Assembly: GCF_030818575.1 (NCBI RefSeq)
Contig: NZ_JAUTAL010000001.1
Location: 372,001-436,000 of the forward strand
DNA from: Chryseobacterium camelliae
Lineage (GTDB): Bacteria > Bacteroidota > Bacteroidia > Flavobacteriales > Weeksellaceae
Reading direction: 5' to 3'
Length of the DNA stretch: 64,000 nucleotides
The stretch's first letter is position 1; the number at the start of each line of letters is the position of its first letter. The notes under the pieces were generated by a model. That model was given only the letters and a program-made list of their open reading frames with translations, ran no database searches and was not told the DNA's origin. Made by a program: the position numbers and the translations under genes. This document shows positions 1-64,000 of the stretch, one piece after another.

Positions 1-3000
1 ACCAACGTTGCCTGTAACGGTGCTTCCAACGGCGCGATCAACTTAACGCCAGCCGGTGGAACAGCACCTTATACCTTTAACTGGGGTGGTGGAATTACCA
101 CAGAAGACCGAACAGGCCTTGCTGCGGGAACCTACACTGTGATCATTACTGATGCCAACGGATGTACTGCAACGGTAAATGCAACAGTAACCCAACCTGC
201 AAGCGCAGTATCCGGAACTACAGTGGTAACCAATGTTGCGTGTAACGGCGCTTCCAATGGATCGATCAACTTAACGCCAGCCGGTGGAACAGCACCTTAT
301 ACGTTCAACTGGGGTAGTGGAATCACCACAGAAGACCGTACTGGTTTAGCAGCAGGAACCTACACTGTAATCATTACTGATGCGAATGGATGTACTGCTA
401 CAGTGAACGCAACTGTTACACAGCCAACAGCATTAAGCGGAACCGTTACTCAAACCAATGTACTTTGTAACGGAGGATCAACCGGAAGCGCTACTGTGAC
501 TGTAACAGGAGGAACGGCACCATACACTTATTCATGGTCTCCATCCGGTGGTACAGCGGCTACAGCTACCGGCCTTGCAGCCGGAACTTACACAGTGACG
601 GTAACCGATGCTAATGGATGTACCCTGACAAGGACAGTAACGATTACTCAATCGAGCGCGGTATCCGGAACGACAGTGGTAACCAATGTTGCCTGTAACG
701 GCGCTTCCAATGGAGCGATTAACTTAACGCCAGCCGGTGGAACAGCACCTTATACCTTCAACTGGGGTGGTGGAATTACCACAGAAGACCGAACAGGTCT
801 TGCTGCCGGAACGTATACAGTAATTATAACCGATGCGAATGGATGTACTGCTACAGTAAATGCTACTGTAACCCAACCTGCAAGTGCAGTATCAGGAACT
901 ACAGTGGTAACCAACGTTGCGTGTAACGGCGCTTCCAATGGATCGATCAACTTAACGCCAGCCGGTGGAACAGCACCTTATACGTTCAACTGGGGTGGTG
1001 GAATCACCACAGAAGACCGTACTGGTTTAGCAGCCGGAACGTATACAGTAATTATAACTGATGCTAACGGATGTACTGCCACAGTAAATGCAACAGTAAC
1101 GCAGCCTGCAAGTGCAGTATCAGGAACTACGGTTGTAACCAACGTTGCCTGTAACGGCGCTTCCAACGGAGCGATTAACTTAACGCCAGCCGGTGGAACA
1201 GCACCTTATACGTTCAACTGGGGTGGTGGAATTACGACAGAAGACCGTACTGGTTTAGCAGCAGGAACATATGCTGTTGTTATCACTGATGCTAACGGAT
1301 GTACTGCTACAGTAAATGCTACTGTAACCCAACCTGCAAGCGCGGTATCCGGAACGACAGTGGTAACCAACGTTGCGTGTAATGGCGCTTCCAACGGAGC
1401 GATTAACTTAACGCCAGCCGGTGGAACAGCACCATATACCTTCAACTGGGGTGGTGGAATCACCACAGAAGACCGAACAGGTCTTGCTGCTGGAACGTAT
1501 ACGGTAATTATCACTGATGCCAACGGATGTACTGCCACAGTAAATGCTACTGTAACGCAGCCTGCAAGTGCAGTATCAGGAACAACGGTTGTAACCAACG
1601 TTGCGTGTAACGGCGCTTCCAATGGATCGATCAACTTAACGCCAGCCGGTGGAACAGCACCATATACCTTCAACTGGGGTGGTGGAATCACCACAGAAGA
1701 CCGAACAGGTCTTGCTGCCGGAACGTATACGGTAATTATCACTGATGCCAACGGATGTACTGCCACAGTAAATGCAACTGTAACGCAGCCTGCAAGCGCG
1801 TTATCCGGAACTACGGTTGTAACCAATGTTGCCTGTAACGGCGCTTCCAACGGAGCGATTAACTTAACGCCAGCCGGTGGAACAGCACCATATACCTTCA
1901 ACTGGGGTGGTGGAATCACCACAGAAGACCGAACAGGTCTTGCTGCCGGAACGTATACGGTAATTATCACTGATGCCAACGGATGTACTGCCACAGTAAA
2001 TGCAACTGTAACCCAACCTGCAAGCGCGTTATCCGGAACTACGGTTGTAACCAATGTTGCCTGTAACGGCGCTTCCAATGGATCGATCAACTTAACGCCA
2101 GCCGGTGGAACAGCACCATATACATTCAACTGGGGTGGTGGAATCACCACAGAAGACCGAACAGGTCTTGCTGCCGGAACCTATACAGTAATTATAACTG
2201 ATGCGAATGGATGTACTGCTACAGTGAACACAACTGTTACACAGCCAACAGCATTAAGCGGAACCGTTACCCAAACCAATGTACTTTGTAACGGAGGATC
2301 CACCGGAAGCGCTACTGTGAGTGTAACAGGAGGAACGGCACCGTACACTTATTCATGGTCTCCATCCGGTGGTACAGCGGCTACAGCTACCGGCCTTGCA
2401 GCCGGAACTTACACAGTGACGGTAACCGATGCTAATGGATGTACCCTGACAAGGACAGTTACCATTACTCAATCGAGCGCAGTATCCGGAACAACGGTTG
2501 TAACCAACGTTGCGTGTAACGGCGCTTCCAATGGATCGATTAACTTAACGCCAGCCGGTGGAACAGCACCATATACATTCAACTGGGGTGGTGGAATTAC
2601 CACAGAAGACCGAACAGGTCTTGCTGCGGGAACCTACACTGTGATCATTACTGATGCCAACGGATGTACTGCAACGGTAAATGCAACAGTAACCCAACCT
2701 GCAAGCGCAGTATCAGGGACTACGGTTGTGACGAACGTTGCGTGTAACGGCGCTTCCAATGGAGCGATTAACTTAACGCCAGCTGGTGGAACAGCACCTT
2801 ATACGTTCAACTGGGGTGGTGGAATCACCACAGAAGACCGTACTGGTTTAGCAGCAGGAACATATACTGTTGTTATCACTGATGCTAACGGATGTACTGC
2901 TACAGTGAACGCAACTGTTACACAGCCAACAGCATTAAGCGCAACCGTTACCCAAACCAATGTACTTTGTAACGGAGGATCAACCGGAAGCGCTACTGTG

Positions 3001-4080
3001 ACTGTAACAGGAGGAACGGCACCGTATACTTATTCATGGTCTCCATCCGGTGGTACAGCGGCTACAGCTACCGGCCTTGCAGCCGGAACTTACACAGTGA
3101 CGGTAACCGATGCTAACGGATGTACCCTTACAAGGACTGTAACGATTACTCAATCGAGCGCAGTATCAGGAACTACGGTTGTAACCAACGTTGCGTGTAA
3201 CGGCGCTTCCAATGGATCGATCAACTTAACGCCAGCCGGTGGAACAGCACCATATACATTCAACTGGGGTGGTGGAATCACCACAGAAGACCGAACAGGT
3301 CTTGCTGCCGGAACGTATACAGTAATTATAACTGATGCGAATGGATGTACTGCAACGGTAAATGCAACTGTAACCCAACCTGCAAGTGCAGTATCAGGAA
3401 CTACGGTTGTAACCAACGTTGCGTGTAACGGCGCTTCCAACGGAGCGATTAACTTAACGCCAGCCGGTGGAACAGCACCTTATACCTTCAACTGGGGTGG
3501 TGGAATCACCACAGAAGACCGAACAGGTCTTGCTGCCGGAACGTATACAGTAATTATAACTGATGCGAATGGATGTACTGCTACAGTAAATGCTACTGTA
3601 ACGCAGCCTGCAAGCGCATTATCCGGAACTACGGTTGTAACCAATGTTGCCTGTAACGGCGCTTCCAACGGAGCGATTAACTTAACGCCAGCCGGTGGAA
3701 CAGCACCATATACATTCAACTGGGGTGGTGGAATTACCACAGAAGACCGAACAGGTCTTGCTGCGGGAACGTATACAGTAATTATAACTGATGCCAACGG
3801 ATGCACTGCAACGGTAAATGCTACTGTTACACAGCCGACAGCATTAAGCGCAACTGTTACGCAAACCAATATAGCTTGTAACGGAGGATCTACCGGAAGT
3901 GCAACGATAGCTGTAACAGGAGGAACAGCACCGTACACCTATTCATGGTCTCCATCCGGAGGAACAGCTGCCACAGCATCAGGTTTGGTTGCCGGAACTT
4001 ATACTGTGACTGTGACTGATGCTAACGCATGTACACTGACAAAAACAGTTACAATTACCCAATCAGGTCCGGTAGCTGCA
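1..4080 (+). repeat. Tandem array of 18 coding repeats, 225 or 228 bp each
   Basis: Equivalent positions recur every 228 bp, or every 225 bp after the four units ending in TQPTALSG or TQPTALSA. The first unit visible starts at base 1 and the last near 3865. Copies differ mostly at synonymous sites, which points to recent expansion or gene conversion. The array continues upstream of the window, so the total copy number is unknown. Confidence 0.95.
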
Positions 4081-4563
4081 CCGACAGGAGCGGCAACCCA
4101 GACTTTCACGCCGGGAAGTACTTTAAGCGCTTTAGTGGTTATAGGGCAGAATATCAAGTGGTATGCTTCAGCATCTGCTGCAGCTAACCATACCGGTAGT
4201 TTGCCGATCACGACAGTATTGGTGAACAACACGACATATTACGCTACTCAGACGGTAGGAAGTTGTGAATCATCAGTTTCTCTGGCAGTATTGGCAATTA
4301 ACAGTACTTTGGGAGTAGACAATGCACCGTCTAAATCTAAGATTCAGATCTATCCTAATCCGGTAAGGGACATCCTTAACATCAGCGGTCAGGAAACCCT
4401 CAGTAAGGTAATTATTACTGCTGCTGACGGCAGGAAAGTAACCGAAACAAAACTTTCAGCTAATGAAAGAAGCGTTGATGTGCGTGCATTGCCGCAGGGA
4501 ATGTATCTGATTCAGATATTTACAAATAACGGAATTCATACCTTTAAATTTATTAAGAAGTAG
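1..4563 (+). CDS. SprB-repeat surface adhesin with T9SS type A sorting domain (5' end outside window)
   Basis: The reading frame is open from base 1, so the N-terminus lies upstream. It encodes 18 tandem 75-76 residue modules, each ending in a TDANGCTATVNATVTQP-like motif typical of SprB repeats in gliding and surface adhesins of Bacteroidota. Two module types alternate: a common NVACNGASNG type and a rarer NVLCNGGSTG type (units 3, 11, 14 and, as a variant, 18). After the repeats come about 60 residues of linker and then a C-terminal domain with IQIYPNPVRDILNIS and a closing FKFIKK, the pattern of T9SS type A sorting domains, which direct outer-membrane secretion and anchoring. The exact role (gliding, adhesion, biofilm) is inference. 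A strong terminator follows. Long minus-strand frames inside are by-products of the repeats. Confidence 0.93.
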   Translation, partial: TNVACNGASNGAINLTPAGGTAPYTFNWGGGITTEDRTGLAAGTYTVIITDANGCTATVNATVTQPASAVSGTTVVTNVACNGASNGSINLTPAGGTAPYTFNWGSGITTEDRTGLAAGTYTVIITDANGCTATVNATVTQPTALSGTVTQTNVLCNGGSTGSATVTVTGGTAPYTYSWSPSGGTAATATGLAAGTYTVTVTDANGCTLTRTVTITQSSAVSGTTVVTNVACNGASNGAINLTPAGGTAPYTFNWGGGITTEDRTGLAAGTYTVIITDANGCTATVNATVTQPASAVSGTTVVTNVACNGASNGSINLTPAGGTAPYTFNWGGGITTEDRTGLAAGTYTVIITDANGCTATVNATVTQPASAVSGTTVVTNVACNGASNGAINLTPAGGTAPYTFNWGGGITTEDRTGLAAGTYAVVITDANGCTATVNATVTQPASAVSGTTVVTNVACNGASNGAINLTPAGGTAPYTFNWGGGITTEDRTGLAAGTYTVIITDANGCTATVNATVTQPASAVSGTTVVTNVACNGASNGSINLTPAGGTAPYTFNWGGGITTEDRTGLAAGTYTVIITDANGCTATVNATVTQPASALSGTTVVTNVACNGASNGAINLTPAGGTAPYTFNWGGGITTEDRTGLAAGTYTVIITDANGCTATVNATVTQPASALSGTTVVTNVACNGASNGSINLTPAGGTAPYTFNWGGGITTEDRTGLAAGTYTVIITDANGCTATVNTTVTQPTALSGTVTQTNVLCNGGSTGSATVSVTGGTAPYTYSWSPSGGTAATATGLAAGTYTVTVTDANGCTLTRTVTITQSSAVSGTTVVTNVACNGASNGSINLTPAGGTAPYTFNWGGGITTEDRTGLAAGTYTVIITDANGCTATVNATVTQPASAVSGTTVVTNVACNGASNGAINLTPAGGTAPYTFNWGGGITTEDRTGLAAGTYTVVITDANGCTATVNATVTQPTALSATVTQTNVLCNGGSTGSATVTVTGGTAPYTYSWSPSGGTAATATGLAAGTYTVTVTDANGCTLTRTVTITQSSAVSGTTVVTNVACNGASNGSINLTPAGGTAPYTFNWGGGITTEDRTGLAAGTYTVIITDANGCTATVNATVTQPASAVSGTTVVTNVACNGASNGAINLTPAGGTAPYTFNWGGGITTEDRTGLAAGTYTVIITDANGCTATVNATVTQPASALSGTTVVTNVACNGASNGAINLTPAGGTAPYTFNWGGGITTEDRTGLAAGTYTVIITDANGCTATVNATVTQPTALSATVTQTNIACNGGSTGSATIAVTGGTAPYTYSWSPSGGTAATASGLVAGTYTVTVTDANACTLTKTVTITQSGPVAAPTGAATQTFTPGSTLSALVVIGQNIKWYASASAAANHTGSLPITTVLVNNTTYYATQTVGSCESSVSLAVLAINSTLGVDNAPSKSKIQIYPNPVRDILNISGQETLSKVIITAADGRKVTETKLSANERSVDVRALPQGMYLIQIFTNNGIHTFKFIKK

Positions 4564-4608
4564 AATTTGGTTTTCATACCTGTTAAATGCTATTAATAGG
4601 TTTGCCCG

Positions 4609-4634
4609 GAGGGCTGTCTTTTCAGACAGCCCTC
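4609..4634 (+). terminator. Rho-independent terminator of the adhesin gene
   Basis: A perfect 11-bp stem (4609-4619 with 4624-4634) closes a TTTC loop and runs into a T-rich tract ending near 4647. It begins about 45 bases after the adhesin stop codon. Confidence 0.9.
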
Positions 4635-4708
4635 TTTTTATTTTTTTGCTGGATACTTCTGTATTGATAAAATAGCTACATTCGTATTGAGTTTTAAAAC
4701 CTTTTCAT

Positions 4709-5221
4709 ATGAAATATTCTAAATTTATAATAATCCTCGGATTATTGCTTTTTCAGTTGGGAGCAGCCCAGGAGAAGGCCGATGTTATAGTAGATAAAGC
4801 CATGAAAGAAGCACAGGCAAATAAGAAGAATGTCCTGTTGATATTTCATGCGTCATGGTGCCAATGGTGCAGGTTGATGGAAAAGAACATGGAGCGTCCT
4901 GAGATGAGGCCCGTTTTTGAAAAAAGGTTTGTTACTGCCTATGTAGATGTTCAGGAAGTAGGTGAGAAAAAACGGCTGGAAAATCCGGGAGGGCAGGAGC
5001 TCATGAACCGATATAAAGGGGAAAAGGCCGGATTGCCATTCTGGCTGATCATCAGTCCCAAAGGCGAGGTGATGACAGATTCTTTTAATGCAAAAGGGGG
5101 AAATCTGGGTTCGCCGGCTACCCAAGAAGAGGTAAGTGTTTTTATCGCTAAACTGGATCAGGTATCGCCTTTGAGCGCAGAAGAGAAAAAGAAGATTGAA
5201 AATGTATTTGTGAAAAAATAA
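4709..5221 (+). CDS. Secreted thioredoxin-family protein
   Basis: 170 aa. Residues 1-20 form a signal peptide ending LGAAQ, so the protein should act in the periplasm. The thioredoxin-like part carries HASWCQWCRLME with a CxxC pair at C51 and C54, followed by a long insert and LPFWLIISPKGEV, as in the thioredoxin_7/DUF255-like group. The presence of both cysteines suggests disulfide exchange, with substrate unknown. The gene stands alone: the adhesin terminator lies upstream and a strong hairpin follows. A near-consensus -7 box (TACATTCG, around 4677) lies just upstream. Function beyond the fold is inference. Confidence 0.85.
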   Translation: MKYSKFIIILGLLLFQLGAAQEKADVIVDKAMKEAQANKKNVLLIFHASWCQWCRLMEKNMERPEMRPVFEKRFVTAYVDVQEVGEKKRLENPGGQELMNRYKGEKAGLPFWLIISPKGEVMTDSFNAKGGNLGSPATQEEVSVFIAKLDQVSPLSAEEKKKIENVFVKK

Positions 5222-5240
5222 GTGAGTAAGCTACAGAACA

Positions 5241-5284
5241 TAAACAAACACCGTTTTCATGAATGTGAAAACGGTGTTTGTTTA
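5241..5284. terminator. Bidirectional terminator between convergent genes
   Basis: A perfect 19-bp inverted repeat (5241-5259 with 5266-5284) with a six-base loop lies between the convergent thioredoxin gene and the minus-strand 129-aa gene. A and T runs at the outer ends let it serve both strands. Confidence 0.88.
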
Positions 5285-5297
5285 TAGTGATGTTTAA

Positions 5298-5687
5298 TTA
5301 TTTCTTCTTGAACATGATCTCATCCAGTTTGGTATGATTCATATAAATCTGCTGGAATTCTATGGGCATATATTCATAAATCTCTTTCCAGTGGCTGGTC
5401 TTGGCAATCTTTCTGAAGCTTTCAAAAGACCTGATGAAAAGATTTTCAATCATGATCCTTACTTCTACATTGGCATTTCTGTACAACCAGTCTATAAGTT
5501 TGATGTGATGCTTAATAATGTTAATTTTCGCTTCGCGCACAAGGTTCTTCAGATAATTTACGGTAGCCTGTATTGTTCCGGCAAAGTTATTTTTAAGCTG
5601 TGCAATTTCTTGTCTGATGGTTGGAAAGAAAGATTTTAAATACTCAACAGCTATTGTTTGATTAATGGCTGGAATTTGTGCATTCAT
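5298..5687 (-). CDS. Small alpha-helical protein, paralogue of the 116-aa protein upstream
   Basis: 129 aa, no signal peptide or membrane segment. The sequence reads as all-helical, with FFPTIRQEIAQLKNNF near the start and IENLFIRSFESF near residue 90. The neighbouring 116-aa protein has the same plan (IFPDLQNRLKE, then IENTFIYSLDNC), so the two look like diverged paralogues. They resemble small Bacteroidota proteins of the DUF7674 kind, but that name is from memory and uncertain. It is the last gene of a compact minus-strand cluster of small genes and ends at the shared terminator. Function unknown. Confidence 0.75.
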   Translation of the reverse strand: MNAQIPAINQTIAVEYLKSFFPTIRQEIAQLKNNFAGTIQATVNYLKNLVREAKINIIKHHIKLIDWLYRNANVEVRIMIENLFIRSFESFRKIAKTSHWKEIYEYMPIEFQQIYMNHTKLDEIMFKKK

Positions 5688-5737
5688 TGTAACTTATTTT
5701 TCAAGAGTACGTTTATTGTATCTAAAACCGTACCAAT

Positions 5738-5869
5738 CTAAAGACAGGCCGCCGCTACGAAAACACCCACTATTATAGCAATGTGGACCGTTAATATGCT
5801 GATATATTGATTTTTAGATTTTTCTTCCAAGACGTTCCAGTCTGATATTCTTCTGATTTTAGATTTCAT
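5738..5869 (-). CDS. 43-aa single-span membrane protein (candidate small gene)
   Basis: An ATG-TAG frame of 43 codons sits between the two helical paralogues on the same strand. The first 21 residues are polar and basic (MKSKIRRISDW at the start). Residues 24-42 form one hydrophobic helix rich in I, V and A. This charged-head, single-helix layout is typical of small inner-membrane proteins and not expected from random sequence. No clear ribosome binding site is visible, which is usual in Bacteroidota. No homologue is recognised. Confidence 0.5.
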   Translation of the reverse strand: MKSKIRRISDWNVLEEKSKNQYISILTVHIAIIVGVFVAAACL

Positions 5870-5915
5870 AGGATATAAATTTGTAATATAAGTGCTTAAA
5901 AATGTAATAAACTGT

Positions 5916-6266
5916 TTATATGCCGTGCTGATAGATTTGGGCCGTATAACTTTTCTGCAAATCTTCAGACATGCAGCTGAAGATCAGTTGGCGGGACTCT
6001 TCTGTGCAAAAAGCAGTACAGTTATCCAAAGAATAAATAAAAGTATTCTCAATGGCATTCTTAAGCACTGCGTCTCCCTGGCTGTAGATGGTGCTCATTT
6101 TATCCAGGCTTTCCCTGATTAAACTCTGGTCGTCCTGCCGGATCATTTTTTTGATCTGGTCTGTAAAGACACGGATAGCGGTATAAGGATTATGATTTTC
6201 TTTAAGACGATTCTGTAAGTCAGGAAAGATGGTTTCAATTTCCCGGACAGCCTGTGAATAATTCAT
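5916..6266 (-). CDS. Small alpha-helical protein, paralogue of the 129-aa protein downstream
   Basis: 116 aa, predicted soluble and helical. It contains IFPDLQNRLKE near residue 13 and IENTFIYSLDN near residue 70, matching the plan of the downstream 129-aa protein. Two cysteines follow (CTAFC). Its start codon overlaps the stop of a 32-codon frame by ATGA, which may couple translation. It forms a minus-strand cluster with the 43-aa membrane protein and the 129-aa paralogue. Possibly DUF7674-like; function unknown. Confidence 0.72.
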   Translation of the reverse strand: MNYSQAVREIETIFPDLQNRLKENHNPYTAIRVFTDQIKKMIRQDDQSLIRESLDKMSTIYSQGDAVLKNAIENTFIYSLDNCTAFCTEESRQLIFSCMSEDLQKSYTAQIYQHGI

Positions 6267-6361
6267 ATCGGTTGGTTTTTAAGTGATAGCTGAATATTGG
6301 TGGGAAAAGCATTGCCGGATGTGTTGCTGCTCAGAATCATGTCTGCCGTGAGCTCTTTCAT
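6263..6361 (-). CDS. Possible 32-aa leader ORF coupled to the 116-aa gene
   Basis: An ATG frame of 32 codons (starting MKELTADMILSS) ends in a TGA that overlaps the ATG of the next gene as ATGA. The overlap is the main support. The peptide has no recognisable motif, so it could be a chance frame in the 5' leader. Confidence 0.22.
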   Translation of the reverse strand: MKELTADMILSSNTSGNAFPTNIQLSLKNQPI

Positions 6362-6551
6362 TGGGCTATTAGCTTAAGTCCTGTTAGACATGGTACAAAC
6401 AGTATTCCTTTAGTGAATTTTTAATCTAAATTGTTGTTTATCAATATGATATTTAATTCAGGTAAAATCAGAGTTCAAAAAATAGAGCATCATAATGAGA
6501 CAGGATGTATCAAAATGGAATGATGCCGGAGCAAGTATATCATATAATTAA

Positions 6552-6559
6552 TATCTTTG
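6552..6559 (+). promoter_or_regulatory. Bacteroidota -7 promoter box for the nucleoid-associated protein gene
   Basis: TATCTTTG matches the TAnnTTTG consensus and lies 20 bases before the ATG at 6579. No convincing -33 TTTG was found at the standard spacing. Confidence 0.55.
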
Positions 6560-6578
6560 CAGTCCATAAAAATCAGAC

Positions 6579-7592
6579 ATGTTTTCAAAAATCATAGTTC
6601 ACAGAGTAGGAAATAAAATTAACGGCGAATCGCTTATGCTTTCCCAGGAGGAACTGCAGTTAGATGAGGGTATGGCAGAGCTGCTGGAGGATTACTTTTT
6701 AGGTTCGTTCAAATCTGAGGAAACATACCAGTTTTACAGCGATTCATACCTTGTTAACAATCCCATTTACAGTGCTGTATCAGAAATTTTTGATGATAAG
6801 GCCAAATTTCTCTGGGAATCTGAAAATATAGCCAAGCATCTTTTTGAAGCTGCGGAAAACCCGCGTGTACAGGGAGGCGAATTATTTATTGTGTATTTTG
6901 AAGGTGACGGAGCAGGTGATGAGAAAGTAGACAAAATCGGGATCTTTAAGACTGAAAAAAGAGAATCTTTCCTGAAAATTTTCCCGGAAAATGAGACTTT
7001 CGGCATGGAGAAGGACCAGGGAATCAGTCTTTCCAAAATAGATAAGGCTGCATTGATCTACAACAACGGAAAAGAAACCGGATATGTGCTTTCTGTGGTG
7101 GATAATAACAAGAATGGTGATATGTACTACTGGTTTGAGGATTTCCTGAAGGTAAAGCAGCGTGATGACGAATATTTCCACACCCAGGAAGCTTTGATGG
7201 TCTACAAGGATTATATCACCAAACAGCTGCCGCAGGAGTTTGAAGTTTCCAGGGCAGACCAGGCAGATTTTCTCAATAAGTCAATTAATTTCTTCAAGGA
7301 AAAAGAAGAGTTCAATCTGGATGATTTCAACAAAGAAGTCTTAGGCGACGAGCATGTTATTGAAAGCTTTGTAAATTTCAAAACCGACTATGAACAGGAT
7401 ATGCAGATTAATATTGCTGAGGAATTTCCCATTAACGAAACAGCGGTGAAAAAGACCCAGCGCCATTTCAAAAGCATTATTAAGCTGGACAAGAATTTCC
7501 ATATATACATTCACGGAGACCGCCAGATGATCGACCAGGGACAGAATGAAAAAGGAAAATACTATATGCTGTACTTTGATAAGGAAGCCTAA
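6579..7592 (+). CDS. Nucleoid-associated protein, 37-kDa NdpA/YejK-like family
   Basis: 337 aa, soluble and acidic. The opening FSKIIVHRVGNKINGE and the later GGELFIVYFEG are characteristic of the family of 37-kDa nucleoid-associated proteins (NA37, E. coli YejK). Length matches the family (about 335 aa). These proteins associate with the bacterial nucleoid, and their precise role is poorly defined. It has its own promoter box and a terminator downstream, so it is likely monocistronic. Confidence 0.88.
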   Translation: MFSKIIVHRVGNKINGESLMLSQEELQLDEGMAELLEDYFLGSFKSEETYQFYSDSYLVNNPIYSAVSEIFDDKAKFLWESENIAKHLFEAAENPRVQGGELFIVYFEGDGAGDEKVDKIGIFKTEKRESFLKIFPENETFGMEKDQGISLSKIDKAALIYNNGKETGYVLSVVDNNKNGDMYYWFEDFLKVKQRDDEYFHTQEALMVYKDYITKQLPQEFEVSRADQADFLNKSINFFKEKEEFNLDDFNKEVLGDEHVIESFVNFKTDYEQDMQINIAEEFPINETAVKKTQRHFKSIIKLDKNFHIYIHGDRQMIDQGQNEKGKYYMLYFDKEA

Positions 7593-7622
7593 TCTGAAAA
7601 TGCAGGCCGTTTTATAGCATAC

Positions 7623-7652
7623 AAAATCCCTGAAGAAAACTCCAGGGATTTT
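7623..7652 (+). terminator. Terminator after the nucleoid-associated protein gene
   Basis: A 10-bp perfect stem (7623-7632 with 7643-7652) with a ten-base loop ends in a run of T, about 30 bases after the stop codon. Confidence 0.85.
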
Positions 7653-8014
7653 TTAATACTCACTCACTTATGCCAGATTCTTACCAGGATGATGACAAAT
7701 AATTAATTAATTTTTAAAATACAGATTGTTTAAGTTTTATTGCTTTAAGCATATAGTAGTTTAAGCAGTATGATAAAAAAATCTGGCTTCAATGATTTAC
7801 ATGATTTACAAATTGTGTTCTACGGGTATGTCTGTGAGCCTGACATTACTTTCGGACTCAAAATTACGGATTGTTTCTGCTTTAAAATAAAATGGTCCGT
7901 AGAATGATAAAACAAAAAAAGTAGAAATAGATATCATATTATGTAGAAAATTTTCTACATAATATGGTATTGGACGAAATGCATTCATGACCAATCAGGG
8001 TCTGATCAACGCCG
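7653..8014. other. Gene-free stretch between convergent genes with clustered GTAGAA/TTCTAC sites
   Basis: No convincing gene. The hexamer GTAGAA or its complement occurs at 7818-7823, 7899-7904, 7921-7926 and in both arms of the palindrome at 7935-7966. A 62-codon minus-strand frame runs through the palindrome but shows no protein-like features. Confidence 0.5.
7935..7966. repeat. Perfect 32-bp palindrome
   Basis: Bases 7935-7950 are the exact reverse complement of 7951-7966, with no loop. The core is GTAGAAAATTTTCTAC. It could be a dimeric protein binding site or could extrude as a cruciform. It lacks the T-run of a normal terminator, though it lies 49 bases after the stop of the response regulator gene. 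Confidence 0.9.
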
Positions 8015-8638
8015 TTAACAGTACTTTTGGTAGAGTGCGATCAGATCAGCAATATTGGCTGTTTTCAGTTTAACATAGATTCTTTTCTTATAGGTGCTGA
8101 TGGTGGGCATCTGTATGTTCATCAAATTGGAAATCTCAAGATTGCCGTGCCCTTTAGCCATTAGCCTGAAGATTTCATATTCTCTTTTCGACAGGGCATC
8201 AAGAGGATTGAGGGGAATGTTTCGGATGGAGGAAATGAGGAGTTGATTGACGATATTGGTGGAATAATAATATCCCTCAGAAAATATTTTGTTTACCGCA
8301 TCTACCAGTTCATCAATTTTGCTGAGTTTATTGACATAGCCATGGGCACCTTCACGGATATACTGTATCGCCACCGAATCTTCATAAGCCGAAAACACCA
8401 GGATCTTAATGTCAGGATCCGCTTCCATGATTTCGGAGATCATCTTTTTGTTCTTGCTTTCCGGCATATTGATGTCCAGGATGATCATATCATATTTTTC
8501 ACCGCATATCTTCTCATATGCTTCCGGATAATCCTCTGCCTGATCAATAATGACATCTGGAATTCTGGATTCCAGTACGATTGTAGTCCCTTCAAGGACT
8601 ATGTGATGGTCATCTGCAATAAGGATCTTTTTACTCAT
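8015..8638 (-). CDS. LuxR/NarL-type response regulator
   Basis: 207 aa. The receiver domain (about 1-125) has the acidic pair D9/D10, phosphoacceptor D55 in MIILDINMP, a serine in the VFSAYED region and lysine in YVNKLS. The C-terminal part (about 145-205) is a LuxR-type helix-turn-helix beginning LSKREYEIFRLMAKG. It overlaps the end of the upstream sensor kinase gene by 8 bp, so the two form a two-component pair in one operon. Target genes cannot be read from the sequence. Confidence 0.92.
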   Translation of the reverse strand: MSKKILIADDHHIVLEGTTIVLESRIPDVIIDQAEDYPEAYEKICGEKYDMIILDINMPESKNKKMISEIMEADPDIKILVFSAYEDSVAIQYIREGAHGYVNKLSKIDELVDAVNKIFSEGYYYSTNIVNQLLISSIRNIPLNPLDALSKREYEIFRLMAKGHGNLEISNLMNIQMPTISTYKKRIYVKLKTANIADLIALYQKYC

Positions 8639-11600
8639 CTCTTTTATTTTTTACCGTAATGATACATGCTGTTCCTATCGTGTTTTTCCTGAAAATGATC
8701 TTCCCTTCGATCATCTGCAGCAACTGAAGGACAAGGTGCAGCCCAAGCCCGTATTTTTGCAGCAGGAGCTTTTCATGGTCGATATTTTCCTGGAGCTTCA
8801 TATAATATTTGATCTTGCTTTCATCCATTCCGGAGCCTGTGTCAACTATACTGAGCGATACAGAATCGTCGCCGGAGACACAGGAAAATGTAATGGATCC
8901 GTTTCTGGTAAATTTAACACTGTTATCCAAAAGATTGTGAATGATGGCTGAAAAAATGTTCTTGCTGATGGTGGTGCTGATGGTCTGATCTATTGTATTG
9001 ATAATTACCGTATGGTTATTCCTTGCTATTTCATTGAACAAAAGGATTTTCTCCTCAATAAGGTCGTAGATCAGATACGTTTCTTTTTCATGTAATCTGT
9101 GGTGATTGTATATATCAGCATATTCCTTCAGGGTTTTGGTGAAATTATACAGCTGGAAAGATGACTTGTATATGGAGGACAGGACCTTCTCTGTGCTCTC
9201 GGGAGTTTTGTCTTTTCTATCCAGCATTTCCTTAGCGGTAATGGCAATGAAGCGGACCGGGCTGGTAATGTCATGGGTTACGGTGCCGATCAGCTTTTTC
9301 TGCTGCTCGATTTCCTTGTATAGCTCAATTTCAGTAGATTTCAGATCGTTTACCGTATCGGAAAGGCTTTTGGTCCTGGCTTCAATGATTTCTTCCAGTT
9401 CACGGTTTTTCTTTTTGAGAAAGCTGACCCTCCATTTGAGCAGGAAGTGAATGATAAGCACAAGGACGGACGCACACAAGATGCGGAAAAGCAGCGTCTG
9501 ATAGAAGAAGGGAGGAACATAGACGCTGACCGTTTTATAAATATACTCTTCACGATCCGATGCCAGAACTTTTACCTCCAGGGTATAAGAGCCGGGCTGG
9601 ATGTTGGATATCGAATACTTGCGGTCTTTCCCGATGGTTTCCCATTTTGCATGAGAGGAATTCTTCAGCCTTGCCAGGATTTTTACATTGTCATTATTCG
9701 CATAATAGGGGACATCAATGAATATATCGGCCCGGTAATTATCCTGGTTCAGATTGATTTTACCGTCAAAACTTAAAGTCTTGCCGTCAACCAGTGCCCG
9801 TTCAATATATACTTGGGCGGGATAATAGGCCTTGATCCGGAGCGGATTAAAAAAAACCAGGCCATTCAGGGAAGGAAAGACAAATTCCCCGTTATTGAGC
9901 CTGTTGCCGCAGAAGTTCCCTCCGCCGTTGAATTCATTGGTATTGAAGCCCTCTTCTTTGGAGAAACGGTAATAATGCACCCGTGTTGAAGAGTCTGAGC
10001 AGTATTTCAGAAGCTGGTTCTTCATAACCCTATACAGGCCATTGTTGGTAGAAATCCACAGAAACCCTTTTTTGTCTTCAAGGATGGTATGCGAAGAAGA
10101 AATATTTTTATTAGTGTCATAAGGCATCCTGATGAGCCGGTCGTTTCTGAGCAGGAAAAAGCCTTTTCCCAGGCTGGTGATCCAAAAATTTCCGTCATCG
10201 GTCCGTATGATATTGCGGATCAGGATATTTTTCTCCGGGGTCAGGTTGTAAATGACTCCGGTTTTTATATTGATCCGGTATAGATTTTTGATAGTGCCCA
10301 CCAGGATATTGTCCTGATCCAGCCGGGCAATTTTCGTGATCTCATTATTCAGGTTAAACTGTTTTACAGGAGTGGCGAAAGATTCACCGGAGTATACTGA
10401 CAATATTCCTGTGTATCCTGTATTGGCGGTTTGTTTGAGTTTTCTACTGGCAATATAGTAGGTGTTTTGATCATGATAAAGGTCAACAAAATTATTTTCC
10501 TTAAGAGTATAGGGACGGAACGTGCTGAACTTGTCCTTTTTCTGGTAAGACAGGAGAATATTAGCTTTGCTTTCAACCAGAATGTCTCCGCTACCGTCAT
10601 AGCAGATGAAATAAGGTGTAAGGCTGTTGAAGTGTTTTCCCTCTATGAAACCATTCCTGTCATAGATTTCCCCATAAGGCGTAATCACTTTATCATTGCC
10701 GTAAGGAAGGGTTGAGTAAAAAATATTAGTAAGCTGCGAAGGCTTTTTCTCAGTAGCGTAAAAATCAAAGAAATTCAGGATCCTCAATCCGTTGATGGTA
10801 TTTCCCAGATACAGTTTTTGATAATATTCGTCGTAATAAATGCTGGTGCAGTACTCGAGATTATCTACATCCGCCAGCTTAAGCATGCTGAGGCTGCCGT
10901 TTCTGAGCAGGCAACGGTAAATGATATTGTGGTTAACTACAAAAACCTGATTGTTGATCTGGCTCCAGAAAATTTTACTTTCAGGGTCTGTAAGCAGAGG
11001 TATATCATAAGAACGGGTAATCCTTCCGTCTTCTATTGCTGTAACAGAACGGGATGCATAGTCGAGGTGAAAGAGCTTATGGCCGACGGTAAAAAAATCA
11101 AACAGGTTGTTGAGTGTGATACTGATATTGACAGGCTGGTCTTTTTTGCTTCGGTAATCATGATACACCATAGAGTTTTCCCTGAGATAATAGATGCCGT
11201 TATTCATCCTGATATAACATCCCATGCCTTTCAGTGGATGGTAGGTATAGGCTTTGTTTGAATAGAGGATATAGCTGTATCCATCCTTTGTAGTCAGATT
11301 ATTGTGGTTTTTGGCCGACTGGGGAAGTATTTTGGGAGAACGGTTGTGCAGCAACACAGAATTTTCATAACCGTCATTGGTAAAAATGCTGTCCTTGTCT
11401 TTGTTACCGTAAAAATAGGCAAACCGTTGTGTATTGAGCGGGAAATTGCGGAAGGTAAGGAAATTAGAGCCATCATAGCGTACAATTCCGTTTTCAGTAG
11501 TAAGCCAGATGAAGCCATGCTTGTCTTTGATAATATCTTTAACACTGTTTTGCGGAAGACCGTTTTCCGTATCATATTTTAAGATATTAAACTTCTGGCC

Positions 11601-11690
11601 GTATGCTTTGCATGAAAAACACAGGATGATAAAAAGCAATAAAGTTCTAATCAAAACATACCATTTAATGAATGGTACAAAGATAAGCAT
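8631..11690 (-). CDS. Two-component sensor histidine kinase with extracytoplasmic propeller and Y_Y_Y domain
   Basis: 1019 aa from the ATG at 11690. The frame extends 58 codons upstream, but this methionine directly precedes a hydrophobic signal segment (LLLFIILCFSCKAYGQ), so it is preferred. Order: signal peptide; repeats of the two-component-regulator propeller type (NGLPQNSVKDI, DKHGFIWLTTENGI, DKKGFLWISTNNGLYR); a Y_Y_Y-like domain ending PGSYTLEVKV; a transmembrane helix; a coiled coil; a kinase core with H806 in THDITSPVR, N-box NLLDNSVKF, DTGSGMD and YGLGLHLV. It lacks the C-terminal receiver and AraC domains of hybrid (HTCS-like) sensors and passes the signal to the overlapping LuxR-type regulator. 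The ligand is unknown. Confidence 0.9.
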   Translation of the reverse strand: MLIFVPFIKWYVLIRTLLLFIILCFSCKAYGQKFNILKYDTENGLPQNSVKDIIKDKHGFIWLTTENGIVRYDGSNFLTFRNFPLNTQRFAYFYGNKDKDSIFTNDGYENSVLLHNRSPKILPQSAKNHNNLTTKDGYSYILYSNKAYTYHPLKGMGCYIRMNNGIYYLRENSMVYHDYRSKKDQPVNISITLNNLFDFFTVGHKLFHLDYASRSVTAIEDGRITRSYDIPLLTDPESKIFWSQINNQVFVVNHNIIYRCLLRNGSLSMLKLADVDNLEYCTSIYYDEYYQKLYLGNTINGLRILNFFDFYATEKKPSQLTNIFYSTLPYGNDKVITPYGEIYDRNGFIEGKHFNSLTPYFICYDGSGDILVESKANILLSYQKKDKFSTFRPYTLKENNFVDLYHDQNTYYIASRKLKQTANTGYTGILSVYSGESFATPVKQFNLNNEITKIARLDQDNILVGTIKNLYRINIKTGVIYNLTPEKNILIRNIIRTDDGNFWITSLGKGFFLLRNDRLIRMPYDTNKNISSSHTILEDKKGFLWISTNNGLYRVMKNQLLKYCSDSSTRVHYYRFSKEEGFNTNEFNGGGNFCGNRLNNGEFVFPSLNGLVFFNPLRIKAYYPAQVYIERALVDGKTLSFDGKINLNQDNYRADIFIDVPYYANNDNVKILARLKNSSHAKWETIGKDRKYSISNIQPGSYTLEVKVLASDREEYIYKTVSVYVPPFFYQTLLFRILCASVLVLIIHFLLKWRVSFLKKKNRELEEIIEARTKSLSDTVNDLKSTEIELYKEIEQQKKLIGTVTHDITSPVRFIAITAKEMLDRKDKTPESTEKVLSSIYKSSFQLYNFTKTLKEYADIYNHHRLHEKETYLIYDLIEEKILLFNEIARNNHTVIINTIDQTISTTISKNIFSAIIHNLLDNSVKFTRNGSITFSCVSGDDSVSLSIVDTGSGMDESKIKYYMKLQENIDHEKLLLQKYGLGLHLVLQLLQMIEGKIIFRKNTIGTACIITVKNKRDE

Positions 11691-12135
11691 CAGGATCTTA
11701 TAAATTCTCAAAGAATCATATAAAAGATAGGCGATATAGTAACGATTGTTAGTATAAGATATTTTATACTCTGTCTTGCTGCAATCGGGAGGTATGGTGG
11801 CAGAACAGGTTTGTGCAAAAAGATGATATGCTGTGTATACTTTTTTTATCGGAGCGGAAAGCAATGCTTTGAAAGAACAAGAGAATCATGAATGATCTAT
11901 ATTCCGGACCAATTAAGGACTTTAAAAATTGAAATTCATAACGGTGTGGGGTTATATGGTGCTGAAAAGTAAAAAGTTACACCTGGAAAGGTACTAAACC
12001 TCATTTTAATTACAAGCAGATGCCTTTACGCCTATAGATCAGCCGGGAAAAGAACAAAAAAATAAATTAAACATACATAAGACCAATCATTTAAATATTA
12101 GATAACCATAATTGGCATTGATTTAAAAAAAACAT
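11691..12135. other. Divergent intergenic region
   Basis: About 445 bases separate the minus-strand sensor kinase start from the bacteriophytochrome promoter. The first 174 bases are open in frame with the kinase but probably untranslated. No other gene or repeat was seen, only AT-rich sequence. Confidence 0.5.
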
Positions 12136-12143
12136 TATCTTTG
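12136..12143 (+). promoter_or_regulatory. -7 promoter box of the phytochrome-heme oxygenase operon
   Basis: TATCTTTG matches TAnnTTTG, 17 bases before the ATG. A TTGG about 20 bases upstream may act as the -33 element. Confidence 0.6.
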
Positions 12144-12160
12144 ATCTATCAAAGTATTAT

Positions 12161-14368
12161 ATGAATTTTGTACAGTGTCATGAGGAGCCTATACATATCC
12201 CGGGTTGTATACAAAGTTTTGGATATCTGATTGGCATTGATGCAGAATCACGTTCTATCACTTTTATCAGCGGGAATATTGCGGACATTTTTGTCATCGA
12301 GAGCATCGAAGCGCTTTTCGGTAGAAAAGTTACAGACTTTCCTCAAAGCTTCCACAGTATCATAAAATCAGATATTTATAATTCCCTGGACAACTTTACC
12401 AGACGTGAAAACGAAACCTACTTTGATAAAATCTTTATCAATGGGATACAGTATCATTTTTCTGTTTTCCGCAGCGATAATAATATATTTCTTGAATTTG
12501 AAGAAGTAATTTTCAATCCCAACAAGCGCATTTCCAATAAATATGACAGTTTTTATATCATGGATAATGCACAGGAAATCTGGGAACAGCTCCTGAATAC
12601 GCTTGCTCCGATCATCAATTATGACCGGATGATGATCTACAAATTCATGATGGACGGTTCCGGAAAGGTAATCGCAGAGAAAAAGAAGGACCACGTGGAG
12701 AGCTACCTCGGGCTTCATTATCCGGAATCTGATATTCCGCGCCAGGCCCGTGAATTATACATGAAAAAGCGTAAGAGAATTTTCAGCAATGTCTATGCAG
12801 AAACCGTTCCGGTGCTGAGCAGGGATATGGAAAGCATCGATCTTACATTTACCACATCGAGGGCTATGTCCCCGATTCATGGGCAGTACATCAAAAATTC
12901 CGGGGCTTCTTCAAGTTTCAGTGTGTCTATTGTTATTGATGATCACCTCTGGGGATTGGTTACCTGCCAGAACACCGAGCCGAAGCACATTGACCTGGAA
13001 GACCGGGTGCAGGCAGGAATTTTTACAGCACTGGCCTCCAATGCCTATTCTTCTTTCAAATCTAAGAATGAGCTCCAGTACAGGCTCTCACTGAATGAGA
13101 AAACATCGCAGTTAAAAGAGCAGCTCCTGCAGGACAATAATATATTTGATGTTCTTGCCGACAATAAATCTGAACTTGCCTGTCTTCCGGAAGCGGACGG
13201 GCTCGCGATCATCTCGGATGAGCATATGGTGACTGAAGGCAGTATTCCCGACAGGGAAACCGTCGGAAGGATCGCAGACTGGGCACTGGCAAATATTGAT
13301 GAAAGCATTTATGTCAACAGAAGCTTCCTCAAGGATCATGGCAAAGACCTGGCTCTTGATGAGAAGGCGGCCGGAGTAATCATCTATTGCATAGAAAAAA
13401 GCAAAAAGGAACTTCTGATCTGGTTCAGGAGGGAGTTTGACGAGCACATCAGCTGGGGTGGAAAACCGGAGAAAAAGATTGAACTTTTTGTGCAGAACGG
13501 TGAAGAAAAATACATCGTTTCCCCAAGAACGTCGTTTCATGCATTTACGGAAAGCATCAAAGGAAATTCAAAACGGTGGAACGGCAAAAATGTCAGCGCT
13601 GTAAACGCCGTGAGAGACGTAATCCTTGAGATTTCCCACAAAAATTACAATACGATAAAATCGCTCAACGACGAGCTGAAAAAAGTGAATGAAGAGCTGG
13701 ACAGCTTTTCCTATACCATTTCCCATGACCTGGGAACCCCACTTACCGTTATGAAGCTGAACGCTCAGATGCTGCTGAATACCCTTACGGACGGTTCGGA
13801 AAAAAGCAGGGCAAAAATCAAAGCCATCATCAATGAGATCGACGGAATGGCTGATATGATGAACGACGTCCTTCAACTCAGCAGGGCCAAGCATACTGAT
13901 ATCGTGCTGGAAAGTATCCCCACCGCCCAGACGATAGAAAAAATTTCGGAAAACGCAAAAATAACCTTTGAGAGCCCGAAAAGTAAAATCATCATCAAGG
14001 CCTGTCCTGAAGTGATGGCAGATAAGACCTTGCTTCACCAGGTTTTCCTGAACATCATCAACAACGCGGTGAAATATTCCTCCACCAAAGAACAGCCTGT
14101 TGTGGAGATCGATGGAGTGGAAGACGGCGAATTCGTGGTCTACAGGATCAGCGATAACGGCATCGGTATTCCCGAAGAGGAAAAACACAGGATGTTTAAG
14201 ATTTTTAACCGGATGGTCAACGCCAGGAAATTCAAAGGAAATGGTGTGGGGCTTTCTATCGTGCACCGCATCATGAAGAGGATTGGCGGCAGTGTGGAAT
14301 ACGAAAGCAATGACGAAGGAACTACATTCATTTTAAAGTTCAAAAACCCTAAATTAGAGGAATTTTAA
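12161..14368 (+). CDS. bphP: Bacteriophytochrome histidine kinase
   Basis: 735 aa light sensor kinase. Order: PAS-like domain (about 1-110) with C6 in CHEEPIHIPGCIQ, the N-terminal cysteine position that attaches biliverdin in bacterial phytochromes; GAF domain (about 130-300) with the chromophore-contact motif YPESDIPRQAR (D191); PHY domain (about 310-490); HisKA with H522 in SYTISHDLGTPL; and a C-terminal ATPase with NIINNAVKY, DNGIGIPEE and GNGVGLSIV. No receiver domain is fused and no response regulator gene is adjacent. The heme oxygenase gene follows after 24 bases, so sensor and chromophore enzyme are made together. Red/far-red sensing is established for the family; the output is unknown. 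Confidence 0.95.
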   Translation: MNFVQCHEEPIHIPGCIQSFGYLIGIDAESRSITFISGNIADIFVIESIEALFGRKVTDFPQSFHSIIKSDIYNSLDNFTRRENETYFDKIFINGIQYHFSVFRSDNNIFLEFEEVIFNPNKRISNKYDSFYIMDNAQEIWEQLLNTLAPIINYDRMMIYKFMMDGSGKVIAEKKKDHVESYLGLHYPESDIPRQARELYMKKRKRIFSNVYAETVPVLSRDMESIDLTFTTSRAMSPIHGQYIKNSGASSSFSVSIVIDDHLWGLVTCQNTEPKHIDLEDRVQAGIFTALASNAYSSFKSKNELQYRLSLNEKTSQLKEQLLQDNNIFDVLADNKSELACLPEADGLAIISDEHMVTEGSIPDRETVGRIADWALANIDESIYVNRSFLKDHGKDLALDEKAAGVIIYCIEKSKKELLIWFRREFDEHISWGGKPEKKIELFVQNGEEKYIVSPRTSFHAFTESIKGNSKRWNGKNVSAVNAVRDVILEISHKNYNTIKSLNDELKKVNEELDSFSYTISHDLGTPLTVMKLNAQMLLNTLTDGSEKSRAKIKAIINEIDGMADMMNDVLQLSRAKHTDIVLESIPTAQTIEKISENAKITFESPKSKIIIKACPEVMADKTLLHQVFLNIINNAVKYSSTKEQPVVEIDGVEDGEFVVYRISDNGIGIPEEEKHRMFKIFNRMVNARKFKGNGVGLSIVHRIMKRIGGSVEYESNDEGTTFILKFKNPKLEEF

Positions 14369-14392
14369 AATCGTTATATATTTTCAATTTTC

Positions 14393-14947
14393 ATGATATC
14401 AGAATATCTTAAACAACATACAGCGGCTTATCATGACGCTGCTGAAAAGCTTTTCAGTTCAGAAAAAATTTTCAATAAAACATTTACTTTAGACGACTAC
14501 AAAAAGATCATCCGTACCAATTACCTGATGCTGCTGAACTCCGAAGAGAAGATTAATGAACATCTTTCGGAAGAATGGGCGGGTAAGATCGATCTTGGCA
14601 AGAGGAAAAAACTTCCATTGATCGAAAAGGACATGGAGAGTCTCTCATTAAACGTCCAGGAGCAGGCAGGGGATCCTCTTACTTTTGAGAATGAGCATGA
14701 AGCATTAGGTGCTCTGTATGTGATCGAGGGATCTACACTGGGCGGGAACGTTATTGCAAAACAGCTTTCCAGGACGGAGGACTTTGATGGGGTAACCTTC
14801 CATTTCTTTGGCTGCTATCAGGAAAATACCGGGCCAATGTGGAAAAACTTCAAGGAAGAGCTGGACAGTGGAGTAGAGGAAAAGGACTACGATAAAGTTT
14901 TGTCCGGAGCCAGGAAATTATATGCTTTTTTGCTGAACGCTGACTGA
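14393..14947 (+). CDS. bphO: Biliverdin-producing heme oxygenase
   Basis: 184 aa, soluble. It opens with the TxxxH pattern (HTAAYHDAAEKLF), where H14 is the likely proximal heme ligand, and contains LGALYVIEGSTLGG, the helix typical of bacterial BphO-type heme oxygenases. The enzyme opens heme to biliverdin, iron and CO. Its place directly after the bacteriophytochrome gene says it supplies that chromophore. Iron recovery from heme is an alternative role but less likely here. Confidence 0.93.
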   Translation: MISEYLKQHTAAYHDAAEKLFSSEKIFNKTFTLDDYKKIIRTNYLMLLNSEEKINEHLSEEWAGKIDLGKRKKLPLIEKDMESLSLNVQEQAGDPLTFENEHEALGALYVIEGSTLGGNVIAKQLSRTEDFDGVTFHFFGCYQENTGPMWKNFKEELDSGVEEKDYDKVLSGARKLYAFLLNAD

Positions 14948-14980
14948 TGTTCACAAATTATTAATTATATCCTTTAAAAA

Positions 14981-15011
14981 TTGCTCAACTTTTCCGGAAT
15001 GTTTAAATTTG
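14981..15011 (+). promoter_or_regulatory. Candidate promoter of malate dehydrogenase
   Basis: TTGC (14981-14984), 19 bases, then TAAATTTG (15004-15011) approximates the TTTG-N19-TAnnTTTG consensus. It implies a leader of roughly 85 bases before the ATG at 15102. Confidence 0.5.
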
Positions 15012-15101
15012 GAAACCGGAAGTCCGGCTGTCTGGCATACCCTTAATGCTTTGCTGTAAATTTTCCGTAAATCTGATTATAAATTTAAAAAAGTATACAT
15101 T

Positions 15102-16028
15102 ATGAAAGTAACCGTAGTAGGTGCAGGTGCTGTAGGAGCAAGTTGTGCAGAATACATCGCTATGAAAAACTTCTGTTCGGAAGTGGTTTTAGTAGATATT
15201 AAAGAAGGCTTTGCAGAAGGGAAAGCCATGGATTTGATGCAGACTGCATCACTTAATGGGTTTGATACCAAAATCACCGGTACAACAGGGGATTACAGCA
15301 AAACTGCGGGTTCTCATGTAGCCGTAATCACATCAGGGATCCCGAGAAAACCGGGAATGACCAGAGAAGAACTGATCGGCATTAATGCAGGCATTGTAAA
15401 AGAAGTAACGGAAAACCTGGTGAAAAATTCTCCTGAGGTCATCATCATTGTAGTATCCAATCCAATGGATACCATGGCTTACCTGGTACATAAGACATCC
15501 GGGCTTCCTAAACATAAGATCATCGGGATGGGCGGAGCTCTTGACTCGGCAAGGTTCAAATACAGACTGGCTGAAGCCCTTGAAGCCCCAATCTCCGACG
15601 TAGACGGAATGGTAATTGCTGCACACAGTGATACCGGAATGCTTCCGCTATTAAGCAAAGCGACAAGAAACGGAGTTCCTGTAACGGAATTCCTGGACGA
15701 AGAAAAACAAAAGTACGTTATTGAAGAAACCAAAGTGGGTGGGGCTACTTTAACCAAATTGCTGGGTACTTCCGCATGGTATGCACCAGGTGCTGCGGTT
15801 TCTGTAATGGTTCAGGCCATCGCGTGCGACCAGAAAAAAATGATCCCTTGTTCACTGATGCTGGAAGGGGAATACGGACAGAACGATATCTGCCTTGGTG
15901 TTCCTGCGATCATTGGTAAAAACGGAGTAGAGAAAATCGTAAACGTTACCCTTACCGCAGACGAACAGCTGAAATTTGCTGAAGCTGCGCGTGCAGTAAA
16001 AGAGGTAAACGGAGACCTGAAATTCTAA
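15102..16028 (+). CDS. mdh: Malate dehydrogenase (NAD-dependent)
   Basis: 308 aa, the usual length for the LDH-like MDH group. The dinucleotide fold has GAGAVG at residues 7-12 and D32 after the second strand, favouring NAD over NADP. Substrate and catalytic residues are visible: R82 and R88 (PRKPGMTREE), N120 (VVSNPMD), D148 and R151, and H175 in AAHSDTGM. It interconverts malate and oxaloacetate in the citric acid cycle. Likely monocistronic, with its own promoter and a strong terminator. Confidence 0.97.
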   Translation: MKVTVVGAGAVGASCAEYIAMKNFCSEVVLVDIKEGFAEGKAMDLMQTASLNGFDTKITGTTGDYSKTAGSHVAVITSGIPRKPGMTREELIGINAGIVKEVTENLVKNSPEVIIIVVSNPMDTMAYLVHKTSGLPKHKIIGMGGALDSARFKYRLAEALEAPISDVDGMVIAAHSDTGMLPLLSKATRNGVPVTEFLDEEKQKYVIEETKVGGATLTKLLGTSAWYAPGAAVSVMVQAIACDQKKMIPCSLMLEGEYGQNDICLGVPAIIGKNGVEKIVNVTLTADEQLKFAEAARAVKEVNGDLKF

Positions 16029-16046
16029 CGATATCGAACTTTATAT

Positions 16047-16081
16047 AAAGAATCGGCGCCCTTTTAGGGCGCCGATTCTTT
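16047..16081 (+). terminator. Terminator of mdh
   Basis: A perfect 15-bp stem (16047-16061 with 16067-16081) with a TTTTA loop, starting 18 bases after the mdh stop. Confidence 0.9.
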
Positions 16082-16253
16082 GTTTGTTCACTCCATTTTC
16101 CCGTCATGCTTCTTTGCAACTTTGTTGTTTCGCTTTTTACCTTCAACTTTTCCCCCTGTTCACAAACCACTCATTTGCTGCCAATGCTCATGTTGTGAAT
16201 CTGATGAATATCAGCCGGATACTCATTCCGGATTCGTATCTTTGATACTAGTT

Positions 16254-16619
16254 TTGAAATATATTGTTGCCATAGTATTGATGTTCACACTTGCAGTACA
16301 ACCGTTGCTGCCGCTCATCAACTATGCTGTTCATTATGATTATATTGTAGAAAACCTCTGCGAAAACAGGGCGCAGCCGGAACTCATGTGCAACGGCAAG
16401 TGCTATGTATTCAGGCAGCTTGCCAAAAACGGCCGGGAACAGGCTTCCCAGGACAGCAGGAAAACCGTTTTTCCTTATGTAGATGTGTTTGTTGCGGAAG
16501 AAGGGATGTTTTCCTTTTGCGGTACTGCTGATATGGATGATCGTGCAGTTACTATCTTCTGTGAAGACTGTTATCTGCCACTGCTGTATTCCAGGATATT
16601 CCATCCTCCTTTGGCCTGA
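16254..16619 (+). CDS. Small membrane-anchored protein with CNGKC motif
   Basis: 121 aa from a TTG at 16254 (reading MKYIVAIVLMFTLAVQPL), which places a hydrophobic segment at the N-terminus. An ATG at 16281 would give a shorter form, and the frame is open back to about 16080, where the sequence looks non-coding. After the hydrophobic segment come ENLCENRAQPELMCNGKCYV and later FCEDC. Such cysteine pairs are seen in small Bacteroidota proteins often found near metal or TonB-linked genes (from memory). Metal binding is inference. An orphan gene between the mdh terminator and a DJ-1-family lipoprotein. Confidence 0.6.
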   Translation: MKYIVAIVLMFTLAVQPLLPLINYAVHYDYIVENLCENRAQPELMCNGKCYVFRQLAKNGREQASQDSRKTVFPYVDVFVAEEGMFSFCGTADMDDRAVTIFCEDCYLPLLYSRIFHPPLA

Positions 16620-16831
16620 TGACATCCTTTTTTTAATCAACTTTTACAGATTACAGAGCTAATGCTTTAATGATCAGCAGGCTGATGTCCTGTAGCCTTC
16701 ATAGGGCTGTCAGGGAAGGAGTATAAACCTGAATCTTTTTAGAAAAGGATGATATGCCCGTCTGAACCGGTAGGGTTTAGATATCAATGATGAAAAATCT
16801 ACAGAGATTAACAAAAAAAAAGAATCTTACG

Positions 16832-17716
16832 ATGAAAATAGTATTACGCAGTTTTGTAGCAGCTATGCTGTTGTCAGGCTGCCACAAAGAACCTATGAAA
16901 AAAGAAATACAACCAACAGAAACCTCTGTTCAGAAACCCTCAGCCAAAGAACACCCGGCGGATGCTATGACTTCAGTAAGTCATGCACAGACTATGGATG
17001 CCGTCTTTGGAAAACCTAAAAAGGAGATCAGAACCATCGGGATCCTCGTTTACGACGGTGTGAATGACCTTGATTTTATGAATCCCCGATACGTTTTAGG
17101 TCAGGTTATGGGAGCGAAAGTCATGCTCATAGCCCTGAAGCCGGGCCTGTTTAAAACCGTGTCAGGAATTTCGGTACAACCGGATACTACCATTGATAAA
17201 GTACAGAAGCTGGATATCCTGATCATCCCGGGAGGCTTTAAGGGAACCGTGAAAGCAGCATATGATGAGAAGTTGCTGGACTGGATCCGGAAGATTGATC
17301 AAACCACCGTATACACCGGATCTGTGTGCACCGGAGCGTGGATTCTCGGCGCAACAGGCCTCCTGAAAGGAAGGAAAGCAACAACCAACTGGTTCGATGC
17401 CAAAGAAAAAATGGCTCAATACGGTGCTCATTTCGTACAGGAACGTTATACGCATGACGGTAAATACTGGACATCCGCCGGCGTAACAGCAGGCCTGGAT
17501 ATGTCGCTGGCTATCCTGAAAGATAATTGGGGCAGCAAGTATGCCCAGGCGGTCATGCTCGACCTTGAATATGATCCTGCACCCCCAGTAGAAGGCGGAA
17601 CCCCAGAAAGAACGGACCCGGACGTAAGACAGATGATAACCGAACTCTACAAGGCGGGATTCAACCCGGTTATTGACAGCCTGGAAAGGGTAAAAAACAA
17701 TCAATTAGGAAGATAA
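16832..17716 (+). CDS. DJ-1/PfpI family lipoprotein (GlxA/isonitrile-hydratase-like)
   Basis: 294 aa from the ATG at 16832, chosen because it starts a lipoprotein signal (MKIVLRSFVAAMLLSGC); an ATG 45 bases upstream would add a basic tail. After a polar linker to about residue 65 comes a DJ-1/PfpI domain: GILVYDGVNDLDF, then DILIIPGG, then the nucleophile elbow TGSVCTGAW with C166, then GLLKGRKATTNW. This matches enzymes related to isonitrile hydratase and the ThiJ/PfpI group. Export as a lipoprotein is unusual for this mostly cytoplasmic family. Substrate unknown. A terminator follows. Confidence 0.82.
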   Translation: MKIVLRSFVAAMLLSGCHKEPMKKEIQPTETSVQKPSAKEHPADAMTSVSHAQTMDAVFGKPKKEIRTIGILVYDGVNDLDFMNPRYVLGQVMGAKVMLIALKPGLFKTVSGISVQPDTTIDKVQKLDILIIPGGFKGTVKAAYDEKLLDWIRKIDQTTVYTGSVCTGAWILGATGLLKGRKATTNWFDAKEKMAQYGAHFVQERYTHDGKYWTSAGVTAGLDMSLAILKDNWGSKYAQAVMLDLEYDPAPPVEGGTPERTDPDVRQMITELYKAGFNPVIDSLERVKNNQLGR

Positions 17717-17812
17717 GGGAATGGCATACTGAAGTGTATAAAAGACCTGAATTTTTAAAAAAGAAGGTTAATCTTGCTCTCAGGATAAATAATTTCAAAT
17801 GTATATGATTGG

Positions 17813-17833
17813 AACGCACTGCTTTAGTGCGTT
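17813..17833 (+). terminator. Terminator after the DJ-1 family gene
   Basis: An 8-bp stem (17813-17820 with 17826-17833) with a GCTTT loop, followed by a run of T. Confidence 0.8.
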
Positions 17834-17905
17834 TTTTTACTTTTTTTTCGGTAGCCATGTAACATAGGATGGCTTTCACCTGTCTTATCTGTAAATATCT
17901 ACGTG

Positions 17906-20047
17906 ATGAGAATAATTTTATCTTCTATTGCTTTACTGGCCGCTGGTCTTGCAACAGCCCAGACGCAGAAAGATACCTTGAAGCCGAAAGAAAAAGAAAT
18001 AGAAGCTGTGGCGCTGGTCGTTAGGAAGCCTACCGTAGAATCCAAAGTTGACCGGACCGTTTTTAATGTGGCCAACAGTTCTATACTGGCCGGAAATACC
18101 ACCTGGGACGTGCTGAGAATGACGCCCCTGGTAAGCATCGATAACAATGATGCGATTAAAGCGGAAGGAGAGTCGGTTACAGTATACATCAATGACCGGA
18201 AATCTGTTTTTACCGGCAAAGAGCTGAAAGAATATCTTGCCACCATCCCGGCAGACAACCTCATGAAGATAGAGGTCATTACAAGCCCGTCTTCGAGATA
18301 TGAGAGCGCAGGTTCCGTTATTAACATCGTCCTGAAAAAACGGGATGATGAAGGCATCAAGGGAAGCATAACCCTCAACAACAGGCAGAATACCAAAAAT
18401 TCCCAGTATACCAATGCCAACCTGAATTACCACCGCAAAAAGTTTACCCAGACCCTGGTCGGAAGTTACAGCGACAATACCTGGGTGCAGAGGAATTCTA
18501 TTACCAATACGCTCTACGAAAACAATGATATCACCAATATCAATTCCTACAGCCAGCAGCGCTACCGGAGCCCGTCGCTTTCCTCTACCTCAGAATATGA
18601 GCTGAACGAAAAGAACAATATCGGTGTAATCCTGGAATATTACCAGAGCCGCAGCTTTTCAGATTCCCAGGCTGATGCCGTGAATTTTGCCAATGACCTT
18701 TTCAAATACTCCTATGCTCAGACCCAAAATTCCTCCGGTCTTGGGCGTACCCTGGGAACCAATATTTTCTATAAATATTACGACAAGGAAAAAAACAGGA
18801 TCCTGGATGTGAATCTCGGGACCAATTATGACGGCCAGAGAGACGACAGCTATTTCCTGAAAAACTTCAGCAACAATCCGCTGCCGAATGAAATCGGGAT
18901 TTTAACCGATACCCAGGCCCGCAACTATTATGTCAAGGTAGACTATACCCAGCCTCTGGGAAAATCCGGCGGGACCATTGAAGTGGGAGGGAAGATGAAC
19001 TTCAATAACAACAGCATTCCGAACAACCTGTATGGGAACCAGCTCAGCGGCCTCAGCCAGAATGATATCTTCCATTATGAGGATAATATCAATTCCCTGT
19101 ACGCCAACTACAGCAAGACCTTTTTCAAAAAGCTGGAAACCAGGATCGGCATCCGGTATGAAAGCACGTCTTTTAAAATCCGCCAGGATGTGGCGGGAAC
19201 CTCCAGGAAAGATGGTTACGGGGCTTTCCTTCCGAATCTGTTGCTGAAATATTCCTTTTCGGAAAAACTGGATGTGAGCCTTACCTACAACCGGAACCTG
19301 TGGAGGCCTTGGTATGCGGAATTCAATCCGTTCTTGCTGCCAAATACGGACGGGATCTATACCCGCGGAAGCATTGACCTGGAACCCAATCCGAGTGACC
19401 GTTTATACCTGAAGATGGGACTGTTTAAGAAATATTTCCTCTCGGCAAGGTATATGTTTACCGATCAGGATTATTGGACGACTTTCGTCAATGAAAACGG
19501 CAAGACCATCAGCCAGGAAGCCAACTTCTTCGGGAAAGTGAAAAAATACTACCTTTTCGCTAATACCAATCAGACCTTCCTGAAAAATAAGCTTACGGTG
19601 AATGCCGGATTCGGGTGGTATTATATTGACAACAGCGACTTCAACGCAAAGAATGACCTGAAATCCAGGGACTACATCAGCTACTGGGGCGGTTCCACCA
19701 ATATTTCCTATACCAATCTTTTCAACAAGAACATCAACCTCAGTGCATGGGTGGAAATCAACAACCAGAACAATGGAAACTCTATTGCGAATAATACCAA
19801 TGTCTTCCATAACATCTCCGTGACAAAGATCTTCCCGAAAACACAAATGGAAGTCAGTCTCCAGCTGATGAACATCTTCCAGCGGCCTAATTTTGACGCC
19901 ACCACCTACAGTGCCCAGGGAACCTTCCGGAATGCCTCCCGCTCCGACTGGCATGGGTTCTCCCTCACATTTGTGAAACGTTTCGGAAATCAGAAAGTGA
20001 AGGACAATACCAAAACCGATGTGGAAAAAGACGGGGGAGGAAAATAG
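17906..20047 (+). CDS. Outer-membrane beta-barrel family protein (TonB-receptor-like)
   Basis: 713 aa from ATG 17906 (a GTG lies just before). Signal peptide MRIILSSIALLAAGLATAQ. Next is a plug-like domain: VESKVDRTVFNVANSS, WDVLRMTPLVSID, VTVYINDRK, IEVITSPSSRYE. The remaining 550 or so residues are alternating aromatic strands of a large barrel. This fits the outer-membrane beta-barrel family of Bacteroidota (OMP_b-brl_3) with a plug but without the usual N-terminal carboxypeptidase-regulatory-like domain. It probably imports a substrate that cannot be named. A hairpin terminator follows at 20073-20104. Confidence 0.87.
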   Translation: MRIILSSIALLAAGLATAQTQKDTLKPKEKEIEAVALVVRKPTVESKVDRTVFNVANSSILAGNTTWDVLRMTPLVSIDNNDAIKAEGESVTVYINDRKSVFTGKELKEYLATIPADNLMKIEVITSPSSRYESAGSVINIVLKKRDDEGIKGSITLNNRQNTKNSQYTNANLNYHRKKFTQTLVGSYSDNTWVQRNSITNTLYENNDITNINSYSQQRYRSPSLSSTSEYELNEKNNIGVILEYYQSRSFSDSQADAVNFANDLFKYSYAQTQNSSGLGRTLGTNIFYKYYDKEKNRILDVNLGTNYDGQRDDSYFLKNFSNNPLPNEIGILTDTQARNYYVKVDYTQPLGKSGGTIEVGGKMNFNNNSIPNNLYGNQLSGLSQNDIFHYEDNINSLYANYSKTFFKKLETRIGIRYESTSFKIRQDVAGTSRKDGYGAFLPNLLLKYSFSEKLDVSLTYNRNLWRPWYAEFNPFLLPNTDGIYTRGSIDLEPNPSDRLYLKMGLFKKYFLSARYMFTDQDYWTTFVNENGKTISQEANFFGKVKKYYLFANTNQTFLKNKLTVNAGFGWYYIDNSDFNAKNDLKSRDYISYWGGSTNISYTNLFNKNINLSAWVEINNQNNGNSIANNTNVFHNISVTKIFPKTQMEVSLQLMNIFQRPNFDATTYSAQGTFRNASRSDWHGFSLTFVKRFGNQKVKDNTKTDVEKDGGGK

Positions 20048-20072
20048 ATATCATCTTTTAATATTTTATAGC

Positions 20073-20104
20073 AAAGATCTCAGAATGTATTTTCTGGGAT
20101 CTTT
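20073..20104 (+). terminator. Terminator of the outer-membrane barrel gene
   Basis: A 13-bp stem (20073-20085 with 20092-20104, one T-G wobble) followed by a T-rich tract. Confidence 0.8.
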
Positions 20105-20378
20105 TATTTAGCTTTCCGCTATATGATATGATTGACAAACTCTGCTTAATCATAATTAAAATTAAATTAGACTTTTACAGGATAATCTTTTTTATATAAT
20201 TTGATTGACGTCTAAATCTTTTTAAGGTGATTTAAAAAAAATAATATCAATATAATTTTAATACGAAAAGTTCTGTCGTTTACAGGAAATACATTTGTAT
20301 AGAGCAATTAAATTATATTAATATACACATTAATGTGAAAAAATATAAAAATATCTTTTTTTAGTGAATTAAAAAACA
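20105..20378. other. AT-rich upstream region of the toxin locus
   Basis: Very AT-rich with no open frame of note. It separates the barrel gene terminator from the promoter of the RHS-toxin locus. Confidence 0.5.
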
Positions 20379-20386
20379 TATTTTTG
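20379..20386 (+). promoter_or_regulatory. -7 promoter box of the toxin locus
   Basis: TATTTTTG fits TAnnTTTG, 28 bases before the first ATG of the locus. A T-run sits where the -33 element should be. Confidence 0.5.
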
Positions 20387-20413
20387 CAAAAATTTTAACA
20401 TTTATTAACTTAT

Positions 20414-21325
20414 ATGAAAATAAAATTAATACCGCTAACTTTGCTTTTATCATCATTTACCTTTGCTCAATCATGGGGGCTAACAGGAAATTCAGGAACT
20501 AATCCTCCGAAAAATTTTATTGGAACAAATGATGATAAAGAGCTTGTATTTAAAACCAATAATCAGGAAAGGCTTAAAGTTTTTGCCGGTCCTTATGTCA
20601 ATGGAATTGTTATAGGAAATTCTGCGGCTAATGGTACTGTCAATGGTGCAAAACTGGAGATAGCAACTGTTCTATGTAATGGTTGTGCTTCACGTTGGGC
20701 TGTCCCTTCTGATGTAGTGATCAGAACTTTAGGGAGCAGAAATATGGAATTCCACATGCCCAACGATAATGCAATTGATCCTAATTCAGATACTTCTACT
20801 CCAAATTCGTCGGGGGTGACCAAAATTAAATTCACTGATGCTGTTCATAAAAGCAGCCTGGCTGTTTTCAACACCGGAAAAGTAACTGTTGGTACGGACC
20901 AATATGATAATGACCCTGATTATATCTTTTATGTACGTAAAGGGATCAAGGCAGAACAGGTTAAAGTTGAGAATCCTGCTACTAATGGCTGGGCAGATTA
21001 TGTATTTAAAAAAGATTATAAACTAAGGACTTTAGATGAAGTTGAAAGACACATTGCTGAAAAAGGTCACTTACCCAATATCCCATCTGCTACTGAAGTA
21101 GAGAAAAACGGGATTAACCTGGGTGAAATGGATGCTAAGCTTTTAGAAAAAATCGAAGAACTAACCCTTTATTCCATTGAACAGAATAAACAAATAAAAC
21201 AACTTCAGAGTGATAATGCAATCCTGAAAATACTGACTGAAGAACTTAAAGAATTAAAAAAACAGTCTGATGAGCTTGAAGAGTTGAAAAAACAAGTTCA
21301 ACAGCTCATTTCAACCCCAAAATAA
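20414..21325 (+). CDS. Secreted fibre-like protein with C-terminal coiled coil
   Basis: 303 aa. Signal peptide (MKIKLIPLTLLLSSFTFAQ). The central part is beta-rich and resembles tail-fibre-like surface proteins. Around residue 195 comes WADYVFKKDYKLRTLDEVE, then HLPNIPSATEV and NLGEMDAKLLEKIEELTLY, a C-terminal region common in Bacteroidota fibre-like proteins, followed by a heptad-rich coiled coil to the end. Four bases separate it from the next gene, so it is first in the operon leading to the RHS toxin. Adhesive or display role is inference. Confidence 0.75.
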   Translation: MKIKLIPLTLLLSSFTFAQSWGLTGNSGTNPPKNFIGTNDDKELVFKTNNQERLKVFAGPYVNGIVIGNSAANGTVNGAKLEIATVLCNGCASRWAVPSDVVIRTLGSRNMEFHMPNDNAIDPNSDTSTPNSSGVTKIKFTDAVHKSSLAVFNTGKVTVGTDQYDNDPDYIFYVRKGIKAEQVKVENPATNGWADYVFKKDYKLRTLDEVERHIAEKGHLPNIPSATEVEKNGINLGEMDAKLLEKIEELTLYSIEQNKQIKQLQSDNAILKILTEELKELKKQSDELEELKKQVQQLISTPK

Positions 21326-21329
21326 TACT

Positions 21330-21812
21330 ATGAAAAGAAAAATACTATCTATTTCCTCTTTATTGATCGGGTTCTTTGGATTTTCCCAGACTGAAGTCTA
21401 TTTTAAATATGATGAAGCAGGAAATCAGCGCTATCGTGGAACCAATGCTGCTGGTAAAAAGACTTCGGATATCCAACTTGCTGAACAGTCGAAGATGCAG
21501 GAAACCACTATAGCTGCTGTAAAACAGGATCCGGTCATTGATGAGAAATCATTCTGGAAGCAGATCAGGCTGTATCCGGTTCCGGTAAATGACGTTTTAA
21601 CCATAGACTGGACGGAAGAAGTAGACGGACTGATAGAATCAGTTTCCCTCTACCAGCACAGCACCGTACACTGGAAATTCCAGCAGCAGAACCTTCCGGA
21701 TCTGAACAGGAAGCTGAAAATTAATATGACCGGTTACGACTGGGGTATTTATGTCCTTCATTTTACCTTGAAAGATGGAAGGGTCTTCAGCAGGAACATC
21801 ACTAAGCGATAA
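21330..21812 (+). CDS. Small secreted protein with YD-like motif and T9SS-type C-terminal domain
   Basis: 160 aa. A signal peptide (ends GFFGFSQ) is followed directly by VYFKYDEAGNQRYRG, which reads like one RHS/YD repeat, then a polar linker. From about residue 85 comes IRLYPVPVNDVLTIDW, with GIYVLHFTLKDGRV near the end. This layout resembles T9SS type A sorting domains, with a VPVND variant of the usual NP signature. It sits between the fibre protein and the RHS giant, 34 bases before the latter. A partner in secretion or display of the RHS protein is plausible but unproven. Confidence 0.72.
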   Translation: MKRKILSISSLLIGFFGFSQTEVYFKYDEAGNQRYRGTNAAGKKTSDIQLAEQSKMQETTIAAVKQDPVIDEKSFWKQIRLYPVPVNDVLTIDWTEEVDGLIESVSLYQHSTVHWKFQQQNLPDLNRKLKINMTGYDWGIYVLHFTLKDGRVFSRNITKR

Positions 21813-21846
21813 GAAAAACTTTTAACGAAATTAAATAATAACAACA

Positions 21847-24800
21847 ATGAAAATGAGAATATTTTCATCATTTATACTGTCGTTGTGTTCAGTCATGGCC
21901 TTTTCCCAGACCATCCTGTACCAGGCAGAAAGTAGTACCCGGACGGTTCAGGATCCTCAAACGGTAGTGTTGGCTCAGGGATTCACCGCTTCATCGAGTG
22001 TATCGAATCCTTTCGTAGCTAAAATAGGCCCTGCGACAGAGAATCCTGGCGGTGGACCTGCAGATTCTAATGCAGGGGCTAATAATCCCTCAGGAACTAT
22101 AACATCCTCACAAGATCAAAAATTTCATGATACGAAGGGGAATATAGATGTAAACGGAGCAGGGCAACTTCAATTTACTTTACCCATTGCGTTACCGCCG
22201 GGAATAAAAAATGTAGCTCCTCAGATTAATCTTACTTATACCAGCGGATCAGCAAATGGAATTGCTGGATATGGTTGGAGTCTAGGTGGTACTACTTCTA
22301 TATCAAGGATTGGAAAAAATATTGAAAGAAATAATGCAATACGTGGAGTACAATTAGATTATTCTGACGATTACAGTTTCAATGGACAGAGATTGATTTT
22401 AAAGTCCGGTGAATATGGAAAAGATGGTGCAGAATATGTAACGGAGAAATACTCTAATATAAAAATTAAATCAATTGGATCATTACAGGGGACTGCACAA
22501 AATATGAATGGACCCCAATATTGGGAGGTAACATTTGAAGATGGTTCACAAGCATGGTATGGGGCAACAGATTCTAATGTAGAATTTAGTCCTGGTCGTA
22601 CGCCTTTGGAATATAACATTATTAAATGGCGTGATGTTCAAGGAAATTACATAACCTATATTTATAATCAGGCCAATAATGTTTCTACTATATCAAATAT
22701 ACAATGGGGAGGGAATGATAAAATCAATAAACCTCATTTTAATAGTATTCAATTTAATTATACCAGTAGAAAACTTAATGAGATCGCTTATGTCAATGAA
22801 AAAGAATTTATTCAGAATCAATTATTAAAGAGTATTGAAGTAAAAGCAAACCAAAATAAGTTCAAAAAGTACATAATAGATTATGAAGAAACTAGCAGTA
22901 GCTACCAATTTGTAAAAAATATTACAGAACAAAATGCTGCTGATGAATCTGCAACACCTGTTAACATAGAATATTATACCAACGCAGGAAGTAATGAAGA
23001 AACGAACTATCAAAATGCTCCAAGTACAACAACGACAAAAAAGTATGGGGATTTTAACATGGATGGAACTACTGATTATCTTGAATTTGTTTCAGATGGT
23101 AATCTAAGGTTTAAAAATTCTGTCTATTCAAGCAATAACTCAACGGTTAATTTATCCTATGATGCTACGAAATTTAAATTGGAAAATTTCAAAAATGCTA
23201 TTCCCTTAGTATTCAAAAAAGATAACTACATTACCAATAAAATGGGACTTGTTGTGCCTGTACCTAAAAATACAAGTGTAACATATAAGAAGGATTATGA
23301 ATTTCAAATATACTCTATTGATATTCAAAATCAGAAACTGAATTTTGAGTATTCTAAAACAATGGATTACGACTCCTTTACGCCATTAGTACTGGATGAT
23401 GAATTAGATGGTTGCCAGACGCCTTCTGCTCCTACTTTGGTTGAAGCACAGAGTCATGATTTTAATGGTGACGGAATTCCTGAGCTTATTATTAAATATA
23501 GGGTAACAAGAATTTGCGGAAGTATTACAACAGATCCTGGACCTATTTCCAGCAAATTTTCTTCTTTATCGGAATCATCAGTAGGTGATGAAGTTGAAAT
23601 ACCTTTATCAATTGATAGGAAAACAAATACAGAGGGAACTCAAGATGATACTCCTACTGATGAAATAGGGAATGGACAGACAATAAAAGCATTTTTCTCT
23701 TATGTTTTTTTTGATTTGGATCAAAGTTTAACCATTCCTCAAAGTATATATAAATTCGAGACAAGTTCTACAAATGGTTCTGTTGGGGGTACTTCGCAAA
23801 TTAGATTGGCAGATCTTAATGGAGATGGTATTCAAGATATAATAGCTCAGACTTATTCTCAGTTTTCAAACGTTTTTAACATCAAACGAGATGATTTCTA
23901 TAATTATTCAAAGGTAACGGTAGGAAACTTTTCTGGGACTAATTTTGTTGGCTTACCTCATACAGGGATGATGTTCGGTGATTTCAATGGAGATGCGAAA
24001 GCAGATATTATTGTTCCACAGTCAAGTGGCTCAAATGTTTATAAACTCTATATTTCTAATGGTAATAATTTCATTATCTCTTCTGTTCAATTACATCCTT
24101 ACCAGCCAAATCCAGTAGTGCTGGCACAAGATTCTCATAATGGATTTCCTGAAAGTAAGTGTGTTTATCAGACTATTGATTATTATCAATATGATGTAAA
24201 TGATTTGGATGGAGATGGAAAATCTGAAATTATTGTAAGTGAAGTTATGGTTACTGATCATGAGTGGGCTTCTCATAATAATCAAGAGTCTACACAATAT
24301 AGAGTAGCCGTTTATTCATTAAATAAGATTGATAATGTAAATGTCTCACTTTTCAATCAAACAGATTCAAGTGGGAAATATACTTTTTATCAGACTAGAG
24401 TATGGACAAAATCTTTTTCTGGACAAGCAATTTATTTTTCTCAGCTGTCATTAAATAGAGATAATCAACAAATAATTTTAATTGGAAAATTAAGCAATTG
24501 TACCGGTGACAATTGTAACTACATTGTCAATTATGGACATCCGTACCTACCTACGAAATCAAGAATAAAAACCATTACCCAAGGAGGAATTACAACCACA
24601 GCTTTGTATCAGGAACTAAATACCTATCAGGATTCAAACCTTTATAAACCTGTTAAAAGAGAGCAGTTTCCCTATTATGAGATGGACATAATTCCCCAAT
24701 CGTCTATTGTTACCAGATTGATTCAGACGGGGACCTCATCATTATACCAGGATTTCAGATATAGAGGGATGATTTCGCATTTTACAGGCAAAGGAATGAT

Positions 24801-27800
24801 AGGATTCCGACAAAGTGCACGTTCATCTTGGTATACCAACGGATATGAAAATACAAAAATTTGGGCAGGAACAGAAATTGATCCAATCAATGAGGGACTA
24901 CCTATAAAAGAATGGGCAATAAGAACAACGGAAGAAAGCAAAATTTTCCCGGCAGATATTTCTGAAAATAATACACAGTTACTCAGCTTAAAAATTACAC
25001 AGTATCAAACAGATAAGTTGGTAAACGGGCAGATTTTATCTACTGTAGCTGATAATGACAAGAAAAATATGGTGATCTCAATCATACCAAAGGTTATCAG
25101 GTCTAAAGACTTTTTAACTGGTGTTGTTACAGAGGATACCATTATTTATGGAGACTACTATCTTCCTGCACAAAAAAATTCAAATATTAATAATGGCTAT
25201 GCTATAGAAAATACTTTAATAGATTATTATAATGATATAGCAGGAGTGGGGTCTAATTATTATATTGGTCGCCCTAAAAGTAAAACCAATATATCTCAGG
25301 CTTATGGAGATACAAAATCTGCAAAAGAAGAATATGTCTACGAGAGCAATCAGCTAAAATCTATTAAAACTTGGAATAGAGACAACTCAGCATATGTACT
25401 GGAAACATATAATTATGATGATTTTGGAAATATTAATCAGAAAGTTATTACTAATAGCACCGATGCACAGACAGAAACCGTCAACTCTGAGTATGATCCA
25501 AATGGTCGTTTTGTAGTTAAAAAAACTGATAATTTAGGATTAGAAACTTATATAATTTATAATGACTTTGGACAGATTTTATCTGAAACAGATCCGGATG
25601 GAAACTCAAAAATAAATACTTACGATAATTGGGGAAAAATCCTTAAGACAAAAGATAATTTATTAGGAGTTACCGCTTACCAATACGAAAAAGACAATAA
25701 TTGGAATATTATCGTCACTCAATATGATTCGGACGGTGACGTTATAAAAAATTATACAAACAGACAAGGGCAAAACTATTTGACATCAACAAAAGCATTT
25801 GGGCAGGGACAATTTGTACATAAACAGTTCAGCTATGATTTAATTGGAAGAAAAATTGCGGAAAGAGAACCTTTCTATGATGGAGGACCTCTGCAATGGA
25901 ATTTAACAACTTATGACGATACAACTTATCCGGCAAAGGTTACATCAACATCATTTACCGGAAAGAAAATTGAGACTAGTGTATCTGGTCTTATAACAAC
26001 AATGAAGGAAACAAATCCTTCGGATTACGGAAGGATTAACACAAAAACTGTAGATGCTTTAGGAAATGTGGTTTCTACTACAGATAAAGGAGGCGCTATT
26101 AATTTTTCTTATAACGCCGCTGGAGAGCAAATAGAAGCGAAGTATGCAGAGAATGTTGTAATAACAAAATATGATACTTGGGGTAGAAAGTCTGAAGTTA
26201 ATGATCCTTCCAATGGAATCTACAAATATGAATATAATGGTTTTGGACAAGTTAAAAAAGTTATTAGTCCGAAAGGAACTAAAGAACTTATTTATAATAA
26301 TTTAGGACAGCTTATCACCCAAAAAGAAATATCGACTACAGATGGTGGCTTGTCGACAAATAAATTAATTACTTTAGCTTACGACCCCAAGGGAAGATTG
26401 ATTTCAAAATCCGGAACTTCTAATGGCAAAGCTTATGGTTCAAACATTAGCTATGATCAGCAAGGAAGAATATTATCTTCCTCAGAAAGTAGTAACGGAA
26501 AGTATTTTATACAAAAAGGTATAACATACGATGATAAAGGAAGAATTATATCTTATGAGAAGCAGCTTTATTCTTCCGGAACTATGACCAAGGTACATAT
26601 TGAAAACGTTTACAGCACATGGAGTGGAGATTTGTATCAGGTGAAAGACAAAGCATCCGGTAAAATACTTTGGGAACTTAAAGAGGTTAATTCTAAAGGC
26701 CAGATTTTAAGTTCAAAGCTTGGAGCTGTTAATATTACTAATACCTATGATACTACTCATGGATTTCTTACAAGTGCAAATCAAGTAAATCAGAATAATA
26801 CAGTTATTCTTCAGATGAATTATGCTTTTGATGCTATTAAAAATGAACTGAAAAATAGAACAAGAGGGGGAGATTTTAATATTACAGAAATATTTAATTA
26901 TGATGATAATAATAGGCTAGTCAACTGGACAAATCCTGTTACTGGACAAATGTCTCACAATGTATATGACGTCAAAGGAAGAATCATGGAGAATGATCAG
27001 GTAGGAACAATGAAGTATGAGAATTCTTCTAAGATCTACCAACCTACAGGGATGACGTTAAATGCAAAAGGTGAGCAGAATTATACCAATGATCTAATTC
27101 AGACCATTACATACAATGAAAATAATGATCCTGTTTTTATTGATGGATTGAAGGGCGATGTTGCTTTCCAATACGGACTATCGGGGATGAGACAACGAGT
27201 GACATATGGCGGAAATTTTGCTGCAGACGGAGATGGAAAATACACAAAGTTCTATAGTGAAGATGGCAGCTTTGAAATACAGATAGATAACTCTACAGGA
27301 GCAGAAAAACATGTTATCTATATAGGGGGTACACCTTATGAAAGTAATATCGTTTTTGTAAAAAATTATGGGGAAACAACAGGTTCTTATAAATTCCTGC
27401 ATAAAGATTATTTAGGGAGTATACTTGCCATTACTGACGAAGCTGGAAATAATTTGGAGCAAAGACATTTTGATGCCTGGGGGAATATGACCCATTACAA
27501 GAAAGGGCTTAAGTCTATTATTACAGATCGTGATCAGATTAATGTGATTATATCAAATGGTAATCTATTATTGGATAGAGGATATACGAGTCATGAATAC
27601 TTCCCAGAAATAGGCATTATTCATATGAATGGAAGATTATATGATCCTTTATTAAGAAGATTCTTGAATGCCGATGAATTTATTCAGGATCCAACAAATA
27701 CACAGAATTATAATAAGTATGGCTATGTATTGAATAATCCGTTGATGTTTAATGATCCAAGTGGAGAATTTATTCAGGTAGCTGCGGCAGCAATTCTCTT

Positions 27801-28764
27801 TTGGCAGGCAGTTGCAATAGGTACGTATATTGCTTTCGCTACCTATCTTGTTACAACAGCTTATTTAACTAAAGAACAAATCAGCTTAAAAGGCGGACTC
27901 AAGTCAATCTTTTTTGGAGCTGTCTCCTCAGCCGTGACCTTCGGAATAGGAAGCGCCTTCTCCAGTGCTGCAGGAGCTACCCAATTTGCTAAAAGTTTAG
28001 GAGATGCTGCGTTTTTAGTAAAAGCAGCAGCACATGGTATTGCTCAAGGAACGTTATCCTTGATGCAGAATGGGGATTTTAAACAATCTTTCTTTTCAGG
28101 ATTTTTCGGAAGTTTAGGAGCATCCGCTTTTGGAGCTGTTGCAGGTACTGCAGCAAATAGTGCCATAGGTACAATTGCATTTGGTGCCATCTCTGGAGGA
28201 ATTGGTTCAGAATTGTCAGGAGGGAATTTCTGGCAGGGCGCAGTCATTGGAGGTATTGTTGCTGGACTTAATCATGTCATGCACAGATCAAATGTTTTTT
28301 ATATAGAAAATGATGACAATAATGATAATAATGATGGTGGGAAAAAAAGCGACAGTGCAAATAATCGAAACACAAGCCATCATAAACCCGCACCAAAAAC
28401 TTTACCTGGATTTCCTAATGCTAAAAGAGCAAACAATAAAGGGAGTGGTAGAACAAGATGGAAAAATCCGGACGGAAATATCTTAGAATGGGATAAACAG
28501 CATGGTGATGTAGAAGTTTATAACAAAAAAGGGAAACATCTAGGATCAGCAAGGCCTGAAACAGGTGAAATGTACAAGCCCCCTGTAAAGGGAAGAACTA
28601 TTGATCCTATAATAAAAACAGGAATTGGAGTAACAATTTTGGTAGGTGGATTAAAACTAATAGATTTGGCAACGAAAAGACTTACACCGTTTTTAATGAC
28701 ACCAATAATGCAGATGCAGATGGATAATGTACAAAGTCCCAAGAACCAAAGAATAATTTTATGA
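21847..28764 (+). CDS. SpvB/VCBS/RHS polymorphic toxin with colicin E3-type ribonuclease C-terminus
   Basis: 2305 aa. Signal peptide 1-20. An SpvB/TcaC-like domain (about 95-330) includes LTYTSGSANGIAGYGWSLGG. FG-GAP/VCBS calcium-type motifs such as DFNGDGIPE and DLNGDGIQD lie near residues 400, 540, 656, 711 and 786. YD/RHS repeats fill about 1180-1900. The RHS core near 1931-1977 has GRLYDPLLRRFLNADEF and ends NDPSGEF. A Gly/Ala-rich hydrophobic zone (1980-2140) precedes the variable tip. Residues about 2186-2251 match the colicin E3 cytotoxic RNase: RTRWKNPDG, EWDKQHGDVEVY, KGKHLGS, PPVKGR. D2216, H2219 and E2223 have the spacing of E3 catalytic D510, H513 and E517; R2250 corresponds to R545. 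E3 nucleases cut 16S rRNA at the decoding centre. Unusually, a membrane-like helix (about 2255-2275) and a 30-residue tail follow. Confidence 0.92.
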   Translation: MKMRIFSSFILSLCSVMAFSQTILYQAESSTRTVQDPQTVVLAQGFTASSSVSNPFVAKIGPATENPGGGPADSNAGANNPSGTITSSQDQKFHDTKGNIDVNGAGQLQFTLPIALPPGIKNVAPQINLTYTSGSANGIAGYGWSLGGTTSISRIGKNIERNNAIRGVQLDYSDDYSFNGQRLILKSGEYGKDGAEYVTEKYSNIKIKSIGSLQGTAQNMNGPQYWEVTFEDGSQAWYGATDSNVEFSPGRTPLEYNIIKWRDVQGNYITYIYNQANNVSTISNIQWGGNDKINKPHFNSIQFNYTSRKLNEIAYVNEKEFIQNQLLKSIEVKANQNKFKKYIIDYEETSSSYQFVKNITEQNAADESATPVNIEYYTNAGSNEETNYQNAPSTTTTKKYGDFNMDGTTDYLEFVSDGNLRFKNSVYSSNNSTVNLSYDATKFKLENFKNAIPLVFKKDNYITNKMGLVVPVPKNTSVTYKKDYEFQIYSIDIQNQKLNFEYSKTMDYDSFTPLVLDDELDGCQTPSAPTLVEAQSHDFNGDGIPELIIKYRVTRICGSITTDPGPISSKFSSLSESSVGDEVEIPLSIDRKTNTEGTQDDTPTDEIGNGQTIKAFFSYVFFDLDQSLTIPQSIYKFETSSTNGSVGGTSQIRLADLNGDGIQDIIAQTYSQFSNVFNIKRDDFYNYSKVTVGNFSGTNFVGLPHTGMMFGDFNGDAKADIIVPQSSGSNVYKLYISNGNNFIISSVQLHPYQPNPVVLAQDSHNGFPESKCVYQTIDYYQYDVNDLDGDGKSEIIVSEVMVTDHEWASHNNQESTQYRVAVYSLNKIDNVNVSLFNQTDSSGKYTFYQTRVWTKSFSGQAIYFSQLSLNRDNQQIILIGKLSNCTGDNCNYIVNYGHPYLPTKSRIKTITQGGITTTALYQELNTYQDSNLYKPVKREQFPYYEMDIIPQSSIVTRLIQTGTSSLYQDFRYRGMISHFTGKGMIGFRQSARSSWYTNGYENTKIWAGTEIDPINEGLPIKEWAIRTTEESKIFPADISENNTQLLSLKITQYQTDKLVNGQILSTVADNDKKNMVISIIPKVIRSKDFLTGVVTEDTIIYGDYYLPAQKNSNINNGYAIENTLIDYYNDIAGVGSNYYIGRPKSKTNISQAYGDTKSAKEEYVYESNQLKSIKTWNRDNSAYVLETYNYDDFGNINQKVITNSTDAQTETVNSEYDPNGRFVVKKTDNLGLETYIIYNDFGQILSETDPDGNSKINTYDNWGKILKTKDNLLGVTAYQYEKDNNWNIIVTQYDSDGDVIKNYTNRQGQNYLTSTKAFGQGQFVHKQFSYDLIGRKIAEREPFYDGGPLQWNLTTYDDTTYPAKVTSTSFTGKKIETSVSGLITTMKETNPSDYGRINTKTVDALGNVVSTTDKGGAINFSYNAAGEQIEAKYAENVVITKYDTWGRKSEVNDPSNGIYKYEYNGFGQVKKVISPKGTKELIYNNLGQLITQKEISTTDGGLSTNKLITLAYDPKGRLISKSGTSNGKAYGSNISYDQQGRILSSSESSNGKYFIQKGITYDDKGRIISYEKQLYSSGTMTKVHIENVYSTWSGDLYQVKDKASGKILWELKEVNSKGQILSSKLGAVNITNTYDTTHGFLTSANQVNQNNTVILQMNYAFDAIKNELKNRTRGGDFNITEIFNYDDNNRLVNWTNPVTGQMSHNVYDVKGRIMENDQVGTMKYENSSKIYQPTGMTLNAKGEQNYTNDLIQTITYNENNDPVFIDGLKGDVAFQYGLSGMRQRVTYGGNFAADGDGKYTKFYSEDGSFEIQIDNSTGAEKHVIYIGGTPYESNIVFVKNYGETTGSYKFLHKDYLGSILAITDEAGNNLEQRHFDAWGNMTHYKKGLKSIITDRDQINVIISNGNLLLDRGYTSHEYFPEIGIIHMNGRLYDPLLRRFLNADEFIQDPTNTQNYNKYGYVLNNPLMFNDPSGEFIQVAAAAILFWQAVAIGTYIAFATYLVTTAYLTKEQISLKGGLKSIFFGAVSSAVTFGIGSAFSSAAGATQFAKSLGDAAFLVKAAAHGIAQGTLSLMQNGDFKQSFFSGFFGSLGASAFGAVAGTAANSAIGTIAFGAISGGIGSELSGGNFWQGAVIGGIVAGLNHVMHRSNVFYIENDDNNDNNDGGKKSDSANNRNTSHHKPAPKTLPGFPNAKRANNKGSGRTRWKNPDGNILEWDKQHGDVEVYNKKGKHLGSARPETGEMYKPPVKGRTIDPIIKTGIGVTILVGGLKLIDLATKRLTPFLMTPIMQMQMDNVQSPKNQRIIL

Positions 28765-29315
28765 TAAAAAGAGTAATAGAGGAATTTAGTATCGAGAATG
28801 AAATCATTAATCAAGAATATGATTTAGATATAACACCAAAAGAAATTATACGGGTGTTGGATGATTTTTCTTTAGCAGATGATGATAATGAAGATGAAAT
28901 ATATGGACAATATACATTATCTGAGGAGCAGATTCAAAAACTAAAGCCCTTTTTAAAAGATCCATTGTATGAAGATTTAGAAAAATATACATACGAATTA
29001 AGCTGCTATGAGGAACAGGAAGTTTCTGTCTCAGCTATACAAATGGAAAAGATAAGATCTGTGAAAGAATTTAGTAAATTATCAAATGAGATCAATAAAA
29101 GTTATGGTTTGGAAATTGATTCAAAGGAAATTTTGAAGATTTTAGATGACTTGTCAGTAGATGAAGATGATGAGAATCTTGATGAAGTATATAAGCTTAC
29201 AGATTCGCAAATTGAGAAATTAAAACCTTTTTTAAAAGAAAATCTTAATCAGAATATTGAAAAATATGATTATTATCTTTATCACTGGTACAATGAAGCA
29301 AGTACGGAAAACTAA
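28761..29315 (+). CDS. Candidate immunity protein, acidic with tandem internal duplication
   Basis: 184 aa, no signal peptide, strongly acidic (runs such as ADDDNEDE and DEDDENLDE). Two homologous halves are visible: residues 6-80 and 102-174 share a helix ending LDDFS or LDDLS, an acidic loop, then QIQKLKPFLK or QIEKLKPFLK, and an EKYxY end. The start overlaps the toxin stop by 4 bp (ATGA), so translation is probably coupled. Position, acidity and coupling all fit an immunity protein against the basic E3-like nuclease. It does not resemble the classical 85-aa E3 immunity protein as I recall it. Function is inferred from context. A terminator closes the operon. Confidence 0.75.
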   Translation: MIKRVIEEFSIENEIINQEYDLDITPKEIIRVLDDFSLADDDNEDEIYGQYTLSEEQIQKLKPFLKDPLYEDLEKYTYELSCYEEQEVSVSAIQMEKIRSVKEFSKLSNEINKSYGLEIDSKEILKILDDLSVDEDDENLDEVYKLTDSQIEKLKPFLKENLNQNIEKYDYYLYHWYNEASTEN

Positions 29316-29333
29316 ATAATATTCAGTTTAGAT

Positions 29334-29362
29334 CGTTACCACTGCAAATCGCAGTGGTAACG
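29334..29362 (+). terminator. Terminator of the toxin-immunity operon
   Basis: A perfect 12-bp stem (29334-29345 with 29351-29362) with a five-base loop, 18 bases after the stop of the immunity candidate. The T-rich stretch is slightly displaced downstream. Confidence 0.82.
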
Positions 29363-29565
29363 ACTATTGTTAATATTTTTATTTGGCATTTTCCATTATT
29401 AATTTAGTGTAATAAATATAATAGTCAATAATTTAAAAATTAATGTCAGAGATATAAAAGCTAATAAAAACATCTTTCAAATGAATTAGATAAATTGGAT
29501 GACCATACTGTATTTTCACAGGATAAAGATCCCTATTGTAACATTCCTTGATGAAGAATTATATA

Positions 29566-29700
29566 GTGGACTGGCCCCAAAAAGTTAAACACTTTTTAGG
29601 GGGCTTTTTAATTATGGGGATGCCAAAACACATTAAACAGTACCAAAAGAAATTAAAAAAACGGATTTATCAGAAAATTCTTCTTGAAATATCCTATCCT
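29566..29700 (+). mobile_element. Remnant of an insertion-sequence end
   Basis: GGACTGGCCCCAAAAAGTTA at 29568 is followed by an imperfect hairpin (CCAAAAAGT with ACTTTTT) and then an ATG frame MPKHIKQYQKKLKKRIYQ near 29620. This layout, terminal inverted repeat plus start of a basic transposase frame, is what the left end of an IS3-type element looks like in this group. The frame is cut short and runs into the 3' end of the quinol oxidase cluster. Assignment rests on pattern memory, with no full element or second end seen. Confidence 0.45.
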
Positions 29701-29710
29701 CCACCAATTT

Positions 29711-30016
29711 TCACATCATTCTGTTGGAAAGATCAGCCAATACCCAGATTGTCCCTCCGGCAGTGATCAGAAGCATGACCAATGAAAAAAGAACGAGCCA
29801 GAGATCTTCTTTATTTTTTTGTCTGAAGCTGAGGTGTAAGAAATATTTGAGCTGAACGATAATCTGGACAATGGCCAAAAGGGTGATGATCCAGAGAGCC
29901 TTGGTCCTGTCCAAACCGTACATTACCGTTGAGAAGGCGGCCAAAGTAATTCCTATACAAACAATTGTGGCTACAATATATCGGGTTAATTCTGTTTTAA
30001 ATTTTGTCGATTTCAT
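29711..30016 (-). CDS. cyoD: Cytochrome o ubiquinol oxidase subunit IV
   Basis: 101 aa from the ATG at 30016, which overlaps the cyoC stop as ATGA; an upstream in-frame extension is cyoC sequence read in another frame. Three hydrophobic helices and the pattern RTKALWIITLLAIVQIIVQL KYFLHL (split here at position 20) are characteristic of CyoD. This small subunit helps assemble the proton-pumping bo3 quinol oxidase in the inner membrane. Last gene of the cyoE-A-B-C-D cluster, with an IS-like remnant just beyond it. Confidence 0.88.
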   Translation of the reverse strand: MKSTKFKTELTRYIVATIVCIGITLAAFSTVMYGLDRTKALWIITLLAIVQIIVQLKYFLHLSFRQKNKEDLWLVLFSLVMLLITAGGTIWVLADLSNRMM

Positions 30017-30648
30017 AATGTACCAAATAAAAAGATGACCGAAAAAATACCGATCCAGACCAGATCCAGAAAATGCCAATAGACACCAAGGCAAAGCACC
30101 CGGCTTTTGGTAGCAAAGTCAAAGCCTCTGCTGTAGATTTGAAAGATCGTAACAAGCAACCAAACTAAACCGATTCCAATATGAAGACCGTGAAGGCCGA
30201 GCAGCGCGTACATCGATGACAGCCAGCCGCTTCTCGTAGGTACGCCGCCTGATTTGGCCATATCTGATAAATCGGTAATTTCAAAATATAGAAACAGAAA
30301 GCCAAGAATAAAGGTGATGATTAACCACAAGGCCATCATGTTTTTATTCTGTTTGTATTTCATGATCAGGCTCGATATCCCGAAAGTTAAGCTGCTTAAT
30401 AAAAGAAACAGAGTCTGATAAATGACACTTTTTAGATTGAACAAATCTTTCGGCCCGGGTCCGTCTGCCATGCCCATCATATTATGCGAAGAAGCATAGG
30501 TTGCGAACAGGATCCCAAAAATAATCAGATCACTCATTAAAAAAGTCCAGAAACCAAAAACAACTGTTTCTGTTTTCTTTTCCGGCTCGGGGCTGTCGTG
30601 CTCCAGATTTAGTCCCGGATGAATTGAATATTTTTTATCAAAAAACAT
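30013..30648 (-). CDS. cyoC: Cytochrome o ubiquinol oxidase subunit III
   Basis: 211 aa with five predicted membrane helices. FGFWTFLMSDLIIFGILFAT near residue 31 and LLGLHGLHIGIGLVW near residue 149 are standard for the subunit III family of heme-copper oxidases, and the length suits CyoC. It is part of the bo3 quinol oxidase complex. It overlaps cyoD by 4 bp and follows cyoB after 35 bases. Confidence 0.93.
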   Translation of the reverse strand: MFFDKKYSIHPGLNLEHDSPEPEKKTETVVFGFWTFLMSDLIIFGILFATYASSHNMMGMADGPGPKDLFNLKSVIYQTLFLLLSSLTFGISSLIMKYKQNKNMMALWLIITFILGFLFLYFEITDLSDMAKSGGVPTRSGWLSSMYALLGLHGLHIGIGLVWLLVTIFQIYSRGFDFATKSRVLCLGVYWHFLDLVWIGIFSVIFLFGTL

Positions 30649-30683
30649 AATACTTCTATTTTAAATTTTATTGGGTGAGGTTA

Positions 30684-32684
30684 TTATCTCTTTTGAGAAT
30701 AAATACTTTCCCAGGTTTCCTTTACTTCTTTCTTATCAAAAAAACTTGGTTTTATAATCATACAGGACCTCACAATAATGGAAACAATGATTGCTGAAAC
30801 GGCTAAGATCGCTAACCACCAGATATGCCAGATTAAACTAAATCCCATGATGAAAGAATAAGCGGCCATCTGAAAACCCATTGTTGATGGAGGAGCTAAT
30901 TCTATATCTTCATAATTTTCTATTTTATAGAGATCCTGTTCCTTTTGCTTTTTATTGTACCAAAAATCTCTGGAGTCTACTTTCGGAAGAACTGCAAAAT
31001 TCCATTCCGGAGGGGGAGAAGGGATAGACCACTCCAGGGTTCTGCCATCCCAGGGATCTCCTTTTGGGTCGGTTTGGGTATCCCTTTCAATATAGCTTAT
31101 GTAATAATCATAGATCAGAAAACTCAGCGCGCCAAGCATCATAAATGCGCCTATTCCGGAAACGATCAGCCAGGGTTGAAAAGAGGCATCATGAATTTCA
31201 GGAGAACGTCTAGGCAATCCCTGAAGACCCAGCCAATAGAGAGGCATAAATGTAAAAATAAAGCCGAAAATCCAGAGATAAGCTGAAATTTTACCGTACT
31301 TTTCGTTCAGAGAATATCCGAACATCTTCGGAAACCAGTAATGGATACCCGCCAACAGGCCGAACAATACCCCCGGAATAATTACATTATGAAAATGGGC
31401 TACCAGAAAAACCGAATTGTGCACCTGGAAATCAATCGACGGATTGGCCAGTAAGATTCCTGAAAGTCCCCCGATAACAAAAAGGATAAAAAACCCGATC
31501 AGGTAGATCATCGGAGTCGTCATCCGGATCTTTCCTCCGTACAGCGTAGCCATCCAGTCATAGACTTTGATTCCTGTAGGAATAGCAATGACCATGGTGG
31601 CAATTCCGAAAATTACATTAACATACGCACTTTGTCCCATGGTAAAAAAGTGGTGGAGCCAGACTGTAAAAGATATGACTGCTATCGACATGGTCGCAAT
31701 AACTAAAGATTTGTAACCATATAATACTTTAGAGGAAAAAGTACTTGAAATTTCTGAAAAGACACCAAAGGCCGGTAACACCAGAATATAAACTTCCGGA
31801 TGGCCGAACATCCAAAAAATATTGGCATAGTTCATCATATTTCCGCCTAGATCATTGGTGAAAAAATGCCATCCCAGATAACGGTCCGCAGCAAGCATCA
31901 AAGTGGAAGTTGTGATAGCCGGCATTGCGTAGATTAGCATAATGGATGAGCATAAAGCTGTCCAGGTGAACAAAGGCATCCTCATCAGCGTCATACCCGG
32001 AGTTCTTAACTTGTATATCGTTACAGTAAAATTGATTCCCGACATTAATGAACCGACTCCGGAAATAAAAACGGACCAGATCCAGTAATCGGGACCAACG
32101 TCCGGACTGAAATCAATACCGGTATAAGGAGGGTAGGCGGTCCAGCCTCCGGTCTCAAACCGGCCGATAACCAAAGACATCATCATTAAAGAGGCTCCGG
32201 CGAGTGTAAATCCTAAACTCATCTGGTTGAGAACCGGAAATGCAACATCCCTCGCACCGATCTGTAAAGGAACGATGTAATTCATCAATCCGATAATCAG
32301 CGGCATTGCCACAAAAAATATCATAATGGTACCGTGCGTGCTGAAAATCTGAGAAAAATGATCAGGCTCTATGATTCCGCCGTGCAGCGAGGTCATCTGC
32401 TGTACCCTTAGGATGATTCCTTCCATCACCGCCCTTATCAGCATAACGATCGCTATCGAAAGATACATGATCCCGATTTTTTTATGGTCAGGGCTTTTGA
32501 TCCAATTGTTCCAGAAATTTTTCCATAATTTATACCGGATAAGGATAAATATAATGGACACAAATCCCATGATGATGGCAAAGGCTCCTCCGCAGGCGAT
32601 CCAGTTGTTGAGGCTGGGTTCCTTGATCAGCGCAGAGAAAGGAAAAGAATTCCAGGATAATTTTCCGAAAATAGGGTTCATCAT
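30684..32684 (-). CDS. cyoB: Cytochrome o ubiquinol oxidase subunit I
   Basis: 666 aa with about 15 membrane helices, matching the long CyoB type. Visible motifs include THGTIMIFF (low-spin heme helix), the binuclear-centre segment GHPEVYILVLPAFG with the His-Glu-Val-Tyr cross-link motif, and the histidine pair in WLHHFFTMG. Later HFHNVIIPG carries ligands of the second heme. It oxidises ubiquinol or menaquinol, reduces oxygen to water and pumps protons. The start overlaps the cyoA stop by 4 bp. Confidence 0.96.
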   Translation of the reverse strand: MMNPIFGKLSWNSFPFSALIKEPSLNNWIACGGAFAIIMGFVSIIFILIRYKLWKNFWNNWIKSPDHKKIGIMYLSIAIVMLIRAVMEGIILRVQQMTSLHGGIIEPDHFSQIFSTHGTIMIFFVAMPLIIGLMNYIVPLQIGARDVAFPVLNQMSLGFTLAGASLMMMSLVIGRFETGGWTAYPPYTGIDFSPDVGPDYWIWSVFISGVGSLMSGINFTVTIYKLRTPGMTLMRMPLFTWTALCSSIMLIYAMPAITTSTLMLAADRYLGWHFFTNDLGGNMMNYANIFWMFGHPEVYILVLPAFGVFSEISSTFSSKVLYGYKSLVIATMSIAVISFTVWLHHFFTMGQSAYVNVIFGIATMVIAIPTGIKVYDWMATLYGGKIRMTTPMIYLIGFFILFVIGGLSGILLANPSIDFQVHNSVFLVAHFHNVIIPGVLFGLLAGIHYWFPKMFGYSLNEKYGKISAYLWIFGFIFTFMPLYWLGLQGLPRRSPEIHDASFQPWLIVSGIGAFMMLGALSFLIYDYYISYIERDTQTDPKGDPWDGRTLEWSIPSPPPEWNFAVLPKVDSRDFWYNKKQKEQDLYKIENYEDIELAPPSTMGFQMAAYSFIMGFSLIWHIWWLAILAVSAIIVSIIVRSCMIIKPSFFDKKEVKETWESIYSQKR

Positions 32685-33607
32685 TTATTTATTATTTGAT
32701 TGGGTGATCCGGCCTGTTTTGTAGGCGGAATGGGTTTCCCGTTATGATATTGCTGGATGATCCTTTTAAAAAGCATCGGTTCATTTAGGGTAAACGTAAG
32801 ATTGCTCACATTTAATTCCTTACGGAGTGTAGCTGCAGTACTTTGTTGTGAAATTTTTTCATACAGTTTAAAATCCAAAGCGTTTTTTGTACCGGAAGAA
32901 TTTTTGATCCACTTTTTCCATTCATCAGCAGTAACGGATTTTACGGTAAATGTTTCGGATGAAAAACCATCGCCGTTGTACTGTGTATTTTCGCCCATTG
33001 CGGTTCCTGTTGTATTGGCGATAAAATTTAACCGGCTCGTCATACTGGGCATCACATAGATTTGGCCGGCAAGAGAAGGGACAATAAAGCTCTGCATCAC
33101 CGTATCAGACGTTAAAACAAGTTGTATAGGGCGGTTTTCAGGAATAACTAAATTATTTACAGTAGCAATATGTTGGTCCGGGTAAATGAAAAGCCATTTC
33201 CAGTCCAATGCGACTACCTGAACAACCAAAGCGTCTTTGCCCAAGGGTTTATAAGGATCGAGTTTTGTCGTTGATTTGGCGAGCCAGAAACCGAGTATCA
33301 TTACAATAAGTACCGGGATTGCCCACATTAGAAGCTCCAGCTTACTGTTATATTCCCAGTTTGGCAGGTATTTTCCTTTTGTGCTGCCGTCTTTTCTCTT
33401 TCTAAATTTATAAATGATGATCGGGACACCTATTAAAACGGGCAAAATAGCAACCATCGTAATAAGTATCACCCGAAAGAAATGCTTTTTCTGTTCTGCG
33501 GCAATATCGCCCATGGGCTGTAGGAAACTGTGGCTTTCTGCAGAAAGACAGATAGGAAATAAAAGAATTACTAAAAAAATATAGTTAAAGTTCTTCATCT
33601 TTTTCAT
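32681..33607 (-). CDS. cyoA: Cytochrome o ubiquinol oxidase subunit II
   Basis: 308 aa. An N-terminal signal segment is followed by two membrane helices and a periplasmic cupredoxin-like domain. The sequence ALDWKWLFIYPDQHIATVNN is typical of CyoA, and the CuA cysteines of cytochrome c oxidase subunit II are missing (YNGDGFSSETF at that site), as expected for a quinol oxidase. E. coli CyoA is a lipoprotein, but here no lipobox is visible (PICLSAE). Second gene of the cluster, 23 bases after cyoE. Confidence 0.93.
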   Translation of the reverse strand: MKKMKNFNYIFLVILLFPICLSAESHSFLQPMGDIAAEQKKHFFRVILITMVAILPVLIGVPIIIYKFRKRKDGSTKGKYLPNWEYNSKLELLMWAIPVLIVMILGFWLAKSTTKLDPYKPLGKDALVVQVVALDWKWLFIYPDQHIATVNNLVIPENRPIQLVLTSDTVMQSFIVPSLAGQIYVMPSMTSRLNFIANTTGTAMGENTQYNGDGFSSETFTVKSVTADEWKKWIKNSSGTKNALDFKLYEKISQQSTAATLRKELNVSNLTFTLNEPMLFKRIIQQYHNGKPIPPTKQAGSPNQIINK

Positions 33608-33630
33608 GCTTTTAGGAATGATTTAAATAA

Positions 33631-34506
33631 TTAATTTTTTAAAATAACTAAAATAAAATTGAAGAAAACCGTTACGGAAAGCAATAACATGGTATACAGG
33701 GACAATAAAAAAACTTTTTTTGCCCATAGTTGTTCTTCCGTTTTTTTGATGTTAAAAACAGATAGCAGCCATACCGTACAAAAAGATAGGAAAAGACAGG
33801 ATAAAAGAATATTGAACTTTCCTGAAAAAAATAAAGCTACACAGCTGAGGATGTATAGACTGATGTAGATAAATAAATGGATTTTGGTCTTTGAAATTCC
33901 TTTTACCAATGGAAATAAAGGGATTTTTGCATGATCATATTCCGCTTTTCTATAGAGCGCTATCGCATAGGTGTGGGGAACCTGCCAGAAAAAGTAAATA
34001 AGAAAAAGCAGCACTGCATCACCATTGATCACAGGTTTAAGGGCAAAATATCCCATTAAAGGAGGGAATGATCCGGCTATCGCACCAATTTCAGTACTCA
34101 TATAATGTTTCCTCTTAAAAAAGACCGAATACAAAATAAGATAGCAGAAAAAACCGGCGACCCCCGCTAAAGCAGTATAAACCGTTGTAAATTTCCATAA
34201 AATAATCACCCCCGCACAGAAAATGAAGATTGCTGAAAAAAGGATTTCCCGTAAAGGATTTCTATAAAAAATGGTACTGCGATATTGGGTGCGCTTCATC
34301 AGCTCATCAATATCCCTGTCATACATATTATTAAAAATACAGGCTGAAGATATGATCAGTGAACTGCCCAGAATAAGAAAAAAGAAATGAATCCAGTGGA
34401 TGGGTAATTGAGCCGAATAGAAAAAGCCTGTACAGACCGCCATAAGGTTCCCCTTTACAATGCCTGGCTTAGAAAGATGATAATAATCTTTGACCTTTAC
34501 CTTCAA
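33631..34506 (-). CDS. cyoE: Protoheme IX farnesyltransferase (heme O synthase)
   Basis: 291 aa, a UbiA-type prenyltransferase with about eight membrane helices. The first aspartate-rich motif NNMYDRDIDELMKRT is intact, and HYMSTEIGAIAGSFPPLMGY matches heme O synthases. It converts heme B to heme O for the adjacent oxidase. It is first in this cluster, whereas in E. coli cyoE is last. No promoter consensus was found upstream. Confidence 0.93.
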   Translation of the reverse strand: MKVKVKDYYHLSKPGIVKGNLMAVCTGFFYSAQLPIHWIHFFFLILGSSLIISSACIFNNMYDRDIDELMKRTQYRSTIFYRNPLREILFSAIFIFCAGVIILWKFTTVYTALAGVAGFFCYLILYSVFFKRKHYMSTEIGAIAGSFPPLMGYFALKPVINGDAVLLFLIYFFWQVPHTYAIALYRKAEYDHAKIPLFPLVKGISKTKIHLFIYISLYILSCVALFFSGKFNILLSCLFLSFCTVWLLSVFNIKKTEEQLWAKKVFLLSLYTMLLLSVTVFFNFILVILKN

Positions 34507-35008
34507 TTTTGTAATAATTTTCCAACAGAAATCTTTTAATGCTTAATAAAAACAATTTACTTACAATCAATAGATTAAGTATGAATGTGCCTGTTTAATT
34601 TATTGATATTGTGCAAATTGAAGGCTAATCCCGGTGCATTCTTATCAACACATTAATACCTGTGAAATAATAAAAATACTAAAATTTGTCCAGCTTTATA
34701 TTAAAATTTTGAAAATAATGATTAATAAAGTGTATCAAATAGATTTCTGTGTATTCTGATTTTATGAGACTAATGCAGTGAATAATGAATCTGAAATATT
34801 TAGGATTTACATCGCCCTAAACCTTTCATCTCCCACAGGATATCAACAGGCCATGAAAGGAAACTAAAAGTAAATGGTGTGCATCCGGCGGAAGGACTAC
34901 TTTATTAGTGTGCGGCAGCAAGAATCTCTAAAGAATAAATACCGCATCATTATGGTAAGGATGTGAATGATATTTGATAAATAAAAGTTTATGGGATAAA
35001 ATTTTTGC
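34507..35008. other. AT-rich gap upstream of cyoE with a P450-reductase gene fragment
   Basis: About 500 bases without a gene. The only structure recognised is the 41-base segment at 34812-34852, described separately. Confidence 0.5.
34812..34852 (+). pseudogene. Fragment of a diflavin-reductase (P450-BM3-like) gene
   Basis: These 41 bases match 40995-41035 inside the fused P450/reductase gene at 39 positions. In the same reading frame they encode TFHLPQDINRP before a stop, identical to the intact protein, with one synonymous change (CCA for CCC). No further match was found on either side by eye. It looks like the leftover of a deleted paralogue. Confidence 0.6.
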
Positions 35009-35016
35009 TAAATTTG
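35009..35016 (+). promoter_or_regulatory. -7 promoter box of the bacteriocin-like peptide gene
   Basis: TAAATTTG matches TAnnTTTG, 44 bases before the ATG at 35061. Confidence 0.5.
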
Positions 35017-35060
35017 AGCATATGAATTATAAAATTTTATAACTAAACCAAATTATTATT

Positions 35061-35225
35061 ATGAAGAATTTAAAACTCCTGTCAAGAAAAGAACTGAAAA
35101 CCATTAAAGGAGCGGCATCTGATTCAAAATGTCCTCCCGGGAATTATTATTGTCCTGAAGCCGCCGTATGCATTCCGATCAATGCAGAATGCTATATTAT
35201 TGTACCGGATATACCCGTAGAATGA
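35061..35225 (+). CDS. Bacteriocin-like secreted peptide with double-glycine-type leader
   Basis: 54 aa. The leader MKNLKLLSRKELKTIKGA is the form found in Chryseobacterium bacteriocin-like peptides (LSRxELKxIxG, cut after GG or GA by a peptidase-containing ABC exporter). The predicted mature part of about 36 residues has four cysteines (CPPGNYYCPEAAVC and AEC), which could form disulfides. No exporter, modification enzyme or immunity gene lies next to it, so transport would use machinery elsewhere. Promoter box upstream and hairpin terminator downstream support an independent gene. Antimicrobial activity is inference. Confidence 0.78.
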   Translation: MKNLKLLSRKELKTIKGAASDSKCPPGNYYCPEAAVCIPINAECYIIVPDIPVE

Positions 35226-35249
35226 GCAGCATTTCACTGATTACATTTA

Positions 35250-35275
35250 AAAAGTTCTTCCCTGGAGGAACTTTT
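35250..35275 (+). terminator. Terminator of the bacteriocin-like gene
   Basis: An 8-bp stem (35250-35257 with 35268-35275) starting 25 bases after the stop, with A and T tracts on its flanks. Confidence 0.7.
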
Positions 35276-35344
35276 CATATAAGTACCGGCCTGCAATTGC
35301 ATGTATGTGTTGCTCAGTAGGATTGCGTGATTTTTATTCCGGTA

Positions 35345-35725
35345 TCACTGATAATTGCTTACCTCGATCAGATTGAAATCGGGGTCTCTGAAATATATTG
35401 ATCTTATTTTTCCTAATGCCCCGGTCCTGTCTACAATACCTTCAAGTACTTCTATATTTTTTTCTTTTAATTCCTTCAGGACTTCCTCAATTTTCGTTTC
35501 TGCAATGAAGCACAGGTCGGCAGATCCTGGAGTAGGATGCTCTGCTTTCGGTTCAATTTCTTTTCCTTTTTGATGCAGATTAATTTTCTGATTTCCGAAA
35601 ACGAGTGCTTTTCTGTTGTCACCAAAGGTAACAGCACCAAAACCCAAAACATCTTTATAGAAATCTATGGTTGCATCAATGTCTGCCACGGTTAAAACCA
35701 AATGATCAATATTCTTGATAATCAT
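35345..35725 (-). CDS. VOC-family (glyoxalase fold) protein
   Basis: 126 aa. One complete vicinal-oxygen-chelate domain: KNIDHLVLTVADIDATIDFY at the start with H8 as probable metal ligand, a middle strand KINLHQKG, and YFRDPDFNLIEVSNY at the end with the closing glutamate ligand. Members include glyoxalases, dioxygenases and antibiotic-resistance proteins; nothing here fixes the substrate. Lone minus-strand gene next to the bacteriocin-like peptide; a link is not shown. Confidence 0.85.
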   Translation of the reverse strand: MIIKNIDHLVLTVADIDATIDFYKDVLGFGAVTFGDNRKALVFGNQKINLHQKGKEIEPKAEHPTPGSADLCFIAETKIEEVLKELKEKNIEVLEGIVDRTGALGKIRSIYFRDPDFNLIEVSNYQ

Positions 35726-35748
35726 AATGTTAATATTTTATACCAATT

Positions 35749-35805
35749 TTATTCAACAGCTTCAATTTTCAAGATTTCGCTCTCCATCACCTTTGTCCCG
35801 CTTTC
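35749..35805 (-). pseudogene. Relic 3' tail of an XRE regulator gene, out of frame
   Basis: Read on the minus strand this encodes ESGTKVMESEILKIEAVE and a stop. It is nearly identical to the C-terminus of the intact regulator at 36133-36480 (EGGTKVMESEVVKIEGIE). It overlaps the last codons of the 98-aa HTH gene in another frame. This suggests an ancestral tandem copy whose 3' end survives after deletion or frameshift. Confidence 0.6.
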
Positions 35806-36083
35806 TTTCTAGAACTAGCTTTCAATATATTATTTTCTTTCATGTATATCTTGAAATCAAATTCAATGGAGAACAGCTTCGAGGGTTCGATTCCGGCTGC
35901 TAATGAAATCTTTAGCAAGGTAGATAATCTGGGCATATTTTCTTTTTTGATGAGTCTGTAAACTTGTTTCCTGTCAACATTTGCTGCTGCTGCTAAATCT
36001 GCTACATCGATTCCTTCTTCATCGATAAAATTTTTAACATAATCAGCAATAGCGATAAAATATTTATCTTGAATATCTTCCAT
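35787..36083 (-). CDS. XRE-type HTH regulator
   Basis: 98 aa from the ATG at 36083; the frame extends 22 codons upstream, but this methionine begins the conserved helical part. The HTH reads IDVADLAAAANVDRKQVYRLIKKE, followed by PRLSTLLKISLAAGIEPSKLF, a normal XRE layout. Its final codons (KASSRKKAGQR) run over a relic tail from another regulator in a different frame, so the C-terminus may be non-native. Same strand as a second XRE gene just upstream. Confidence 0.72.
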   Translation of the reverse strand: MEDIQDKYFIAIADYVKNFIDEEGIDVADLAAAANVDRKQVYRLIKKENMPRLSTLLKISLAAGIEPSKLFSIEFDFKIYMKENNILKASSRKKAGQR

Positions 36084-36132
36084 TAAATAAAAGTGACCTA
36101 TTGCATTAAAAGTTTTGGAGTTTCTAATTATA

Positions 36133-36480
36133 TTATTCAATTCCCTCAATCTTCACCACCTCACTCTCCATCACCTTTGTCCCACCCTCATTATATACCT
36201 GCTTAACTGTAACTTTAATACGGTCATATTCCGGGGTAGGGAAGTCCATCAGCTGAGAAATATTTTTGTAACCGAAGGCTTTGGCCAGCAATGCAATATG
36301 GCGGGTGGAGTATTTGTGTCGTTGTGTATGTGATTCTACATTGCCTACAAAAGATTTTGCCACACCCATTTTGAAACTTAGTTCTTCTTTAGATAGACCC
36401 GCTGATTTTCTTAAGTTTTTAATATGATTAGCTAAGTCAAAATCAAATTGCGTTGTTTCGAAAGTGAATTTTTTCTCCAT
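36133..36480 (-). CDS. XRE-type HTH regulator
   Basis: 115 aa. A classical XRE domain: LANHIKNLRKSAGLSKEELS, KMGVAKSFVGNVES, then HIALLAKAFGYKNISQL. The C-terminal tail TKVMESEVVKIEGIE is duplicated as a relic at 35749-35805. It is transcribed away from a promoter-like sequence and structured region on the opposite strand, which it might control. Targets unknown. Confidence 0.8.
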   Translation of the reverse strand: MEKKFTFETTQFDFDLANHIKNLRKSAGLSKEELSFKMGVAKSFVGNVESHTQRHKYSTRHIALLAKAFGYKNISQLMDFPTPEYDRIKVTVKQVYNEGGTKVMESEVVKIEGIE

Positions 36481-36506
36481 TAATTATAAATAATTTATCC
36501 TACTGG

Positions 36507-36536
36507 TTGGATATTTAAAAAATATTATTATATTTG
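36507..36536 (+). promoter_or_regulatory. Promoter reading into a structured non-coding region
   Basis: TTGG (36507-36510), 18 bases, then TATATTTG (36529-36536) is close to the Bacteroidota consensus. No start codon with a good frame follows. The transcript would begin near 36543. Confidence 0.5.
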
Positions 36537-36589
36537 TATCAGCGAATTGATAATGAGCCTATAAAGGCAAATTAAAACGATGTTATCTC

Positions 36590-36780
36590 GAACCAAAATG
36601 ACCAATTTTCCATCGAGAAACTCGTGAAATCGCTCCATGTCGAAAAGTTCCTTACTTTTGCATACGGCATGTGGGCGGTTCTCACGTATGCTTTAGATGG
36701 AAACTTTAAACTACGGTTTAAGGTGGGTTTGGTCGCCCATGGTTCTAAAGTGTGAGGCCGCTCCATGCTATTTTTGCATC
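36590..36780 (+). ncRNA. Candidate structured RNA or dispersed repeat element
   Basis: Several complementary segments occur in about 190 bases: CGAG-AAA-CTCG near 36613; AAAGTTCC (36644-36651) with GGAAACTTT (36699-36707); GCATACG (36660-36666) with CGTATGC (36685-36691); CTTTAAAC (36704-36711) with GTTTAAGG (36716-36723). The second and fourth helices share bases, so two alternative folds are possible. GCTCCATG occurs twice. A promoter lies upstream. A 64-codon minus-strand frame crosses the region but looks like a by-product. The identity is unknown. Confidence 0.35.
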
Positions 36781-37363
36781 TTCCTGCTCATACTTCAAAG
36801 CATCGTTCCATAATAAAAACATATTCAGATGAGAACGACATTTTCAACCCTGCTGTTGATCGGCCCACCGGAATAACCGGAGCCTCACAGCGTAACAGAT
36901 TACAGCTCCATACCAAAACTGCCTGTCCATGCAGGAAGTAGAGGATAACTTCACTTCAAACCGCCGCCACCCGAAATTCCTTTTATCCAAAAGGAAAGCC
37001 AAACTACGCTTCAACTCACCCATTAAAAGTACTGGCTTTCTTTTAATATTCCAAATTATTTTTCAGGATGAAAGGAAAATGGACGGTCAGCATAGGACAG
37101 AAGGTCAAGGAGCTGTTTAGCATTGAGTGATTGGTGTGTTTTTTTATGTACCGGCTGTTGCAGCCGTGTCTATTTCATGCTTTCCGGTGCCCTGCGGGCC
37201 CTGCTTTTGTCCTCGGTTACCCAAAGTTCATTCTCTACAATGGGCACCTGGAAAGCTTTTTAAATCGATCATTCCTGGAAAAATAAAAAGGCCCTTCCTG
37301 CAAAAAAAGTTGACGCTGCGCAGAAAGAGCCGGGTGTTTAATAGTATAAACCTTTTCAAAAGT
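36781..37363. other. Stretch without a convincing gene
   Basis: Two forward frames of 60-125 codons exist, but their composition (many C, P, R, K, scattered W and no domain) looks non-coding. No repeat or terminator was recognised. It may be a long leader for the genes at 37364-38040. Confidence 0.4.
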
Positions 37364-37507
37364 ATGAAAAAAAACTTTTGCAGTCACCGCCCTGTCCCAA
37401 AAACAGCGGTTTCAGTCCTGCCCAATCCGGGAACCGGGATTCCAGGCATGCTGCCAAACGCGGCTAATTTCAACCGGTTAAACCAAACAAAATCCACCGC
37501 ATCATGA
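37364..37507 (+). CDS. Possible 47-aa ORF coupled to the next gene
   Basis: An ATG frame of 47 codons (starting MKKNFCSHRPVP) ends with TGA overlapping the following ATG as ATGA. It is rich in proline and asparagine, with no signal or motif. The overlap is its only real support. Confidence 0.28.
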   Translation: MKKNFCSHRPVPKTAVSVLPNPGTGIPGMLPNAANFNRLNQTKSTAS

Positions 37508-38040
37508 ACAAGCATTCAACATTGGAGCACCAAAGTTTCAGGAAAGCCAGTAAGAAACATTCCGGGCTGAAGCTCATAAAGAGATTTTTCAGGGACCATG
37601 ACCTCGTGTCAGCTAAAAATATCCTGTCAGAGATCACCTCCAGCGCCATGAACCGCAACACCTGGATCCGCCCGGAACCTTCTGCCGTGCTGGATTTTTA
37701 CCTGTCGGTTAAATCGTTTATCCGCGGATGTTACCTGCTTCAGTTCAGGCATAAGAAATGGATGCTCAATACACCGGAAGAGATTACGTCCTGCCGGGTG
37801 CTGGGTTCACTTTCGGAGCGGGAATATGCACATCCTTTCCGGGTGTTCAAAAACGCCTTCCGGGACCATGACATCCAAGACTTCGACCGTTTCATTGCCG
37901 AAGTATCCTATTTTTCCCTCGGTGTGTATGACGGGCAGCCGGGCGGGAATGTGGTGACGCCGTTTATATCCCTGAACAAAATGTTGGATGCGGCTTGGGT
38001 GGTTTTGGAGCGGGTTGAAGGGGAGAGTGGGAGGGGTTGA
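37504..38040 (+). CDS. Hypothetical protein
   Basis: 178 aa, predicted soluble, basic at the N-terminus. The sequence has ordinary protein composition with conserved-looking stretches (LDFYLSVKSFIRGCYLL, RVLGSLSEREY) and two similar FRDHD-containing segments near residues 29 and 119, hinting at an internal repeat. The last residues (VEGESGRG) run into a purine-rich repeat, so the native C-terminus may have been extended. No family recognised. Confidence 0.6.
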   Translation: MNKHSTLEHQSFRKASKKHSGLKLIKRFFRDHDLVSAKNILSEITSSAMNRNTWIRPEPSAVLDFYLSVKSFIRGCYLLQFRHKKWMLNTPEEITSCRVLGSLSEREYAHPFRVFKNAFRDHDIQDFDRFIAEVSYFSLGVYDGQPGGNVVTPFISLNKMLDAAWVVLERVEGESGRG

Positions 38041-38145
38041 GAGTTATAGAGTTAGAGGGTGGGAGAGTTTGAGAGTTTGAGAGAGTGAGAGGGTGGGAGA
38101 GTTTGAGGGTTTGAGGGAGAGAGTGTGTGTGGAAGAGTGGGAGGG
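38020..38145. repeat. Degenerate purine-rich GAGAGTTTGA/GGGTGGGAGA repeat
   Basis: About 125 bases are almost free of C on the plus strand and built from variants of GAGAGTTTGA, GAGGGTGGGA and GAGAGTGAGA. Such strand-asymmetric low-complexity DNA can form triplex structures or slip during replication. It covers the 3' end of the hypothetical gene. Confidence 0.8.
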
Positions 38146-38254
38146 AAGCCATGCCAGTCACAAACGATGTGGAAACGGTGGTGGAGGGAGGAAGTGCCTG
38201 GATTTTACACGATCATTATATCAGATTACGAATACAGAGTGTGGAAGTTTTATT

Positions 38255-38272
38255 TTTTAAGATATCTTAAAA
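38255..38272. promoter_or_regulatory. 18-bp palindromic operator candidate upstream of the P450 gene
   Basis: Bases 38255-38263 are the exact reverse complement of 38264-38272 (core TTAAGATATCTTAA). It ends 49 bases before the P450 start codon, a position suited to a repressor or activator site. Confidence 0.45.
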
Positions 38273-38321
38273 GTTTTATGTGGTGATGTTCCCATCTTTA
38301 TCTTACTGAAAATATGAGATA

Positions 38322-41300
38322 ATGATTAAGCAAATACCACAACCTAAAGTGTATCCTATCGTGAAGAACGTATTGGAGTTGGATACGGAATCCCCCGTTC
38401 AGAGTTTGATGCGCCTGGCCGATACCTATGGCGGCATCTATAAATTCCAGGTGGGTAATATGACTTCAGTAGTTATTTCCGATCCGGATCTGGTCAATGA
38501 AGTCTGTGATGAATCAAGATTCGATAAAAAGGTCCATAAGCCTCTTGAAAAAATAAGGGACTTCGGGGGCGATGGGCTTTTTACAGCGTATACTGAAGAA
38601 GAGAACTGGGGAAAGGCGCACCGGATCCTGGTTCCGGCCTTTGGTCCGGCTGCTGTAAAAACCATGTTTCCGCAAATGCTGGATATTGCAGAACAATTAC
38701 TGCTTAAATGGGAAAGATTAGGCCCTGAGGCGGTTTTGGATGTTCCTGATAATATGACGAGGCTTACGCTGGATACGATAGCGCTTTGTGCTTTCGATTT
38801 CCGGTTCAACAGTTTTTATAACGAAAAGATGCACCCTTTTGTGGATGCGATGATCAATGCTTTGCAGGAAGCCAGCCTTCATATCAGGCGTCTTCCTATG
38901 ATCAATCGCCTGAAGCTGGTCACGAAACGGAACTACGAACGGGAAATTGGGCTGATGAATACCGTTGCAGCAGATATCATCAAAGATCGAAGGAAATTAC
39001 CTCCCGAACAATGGCCGGATGACCTGCTGTCCCTGATGCTCCGCGGTAAAGATCCATTATCCAGAGAAGGGCTGGATGACAGTAATATCACCTATCAGAT
39101 GCTGACGTTCCTTATTGCCGGTCATGAAACCACCAGCGGAATGCTGTCCTTTGCCTTATGTCTTTTGTTGAAGAACCCTGATAAGCTAAGCAAGGCACAG
39201 GAAGAAGTAGACCGGGTACTGGGACATGAAAAACCGCGGTTTGAGCACCTGAACAAACTGGTTTATATAGACCAGGTTCTTAAAGAGAGCCTCCGTTTAT
39301 GGCCTACTGCTCCCTTGTTTGGGCTTTACCCTTATGAGGATACCGTAATCGGAGGTCAGTATGAAATCAAAAAGAATGAAGCCATATTGGTGCTTTTACC
39401 TTCATTGCACCGAAGCAGCAAAACCTGGAAAGGGGACGTGAATGCATTTGAGCCGGAAAGGTTTGATTCCGAAAACATGAATACAGTACCGCCCAATGCC
39501 TATAAGCCTTTTGGAAACGGGCAGCGTGCCTGTATCGGCCGTCCCTTTGCCATGCAGGAAGCAACCATAGTCCTGGCTATGATGCTCCAGCGTTTCAATA
39601 TATATGAGCATGATCCCGGTTATCAACTGAAGATCAAAGAGTCCCTCACTCTTAAACCGGATGGTTTTTTCATTAAAGTTGCCAAACGCGAAAGAGGAAA
39701 TAGGGATTCAGATGCTATTTCTGTTCATTCTGAAGAAACCGTAAAAGAATCTAAAGCAATAGCCTCTGTCAACAAGCATCATACGCCATTGCTGGTTTTA
39801 TTCGGTTCCAACAGCGGAACCAGCCAGGACTTTGCGTACCGGATCACTAAAGACGGAACCACTTACGGATATGATACAAAGATGGCCTCTTTAGATAGTT
39901 TTTCCGGGAACCTGCCGGCAACAGGAGCCGTTATCATTGTCACCGCGTCCTATGAAGGGCTTCCGCCGGATAATGCCAGGAAATTTGTCAACTGGCTGAG
40001 GTCTGCACAGGATAAAAATTTGCAGGATGTCCGGTATGCGGTATTCGGATGTGGAAATACAGATTGGACGAAAACCTACCAGGCAGTGCCAACCTATATA
40101 GACCATCGCTTAACCGAATTGGGCGCAAAACGGCTTATGCAAAGGGGTGAAGGAGATGCTAAACATGACCTGTTCGGAAGTTTTGACCAATGGTACGAAT
40201 TGCTCTGGGCAGAACTTGCCCATCATTTTTCTGTAGAGGTAAATACCATAAAAAGGCCGGGTAGCTATGCTATAGATATAGTCAACGACATTAGCGCGCA
40301 TATTTTAAATGAACCGGATATGCGGGTGGGTACTGTAATCATCAATGAAGAATTGACCGACCGCGCTCAGCCGGGTATCCGTTCAAAAAGGCACCTGCAA
40401 ATAGAACTGCCGCAGGGCATGAGCTATCGTACAGGGGATTATCTGTCGGTATTGCCATTAAATCCAAGAGCGAAAGTTTTGGAGCTTTTAAAAAGATTTC
40501 ATTTGGAGTATGATTCAGAAATGATCATCAATACAGACGATGCAAGCGTACCATTGCCTAAAGGATATCCGGTGAAAGCTGGTGACCTGCTCAGCCAGTA
40601 TGTGGAGCTTAATCAGATCGCCACCCAAAAGCAAATTCACCTCCTGGGAGAATATACGCTTTGTCCACCGGAAAAAATGAGGCTGTTGCAATATGCCGAA
40701 GATAAACAATATAATGAAGAGGTATTAAGTAAAAGGCTCAACCTTTTGGATCTGTTGAAGCTTAATCCCGCCTGTGAACTCCCGTTTGAGGTATTTCTTG
40801 AAATGTTACCCGCCATGAAGCCGCGCCGGTATTCGATCTCTTCCTCTCCGCTGTGGAATAAAGAACACTGCACACTAACCGTAGCTGTGACGGATGCAAT
40901 TGCATTTTCCGGTTTGGGACGATATCAGGGTACTGCCTCAACTTACCTGGCAGGTCTTGCAGCAGGCTCGAAGATTATTGTGCAGGTAAAACCGTCGCCC
41001 GAAACCTTTCATCTCCCCCAGGATATCAACAGGCCTGTCATTATGATTGGTGCAGGAAGCGGTATTGCTCCGTTTCGTGGGTTTATTCAGGAGCGTGCTA
41101 TTCAGAAATCGAGTGGGGAAACTGTGGGAGAAATGCTCCTCTTTTTCGGTTGCCGCGCAGAAAACGCAGACTATCTTTATCACCAGCAATTACAGGAATG
41201 GGAAAAAGAAAAGGTAGTTTCCGTTTATCCTTCATTCTCGGCTGGTCCAGATCATGATATGGTCTACGTACAGCACAGTGTCTGGAAACACAGGGACGAA

Positions 41301-41492
41301 ATAAAACGCTTGTTGGACAATGGAGCAATCATCTACCTGTGTGGCGATGGTAGCTATATGGCTCCGGCAGTCCGTGAAACACTTATAAAAATATATCAGG
41401 AGATCATCCGTACAGATTTCGAAACTTCATGGCACCGTTGGGAAGAAGAGGTTGAGAAAAAGCATAGATTTGTTACCGATATTTTTGAATGA
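38322..41492 (+). CDS. Self-sufficient cytochrome P450/NADPH-P450 reductase (CYP102/BM3-like)
   Basis: 1056 aa, close to P450-BM3 (1049 aa). The P450 domain (about 1-460) has GDGLFTAY (site of BM3 F87), the oxygen-activation motif AGHETTSG (266-273), ESLRLWP, and heme ligand C404 in FGNGQRACIGRPF. The FMN domain (about 485-625) has FGSNSGTSQDF. The FAD/NADPH domain (about 665-1056) has RRYSISSSP and GAGSGIAPFRGF. Such enzymes hydroxylate fatty acids or related molecules. By alignment from memory, BM3 R47 and Y51, which hold the fatty-acid carboxylate, are M and V here, and the C-terminal NADPH-stacking W1046 is F, so substrate and cofactor preference may differ. Lies upstream of a Crp-fold regulator. 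Confidence 0.95.
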   Translation: MIKQIPQPKVYPIVKNVLELDTESPVQSLMRLADTYGGIYKFQVGNMTSVVISDPDLVNEVCDESRFDKKVHKPLEKIRDFGGDGLFTAYTEEENWGKAHRILVPAFGPAAVKTMFPQMLDIAEQLLLKWERLGPEAVLDVPDNMTRLTLDTIALCAFDFRFNSFYNEKMHPFVDAMINALQEASLHIRRLPMINRLKLVTKRNYEREIGLMNTVAADIIKDRRKLPPEQWPDDLLSLMLRGKDPLSREGLDDSNITYQMLTFLIAGHETTSGMLSFALCLLLKNPDKLSKAQEEVDRVLGHEKPRFEHLNKLVYIDQVLKESLRLWPTAPLFGLYPYEDTVIGGQYEIKKNEAILVLLPSLHRSSKTWKGDVNAFEPERFDSENMNTVPPNAYKPFGNGQRACIGRPFAMQEATIVLAMMLQRFNIYEHDPGYQLKIKESLTLKPDGFFIKVAKRERGNRDSDAISVHSEETVKESKAIASVNKHHTPLLVLFGSNSGTSQDFAYRITKDGTTYGYDTKMASLDSFSGNLPATGAVIIVTASYEGLPPDNARKFVNWLRSAQDKNLQDVRYAVFGCGNTDWTKTYQAVPTYIDHRLTELGAKRLMQRGEGDAKHDLFGSFDQWYELLWAELAHHFSVEVNTIKRPGSYAIDIVNDISAHILNEPDMRVGTVIINEELTDRAQPGIRSKRHLQIELPQGMSYRTGDYLSVLPLNPRAKVLELLKRFHLEYDSEMIINTDDASVPLPKGYPVKAGDLLSQYVELNQIATQKQIHLLGEYTLCPPEKMRLLQYAEDKQYNEEVLSKRLNLLDLLKLNPACELPFEVFLEMLPAMKPRRYSISSSPLWNKEHCTLTVAVTDAIAFSGLGRYQGTASTYLAGLAAGSKIIVQVKPSPETFHLPQDINRPVIMIGAGSGIAPFRGFIQERAIQKSSGETVGEMLLFFGCRAENADYLYHQQLQEWEKEKVVSVYPSFSAGPDHDMVYVQHSVWKHRDEIKRLLDNGAIIYLCGDGSYMAPAVRETLIKIYQEIIRTDFETSWHRWEEEVEKKHRFVTDIFE

Positions 41493-41635
41493 TGTGTAAA
41501 TCTTTAACGGTCTTAAATTATTTGACACCGAGCGTATTGAAGGAACAGATATTGCTGTAATCGTGATCATACAGGTGATGGCCGGTGATGGTAAAATGAC
41601 CGGCTTTCAGCCATTGATAACCGCATGACAGATAC

Positions 41636-42205
41636 ATGAAACTTACTGATTACCTTAACGAACATCTTAGCCTTACCAATGATATGAGCAGGTTATTGGA
41701 TGACCTATTCGAAACAACGGCGCTTCCAAAAGGATATGAACTGCTGGCTGAGGGCAGCAAATCTAAGAAGTTTTTCTATCTTGAAAGCGGCCTGATGCGG
41801 TTGTATTACCTTAAAGAAGGAAAAGACATCACCCATTTCTTTCTTAATGAATCTTCCATATATACCCCTATTGAAAACGTTTTTTTTAACGAATATTATC
41901 CGTTTAACCTGGTGCTGCTGGAAGACAGCGTAATCAGAAGTATTGATTTTTCCGTGCTTGAACCCTATGTGGATAAAGACCCGCAACTGCAACGTTTGTC
42001 ACGTTTTCTGGCCGTATCTGCTATCAGGCAGCTTTCAGACCAGCTGTATTCCATCAAGTTTCAGACGGCACAGGAGCGATACAAGATTTTACTGCAAAAT
42101 TATCCGGGCATCCTCCTGCGTGTACCTCTGGGACATATTGCTTCTTACCTTGGCATCACGCAGCAGACGCTTAGTGTCATCCGGGCAGAATATGGGAAAT
42201 CATAA
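41636..42205 (+). CDS. Crp/Fnr-family cyclic-nucleotide-binding-fold regulator
   Basis: 189 aa. The N-terminal cupin-like domain has LPKGYELLAEGSKSKKFFY and LESGLMRLYYLKEGKDITHF. The C-terminal helix-turn-helix is the short form common in Bacteroidota (VPLGHIASYLGITQQTLSVIR). It lacks the full set of cAMP-contact residues, so the ligand is uncertain. It lies 143 bases after the P450 gene on the same strand and may regulate it or respond to the same signal. Confidence 0.87.
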   Translation: MKLTDYLNEHLSLTNDMSRLLDDLFETTALPKGYELLAEGSKSKKFFYLESGLMRLYYLKEGKDITHFFLNESSIYTPIENVFFNEYYPFNLVLLEDSVIRSIDFSVLEPYVDKDPQLQRLSRFLAVSAIRQLSDQLYSIKFQTAQERYKILLQNYPGILLRVPLGHIASYLGITQQTLSVIRAEYGKS

Positions 42206-42252
42206 ATTAAGAATACAGATTAATGAGCTGTAAGATTCTATTAAAAAAAGCC

Positions 42253-43326
42253 TTATCCTGCATGCATCATATCTTCATCCTTTCTAAAATCAGCAGTAAT
42301 TTTCTGTCTTAAATTTCTCCTTATTCGTTTCACAACAATAAAACGAATTAAAAATAACAGTATATTTTTTTTTACTCTTCTCCAATACCGGTATTTTTTA
42401 AAGAATCGCTCAAAATCAGTGGGGGTATCAGTAGAAATGAAGTACAAAAATGGTTTTGACAGCATTTTGATTTCCTGTTTGGTTAAATTTTGAATCAGAA
42501 GAAACGCCCAGCATTTAATAAGGTTATGCAACAAATATCTTTGTTCTTCATCGAATGGCATTCCCAAATATCTTAATTCAAAAGGCTCATGCTGAATGAA
42601 AAGGGCTAAGTGTAGATTTTTTTCAGGATATAAATCATATTTTACATAAAAATCTTCCAGAATAGCTCTCCATTGATAGATCTGAATTAAAATACGATCA
42701 CAGTGTTGATTAATTTTTATGTGATTTTGATTCTCATGCTTTCTGTAATGATAGATCGCCTTGGGATTTTCCCCGATACGGGAAGTTAAAGCGAGTAACT
42801 GATGAGAAAATAGACCGTCTTCACAAGGTTGTATATCTTTCGGAAATTGGATGTCTTTATATGATTCTAGAAAATCCCTTTTTAAAAACTGAGCACAGGT
42901 TGGTAATGCCGGGATAGGAACATTCCTATTACAGAAATAACTGCCCAATATAGTGATGTCATTGTCTTGATACATTGAAACAACATACGCTGTCTCAAGA
43001 AACTCTCTATCAATGGTGTCATCTGAATCCAGAAAGAAGATATATTGTCCTGTAGCACACGTTAGCCCTAAATTTCTTGCAGCGGAAACTCCCGCATTAC
43101 TCTGGTAATAATATTTTATCCTATTATCATTTCTCATGAATTCCTGACAGATATTGCCAGAATTATCAGTACTTCCATCATTTATTAAGATAAGTTCAAA
43201 ATCCGTTAAGCTTTGATTCAATACACTTTCTATTGTTTCTGACAAAAATTGATCTGTATTGAATATGGGGATAATTACGGATACCAGAAAATTATTCTTA
43301 TTGTCAGTAGTTTTATTTATAGCCAT
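42253..43326 (-). CDS. Family 2 glycosyltransferase
   Basis: 357 aa. GT-A fold start SVIIPIFNTDQFLSETIESV, then LILINDGSTDNS, NAGVSAARNLG and the metal-binding FLDSDDTID (DXD). The C-terminal third is basic and tryptophan/phenylalanine-rich, possibly contacting the membrane. It probably adds a sugar to a cell-surface polysaccharide or glycolipid. It overlaps the upstream lipoprotein gene by 10 bp, so both are expected to be co-transcribed. Confidence 0.88.
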   Translation of the reverse strand: MAINKTTDNKNNFLVSVIIPIFNTDQFLSETIESVLNQSLTDFELILINDGSTDNSGNICQEFMRNDNRIKYYYQSNAGVSAARNLGLTCATGQYIFFLDSDDTIDREFLETAYVVSMYQDNDITILGSYFCNRNVPIPALPTCAQFLKRDFLESYKDIQFPKDIQPCEDGLFSHQLLALTSRIGENPKAIYHYRKHENQNHIKINQHCDRILIQIYQWRAILEDFYVKYDLYPEKNLHLALFIQHEPFELRYLGMPFDEEQRYLLHNLIKCWAFLLIQNLTKQEIKMLSKPFLYFISTDTPTDFERFFKKYRYWRRVKKNILLFLIRFIVVKRIRRNLRQKITADFRKDEDMMHAG

Positions 43327-44567
43327 TGGTTAAGGTTTAGTTTGTTTAGATGGAATTCCCTATAGGTAAAAACTCCATTTTTAAATCCGATCACAGCGCC
43401 GAAATCAATCTTTTCAGCATTGCTATGCATGGGAAATACACAAGATCGGTAAGCATTCTTATCTGCCAGAGGTTTGGGAAAAACCTTGAAGTTAAGGCCA
43501 TCTTTAGAAACGGCTAAATAAAGAATTTCTGAGGTACATTTCTTAACATCTCCTGCGGCAATACACAGGAAATAATATCCTTCTGCATAAGTAGCCTGTA
43601 CATGCCAGGGAGCATATTGGGTGTTCACTTTTATCCAAGGTTCATTAATGAAATTTACAACTTTACTCTGTCTGAACTCTGAGAAATCCAGACCATTTAC
43701 TGAAGTCCTTCTGATTATGTAGGAAGGCTTATTACCGGGAAAGTTGGAGCTGATATTATTCTGAACTTCAAAGCTTATATATTGGGCACCATTATACACG
43801 ATAGTAGGAGAGATAACGTGATTATTTTTAGGAGAATAGGGTGGGTTACTGGTGTAGGCAACCTCCAGCGGGGTCCAGGAGACTCCGTCTGTCGAGGTCT
43901 GCCGTACTATTGTCCTTTGTGCGTTTCTCATTAGCTTTTTATAGTTGTTATAGCTTTTTTCTCCTCTTTTCTTTAATGCTTCAGCCTTAATCATGCTGCC
44001 CCTGTAATAAAGGGAAAATTTCCCGTTGTTATAATTCCAGTCCACATCAGACCAAAAACCTTGTATTTCTTCACCTTTTTTTTCTCTGAAACTCTCATGA
44101 ATTCCCGGGGTCATCTGTATCGGCCCACCACTATTACCTGTAGGAGGTGTCCAGTTTAAACCATCATTAGAAACAACAACAGTAGGATTTTCGTATCTTT
44201 TAGAGATCTGGACATTTTCAACAGCACCAAAATAAGGCGTGAATACCATCCAGTATTTATATCCATTGAATCCATTAGGGAAATATTCTACATCAGGATG
44301 ACAGTAGCTGAAATTAGGATTACTGATATCTTTAATCAGAGAAAGGTCATTTTCACCAGGGTGGTTGGCATTGGCAAAAGTTTTTATATTAATCATTCCC
44401 TTATCCGTAAAGTAATCTATAATTCCGGTGTATTCCTTATTGTTATCTGGAACAACAGGTACATTTTCAGGAAAAAATGGCTCTTCTATTTCTGAACAGG
44501 CTAATATAATAGCTAGTATGATAAAAGAACACGATGCTATTTTAAGTCTAAATGTCTTGTACATCAT
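43317..44567 (-). CDS. Lipoprotein with predicted beta-propeller (glycosidase-like) fold
   Basis: 416 aa. Lipoprotein signal with C24 in IILACSE. The mature protein repeats blocks of the type SNDGLNWTPP, STDGVSWTPLE, SVNGLDFSEF and SKDGLNFKVF, each following a WMVF- or YYLY-like strand. This is the S-x-D-G-x-x-W pattern of five-bladed propellers related to glycosidases and sialidases. No catalytic residues could be assigned. The gene overlaps the glycosyltransferase gene, suggesting a shared role in surface glycan handling. Confidence 0.72.
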   Translation of the reverse strand: MMYKTFRLKIASCSFIILAIILACSEIEEPFFPENVPVVPDNNKEYTGIIDYFTDKGMINIKTFANANHPGENDLSLIKDISNPNFSYCHPDVEYFPNGFNGYKYWMVFTPYFGAVENVQISKRYENPTVVVSNDGLNWTPPTGNSGGPIQMTPGIHESFREKKGEEIQGFWSDVDWNYNNGKFSLYYRGSMIKAEALKKRGEKSYNNYKKLMRNAQRTIVRQTSTDGVSWTPLEVAYTSNPPYSPKNNHVISPTIVYNGAQYISFEVQNNISSNFPGNKPSYIIRRTSVNGLDFSEFRQSKVVNFINEPWIKVNTQYAPWHVQATYAEGYYFLCIAAGDVKKCTSEILYLAVSKDGLNFKVFPKPLADKNAYRSCVFPMHSNAEKIDFGAVIGFKNGVFTYREFHLNKLNLNQWL

Positions 44568-44675
44568 ATTTTGTATTAGAAGTATGTAAGAATCTTATAT
44601 ATAAAAGTAGTTTAGGAAAACGGGTAGATTATGCTGTATTAAGTCAGAATGCAAATGCAGGTTGTATTTCATTTC

Positions 44676-44966
44676 TTATTTGCTGTCCTCTGGATTATGA
44701 TGGATTTTTAACGATTCTATGTATTTAGAGTAGCAAAGGAATCTTTCAAATGCTTTACTCTTTGCTTCATAATATCCCTCCCAGCCACTCAAAATCTCCA
44801 TATTTAGAATATATACTTTAAAAAACACAGCGCTGGGCATCAATAAGGACTTCACATAAATCTTATATTTAGGTTGTTGCTTAGGATATTGAGCATAATT
44901 GTTCGTTTCATCATTGATCTTTTCGGTATGATCAGAGATACGAGGGCAAGTATTTTTTATTTTCAT
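44676..44966 (-). pseudogene. Probable C-terminal remnant of a glycosyltransferase
   Basis: A 96-codon frame. From residue 33 it reads KYKIYVKSLLMPSAVFFKVY, then ILNMEILSGWEGYYEAKSKA and FLCYSKYIESL, the same pattern as the C-terminal membrane-associated part of WaaE/KdtX-like family 2 glycosyltransferases (F-x-K-x-Y, G-x-x-G, KY). The catalytic N-terminal domain is missing. It could instead be a small unknown protein. Confidence 0.45.
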
Positions 44967-45024
44967 CGGTACAGATGTTCAAAATGGTGATGTAAACTTT
45001 TATATTTAAAAGCCGGCATATATC

Positions 45025-45621
45025 TTACTTTCTGACCAGCTGTATAGATAACAGATCACTCTTCAAAATAATCCTGCTGCATTGTCCGTTTTGGAAAATA
45101 TAGGTGCTGCTGCTTTCATTATTTCCCGGAATCACATATCTGTGGGGAGTTACTTCCTTTAAATTGACTAATTTCTGCTGGCTATCGGAATATATGGAGG
45201 TAAGTTTCCGGGGTTCGCTAAAGAACAGGCTCAGCATATTATTGCGTATTTCACCTATCGGCAAAGCATGGGACTGATGGCCGTCATGCACAGTATAAGA
45301 ATTTCCCAGGTACTTTATTGAATTGTCTGTTTTAATTTTATCATTAGCCTGTCGGAAGACGGAACCGGATTTCAAAACTCCGTTTTCAAAAAGAGCATGT
45401 TCCTTACCAAGGATCACGACTCTTTTAATTAAAAATGTAATATCCGCAGAAAAGTTCAGCGTGATAACGAAGTTTTGATCACTTCCTGTTTTTTTCACAA
45501 TTGTACTGCCCACTATCTTATCATTATGAATAACATCATAATACTGAACGGTGTTTTGTCCGTAAGACATTGTTGAAATGAACATTAAAAATGCCAGTGC
45601 TGAAATACAATAGTTATTCAT
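45025..45621 (-). CDS. Secreted DUF6134-like protein
   Basis: 198 aa. Signal peptide ending STMSYGQ. The mature part opens VQYYDVIHNDKIVGSTIV and continues as beta strands with polar turns and a final SIQLVRK, the layout I associate with DUF6134 proteins (YDV...G...G); this assignment is from memory. Likely periplasmic; function unknown. It stands alone on the minus strand between the glycosyltransferase remnant and an 800-base gap. Confidence 0.68.
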   Translation of the reverse strand: MNNYCISALAFLMFISTMSYGQNTVQYYDVIHNDKIVGSTIVKKTGSDQNFVITLNFSADITFLIKRVVILGKEHALFENGVLKSGSVFRQANDKIKTDNSIKYLGNSYTVHDGHQSHALPIGEIRNNMLSLFFSEPRKLTSIYSDSQQKLVNLKEVTPHRYVIPGNNESSSTYIFQNGQCSRIILKSDLLSIQLVRK

Positions 45622-46419
45622 ATAATCTTCTTGTTTATTTTCCGATTCAATATCATTATCGTTGTGTTGGGACCGATCTTAAGGATTTTAAAGCGTGAGG
45701 CTCAATGCTGATGTAAAAACTGACATTGAAGTCGTTATTTTTTTGTGCTGACTTTTGCAAAAGTTCCTCTAATTCTGTCTGTTGGCGTCTTTAGGTTTGG
45801 ATGCTTAATCATCATGATATATTACTTTTTACTTCAGGTGCTCACTTACTAAATACAGTATTGCGAAAACCTTGCGTGGAAAATTGAATATATTTCAATT
45901 AATTTTTTAATTATCAGGAGATCAGTATCTTAATTTAAGTTACATTGCATTATTCTGCTTTCTTATCATTCACTACAAAAAGTTCATGTAAAATTTGTTG
46001 AGTACCTGGAGAATTATTTCATATTCTGAAACTCTAAAAAAAACTTTGGAATAATTTCATATTGTATCATACTGAATATTAGATCACTTGCTAAAATTAG
46101 ACTGCGTGTTCATAGAGATGATTTGATTATACGCCATGCATATAAGACCCGTAAAAACGGATCGCGCCTTTTTACGATCAATGAATAGAGGGTTTATTCA
46201 ATGCAATACCTACTTATGCTTATGCTATTCGGTAATGATAAGAGATTGTTTTATGCTGTATTAGAAACTATAACATGCGCTGTAGAAAGAGGTGAAAGTA
46301 AATTTGGTAATTAATTAAAATATAATTTTATATATGCAAAGATCATTATAGCAATGGATTCATTTATGTAAAATTCTAAATCATACAAATCTTGTCAATT
46401 TAAGTAATGATATTATGCA
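45622..46419. other. AT-rich gap with no recognised feature
   Basis: About 800 bases. No frame with protein-like composition was seen, nor a clear terminator or repeat. A short direct repeat (AATTATTTCATATT and AATAATTTCATATT near 46010 and 46060) is all that stands out. Confidence 0.5.
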
Positions 46420-47796
46420 TTAATTTTTTGCATTAATGGTATATCTTAAACCTGTCCGCAAACTGAAATTAACTGGATTTTTTTCAACATTGGTCCCATA
46501 TTCGTTTTTTTCAGGAAAGAAGTACCGTACGCCCGGTTCTATATACACCCCAAAATTTTTATTGAAACGATATTCCACTCCCGGGGCAGCGGCCAGGGAA
46601 AAACGGATGCTTTGCGGTTTGTAGGAAGGGTCGTTCTCTGTAAATTTTTCTCCGGCTATTTCATACTTATCTGTTCTTTTGGATGCCAGAGCTATATCAG
46701 CCTGCCCGCCGGCACCAACATACAATAGAAATTTGGGCTTGTTAATAAATCGGTAATTAAGCTGCACAGGAACACCAATATAATGGACTACCTGCTTTGT
46801 AGAATAATTATACTCATCAGATCCTGCATTAACTGTAGAACTGAGCTTTGTATAAAAAACTCCTGAGCTTATACTCCATTTTTTTGAAATGTCTGTATTT
46901 ATAGAAATACCTACAGATAATGCCTTGTTTTTTCTGATGGTTGAACTGACCTGCTGGTTTTGATTACCAACAACAATGTCATCAAGGTAGCCGGAGCCCG
47001 GACTGTCTACAGAAGATGGATCAGAACCAAATCCAGTATCATTGAATGAAGCATAGCCACTTGCTACTGAGGCTGCGCCTGGAATGATTCCGGCTGATAA
47101 TAAACTTCCCCCTAAGATTTTAATAATACTGGGCTTTTTGTTTTTAGCAAGAATTTTTCGCTTTATATTGATGTCTTCAATAAGTTTGTCTGCTGTAATA
47201 ATTTCATCATTTTGCTCAGCTGCTTTCACTAGCTCCTGAGTTGGACTTGTATTTGTTAAGTCTGGCCTTATTACAGTGTCATCGATGGCTACTGAAGGCA
47301 CTTTTGCGTTTGAGATGGATGTACCTAAAGATAAAGCGTTTACTTGATCGGGTTCAGTCCCTTTATCGGCAAAATGCTCTTCAGATTCCTTACCGATAGA
47401 ACTATTCTCTTCTATATCTGGTGTACCTGTACTAACCGGTGCTGTCGCCTGCAATAACTGTCGGTCATTGGGATACTGTGAATCCTGAGACATGCTTTCA
47501 TTTTGAAGTTCAGAGGGCTTATCAGCCGTTTTGTTCCTGCTTGCAATTGAATTTTTTTCGGATGGCGAAGGATTATCTTTTAAAAGAAAGAATAAGACGG
47601 AAAAAAGCAATAAGCAGGCAGCCACTGATGCTGCCAGAGTAACTAACCTGATGATGGGCGCTTTTTTGACCGGCACAATTTTTTCGTTATTTTCCGGAAA
47701 AATGCGGGCTTCTATAGCGTCCCAAAAATCATCTTCATATTGCGGATCATGATCATTAACCTTATCTCGCAGCTTATTTAACCATTTATCTTCCAT
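46420..47796 (-). CDS. Trans-envelope anti-sigma-like protein with C-terminal outer-membrane barrel
   Basis: 458 aa. Residues 1-45 form a cytoplasmic region (DDFWDAIEARIFPE), followed by one membrane helix (about 49-72, RLVTLAASVAACLLLFSVLF). A long polar, Ser/Glu-rich periplasmic stretch runs to about residue 250. The last 200 residues are amphipathic strands with LSVGISINTDISKKWSISSG, VQLNYRF and GLRYTINAKN, like PorT-type outer-membrane barrels. One polypeptide could thus link both membranes. It overlaps the ECF sigma gene upstream by 11 bp, so it is a probable anti-sigma partner. Confidence 0.75.
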   Translation of the reverse strand: MEDKWLNKLRDKVNDHDPQYEDDFWDAIEARIFPENNEKIVPVKKAPIIRLVTLAASVAACLLLFSVLFFLLKDNPSPSEKNSIASRNKTADKPSELQNESMSQDSQYPNDRQLLQATAPVSTGTPDIEENSSIGKESEEHFADKGTEPDQVNALSLGTSISNAKVPSVAIDDTVIRPDLTNTSPTQELVKAAEQNDEIITADKLIEDINIKRKILAKNKKPSIIKILGGSLLSAGIIPGAASVASGYASFNDTGFGSDPSSVDSPGSGYLDDIVVGNQNQQVSSTIRKNKALSVGISINTDISKKWSISSGVFYTKLSSTVNAGSDEYNYSTKQVVHYIGVPVQLNYRFINKPKFLLYVGAGGQADIALASKRTDKYEIAGEKFTENDPSYKPQSIRFSLAAAPGVEYRFNKNFGVYIEPGVRYFFPEKNEYGTNVEKNPVNFSLRTGLRYTINAKN

Positions 47797-48379
47797 AGCC
47801 TCCTTTATTACTGTTTTTGTAATCGGTAATTTTTTTTACCAGAATCTTTTTTGCCCTGTGAAACTGGGATGCTGAAGAGCTCTCCGCTATACCAAGACGT
47901 TTTGCTATTTCCTTATGCCCCATATTTTCAAATACAAAAAGGTTGAAGACGGTCCTGTAGCCATCCGGAAGTTCCTGAATCATTGAGTACAATACAGATT
48001 CTGGAACAGCTTCCACTTCAGGTTCATCATGATCACCAGTATCAGGAATTTCCTGGGGATCAACAGATTCTTCCATATTTTTAGTAGACGCCCGCAGGTA
48101 AGCTAAGGCTTCATTAATAATAATCCGAGTCATCCATGCTCTCAATGAACCATCTCCTCTGTACTCAAACTTATCAATGGACTGAAACATCTTTACGAAT
48201 CCTTCCTGTAGGATATCGCCGATCTGTTCACGATCACTGATGTAACGTCCGCATATCCGGATGAGATCCCTGGCATGCAAATTATAAAAATATTTCCAGG
48301 CATTTTTTTCCTTTTTTAGAAGGTCATTTACCAATTCCTGTTCATCGGAAATAATTACTTTTAAAGGATTGGCAGGCAT
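47786..48379 (-). CDS. ECF-type RNA polymerase sigma factor
   Basis: 197 aa from the ATG at 48379. An upstream in-frame ATG at 48457 would add 26 residues, but a -7 promoter box lies inside that extension, so the shorter form is preferred. Region 2 shows YISDREQIGDILQEGFVKMF and WMTRIIINEALAYLR. Region 4 shows LPDGYRTVFNLFVFENMGHK and EIAKRLGIAESSSASQFHRA. This is the standard Bacteroidota ECF layout. It overlaps the trans-envelope partner gene, a sign of coupled sigma/anti-sigma expression. Confidence 0.9.
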   Translation of the reverse strand: MPANPLKVIISDEQELVNDLLKKEKNAWKYFYNLHARDLIRICGRYISDREQIGDILQEGFVKMFQSIDKFEYRGDGSLRAWMTRIIINEALAYLRASTKNMEESVDPQEIPDTGDHDEPEVEAVPESVLYSMIQELPDGYRTVFNLFVFENMGHKEIAKRLGIAESSSASQFHRAKKILVKKITDYKNSNKGGYGR

Positions 48380-48442
48380 AGGCTGATCATCACTAGATTT
48401 TAATGACAAATTTAGGTTATTAAGAGTAAAACTGATGTCGTA

Positions 48443-48450
48443 CAAAGATA
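48443..48450 (-). promoter_or_regulatory. -7 promoter box of the sigma factor operon
   Basis: On the minus strand this reads TATCTTTG, a full TAnnTTTG match, 63 bases before the preferred ATG at 48379. It lies within the possible longer reading frame and so helps decide the start. Confidence 0.5.
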
Positions 48451-48580
48451 AATTCATAAAAACTTCATTAAATTTGAGTTTAATGCGTTTTCAAGTTGAT
48501 TTTTTCATCAATTGAAATGCTAAAAAGGGGCGCATCACTTTGGATGCTGTCCCCCCCTTCATAACCACATTAATCTCACA

Positions 48581-49069
48581 TTACTTAATCTCCACTGCAC
48601 TTAAGCTTCCTTCACCAGCGGTGCGTTTATTTACAATAAGGACAATGCTTGGGATGATTGTATAGGTCTGTTTTTTACCGACAGACTTTCTATAGTTGAT
48701 CACCAGTTTCCCATCTGCTTTTTTAACGACTGATTGTGCTTTCATTGATATGTTGTTCTTGCTTTCCTGGCCTATGACCGCTAAAACGTACTCCTTTGAA
48801 AAATCAATTTCAGTTGGTTTGGACTTCATTGTTGCTGCTGCCCCAAAGTATTTGTCAAATTCTTCCTGTGTGGCAATTTTTACTACTGCAGGCTTAGCCG
48901 TATTGTTGGTGAAATAATTTTTTGCTTCCCGAAACGTTATGCTTACTGCTCTGCCTGTTCTGCTATCCATAGTTGATAGAGCTTCTTTTTTCCTAGCTGC
49001 AACCTGTGCAGATGTTGATGTTGTGCTGATTGCTATTGCAAGGACAGCAAATAAAAATGTCTTTTTCAT
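48581..49069 (-). CDS. Secreted protein with PrcB-like C-terminal domain
   Basis: 162 aa. Signal peptide MKKTFLFAVLAIAISTTSTSAQ. The mature part has KIATQEEFDKYFG, then EIDFSKEYVLAVIGQE, and a later strand TIIPSIVLIVNKR. This order resembles the PrcB_C domain of protease-associated and other exported bacterial proteins. No enzyme residues are visible. It lies 84 bases downstream of a lipoprotein gene on the same strand. Confidence 0.66.
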   Translation of the reverse strand: MKKTFLFAVLAIAISTTSTSAQVAARKKEALSTMDSRTGRAVSITFREAKNYFTNNTAKPAVVKIATQEEFDKYFGAAATMKSKPTEIDFSKEYVLAVIGQESKNNISMKAQSVVKKADGKLVINYRKSVGKKQTYTIIPSIVLIVNKRTAGEGSLSAVEIK

Positions 49070-49153
49070 GCTTTTACTATTAATATTGTTAAACTAGAAT
49101 GATCATTTAGTACGCTTGGGCAATGATGCGAAGAGCACGGTAAAATATCTGTG

Positions 49154-49723
49154 CTATTTGGCACTCAGATTTTTGCATTGTACAAACTTGAAATGAATAG
49201 GTGAAGAAGCGACTACTTTTCCGTCCACTGAAATCTGGGTTGCCTGCACTTCAAAGTTGATTGTCTTTTTGGAGATGCTATATACCGGCTGGCTGGTTAC
49301 ATTGAAGGATACATTTACATTCTTAGTTTTCCCGTCTTCAAGAACGTCAAACTTCATCTGCTCTGGTGTAGCGAAGACATTGATAATCCCTGATTCTGTT
49401 GATACAGCCGAATAATCCATTTTGAGTAGTCCAAAAGGCGTTTTGGCAAGTGCGGTCTGCGCCTGTTGGCTATCCTTTATCACTAATGGTATGATCTCAT
49501 CTAATGGCATCTGGCCAAGCTCTATGCCCACACCACCAATAGCGAATTTGGTTGAATATTTTTTGGTAGCTGTACCGGTTACATTAAGTTCACCCGAATA
49601 TTGCCCGCCTACTGCCGTTACGTCTTTTGGCCTAATGATATCATCTCTTTCGCATGAGGTTAAGAAAAGGATGGTTAATGCTAAGACTGCAGCTACAGTT
49701 TTTGATATTGATACAATTTTCAT
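49154..49723 (-). CDS. Lipoprotein, DUF4840-like
   Basis: 189 aa. Lipobox FLTSC with C24. The mature protein begins with a YSGELNVTGTATKKYSTKF strand pair and is beta-rich throughout, with alternating hydrophobic residues to a final HFKFVQC. It resembles DUF4840 lipoproteins of Bacteroidota, a family without known function; the assignment is from memory. Probably co-transcribed with the following secreted protein gene. Confidence 0.66.
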   Translation of the reverse strand: MKIVSISKTVAAVLALTILFLTSCERDDIIRPKDVTAVGGQYSGELNVTGTATKKYSTKFAIGGVGIELGQMPLDEIIPLVIKDSQQAQTALAKTPFGLLKMDYSAVSTESGIINVFATPEQMKFDVLEDGKTKNVNVSFNVTSQPVYSISKKTINFEVQATQISVDGKVVASSPIHFKFVQCKNLSAK

Positions 49724-50696
49724 ATTTTAAATTCTTTAAATATTTTAATTAATGTCCTTATTTCGAGTACTCATTTAGTAAATGTGATATTTTTGAAAAC
49801 CTTGCATGAAAAAAAACATATAATATGTTAATTATTTGTAAATCAGGGTTTTATTTTTATGTTGATGACTGTTTGTCTTTGGACCAATACTTTTGTATGC
49901 AGATAAAATCTGTATGTAACCTAGGCTTTTTGCCATGATATACCTAACTCAAACAAATTAGACTTAATAATCAATTTTTAGATCAGATAATATGAATGTG
50001 CTGACGTTTACAATTTTGCGCCTACCTATAAATTTTTGCTTATTTATGAATAAGGATAATGCCTCCCAAAACCTGACCGTAACACCTGAATAAATTATCA
50101 AAAGATCAAATGGTGTGATTTAGTGCTGATGTAGTAATTATTTTTACTGTGTAATTTTTCTTTAATATCACAAAAGGAGTAAAGCATATTTTTGATGACT
50201 AAGTAAAACCATTAACTGAGGAATAGGAAAACTCGGTTGATAAATAGGGATGTGATGGGGAAGGGGGAGCGTACAGCGTGAAAGAGCTTGTTTTGGCAAG
50301 GATTAAAAACTACAAACCGAAGGTTCGACAGAGCCCACAAGTCACAAAAATTTTTAAACCTTGACTTGCTGTATCATCAGATCGATATTATGACGGCCAT
50401 CTTTTGGCTAAGTTTCTCAAAGCATTGCAAAATTATTAGTGATGCTATCTATGAACCGAAGTTGTCTGATGCCTGATTTTGGTATGCCCGGATGTTAATT
50501 TTTTTTCATCTTTACTGCTTGATAGAAGAATCTCTCCCATTTCTTTTTAAAGAGTCTAACCGGAAAAACTTTACAGAATGGATGAAAAATCCTGTGCTGG
50601 CCGGTAATTTATTATCAGAGATATAGGATAAAAAAGAAAATTTATCAAAAAAAATATTTTTTTAATATGATTGTAATCATGTTTAATATTTTTCGT
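49724..50696. other. Gap of about 970 bases without a recognised gene
   Basis: AT-rich. One forward frame of 62 codons (50288-50476) has no signal, motif or promoter and is taken as chance. No repeat was recognised. Confidence 0.45.
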
Positions 50697-50704
50697 TATA
50701 TTTG
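50697..50704 (+). promoter_or_regulatory. -7 promoter box of the duplicated secreted protein genes
   Basis: TATATTTG matches TAnnTTTG, 41 bases before the ATG at 50746. Confidence 0.55.
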
Positions 50705-50745
50705 TTAAGGTATTGAAATTTTGTAGAATCAAATAAAAAAAACAA

Positions 50746-51648
50746 ATGAAAAAAGTTTTATTACTTCCGTTACTCGGGTTTATTCTAATTACTAAAGCAC
50801 AAGTAGGGATAAGGACTGATGCCCCTTCAAGTACGCTGGATATTGCGGGATCATTGGAAGCCAGTTACCGTGAAATCACCGCTAACAGTACTTTATCCGC
50901 TACAGATTATCACGTATCATTTGCAGGTACATCCGCAGCAACGGCAAATTTGCCTCAAATGTCAACCTCAGACGGTTCCGCCTCAGATTTCAGGGGAAGA
51001 AAATATTTCATAAAAAATAACAGCTCGAGTTCTAATCTTACTTTAGCCGCGGCTTCCGGCCAGACGATACGGATCGGAGGAAGTAATGCGGCAAATAATA
51101 CGTATATTTTATCTCCAGGTGTACTGGGCATCCTTACCGCCAATGCGACCAATGGCTGGGATCTTGATCTCGCTGTCAATACCATTCCGGATACCAGCTG
51201 GAAGATCACGAACAATGCTTTTAACGGTACTTTGAATACATCACAGACTATCCCAACCGGCACTACGTATCAGACGATCACCGGGAGCAGTGTGACGGTT
51301 ACCGTACCCCCGGGATACAACCAGTCTATTGTGACGCTTAATTTTGACGGTTGGGGGCATACGTATTTTTCAGGTGTATCCATGGGTTCATTGCGGTTCC
51401 AGATCGTCCAGACGGGAACAGCTGCTACGACCTATGGCTCTACCACCATGAGCTCCTGGGCAGCCCCGGTCAATACATCAGGCTACTACAGGTATACCTT
51501 TCCGGCAGCGTACTCTATTTCTAATCTGGCTCCGGGAACCTACACTTTTAACTTACAGGTTGTAAGAGAAGGGGAGGCAGGTTCAGCACCCAATGAAGTT
51601 GTTATATGGGGAGTTCAAAGCAGAGCGGAAGTATACAGTAAAAATTAA
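50746..51648 (+). CDS. Secreted beta-rich protein, first tandem copy
   Basis: 300 aa. Signal peptide MKKVLLLPLLGFILITKAQ, then VGIRTDAPSSTLDI, the opening shared by many fibre-like Bacteroidota surface proteins. Residues 30-150 form a beta-rich, Ser/Thr/Asn-rich region and 170-300 a second domain (VTVTVPPGYNQSIVTLNFDG, ending AEVYSKN). There is no T9SS tail, so it is likely released or attached by other means. It is about 80 per cent identical by eye to the next gene, with long stretches of identical DNA. Function unknown. Confidence 0.78.
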   Translation: MKKVLLLPLLGFILITKAQVGIRTDAPSSTLDIAGSLEASYREITANSTLSATDYHVSFAGTSAATANLPQMSTSDGSASDFRGRKYFIKNNSSSSNLTLAAASGQTIRIGGSNAANNTYILSPGVLGILTANATNGWDLDLAVNTIPDTSWKITNNAFNGTLNTSQTIPTGTTYQTITGSSVTVTVPPGYNQSIVTLNFDGWGHTYFSGVSMGSLRFQIVQTGTAATTYGSTTMSSWAAPVNTSGYYRYTFPAAYSISNLAPGTYTFNLQVVREGEAGSAPNEVVIWGVQSRAEVYSKN

Positions 51649-51733
51649 TGTTTACCATACAGTTGTTGTATGCATACGCTAACTGATTAGGCACAGCCCC
51701 ATTAAATACACGATACTTAAAAATAATATTCAT

Positions 51734-52636
51734 ATGAAAAAAGTTTTATTACTGCCCTTTTTGGGAATAATTTTGATCACAAACGCGCAGGTTGGAATAA
51801 ATAATAATACGCCTTCAAGCACACTGGATATTGGAGGATCACTGGAAGGAAGTTACCGTGAAATCACCGCTAACAGTACTTTATCCGCTACAGATTATCA
51901 TGTATCCTTTGCAGGTACATCCGCAGCAACGGCAAGTCTGCCTCAAATGTCAACCTCAGACGGCTCCGCCTCAGATTTCAGGGGAAGAAAATATTTCATA
52001 AAAAATAACAGCTCGAGTTCTAATCTTACTTTAGCCGCGGTCTCCGGCCAGACGATACGGATTGGAGGGGGTAACACGGCAAATAATACATATATTTTAT
52101 CTCCCGGTGTACTGGGTATCCTTACCGCCAATGCGACCAATGGCTGGGATCTTGATCTCGCTGTCAATACCATTCCGGATACCAGCTGGAAAATCACAAA
52201 CAATGATTTTAACGGTACTCTCAATGCAGCACAGGCCATAGCCACCGGTAACACATATCAGACGATCACCGGGAGCAGTGTGACGGTTACCGTACCCCCG
52301 GGATACAACCAGTCTATTGTGACGCTTAATTTTGACGGTTGGGGAGACGTGGACCATACTGGGGTATCCATGGGTTCATTGCGGTTTCAGATCACTCAGT
52401 CAGGAACATCCGCAGCAACCTATACTTCTACCTCAATGACTTCATGGGCTGTTACAAACACAGGAGTATCCAGGATCAGATTTACGTTTCCGGCAGCGTA
52501 TTCCATTTCAAATTTAGCTCCCGGAACCTATACCTTTAATATACAGGTGGTGAGAGAAGGGGAATTGGGCTCTGCACCTAATGCAGTGAATATCTGGGGT
52601 ATTCAAAGTACTGCGAAGGTGTATAGCAAGAATTAA
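51734..52636 (+). CDS. Secreted beta-rich protein, second tandem copy
   Basis: 300 aa, the same length as the first copy. Signal peptide ends LITNAQ and the mature part starts VGINNNTPSSTLDI. The middle (residues about 35-150) is almost identical to the first copy; differences cluster in the last 100 residues, as expected after duplication with local divergence or gene conversion. No separate promoter box was found in the 85-base spacer, so both may share one transcript. A terminator follows. Confidence 0.78.
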   Translation: MKKVLLLPFLGIILITNAQVGINNNTPSSTLDIGGSLEGSYREITANSTLSATDYHVSFAGTSAATASLPQMSTSDGSASDFRGRKYFIKNNSSSSNLTLAAVSGQTIRIGGGNTANNTYILSPGVLGILTANATNGWDLDLAVNTIPDTSWKITNNDFNGTLNAAQAIATGNTYQTITGSSVTVTVPPGYNQSIVTLNFDGWGDVDHTGVSMGSLRFQITQSGTSAATYTSTSMTSWAVTNTGVSRIRFTFPAAYSISNLAPGTYTFNIQVVREGELGSAPNAVNIWGIQSTAKVYSKN

Positions 52637-53032
52637 AGCATATTTCAAGAAAGAAGACCATAATTTTTACCTGAAAAAAATCAGGGTGTTCCTTAGATTA
52701 TTCACTGAGTAACTCATCATAATCAACCTATTAAAGCCGTTAACCCAATTGTGGTGACGGCTTTTCCTTATGTTATTTTGCACAGCAGTATCATCAGGGT
52801 TTTCTGTCAGGTTATGAACAAAATGCCTGTGGGATCAAGATAATTTTAATGAAATCATTGCCAACGGCTAAATGTAAAGCTTTTTTATTTTCTACAATCT
52901 TCAGCAGGTTTTTGAACTATTGATTTCAAAATTTATTTACTTATTACACAGATTAATTGTTCAAAACAATGATTTAGATCATATTTATGTTAAATATTTC
53001 TATTCGTGTGGTATGTTGATAAAAAAAATTAA
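52637..53032. other. Spacer holding a terminator
   Basis: Contains the hairpin at 52733-52764; the rest is AT-rich with nothing recognised. Confidence 0.5.
52733..52764 (+). terminator. Terminator of the tandem secreted protein genes
   Basis: An 8-bp stem (52733-52740 with 52757-52764) with possible inner pairing of the loop, followed by TTCC and T-rich sequence, about 95 bases after the stop. Confidence 0.65.
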
Positions 53033-53040
53033 TATGTTTG
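53033..53040 (+). promoter_or_regulatory. -7 box in front of a decayed gene
   Basis: TATGTTTG fits TAnnTTTG, 26 bases before the ATG of the pseudogene at 53066. Confidence 0.45.
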
Positions 53041-53065
53041 CAACTACCCAAAAACTATATTAAAC

Positions 53066-53454
53066 ATGATGAAATTTTTTCCAGTACTTTTTTATGTATG
53101 ATGTTTACTAACGCACAGGTTGGCATTAGTAAAACAATATATGCCGGCATACTTGAGTTAATGGTTCTTTAGACGTATGGTATACGGAGGTAATGGTTGT
53201 TCATATTTCAAATTATTTATGATCATTATTATGAATTTCAGAGAATCCTTTTGATCTCAGAGATTGGCATCCTGTTCTGACGGAAGTAACTCATGCTTCT
53301 CGATGTGTTTACTTCATCGTTAGTAAACGCTGCCAATAACGGAACTTCAACCAGGCTGACAGTTTCCGTAGAGAGGATAAATTTTACAGGAAATAACGGA
53401 TCTAATAACAGTAACCGGACCGGAGTTATTTTATTGTCCAGAGCCTTTTTTTAA
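53066..53454 (+). pseudogene. Decayed secreted protein gene of the QVGI type
   Basis: The start encodes MMKFFPVLFYV before a stop; after a frame change it continues FTNAQVGISKTIYAGILEL, which mirrors the signal end and first mature residues of the two intact genes upstream. Further stops and frame changes follow. A last open piece (53314-53454) encodes SSLVNAANNGTSTRLTVSVE and ends SRAFF, which reads like the C-terminal part of a beta-rich secreted protein. An intact-looking promoter box remains. Confidence 0.6.
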
Positions 53455-53668
53455 GGCCAAGAATAACCATGATATAATTGAACAGTACATAATCCTGTAA
53501 AAGATAGGGGGGTGATTCAGATATCTTTTGCAGGATCATAACATTCGATAAAATTCAGGGTTTCAATCAGGCATGTGGTGCAATACATTTGATTTTTGTT
53601 TTTTAAAGCATGAAATTCCTAAAACTTGAACCGGAGTAATACATTAGTACAAAACTATATAAATCAGT

Positions 53669-53971
53669 ATGATAATTAATTTTTTGATTAAGTATTTAAG
53701 AGCTTTTCTTCCGAAAGAATATTTCTGGCAGATCCCCATTGATGGTAAGCCGGTTTATATTTATGACATCATCATCAATAATCAATTGGAAGGAAGAAGT
53801 AAAAGTGACATTATTAAATTGTTTGAAAAAAATAGTATATCTTTTGTTTCAGAAAACAGATGGAAATATTTTGTCAACACGCATAAAAAAAAGGAATATG
53901 TACTCATTATGCATTTTAAAAATGATTCCCTGTCAAAAATAAATTACAAGTATAAAAAATTGTCCTCATAG
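53669..53971 (+). CDS. Hypothetical protein
   Basis: 100 aa, basic and lysine-rich, AT-rich codon use. It reads as a small alpha/beta protein: LIKYLRAFLPKEYFWQIPID, DIIKLFEKNSISFV, YVLIMHFKNDSL. No signal peptide, membrane helix or known motif. The regular hydrophobic pattern and absence of stops support a real gene, but there is no contextual evidence. Preceded by a decayed gene. Confidence 0.5.
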   Translation: MIINFLIKYLRAFLPKEYFWQIPIDGKPVYIYDIIINNQLEGRSKSDIIKLFEKNSISFVSENRWKYFVNTHKKKEYVLIMHFKNDSLSKINYKYKKLSS

Positions 53972-54161
53972 GATCAGGAATCTCTTCAACGGGAACAACA
54001 GGGATTCCATGTCCAATATCTGTTTCCGTGATGAAGATTGAACGGGAAGCCTTCCGGAATGCCTTGTGCCGCGGATGGTGTTGTCCGATCTTCATTTCTT
54101 TCGGTTCCTGGACATTAAGAAAAATTAATTTCACCCTCATATCATCTTAATAAGGTCATGA

Positions 54162-54169
54162 TACATTTG
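54162..54169 (+). promoter_or_regulatory. -7 promoter box of the FPPHL/two-component operon
   Basis: TACATTTG matches TAnnTTTG, 20 bases before the ATG at 54189. Confidence 0.55.
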
Positions 54170-54188
54170 TTACAGAAAAACAATCAAA

Positions 54189-54920
54189 ATGTATAATGTA
54201 AATTTTAATAAGATGAACAACAATGTTTTAAACCAAGGAAAAAAATTGGCAGCAGCGGTATTTTTAATGGCTGCCGTAGTGGTAAACGCTCAGGCTCAGG
54301 CTCCGGTTCCCCCTAAAGATCCGCGTCCGGGAATAGAAAGACCGGGACCGGGACCTGATGCACTGAAAGAGATTACCACACTCTCCGGAACAGTGTCCAA
54401 AATGGTTACCAATGATGATTTTGTTTATGACGGATTTTATCTGAACAGCAATGGAGGATCAGTCCTTGTCAAGTTCCCGCCACATTTGGGAAGCCAGATA
54501 ACAGCTCTTGCTAAACAGGGCAGCCAGATCAGCATCAAAGGTATTGCAGATGTTGCACCTAATGGCGAAAAATCCTTCCGTATGAACAGTATTTCAGCCA
54601 ATGGAAAAACCATTGAAGATACGCCGCCGGCTGTTCCGGAGACACCTCCCCAGGAAGTTGCTGTTACGGAAAGCGGAACCATCACAGACCTGCAGAAAAA
54701 TAGAGAGGGCGATGCCGTGGTGGGGATCTTTGTGGATCAAACCCTTCTCAAAATGCCTCCGCACATCTATCAGCAGCTAGGACAGTCCTTGGTGAAAGGA
54801 GCGAAAATCTCTTTCACAGGGTTTAAAAAACCGGATAATTCCGGTGAAGTGGCAGAGCGGAAATTAAACATCGTACATGCCAGAACGATCAGCGTGAACG
54901 GCAAGGAATATTCACTGTAA
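54189..54920 (+). CDS. Exported protein with two OB-fold-like FPPHL domains
   Basis: 243 aa. A signal segment near residues 19-35 (LAAAVFLMAAVVVNAQAQ) follows a polar start; the ATG at 54213 (M9) is an alternative. A Pro-rich linker (PPKDPRPGIERPGPGPD) leads to two similar domains: LSGTVSKMVTND with VKFPPHLGSQI, and SGTITDLQKNRE with LKMPPHIYQQL. Both are short beta modules that look like OB folds. The next gene encodes a lipoprotein with the same motif. Its operon with an OmpR regulator and kinase suggests an envelope stress or ligand sensing role (inference). Confidence 0.72.
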   Translation: MYNVNFNKMNNNVLNQGKKLAAAVFLMAAVVVNAQAQAPVPPKDPRPGIERPGPGPDALKEITTLSGTVSKMVTNDDFVYDGFYLNSNGGSVLVKFPPHLGSQITALAKQGSQISIKGIADVAPNGEKSFRMNSISANGKTIEDTPPAVPETPPQEVAVTESGTITDLQKNREGDAVVGIFVDQTLLKMPPHIYQQLGQSLVKGAKISFTGFKKPDNSGEVAERKLNIVHARTISVNGKEYSL

Positions 54921-54940
54921 AATCTCATTGAATCAACAGT

Positions 54941-54977
54941 AAAACCTGATCAGATTTTCGTAATTTGCTCAGGTTTT
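54941..54977 (+). terminator. Possible terminator or attenuator inside the operon
   Basis: A perfect 9-bp stem (54941-54949 with 54969-54977) ending in TTTT, 20 bases after the first gene's stop and 13 before the lipoprotein start. It could reduce expression of the downstream genes relative to the first. Confidence 0.55.
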
Positions 54978-54990
54978 GCATTATTACCCT

Positions 54991-55656
54991 ATGGTTTTTA
55001 AACAGGCAACATATCATATATCGAAAATAATTTTTATTTTTTGGGCTGTTTTCTGCCTTGGCGGCTGTGATAGAAAGCCGCCGTTACCGCCACCTGTTTC
55101 GCCTCCGGAAACTAAACAAACAATCCGGCTAAATGGCAAGGTAACAGCCTATGAAACCAATCCTGAAGGCAATATAGACAGGATGACCCTGGATCAGGGG
55201 AAACAGAAATCCGAAATCCATTTTCCGCCCCATCTTGCCAGGCAGATCCTGGATATTGCGCAGCTTAATACTTTCGTTAAACTAAAAGTGGACCAGAGAG
55301 ACCGCGGTTATGAGCTGATCTCCCTTGCATCGGAAGATGGTAAAAACACCTTTGACACCCGGGGCATACCCCCGCCGAAACCCAGTCCGGGAAAGGAAAT
55401 CCGGATTAAGGGAACTGTTTCAGGATGGATCAGGAGCCGTCAGAACGAAACCACCGGATTTGTGATCGGCCGGAAAACGGTGATGCTGAATCCTGAAGAA
55501 AGCAGGATATTAGCACCATTATTGATCAAGGCTAAACAGGTGGAAGTAACCGCTTTGGAACGGGATGCAAACGATGGGACCATCAATACCCTTCAGTTTC
55601 CGCCGGTGAAGGTGAAGGAGATCACCATTGACAGTATTGTTTATAAAATACGCTGA
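54991..55656 (+). CDS. Lipoprotein paralogous to the preceding FPPHL protein
   Basis: 221 aa from the ATG at 54991, chosen because it gives a lipoprotein signal (FCLGGC, C26); a TTG 15 bases upstream is less likely. After a proline stretch (PPLPPPVSPP) come IRLNGKVTAYETN with IHFPPHLARQILDIA and a second unit IRIKGTVSGWIRS. This repeats the FPPHL plan of the gene before. Two bases separate it from the response regulator gene, so it is probably co-expressed with the two-component pair. Confidence 0.75.
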   Translation: MVFKQATYHISKIIFIFWAVFCLGGCDRKPPLPPPVSPPETKQTIRLNGKVTAYETNPEGNIDRMTLDQGKQKSEIHFPPHLARQILDIAQLNTFVKLKVDQRDRGYELISLASEDGKNTFDTRGIPPPKPSPGKEIRIKGTVSGWIRSRQNETTGFVIGRKTVMLNPEESRILAPLLIKAKQVEVTALERDANDGTINTLQFPPVKVKEITIDSIVYKIR

Positions 55657-55658
55657 CT

Positions 55659-56336
55659 ATGAGAATACTGATTGCCGAAGACGAAAAAAAGCTGGCAGGT
55701 TTTATACAGCAGGGCCTGTCACAGGCAGGCTACCAGACAGAAGTCTGCAATGACGGTTCTGAAGCCCTGGAAATGGCCGTAAAGAATGATTTTGACCTGA
55801 TCCTGCTGGATCTGATGCTGCCGGGAATCAATGGGTTTGATTTCCTGAAGAACCTGCGGGCCTTCGGGGCAGAAACGCCGGTGATCATCATCAGTGCCAT
55901 TGCAGATTCCAAACAGGTGGTGCAGGGGCTGGACCTGGGTGCAGCAGATTATATCAGGAAACCTTTTGAATGGGAAGAACTGCTGGCCAGAATACGTACC
56001 GTGAGCCGTTTTTCCGGCTCGAACGGACAGCAGAAAATAAGGATTGAGGATCTGGAAATCGATATCCCTTCCCGGAAAGTGAAAAGGGGAGATACTGAAA
56101 TTGAACTGACTTCCAAAGAATTCGTGCTGCTGGAATATCTGGTCAGGAATGCCAACCTCGTCCTCACCAAAAACCAGCTTCTGGAAAATGCATGGAATAT
56201 GAACTTCGATCCGGAAAGCAATATTGTGGAAGTTTACATGCACCAACTCAGGAAGAAAATCGACAAAGGATTTGAGAAACAGCTGATCAAGACCGTGATC
56301 GGGGCCGGTTACATGCTTAAAGGCGAAAAACAATAA
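55659..56336 (+). CDS. OmpR/PhoB-family response regulator
   Basis: 225 aa. Receiver domain: E7/D8, phosphoacceptor D51 in LILLDLMLPG, and DYIRKPFEW with the conserved lysine. The winged-helix effector (about 125-222) has ELTSKEFVLLEYLVRNANLV and VEVYMHQLRKKID. It lies 2 bases after the lipoprotein gene and 3 before the histidine kinase gene, a tightly packed operon. Targets may include the operon itself; not shown. Confidence 0.94.
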   Translation: MRILIAEDEKKLAGFIQQGLSQAGYQTEVCNDGSEALEMAVKNDFDLILLDLMLPGINGFDFLKNLRAFGAETPVIIISAIADSKQVVQGLDLGAADYIRKPFEWEELLARIRTVSRFSGSNGQQKIRIEDLEIDIPSRKVKRGDTEIELTSKEFVLLEYLVRNANLVLTKNQLLENAWNMNFDPESNIVEVYMHQLRKKIDKGFEKQLIKTVIGAGYMLKGEKQ

Positions 56337-56339
56337 CGC

Positions 56340-57641
56340 ATGGAAAGCCAGCCGAGATCTTTTTTTTATCAGAGCTTAAGGTTCCGTTTCGGGTTGCTGT
56401 TCAATTCGCTGCTGTTCCTGTGCGTCAGCGTCATCGTATATTCCCTGTACAACAATGCCAAGACGGAGCTTGACCGGAGTTTCTCGCTCCAGTTATCGTC
56501 TGCGGCCAATGCGGTTCTCCAGAAAACCGATATCAACCCGATCTCTGTTCCGCTGCCTAAAAATGGGGAATTTTTCAGGATCATCTATGATAATCACGTA
56601 ACGAAAACCCAGCTGATCAATACCCTTCCGAGAGATGTCGCAGACAGAGAAAAATGGCGCATGGTTTCCCTGAAAAAATATCCCGAAAACGGCGGCAGCA
56701 TCTCGGTGGATTTTGCACTGTCGGCAGAAAACTACCATTCCGGGATTCAGAAGCTGCGGCGGTTGCTGTACATTTACCTTCCGGTTGCTTTTTTAGTTTC
56801 TTTTCTGGGTGGCTACCTGCTCTCCGGCTTCTTCCTCAGGCCGCTACGCCGGATTATCCGTAATGCGAACACCGTGGATCTGGAGCATATTAGCCTGCTG
56901 TCTAAATCGCAGACCAAGGACGAATTTTACCATCTTACCGATGCACTGAACCGGATGCTGATGCGGATCGATGAGCAGGTGAAGCAGCAGACGGCCTTTT
57001 TCACAACGGCTTCCCATGAACTGCGGACGCCCATCAGCACCATGCTTACAGAGCTTCAAATTTTCGATCGGGAATTGCTGGATAAAGATACCCAAAAGCT
57101 GCTGGACAATCAGGAGCAGGAAGTGAAGCGCATGAAGGCACTGGTAGACAATTTTCTCTGGATGAGCCAGATCGAATCCGGGAACCTGCGGACCAACAGG
57201 TCTGAAATCGATATTGCAGAAATGGTGCTGGAACTTTCAGAAAGCTTTATGAAGCAGATGGCCCTCAACGGCCAGCGGTTCAGGATTGAATTTTCACCGG
57301 TGGATGGCGATTTTACTGTATTAGCAGATAAGAGTCAGGTAGAAGTGATCATTAAAAACCTGATTTCAAATGCTGTAAAATACCTTAAAGGTGATCCCGT
57401 CATTGACATCAGAGTCTTCCAGAATCAGCACAAAGGCATCGTGATTTCCAATTCCGTCAGCCAAACCATAGAAAATCCCGAAAAGCTGAAAGGGCAGTTC
57501 CTCCGGGATACCTTTCATAAAGACGGTTTCGGCCTGGGCCTCTGGATCTCTGATATCCTGAGCGGGAAAAACAAAGCTAAACTGTCGCTCGATTCTGCGG
57601 ATGAAAGATTTTCTGCAACAATAGTGTTTGATGAGGTGTAA
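56340..57641 (+). CDS. Sensor histidine kinase
   Basis: 433 aa. TM helix 1 at about 17-37, a 100-residue periplasmic part, TM helix 2 at about 143-165, a HAMP-like linker, then HisKA with H226 in FFTTASHELRTPIST. The N-box is KNLISNAVKYL and the G2 box DGFGLGLWISDI. At the usual G1 site (DxGxG) it reads ISNSVSQTI, so this box is atypical. It pairs with the adjacent OmpR-type regulator. The signal may be carried by the neighbouring FPPHL lipoprotein, by context only. Confidence 0.92.
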   Translation: MESQPRSFFYQSLRFRFGLLFNSLLFLCVSVIVYSLYNNAKTELDRSFSLQLSSAANAVLQKTDINPISVPLPKNGEFFRIIYDNHVTKTQLINTLPRDVADREKWRMVSLKKYPENGGSISVDFALSAENYHSGIQKLRRLLYIYLPVAFLVSFLGGYLLSGFFLRPLRRIIRNANTVDLEHISLLSKSQTKDEFYHLTDALNRMLMRIDEQVKQQTAFFTTASHELRTPISTMLTELQIFDRELLDKDTQKLLDNQEQEVKRMKALVDNFLWMSQIESGNLRTNRSEIDIAEMVLELSESFMKQMALNGQRFRIEFSPVDGDFTVLADKSQVEVIIKNLISNAVKYLKGDPVIDIRVFQNQHKGIVISNSVSQTIENPEKLKGQFLRDTFHKDGFGLGLWISDILSGKNKAKLSLDSADERFSATIVFDEV

Positions 57642-58023
57642 AAGTTTAGATTGACTTATACATGTAGACTGATCATATGACTGTTCTATTCCATGAGATC
57701 CGATGATTACTTCCATTTCATATTCCATTTTAACATCATCCTACTCGAAAGTAAATCAGTTGAAATATTAAAATTTTAACTTTTTTGATAATCAGTGTGT
57801 ATCTGGATACATCAGCCAAAAAGGATGAATTAAGAAATAACATGCTTAAATATCTGCATTCTGTAAAGCAGTCGGAGTATAGTAATCAGAATGTTAACAA
57901 TCCTTTTGGCATAATAATTTAGACTGATAACAAAATACCTGCGGAATTTGTAAGAAAGGATTCATTTTAATAAATTTATATTGCTGATTATTGAAAAAAA
58001 TTTAACAACAATAATGTATTTGC
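57642..58023. other. Gap upstream of the TPR regulator
   Basis: About 380 bases, AT-rich. One open stretch near 57842-57922 encodes MLKYLHSVKQSEYSNQNVNN in a clean frame but has no other support. A weak -7-like TGTATTTG lies just before 58024. Confidence 0.4.
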
Positions 58024-59466
58024 ATGTATAATTTGAAATTTCTCCTTCTTGCTATTTTTTTATATTCTTCTTGTAAGGCAAATATTTCTATTACCTCTAT
58101 TGACAGCTTAATTTCCGTAACAGATGATCAGTTGTATGAGAATAATGTGGATTATATAACACAAAATGCTGAGAAAATTTTAAAATTTTCAGAACTGAAC
58201 AATTATGAGAAGGGAAAGCTGTATGGAAACTTTTTTCTTGGAGTAACGGCGAGAATGCATGGTGATAATGAAAATATGGTCAGATACACTTTTGCTGCGG
58301 AAAAATTGGCAAAAGAGTATGATGACAAATATGTACTTGCTTTTATATTTCTGCAGAAAGCAACCATATACAAGGAGGCTGGTCTGTATAACTCTGCACT
58401 TAATTTTATTAATCAGGGTTTAACGGTCTCTAATTCTATACAACAATATGAAAAACGAAATTGTGCAAAGGGAAAATTGTTGGTATACAAAGCCATTTGT
58501 ATGTCTTATTTAAATCCGGAATGGAAACAAATATTACGTATAAATTTAGAGGCGATGAAGCTTCTGGAAAAAGCAGGAAAACCTTTCGGCTACGATTATA
58601 ATTACTTAAATGTTGCAAGTACATACGAAACTCTGGGTGAACTTGATAAGGCGGAATTTTTTTATAGAAAATCTCTCAAAGTGAGTACCGGTAATTTAAA
58701 AGGTATGGGATACTGTAATCTTGCACACTTGGCATTTCTTCACGGCAGGTTTGAGGATGCGACCAATTACGCCAATACATCTCTGGACTACCAGGAGAAT
58801 AATTCAAATAAACGCTATAGGGACATTGCCGAAATCTACCAGCTTTTGACCAAAATATATACTGAAACCGGCAATACAGCAGCTGCAAAGAAAAGTGAGA
58901 AGCTATTTGAATACTATCATAATAAAGAGAATTACACCAATGAATTATTCAAAAAGAAATTGCTCATTCAGCTGCTGGCCAAAGCAGAGCTGAACCAAAA
59001 GGACTTTGAAATGGAAGTTTCAAAAAAGAGTCGGAATTTACTTGTATTTTCAGTCATTTCTATGGTGTTGATCATCTGTTTAGGGATGATATATATGAAG
59101 CAGGTAAAAAGTAACAGGAAAACCATTGAAAAAAATAATGAACAGCTTTCAGAACTCAGCCAACAGATAAACAATTCTTTTAGTGAAGTCTTAGAGCTGG
59201 CCAAAAGTGATGATCCGGCATTTATTCCCAGGTTTAAAGAAGTTTATCCTGTTTTTTATCAGAATTTATTATCCAGATATCCTGACTTAACGATAGCTCA
59301 GATCCGTTTCTGCTGCTTACTGAGACTGAATTTCTCCACTAAAGAGGTGGCGCATTACCACCGCCTTACCATAAAAGGGGTGCAGACAAGAAAAACAAGG
59401 TTAAGAAAGCAATTAAACATCCCTTCTGATGCCGATCTAAATCTCTGGATGATGAACTTAGGCTAA
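58024..59466 (+). CDS. TPR-containing transcriptional regulator with membrane helix and C-terminal HTH
   Basis: 480 aa. N-terminal signal or anchor (LKFLLLAIFLYSSCKA). About six tetratricopeptide units fill residues 60-310 (for example ETLGELDKAEFFYRKSLKVS). A membrane helix at about 337-358 (LLVFSVISMVLIICLGMIYM) is followed by a coiled coil. The end (about 420-475) is a LuxR/SsrB-like HTH: LTIAQIRFCCLLRLNFSTKE, then KGVQTRKTRLRKQL. This periplasmic-TPR, TM, cytoplasmic-HTH layout is common in Bacteroidota. The sensed signal and targets are unknown. Confidence 0.85.
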   Translation: MYNLKFLLLAIFLYSSCKANISITSIDSLISVTDDQLYENNVDYITQNAEKILKFSELNNYEKGKLYGNFFLGVTARMHGDNENMVRYTFAAEKLAKEYDDKYVLAFIFLQKATIYKEAGLYNSALNFINQGLTVSNSIQQYEKRNCAKGKLLVYKAICMSYLNPEWKQILRINLEAMKLLEKAGKPFGYDYNYLNVASTYETLGELDKAEFFYRKSLKVSTGNLKGMGYCNLAHLAFLHGRFEDATNYANTSLDYQENNSNKRYRDIAEIYQLLTKIYTETGNTAAAKKSEKLFEYYHNKENYTNELFKKKLLIQLLAKAELNQKDFEMEVSKKSRNLLVFSVISMVLIICLGMIYMKQVKSNRKTIEKNNEQLSELSQQINNSFSEVLELAKSDDPAFIPRFKEVYPVFYQNLLSRYPDLTIAQIRFCCLLRLNFSTKEVAHYHRLTIKGVQTRKTRLRKQLNIPSDADLNLWMMNLG

Positions 59467-60493
59467 ATCCTGTTTACTATTGCATGATGTCATAAAAATT
59501 GAATTTTTTAATGAGTTTTCTTTCACTGATACATATTGTATTGGTGTTTTTTACGTTTCCACCCTTTATAAGATGTCACCTGATATCGATATTGGCAAGT
59601 ACCATTGGTCAATCCATTATAGCCTACGATGAAAAGGTATCGCTACTCCGTATTCTGTCATCCGGAAGGTACAAAACAGAGTCTAGCCCTCATAGGATTA
59701 TAGCTTTTTATAATTACACCATCTTTCTTAACTCAATTTTCCAGCATGAAATCTTTTGCAATTTCGGTACTGAGAATGTGGTTTGTTACCATTCTTAAAA
59801 GTCTTTCCCTCTGTATACTCTTTCATCTCTAAATCTCCTTGACAGATATTTTTTACCGATTGACTCTCAAACCTGCTCATCGTTTAGATGGCTTTTCAGG
59901 GATGTAACAATAATAGTAATATGAATTTCTCAAAAAATACAATTCTTCATAGCTGCCACAATCTGAAGAATTGTATTTCTCAAGCCTGATTTTTTGAAAT
60001 AGAGACCGTTCAGTAGGGTCAAGAATTTTAAAATCAGCTTTTCTTCAGTATTACTCTTGTATATGGGCGAGTACAGTATAAGTATTGATTTTCAGTGATT
60101 TATATGTTAGATTTTTAAATTGAAGTATGATTGAAGTATGGGCGGATCTTTCATTCAGATGGTAAAATTACGTTTGTAGTACCATTGAGGGATAGCATAT
60201 TTATCGCTTCTGAAAAAAAATGTAATTACTTTGTTACACGTATTAGTCAGGTGGTTTTTTAAAGCCTTCCGATTGAAAATACAAGATCGGACTGTGAACA
60301 ATATTTTCTCTTTCTTAACTGATGAGAAGTTTATGATTACAAAAAAGTAAAGAGTCTGCTTTTGTTTATGTATTATAAGGCATATGATCAATACATGCAG
60401 GAGTAAAATGCAGCGATACCAAGGAAATTCCTGATCACAGATCACCGGTAAATAAGACAGATTGAACAACAATATGATTAAAAAAAAATACAA
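59467..60493. other. Gap of about 1 kb with an inverted-repeat element
   Basis: Two frames of about 100 codons (one on each strand) look non-coding. A nested inverted repeat at 59931-59996 is described separately. No promoter match was found in front of the gene at 60494. Confidence 0.45.
59931..59996. repeat. Nested inverted repeats, hairpin element
   Basis: A 15-bp perfect inverted repeat (59935-59949 with 59964-59978) encloses a 14-base loop. An outer pair, CAAAAAAT (59931-59938) with ATTTTTTG (59989-59996), competes with it. TTTCTCAA also occurs on both sides of the inner repeat. It may be a small mobile remnant or a structured RNA. Confidence 0.7.
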
Positions 60494-61537
60494 ATGCGAA
60501 AAGAAAAAAATCTAGCAACAGTATTCCTGTTGATAACAGGATGCATGTATGGACAAGTTGGCATTAATACAACTTCTCCGAAGGCAACACTTGATGTAAC
60601 AGCCAAAACAACGGATGGAACCAGGCCTGAAGGAATTATCGCACCGAAATTAACCGGTGATCAGATAAAATCTGCTGACGGACAGTATCTTTCTGACCAG
60701 AAAGGAGTTATTGTATATGCCACTGCAGCCGTTAATTCCGCAAGTGCCAAAACGGCAAACATTACGTCTGAAGGGTACTATTATTTTGACGGAAACTTGT
60801 GGCAAAAGATAGGTGTGGGAGCAGATACCAGCATCTATAAAGGCAGTGGAAGCCTGTCCGGAAATACCACCGTTAGCCAGAACGGAAATACATTAGCCTT
60901 TACGGGAACTTCAGCAAATGCTTTTTCTGTAGACGGAAGCACGCTTTCAGTAGATGCGGCTAATCACAGGCTCGGATTAGGGACCAGTTCGCCCTCCGCT
61001 AAATTTGAGATCAATAATTCAGCGATCGGTACACCTTCAATAAAAGTGAATAGTATCAGCAGTCAGCCGTCCAATGCCAATGCTGCTTATCTTACCATAG
61101 ACAATGCTACGGGAGAATTCTATAAAGGAGCACAGTCTGAGAAGGTTTTCTATTATCAAAAATACAATTTAAATAATGTAAACGGTGATTATATTAGTAA
61201 TTTTGATACTAAGATTTCGACTTCAGATTATACGTTAATCATCGTAGGTTCCTATTTTAATCTATTTCTGGCTGTTGATACAGGTAACCCCAATAGGAAC
61301 AGGTTTACTCCGCAGAATGTGTTTGCATTTAAATCCAATGGGACGTGGAGGATTACAGCAGATTTCCCATCCACAAGTTCTTTGGGAGATACAGGGACAT
61401 CTGTAGGCACACCAAACGGAAACTGGACTATTTATACGATGATTATAAGAAATAATCAGGTAGTCAACAATTCCGATGCTACCTTTGATCTTGGAGGATC
61501 TAACACATCTTCAGCCTCAGCATCCCCTGTACCTTAA
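60494..61537 (+). CDS. Secreted fibre-like protein with QVGI start
   Basis: 347 aa. Signal peptide (LATVFLLITGCMYGQ); a cysteine before the cleavage site does not form a clean lipobox. The mature part begins VGINTTSPKATLDVTAKTTD and contains IIAPKLTGDQIKSADG and EGYYYFDGNLWQKIG, a set widespread in fibre-like Bacteroidota surface proteins. Later LGLGTSSPSAKFEI repeats the theme. The C-terminal 140 residues form a beta-rich domain of unknown type, ending in a Ser-rich tail. It shares only the N-terminal theme with the pair at 50.7-52.6 kb. Confidence 0.75.
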   Translation: MRKEKNLATVFLLITGCMYGQVGINTTSPKATLDVTAKTTDGTRPEGIIAPKLTGDQIKSADGQYLSDQKGVIVYATAAVNSASAKTANITSEGYYYFDGNLWQKIGVGADTSIYKGSGSLSGNTTVSQNGNTLAFTGTSANAFSVDGSTLSVDAANHRLGLGTSSPSAKFEINNSAIGTPSIKVNSISSQPSNANAAYLTIDNATGEFYKGAQSEKVFYYQKYNLNNVNGDYISNFDTKISTSDYTLIIVGSYFNLFLAVDTGNPNRNRFTPQNVFAFKSNGTWRITADFPSTSSLGDTGTSVGTPNGNWTIYTMIIRNNQVVNNSDATFDLGGSNTSSASASPVP

Positions 61538-61828
61538 TATGATATTAAACCTGTTTTGGGAGGCGTGGCATTCGGTGGGATACAGAACTTTTGAACGTCA
61601 TTTTCTCTTTCTGTATTTCTGTAAGGTTATCAATAGATGCAAAAAATATAGAATAAAGATTTAATACCATAAATTTCTTAACCTTCTGGAAACACAATTT
61701 TACATATTCAGACTTATTAAAAACAAAATTCTCTATATCAGGAAAGGTATATCGGTCGAAAACTGTAGTTTGAGAATCTCTGATACACTCGTCACAGTAC
61801 CTACTGCTACAGGGAATTTTATGAAAGA
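61538..61828. other. Spacer before a distant terminator
   Basis: About 290 bases with no gene. An open piece just before the hairpin at 61829 reads SLRISDTLVTVPTATGNF in one frame, perhaps the end of a deleted gene. The hairpin being so far from 61537 fits a deletion. Confidence 0.35.
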
Positions 61829-61855
61829 GGCCATCTTATGAGGTAAGATGGCCTT
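61829..61855 (+). terminator. Terminator
   Basis: An 11-bp perfect stem (61829-61839 with 61845-61855) with a five-base loop and a following T run. Confidence 0.82.
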
Positions 61856-61928
61856 TTGATTTTTTCATGTTTTTCTGCTGCAATGAATCAGATGGGAAAA
61901 TTCTATGTTTGGAGATTGCATATTGCTG

Positions 61929-62350
61929 CTATTTCAGGGCAGGTTCTTCAGCCTGTGGTGGGAAAGTGGTGTGCAGGTAATCCACATAATCGCTGTTGCC
62001 TACATCCGTGCCTGTGAGTGCATAGGTTCTTGTTGTCCAGTTTTGGCTTTTGGCCCGTGTAGGTATTTTGGAATAAAGAGTCTGGGTACAAAAAGGATAA
62101 GTGCCCGTGATAATGCTCCTCCCAGGCTGTGTCCGGCCACCATGATAATGGCGTTCGGGTCATTCACTGTGGAGAAATAGTCTGTAATCGAATTACCGGA
62201 GTTCAGGCTAAGCAGAAAACTGATACCGTTTAAGATACCATGAGGGATTTTGGATGGTATCGGTTTCCGGACAATAAGGCCAATCTGCAATTTTGCCGCC
62301 CAACAAATCCTCATTCCTCTTATCAAAGTTAGACATTTGTTGTGAGGCAT
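61929..62350 (-). pseudogene. Frameshifted class 3 lipase remnant
   Basis: On the minus strand one frame encodes SITDYFSTVNDPNAIIMVAG followed by HSLGGALSRAL, the nucleophile elbow GHSLG of class 3 lipases. The homology continues in another frame as TYALTGTDVGNSDYVDYLHT before a TAG at 61929-61931, the segment after the elbow in such lipases. No single frame covers both, and the N-terminal half of the enzyme is missing. Confidence 0.65.
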
Positions 62351-62443
62351 GCTTAAGATGTGATTTGCTTTAGATTCTTAGCTATTCATTCCAAATTATG
62401 GTCTTTTTAATTTCATTGACCAGATAAATTTTAAAGTTGTACA

Positions 62444-62761
62444 TTACAGGAACAGCTTTTTCCATTTGGCCACGGTATTTCTGCTAAGCCTGAAATGTAT
62501 GGCCAGTTCGCTGTTATTCAAAGAATTTTTTCTTTGGTAATCCAGGATCTTTATAATTGTAGATTTGTCGTAAGATTTATGACGTTGATTAAATTGTCCT
62601 ATAGAAGCATTTTCCGAACCGAAGATTTTTTTTTGAAGATTGATTACATCAAAAGTATTTAGTTTTGATTTTTGCAAAATATCACTACATGCTTCAAGCT
62701 TATCAGGATGTTTAATGGTGATCATATCAGTGTAAATTTTTTTATAGTTCGGATGGCTCAT
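62444..62761 (-). CDS. HTH protein, transposase-like DNA-binding type
   Basis: 105 aa. The C-terminal 45 residues form a helix-turn-helix: HKSYDKSTIIKILDYQRKNS, then NNSELAIHFRLSRNTVAKWK. The N-terminal part (PNYKKIYTDMITIKHPDKLE) is typical of small Chryseobacterium proteins of this type, often annotated as transposases or regulators (from memory). No DDE catalytic part is present, so it is not an active transposase by itself. A second HTH gene lies 44 bases upstream on the same strand. Confidence 0.72.
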   Translation of the reverse strand: MSHPNYKKIYTDMITIKHPDKLEACSDILQKSKLNTFDVINLQKKIFGSENASIGQFNQRHKSYDKSTIIKILDYQRKNSLNNSELAIHFRLSRNTVAKWKKLFL

Positions 62762-62805
62762 AAAATAATAATTGACTTAATTAGATTCAAAATTTAGTAG
62801 AATTT

Positions 62806-63252
62806 TTATGAGATTTTACGATCTCTTATTGTGCTGTATTTCTGCAACCATTTATACAAAGTGGTCTTTGGTATATTGTATTCCTCTGTAATCTGGCTTG
62901 TTGTCTTTGTTTCGTTTCGGATGAGTTCTATAACGAATTCGATAATCTCCTTTGTGTAAATATTCTTGCGGAAAGAAGGAAGGGCAAGCTTTCCTGTCTT
63001 CTTATTTTCATATTTTTGGTTATCGATAGGAGCATATAGGATAAGATGTTGAGAATAAATCCTAAAGAAATCGTACTCCAGCAGTTTGCACCATTTCAGG
63101 ATGAAATCCGCGTAGAGGTTTTCAGCTTCATACATTTGCGCAATTTCTTTTTCAGTACAGTCAAAGAATTTACAAATCCTCGTAAGTTCTATTTGAGTTT
63201 CCTGTACGCGTTGCTCGATCAGTTTTCCAATGTGTATTTGTTTAAAGTTCAT
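62806..63252 (-). CDS. HTH protein with two DNA-binding segments
   Basis: 148 aa. The N-terminal segment (QIHIGKLIEQRVQETQIELT, then FFDCTEKEIAQMYEAENLYA) resembles an XRE-like helical domain. After LILYAPIDNQ and a Lys-rich linker comes a C-terminal HTH: SQITEEYNIPKTTLYKWLQK, of the transposase/homeodomain-like kind. This pair with the downstream 105-aa HTH protein is known to me from Chryseobacterium genomes but has no assigned role. Possible regulator or domesticated IS gene. Confidence 0.72.
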   Translation of the reverse strand: MNFKQIHIGKLIEQRVQETQIELTRICKFFDCTEKEIAQMYEAENLYADFILKWCKLLEYDFFRIYSQHLILYAPIDNQKYENKKTGKLALPSFRKNIYTKEIIEFVIELIRNETKTTSQITEEYNIPKTTLYKWLQKYSTIRDRKIS

Positions 63253-63282
63253 TAATGATCCATTATTATTTTATAAATAATT

Positions 63283-63738
63283 CTATTTTCTATCATTTAG
63301 GCTCATATCTACAGATGAAGTAAATTTCTCTATGTCTATATTGCTTAAACCTGACATACCAAGCTTAATTATTTTTTTTCTGTTTGCTGGACGCTGTAAA
63401 ATAATAGTCAGCTTACGATTAAACTGATTACCAGTGAATTTCATTCGTATGATATCACTGAAGGGTAACTCTAACTGCTTTTTCCAATCCATTTTTTTGA
63501 AAGGATGATATTTCCTGATTGACAGAAACATGCTACTATTAATAACTTCTACATATCGTAAGTCCCATATTAGAAATAACTGTAAAAATATCAGCAACAA
63601 AATAGCGATGAATATGAACAGAGAGATCCTAATTTGACATAGCAAGAAAATAATAGGTGTTAATGAGATACAAAGAAGAAGACCAATATTAATTAAGAAC
63701 AAATAACGGTTGATAAATCGCTTATTATCTATTTTCAT
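63283..63738 (-). CDS. Membrane protein with two TM helices and a cytosolic beta domain
   Basis: 151 aa. Two hydrophobic helices (about 11-33 and 37-57) are followed by a polar part with YVEVINSSMFLSIRKYHPFK, SDIIRMKFTGNQ and LTIILQRP, a strand pattern like the PH-like domains of small bacterial membrane proteins. Function unknown. It lies 30 bases upstream of the HTH gene on the same strand and could be co-transcribed with it. Confidence 0.65.
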   Translation of the reverse strand: MKIDNKRFINRYLFLINIGLLLCISLTPIIFLLCQIRISLFIFIAILLLIFLQLFLIWDLRYVEVINSSMFLSIRKYHPFKKMDWKKQLELPFSDIIRMKFTGNQFNRKLTIILQRPANRKKIIKLGMSGLSNIDIEKFTSSVDMSLNDRK

Positions 63739-64000
63739 AATTTTAATAATGTTCAGGTTTAGAAAACAAAAGCATTGATATTTTCCCTTCTTTATGGATT
63801 AAAAACAACATAATTTCTTACTTTATCACATACAGCAGCGCTACGTACAGTTTTCTAATTGTCAAATTTATTATTAAGCTAGGCCGCTAACCTGTATAGA
63901 GCTATATTACTCTTGATTTTTGATTATTTTTTCCCATCATGATCAGAAAGATGATTAGAATTGCAGAAGTCATATAAATCTGGTAAATTTTTATCACAAC
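63739..64000. other. Window end without recognised features
   Basis: AT-rich sequence of about 260 bases; no frame, repeat or promoter match recognised. Confidence 0.45.

What the first reader, a model, noticed from the sequence alone, without database searches (positions are those of the whole stretch)
28405..28764. RHS toxin tip is a colicin E3-type rRNA nuclease followed by a membrane-like tail
Residues 2186-2251 match the E3 cytotoxic RNase fold. D2216, H2219 and E2223 have exactly the spacing of E3 catalytic residues, and R2250 sits near the expected arginine. In colicins and most polymorphic toxins the nuclease is the very end of the protein. Here about 55 more residues follow, including a 20-residue hydrophobic helix. 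The tail might anchor the nuclease, mask it until processing, or help it cross the target membrane. The protein also has a Sec signal peptide, so it is not an ordinary T6SS-delivered RHS protein.
Basis: partly seen in the sequence, partly recalled or inferred. Interest (0 to 1): 0.8.

Follow-up and report, generated by a model that had tools for sequence, protein, structure and literature searches.

The report
Shuffled tail behind RNA-cutting toxins
A very large secreted bacterial protein ends in a domain with the predicted fold and the active-site residues of colicin E3, so it likely cuts the ribosomal RNA of rival bacteria, and behind that domain sits a conserved hydrophobic tail that relatives also carry behind a different toxin domain, so the tail is likely a separate, exchangeable part that would help the toxin cross a rival's membrane.

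Summary

The 53-residue tail is neither an error nor unique. It is under purifying selection and is on all five E3 tips found in the genus. Of 127 E3 proteins examined, 80 end within 7 residues of the domain, 6 run into an immunity domain, and 41 carry a 39-85-residue tail. New: the same tail families follow a different toxin domain, Ntox37. Three tail clusters mix both toxins, and one Chryseobacterium RHS protein carries Ntox37 plus this tail. Of 30 same-shell loci fetched, 25 carry other tips and none of those has it. The tail thus looks like a portable third module tied to two predicted RNases, not to the shell.

Best guess for function, untested: an inner-membrane entry module, analogous to CDI entry domains but placed after the toxin.

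The parts
21847..28764 (+). RHS polymorphic toxin, 2305 aa: signal peptide-like N-terminus, SpvB, FG-GAP propeller, RHS repeats, hydrophobic pre-toxin region, E3 nuclease, tail
21847..21909 (+). signal peptide-like hydrophobic N-terminus (residues 1-21); no signal-peptide predictor was run
   Evidence: hydropathy 1.67 over residues 5-23; sequence
22159..22914 (+). SpvB domain (residues 105-356)
   Evidence: Pfam PF03534 E 8.1e-16
23812..24024 (+). FG-GAP propeller repeats (best stretches, residues 656-726)
   Evidence: PF13517 and PF01839
27574..27765 (+). RHS-associated core (residues 1910-1973)
   Evidence: TIGR03696 E 6.1e-13
27778..28326 (+). Gly/Ala-rich hydrophobic pre-toxin region (residues 1978-2160), kept by same-shell proteins with other tips
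28387..28602 (+). colicin E3/pyocin S6-type ribonuclease (residues 2181-2252); D2216, H2219, E2223, H2231, R2250
28603..28761 (+). portable C-terminal tail (residues 2253-2305), hydrophobic stretch 2254-2276 then a TP..MTPI segment
28761..29315 (+). immunity gene, 184 aa, two tandem DUF7683 domains; starts inside the toxin stop codon (ATGA)
   Evidence: PF24731 58 bits over cut-off 27, NF040643 pyocin S6 immunity 26.7 bits under cut-off 30; halves 49% identical
21330..21812 (+). small secreted protein, 160 aa, with a YDxAGNxR motif and a weak T9SS sorting domain; neighbour kept in relatives, role unknown
   Evidence: PF18962 23.2 bits under cut-off 27; counterpart at L008 2769-3197
20414..21325 (+). 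secreted coiled-coil-like protein, 303 aa, in the same run of genes
   Evidence: sequence; same order in L007

Best explanation
This is an RHS protein that ends in a colicin E3-type ribonuclease, predicted to be secreted and to cut 16S rRNA in rival bacteria, followed by a portable hydrophobic tail that would likely act as a membrane-entry module for the freed nuclease. Shown by sequence: the E3 domain with its catalytic residues, the overlapping DUF7683 immunity gene, the tail, its conservation, and its sharing with Ntox37 toxins. Inferred: the protein leaves by Sec, and the RHS shell holds and later releases the C-terminal piece. Inferred: in the target the hydrophobic tail inserts in, or finds a partner at, the inner membrane and helps the small RNase reach the cytosol, where it cuts near A1493. 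Inferred: the producer is protected by its cytosolic immunity protein (no signal peptide-like start in its sequence). Different tail families would use different entry routes, as CDI entry domains do, which would explain why tails and nucleases are shuffled.
For: E3 identity. Immunity; the pyocin S6 immunity gene also overlaps its toxin's stop codon (PMC4905994 passages). Tail as a module: of 127 E3 proteins, 80 end within 7 aa of the domain, 6 run into an immunity domain, 41 have tails of 39-85 aa; 38 of 43 E3 tails and 22 of 22 Ntox37 tails reach hydropathy 1.0, and 14 of each reach 1.6. Sharing: the tail profile, run on 171 Chryseobacterium genomes, hits seven below E 1e-9: five E3 tips, one E3-cassette remnant and one Ntox37 tip on the same shell. 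Of 26 Ntox37 proteins, 21 carry a tail of 23-55 aa. With a cut above all of 30,000 shuffled scores, 56 cross-family tail pairs remain and three clusters mix both toxins: 14+7, 13+5 (with this window) and 1+3. Nucleases compared likewise: 0 of 861 pairs above the maximum of 20,000 shuffles. Swap: P0013 (E3) and P0134 (Ntox37) share an identical 68-aa shell stretch, then different nucleases, then alike tails. Not the shell: of 25 same-shell other tips none reaches E 0.05 with the tail profile (best 0.061), while the three E3 controls score 2e-29 or better. Selection: dN below dS. Precedent for shuffled entry modules: PMC9424206 (passages).
Against: No data show membrane insertion or entry. This copy's hydropathy is borderline (1.57) and the AlphaFold tail is low-confidence; the same holds for the Ntox37 model's tail. 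25 of 25 other tips on the same shell lack the tail, so the shell can work without it, unless those tips carry their own entry means. E3 tips in other bacteria and in some Bacteroidota (Emticicia P0033, Algoriphagus P0055, loci L016 and L078) have none. CDI entry domains lie before the toxin, not after it. Twelve of 861 E3-Ntox37 nuclease pairs pass the 99.9% shuffle level, more than the one expected, so remote kinship of the nucleases is possible and would weaken the 'unrelated toxins' argument. The mixed clusters are single-linkage, and the searches began from tail-bearing queries, so the tailed fraction is biased upward.
Confidence: 0.42

Rival explanations
1. The tail is a tether in the producer: as the last stretch to leave through Sec it stops in the inner membrane or docks on the hydrophobic pre-toxin region, and holds the RNase inside the shell until release.
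For: The pre-toxin region has several hydrophobic stretches and the tail is the last one; the tail is C-terminal and hydrophobic in most copies examined.
Against: Same-shell tips without a tail are common (25 of 25 non-E3 tips), so holding does not need it; an orphan tip keeps it (G164 ORF of 155 aa).
Confidence: 0.2
2. The tail completes or masks the RNase or helps immunity binding, so it is part of the enzyme rather than a delivery piece.
For: In what was searched it is found with E3 and Ntox37 only, which PMC3482391 lists under one heading of predicted metal-independent RNases, both all-beta (passages).
Against: A tail-less E3 locus has the same DUF7683 immunity type (L016, 57.7 bits), as do six E3-DUF7683 fusions (for P0106); the catalytic residues are kept in tail-less rows; the Ntox37 locus has an unrelated downstream ORF; colicin E3 ends where the tail begins.
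Confidence: 0.15
3. The tail is a second, membrane-damaging toxin, so the tip is a two-in-one weapon.
For: Hydrophobic stretch with a basic and often an acidic residue inside, varied in sequence.
Against: The only adjacent gene that looks like immunity is the soluble DUF7683 protein.
Confidence: 0.08
4. The tail is only a 3' homology arm or scar of tip exchange, with no function in the protein.
For: Remnants without a toxin persist (L084, L086, L087); tip swaps happen here.
Against: Purifying selection at the protein level and a conserved pattern across genera.
Confidence: 0.1

Closest known systems
Colicin E3 / pyocin S6 rRNase domain (PF09000, Tox-ColE3)
   Same: Fold (predicted), catalytic residues, adjacent overlapping immunity gene of the S6 type
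   Different: 53 residues follow the domain; the carrier is an SpvB/RHS protein; the immunity protein is a tandem duplicate
TcdB/TcaC-type polymorphic toxins of PMC3482391 (signal peptide, SpvB, beta-propeller, RHS)
   Same: Same domain order
   Different: That paper's table row lists Tox-ColE3 for T2SS, T5SS and T7SS, not for this pathway (passages); this one adds a module behind the toxin
CdiA-CT cytoplasm-entry domains (PMC9424206)
   Same: A module shuffled among different toxin domains; proposed role in crossing the inner membrane
   Different: CDI entry domains are helical domains placed before the toxin; this is about 25-85 residues, hydrophobic, and behind it
Ntox37 (PF15535) RHS toxins of Bacteroidota
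   Same: Same shell type and same tail families
   Different: Different toxin domain; in the one locus read, a different downstream gene

Membership tests
Colicin E3/pyocin S6 cytotoxic RNase (PF09000) | Profile match above the curated cut-off | tested here: met
   70 bits, cut-off 22
Colicin E3/pyocin S6 cytotoxic RNase (PF09000) | D510, H513, E517 and R545 equivalents (residues from PMC4905994) | tested here: met
   D2216, H2219, E2223, R2250; same in 40 of 40 rows
Colicin E3/pyocin S6 cytotoxic RNase (PF09000) | E3 fold | tested here: met
   AlphaFold model, Foldseek and VIA matches to colicin E3
Colicin E3/pyocin S6 cytotoxic RNase (PF09000) | Nuclease is the extreme C-terminus (usual, not strict) | tested here: not met
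   53 residues follow; 80 of 127 examined proteins end within 7 aa. Treated as a variant
Colicin E3/pyocin S6 cytotoxic RNase (PF09000) | Cleavage of 16S rRNA at the A site | not testable with these tools
   Needs an in vitro or in vivo assay
Pyocin S6-type immunity (DUF7683, NF040643) | Profile match, adjacent to the toxin gene | tested here: met
   PF24731 58 bits, cut-off 27, ATGA overlap; NF040643 26.7 bits is under its cut-off 30
TcdB/TcaC-type polymorphic toxin | Signal peptide, SpvB, integrin-like propeller, RHS | tested here: met
   PF03534, PF01839/PF13517, PF05593, TIGR03696; signal peptide by hydropathy only
T6SS-delivered RHS effector | N-terminal PAAR domain | tested here: not met
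   No PAAR among Pfam hits at E up to 1; the genome has a sub-threshold TssB hit
CDI cytoplasm-entry domain | Module shared by different toxin domains | tested here: met
   E3 and Ntox37 share tail clusters
CDI cytoplasm-entry domain | Placed N-terminal to the toxin domain | tested here: not met
   The tail is C-terminal, so it is not filed as a CDI entry domain
CDI cytoplasm-entry domain | Needs a target inner-membrane protein | not testable with these tools
   Needs a genetic screen

The most novel reading that the evidence does not exclude
Bacteroidota RHS toxins have a third swappable part: a short hydrophobic C-terminal module behind the nuclease, in several families that recombine freely with different RNases and that set the route into the target cytosol, the mirror image of the CDI entry domain.
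Probability: 0.3. Interest if true: 0.82.

Novelty: new variant of a known kind. Interest (0 to 1): 0.62.

Why it matters
Polymorphic toxins are usually read as carrier plus C-terminal toxin plus immunity. A conserved, exchangeable module behind the toxin changes where one cuts when cloning or annotating toxin tips, and it makes an open question testable: how RHS toxins of the Sec/SpvB class get a nuclease across the target inner membrane. It may also help to spot RNase tips whose toxin domain is not recognised.

Tried and rejected
Tail belongs to the shell: rejected. One search found same-shell matches in 119 of 173 genus genomes; 30 loci were fetched. Three are E3, two are truncated shells (L063, L077), and 25 carry other tips, some of them near-duplicates of each other. 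The tail profile gives none of the 25 an E of 0.05 or less (best 0.061). Three of the 25 have a hydrophobic end of another sequence (L055, L064, L076). Ten of the 25 tips were run on Pfam and gave no family, so their activities are unknown. Other RHS proteins: 30 loci; 15 gave a readable full tip and none had a hydrophobic end (highest 0.28); two were truncated and 13 were not parsed (a first parser, read only one).

Tail types A and B are one family: only suggestive (hhalign probability 31%, E 5e-4, 25 columns). Type B profile in 198 phylum genomes: 0 matches at E 0.01. In five genomes of known loci it found three E3 tips that helped to build it, four weak hits at E 0.12 or above, and not the tail of L012. 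A third tail type in plasmids: no match. Viral contigs: no relatives of the tip.

E3 and Ntox37 are one family: not shown (hhalign probability 9.9%; no colicin E3 among the 50 rows shown of 70 Foldseek matches of the Ntox37 model, mean pLDDT 64.5, nor in the VIA list; inconclusive). Remote kinship is not excluded: searches align the same short stretch, 12 of 861 pairs pass the 99.9% level, and both models are small beta folds after a short helix.

Literature: the listings showed no paper on a hydrophobic module behind the nuclease; some searches were for other questions. I saw passages only of PMC3482391, PMC4905994, PMC7073777, PMC9424206 and PMC5536347; all others only as search listings.

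Full report
What is there. The ORF at 21847-28764 encodes 2305 residues: a hydrophobic N-terminus, SpvB, FG-GAP and RHS repeats, an RHS core, a Gly/Ala-rich hydrophobic region, a PF09000 Cytotoxic domain and a tail. Full-length relatives with a name are from Chryseobacterium, Empedobacter and Sphingobacterium. The build matches the TcdB/TcaC class of PMC3482391 (passages).

The immunity gene. It overlaps the toxin stop codon and encodes two DUF7683 domains. The halves are 49% identical. The first half is 54-61% identical to the single-domain proteins of four related Chryseobacterium loci, the second 44-49%. The duplication is also in the near-identical uncultured Chryseobacterium locus.

The tail is real. 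It recurs in P0003-P0008, and five Chryseobacterium loci give dN below dS. In the family, 6 of 320 genomes have PF09000, five of them in the genus, and all five genus tips carry the tail. One of the five is frame-broken (G117) and one is an orphan ORF (G164); both are described as they stand.

The tail is widespread but optional. Of 130 session proteins, 127 hold the E3 domain: 80 end 2-7 residues after it, 6 continue into DUF7683 in the same ORF, 41 have tails of 39-85 residues. These are the window protein, six hits and the 120 listed of 235 hits, from a mostly tail-bearing query, so the fraction is not a prevalence. Named tail-less ones include Treponema, Paraburkholderia, Frankia, Emticicia and Algoriphagus.

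The tail moves between toxins. A profile of the window-type tail, run on 171 Chryseobacterium genomes, gave 16 genomes at E up to 0.1; seven were below 1e-9. Five are the E3 tips, one is a tail-plus-immunity remnant (L084), and one (L085) is the same shell ending in a different domain followed by this tail. That domain is Ntox37, 31.3 bits over a cut-off of 27.8, and the only Ntox37 in 169 genus genomes. The other nine genomes had E 1.6e-4 to 0.08; of these I looked at five (L086-L090), which are short or stop-broken stretches or a hit inside another gene. PMC3482391 lists Ntox37 and Tox-ColE3 under one heading, predicted metal-independent RNases (passages). A search with this Ntox37 tip found 26 proteins: 21 have tails and five do not, one of which (P0135) may be cut by a contig end. 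Among 43 E3 and 22 Ntox37 tails, pairs above the best of 30,000 shuffles number 180, of which 56 are cross-family; clusters of 14+7, 13+5 and 1+3 mix the families, and the remaining 22 tails fall in unmixed clusters or stand alone (single linkage). Cross pairs above that cut in the first set (47 of 861) have a median tail identity of 51% against 34% for the nuclease with free end gaps; within families the nucleases are 62% and 68%. Of the 861 cross-family nuclease pairs none passes the null maximum, though 12 pass its 99.9% level. P0013 and P0134 share 68 identical shell residues and differ in the nuclease. P0066 (Treponema, E3) and P0153 (Ntox37) share another shell and are both tail-less.

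The tail is not part of the shell. None of 25 same-shell tips of other kinds carries it. The immunity type does not track the tail either: tailed E3 loci and the tail-less L016 have DUF7683, and the tailed Ntox37 locus has an unrelated 187-aa ORF downstream.

Mechanism. Shown: toxin domain, immunity, tail, sharing and selection. Inferred: Sec export, release from the RHS shell, 16S cleavage and the tail's role. I favour an entry role because the tail is hydrophobic, is shuffled like CDI entry domains (PMC9424206 passages), and in this search follows only two predicted RNases that must reach the cytosol. Against this, the copy here is only borderline hydrophobic, the tail model is poor, and many tips do without it. 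Tether, enzyme-part, second-toxin and scar readings are listed as rivals.

Verdict. The nuclease and immunity pair are ordinary members of a known kind. The new part is the portable module behind the toxin, for which the paper searches named in Tried and rejected showed no earlier description.

Noticed in passing
P0056, P0085, P0086, P0106, P0108, P0114: Six proteins of the E3 search carry the nuclease and a DUF7683 immunity domain in one ORF, toxin first. They may be natural toxin-immunity fusions or ORF-calling effects.
   Followed up: partly
21330-21812; L008 2769-3197: A small secreted protein with a YDxAGNxR motif and a weak T9SS sorting domain sits directly upstream of the RHS gene in both Chryseobacterium and Sphingobacterium.
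   Followed up: partly
28761-29315: The immunity gene is a tandem duplicate in this lineage (window and L007) and single-domain in the four other Chryseobacterium loci compared and in L008 and L010.
   Followed up: yes
L084, L086, L087, L009: Decayed or displaced E3-cassette remnants and a frame-broken E3 tip in related Chryseobacterium genomes.
   Followed up: partly
G000 whole genome: 17 RHS-core matches in the window's own genome and one sub-threshold TssB match at C1:497162-497395.
   Followed up: no
12161-14368, 30013-32684: Ordinary neighbours: a phytochrome-type histidine kinase and cytochrome oxidase subunits.
   Followed up: no
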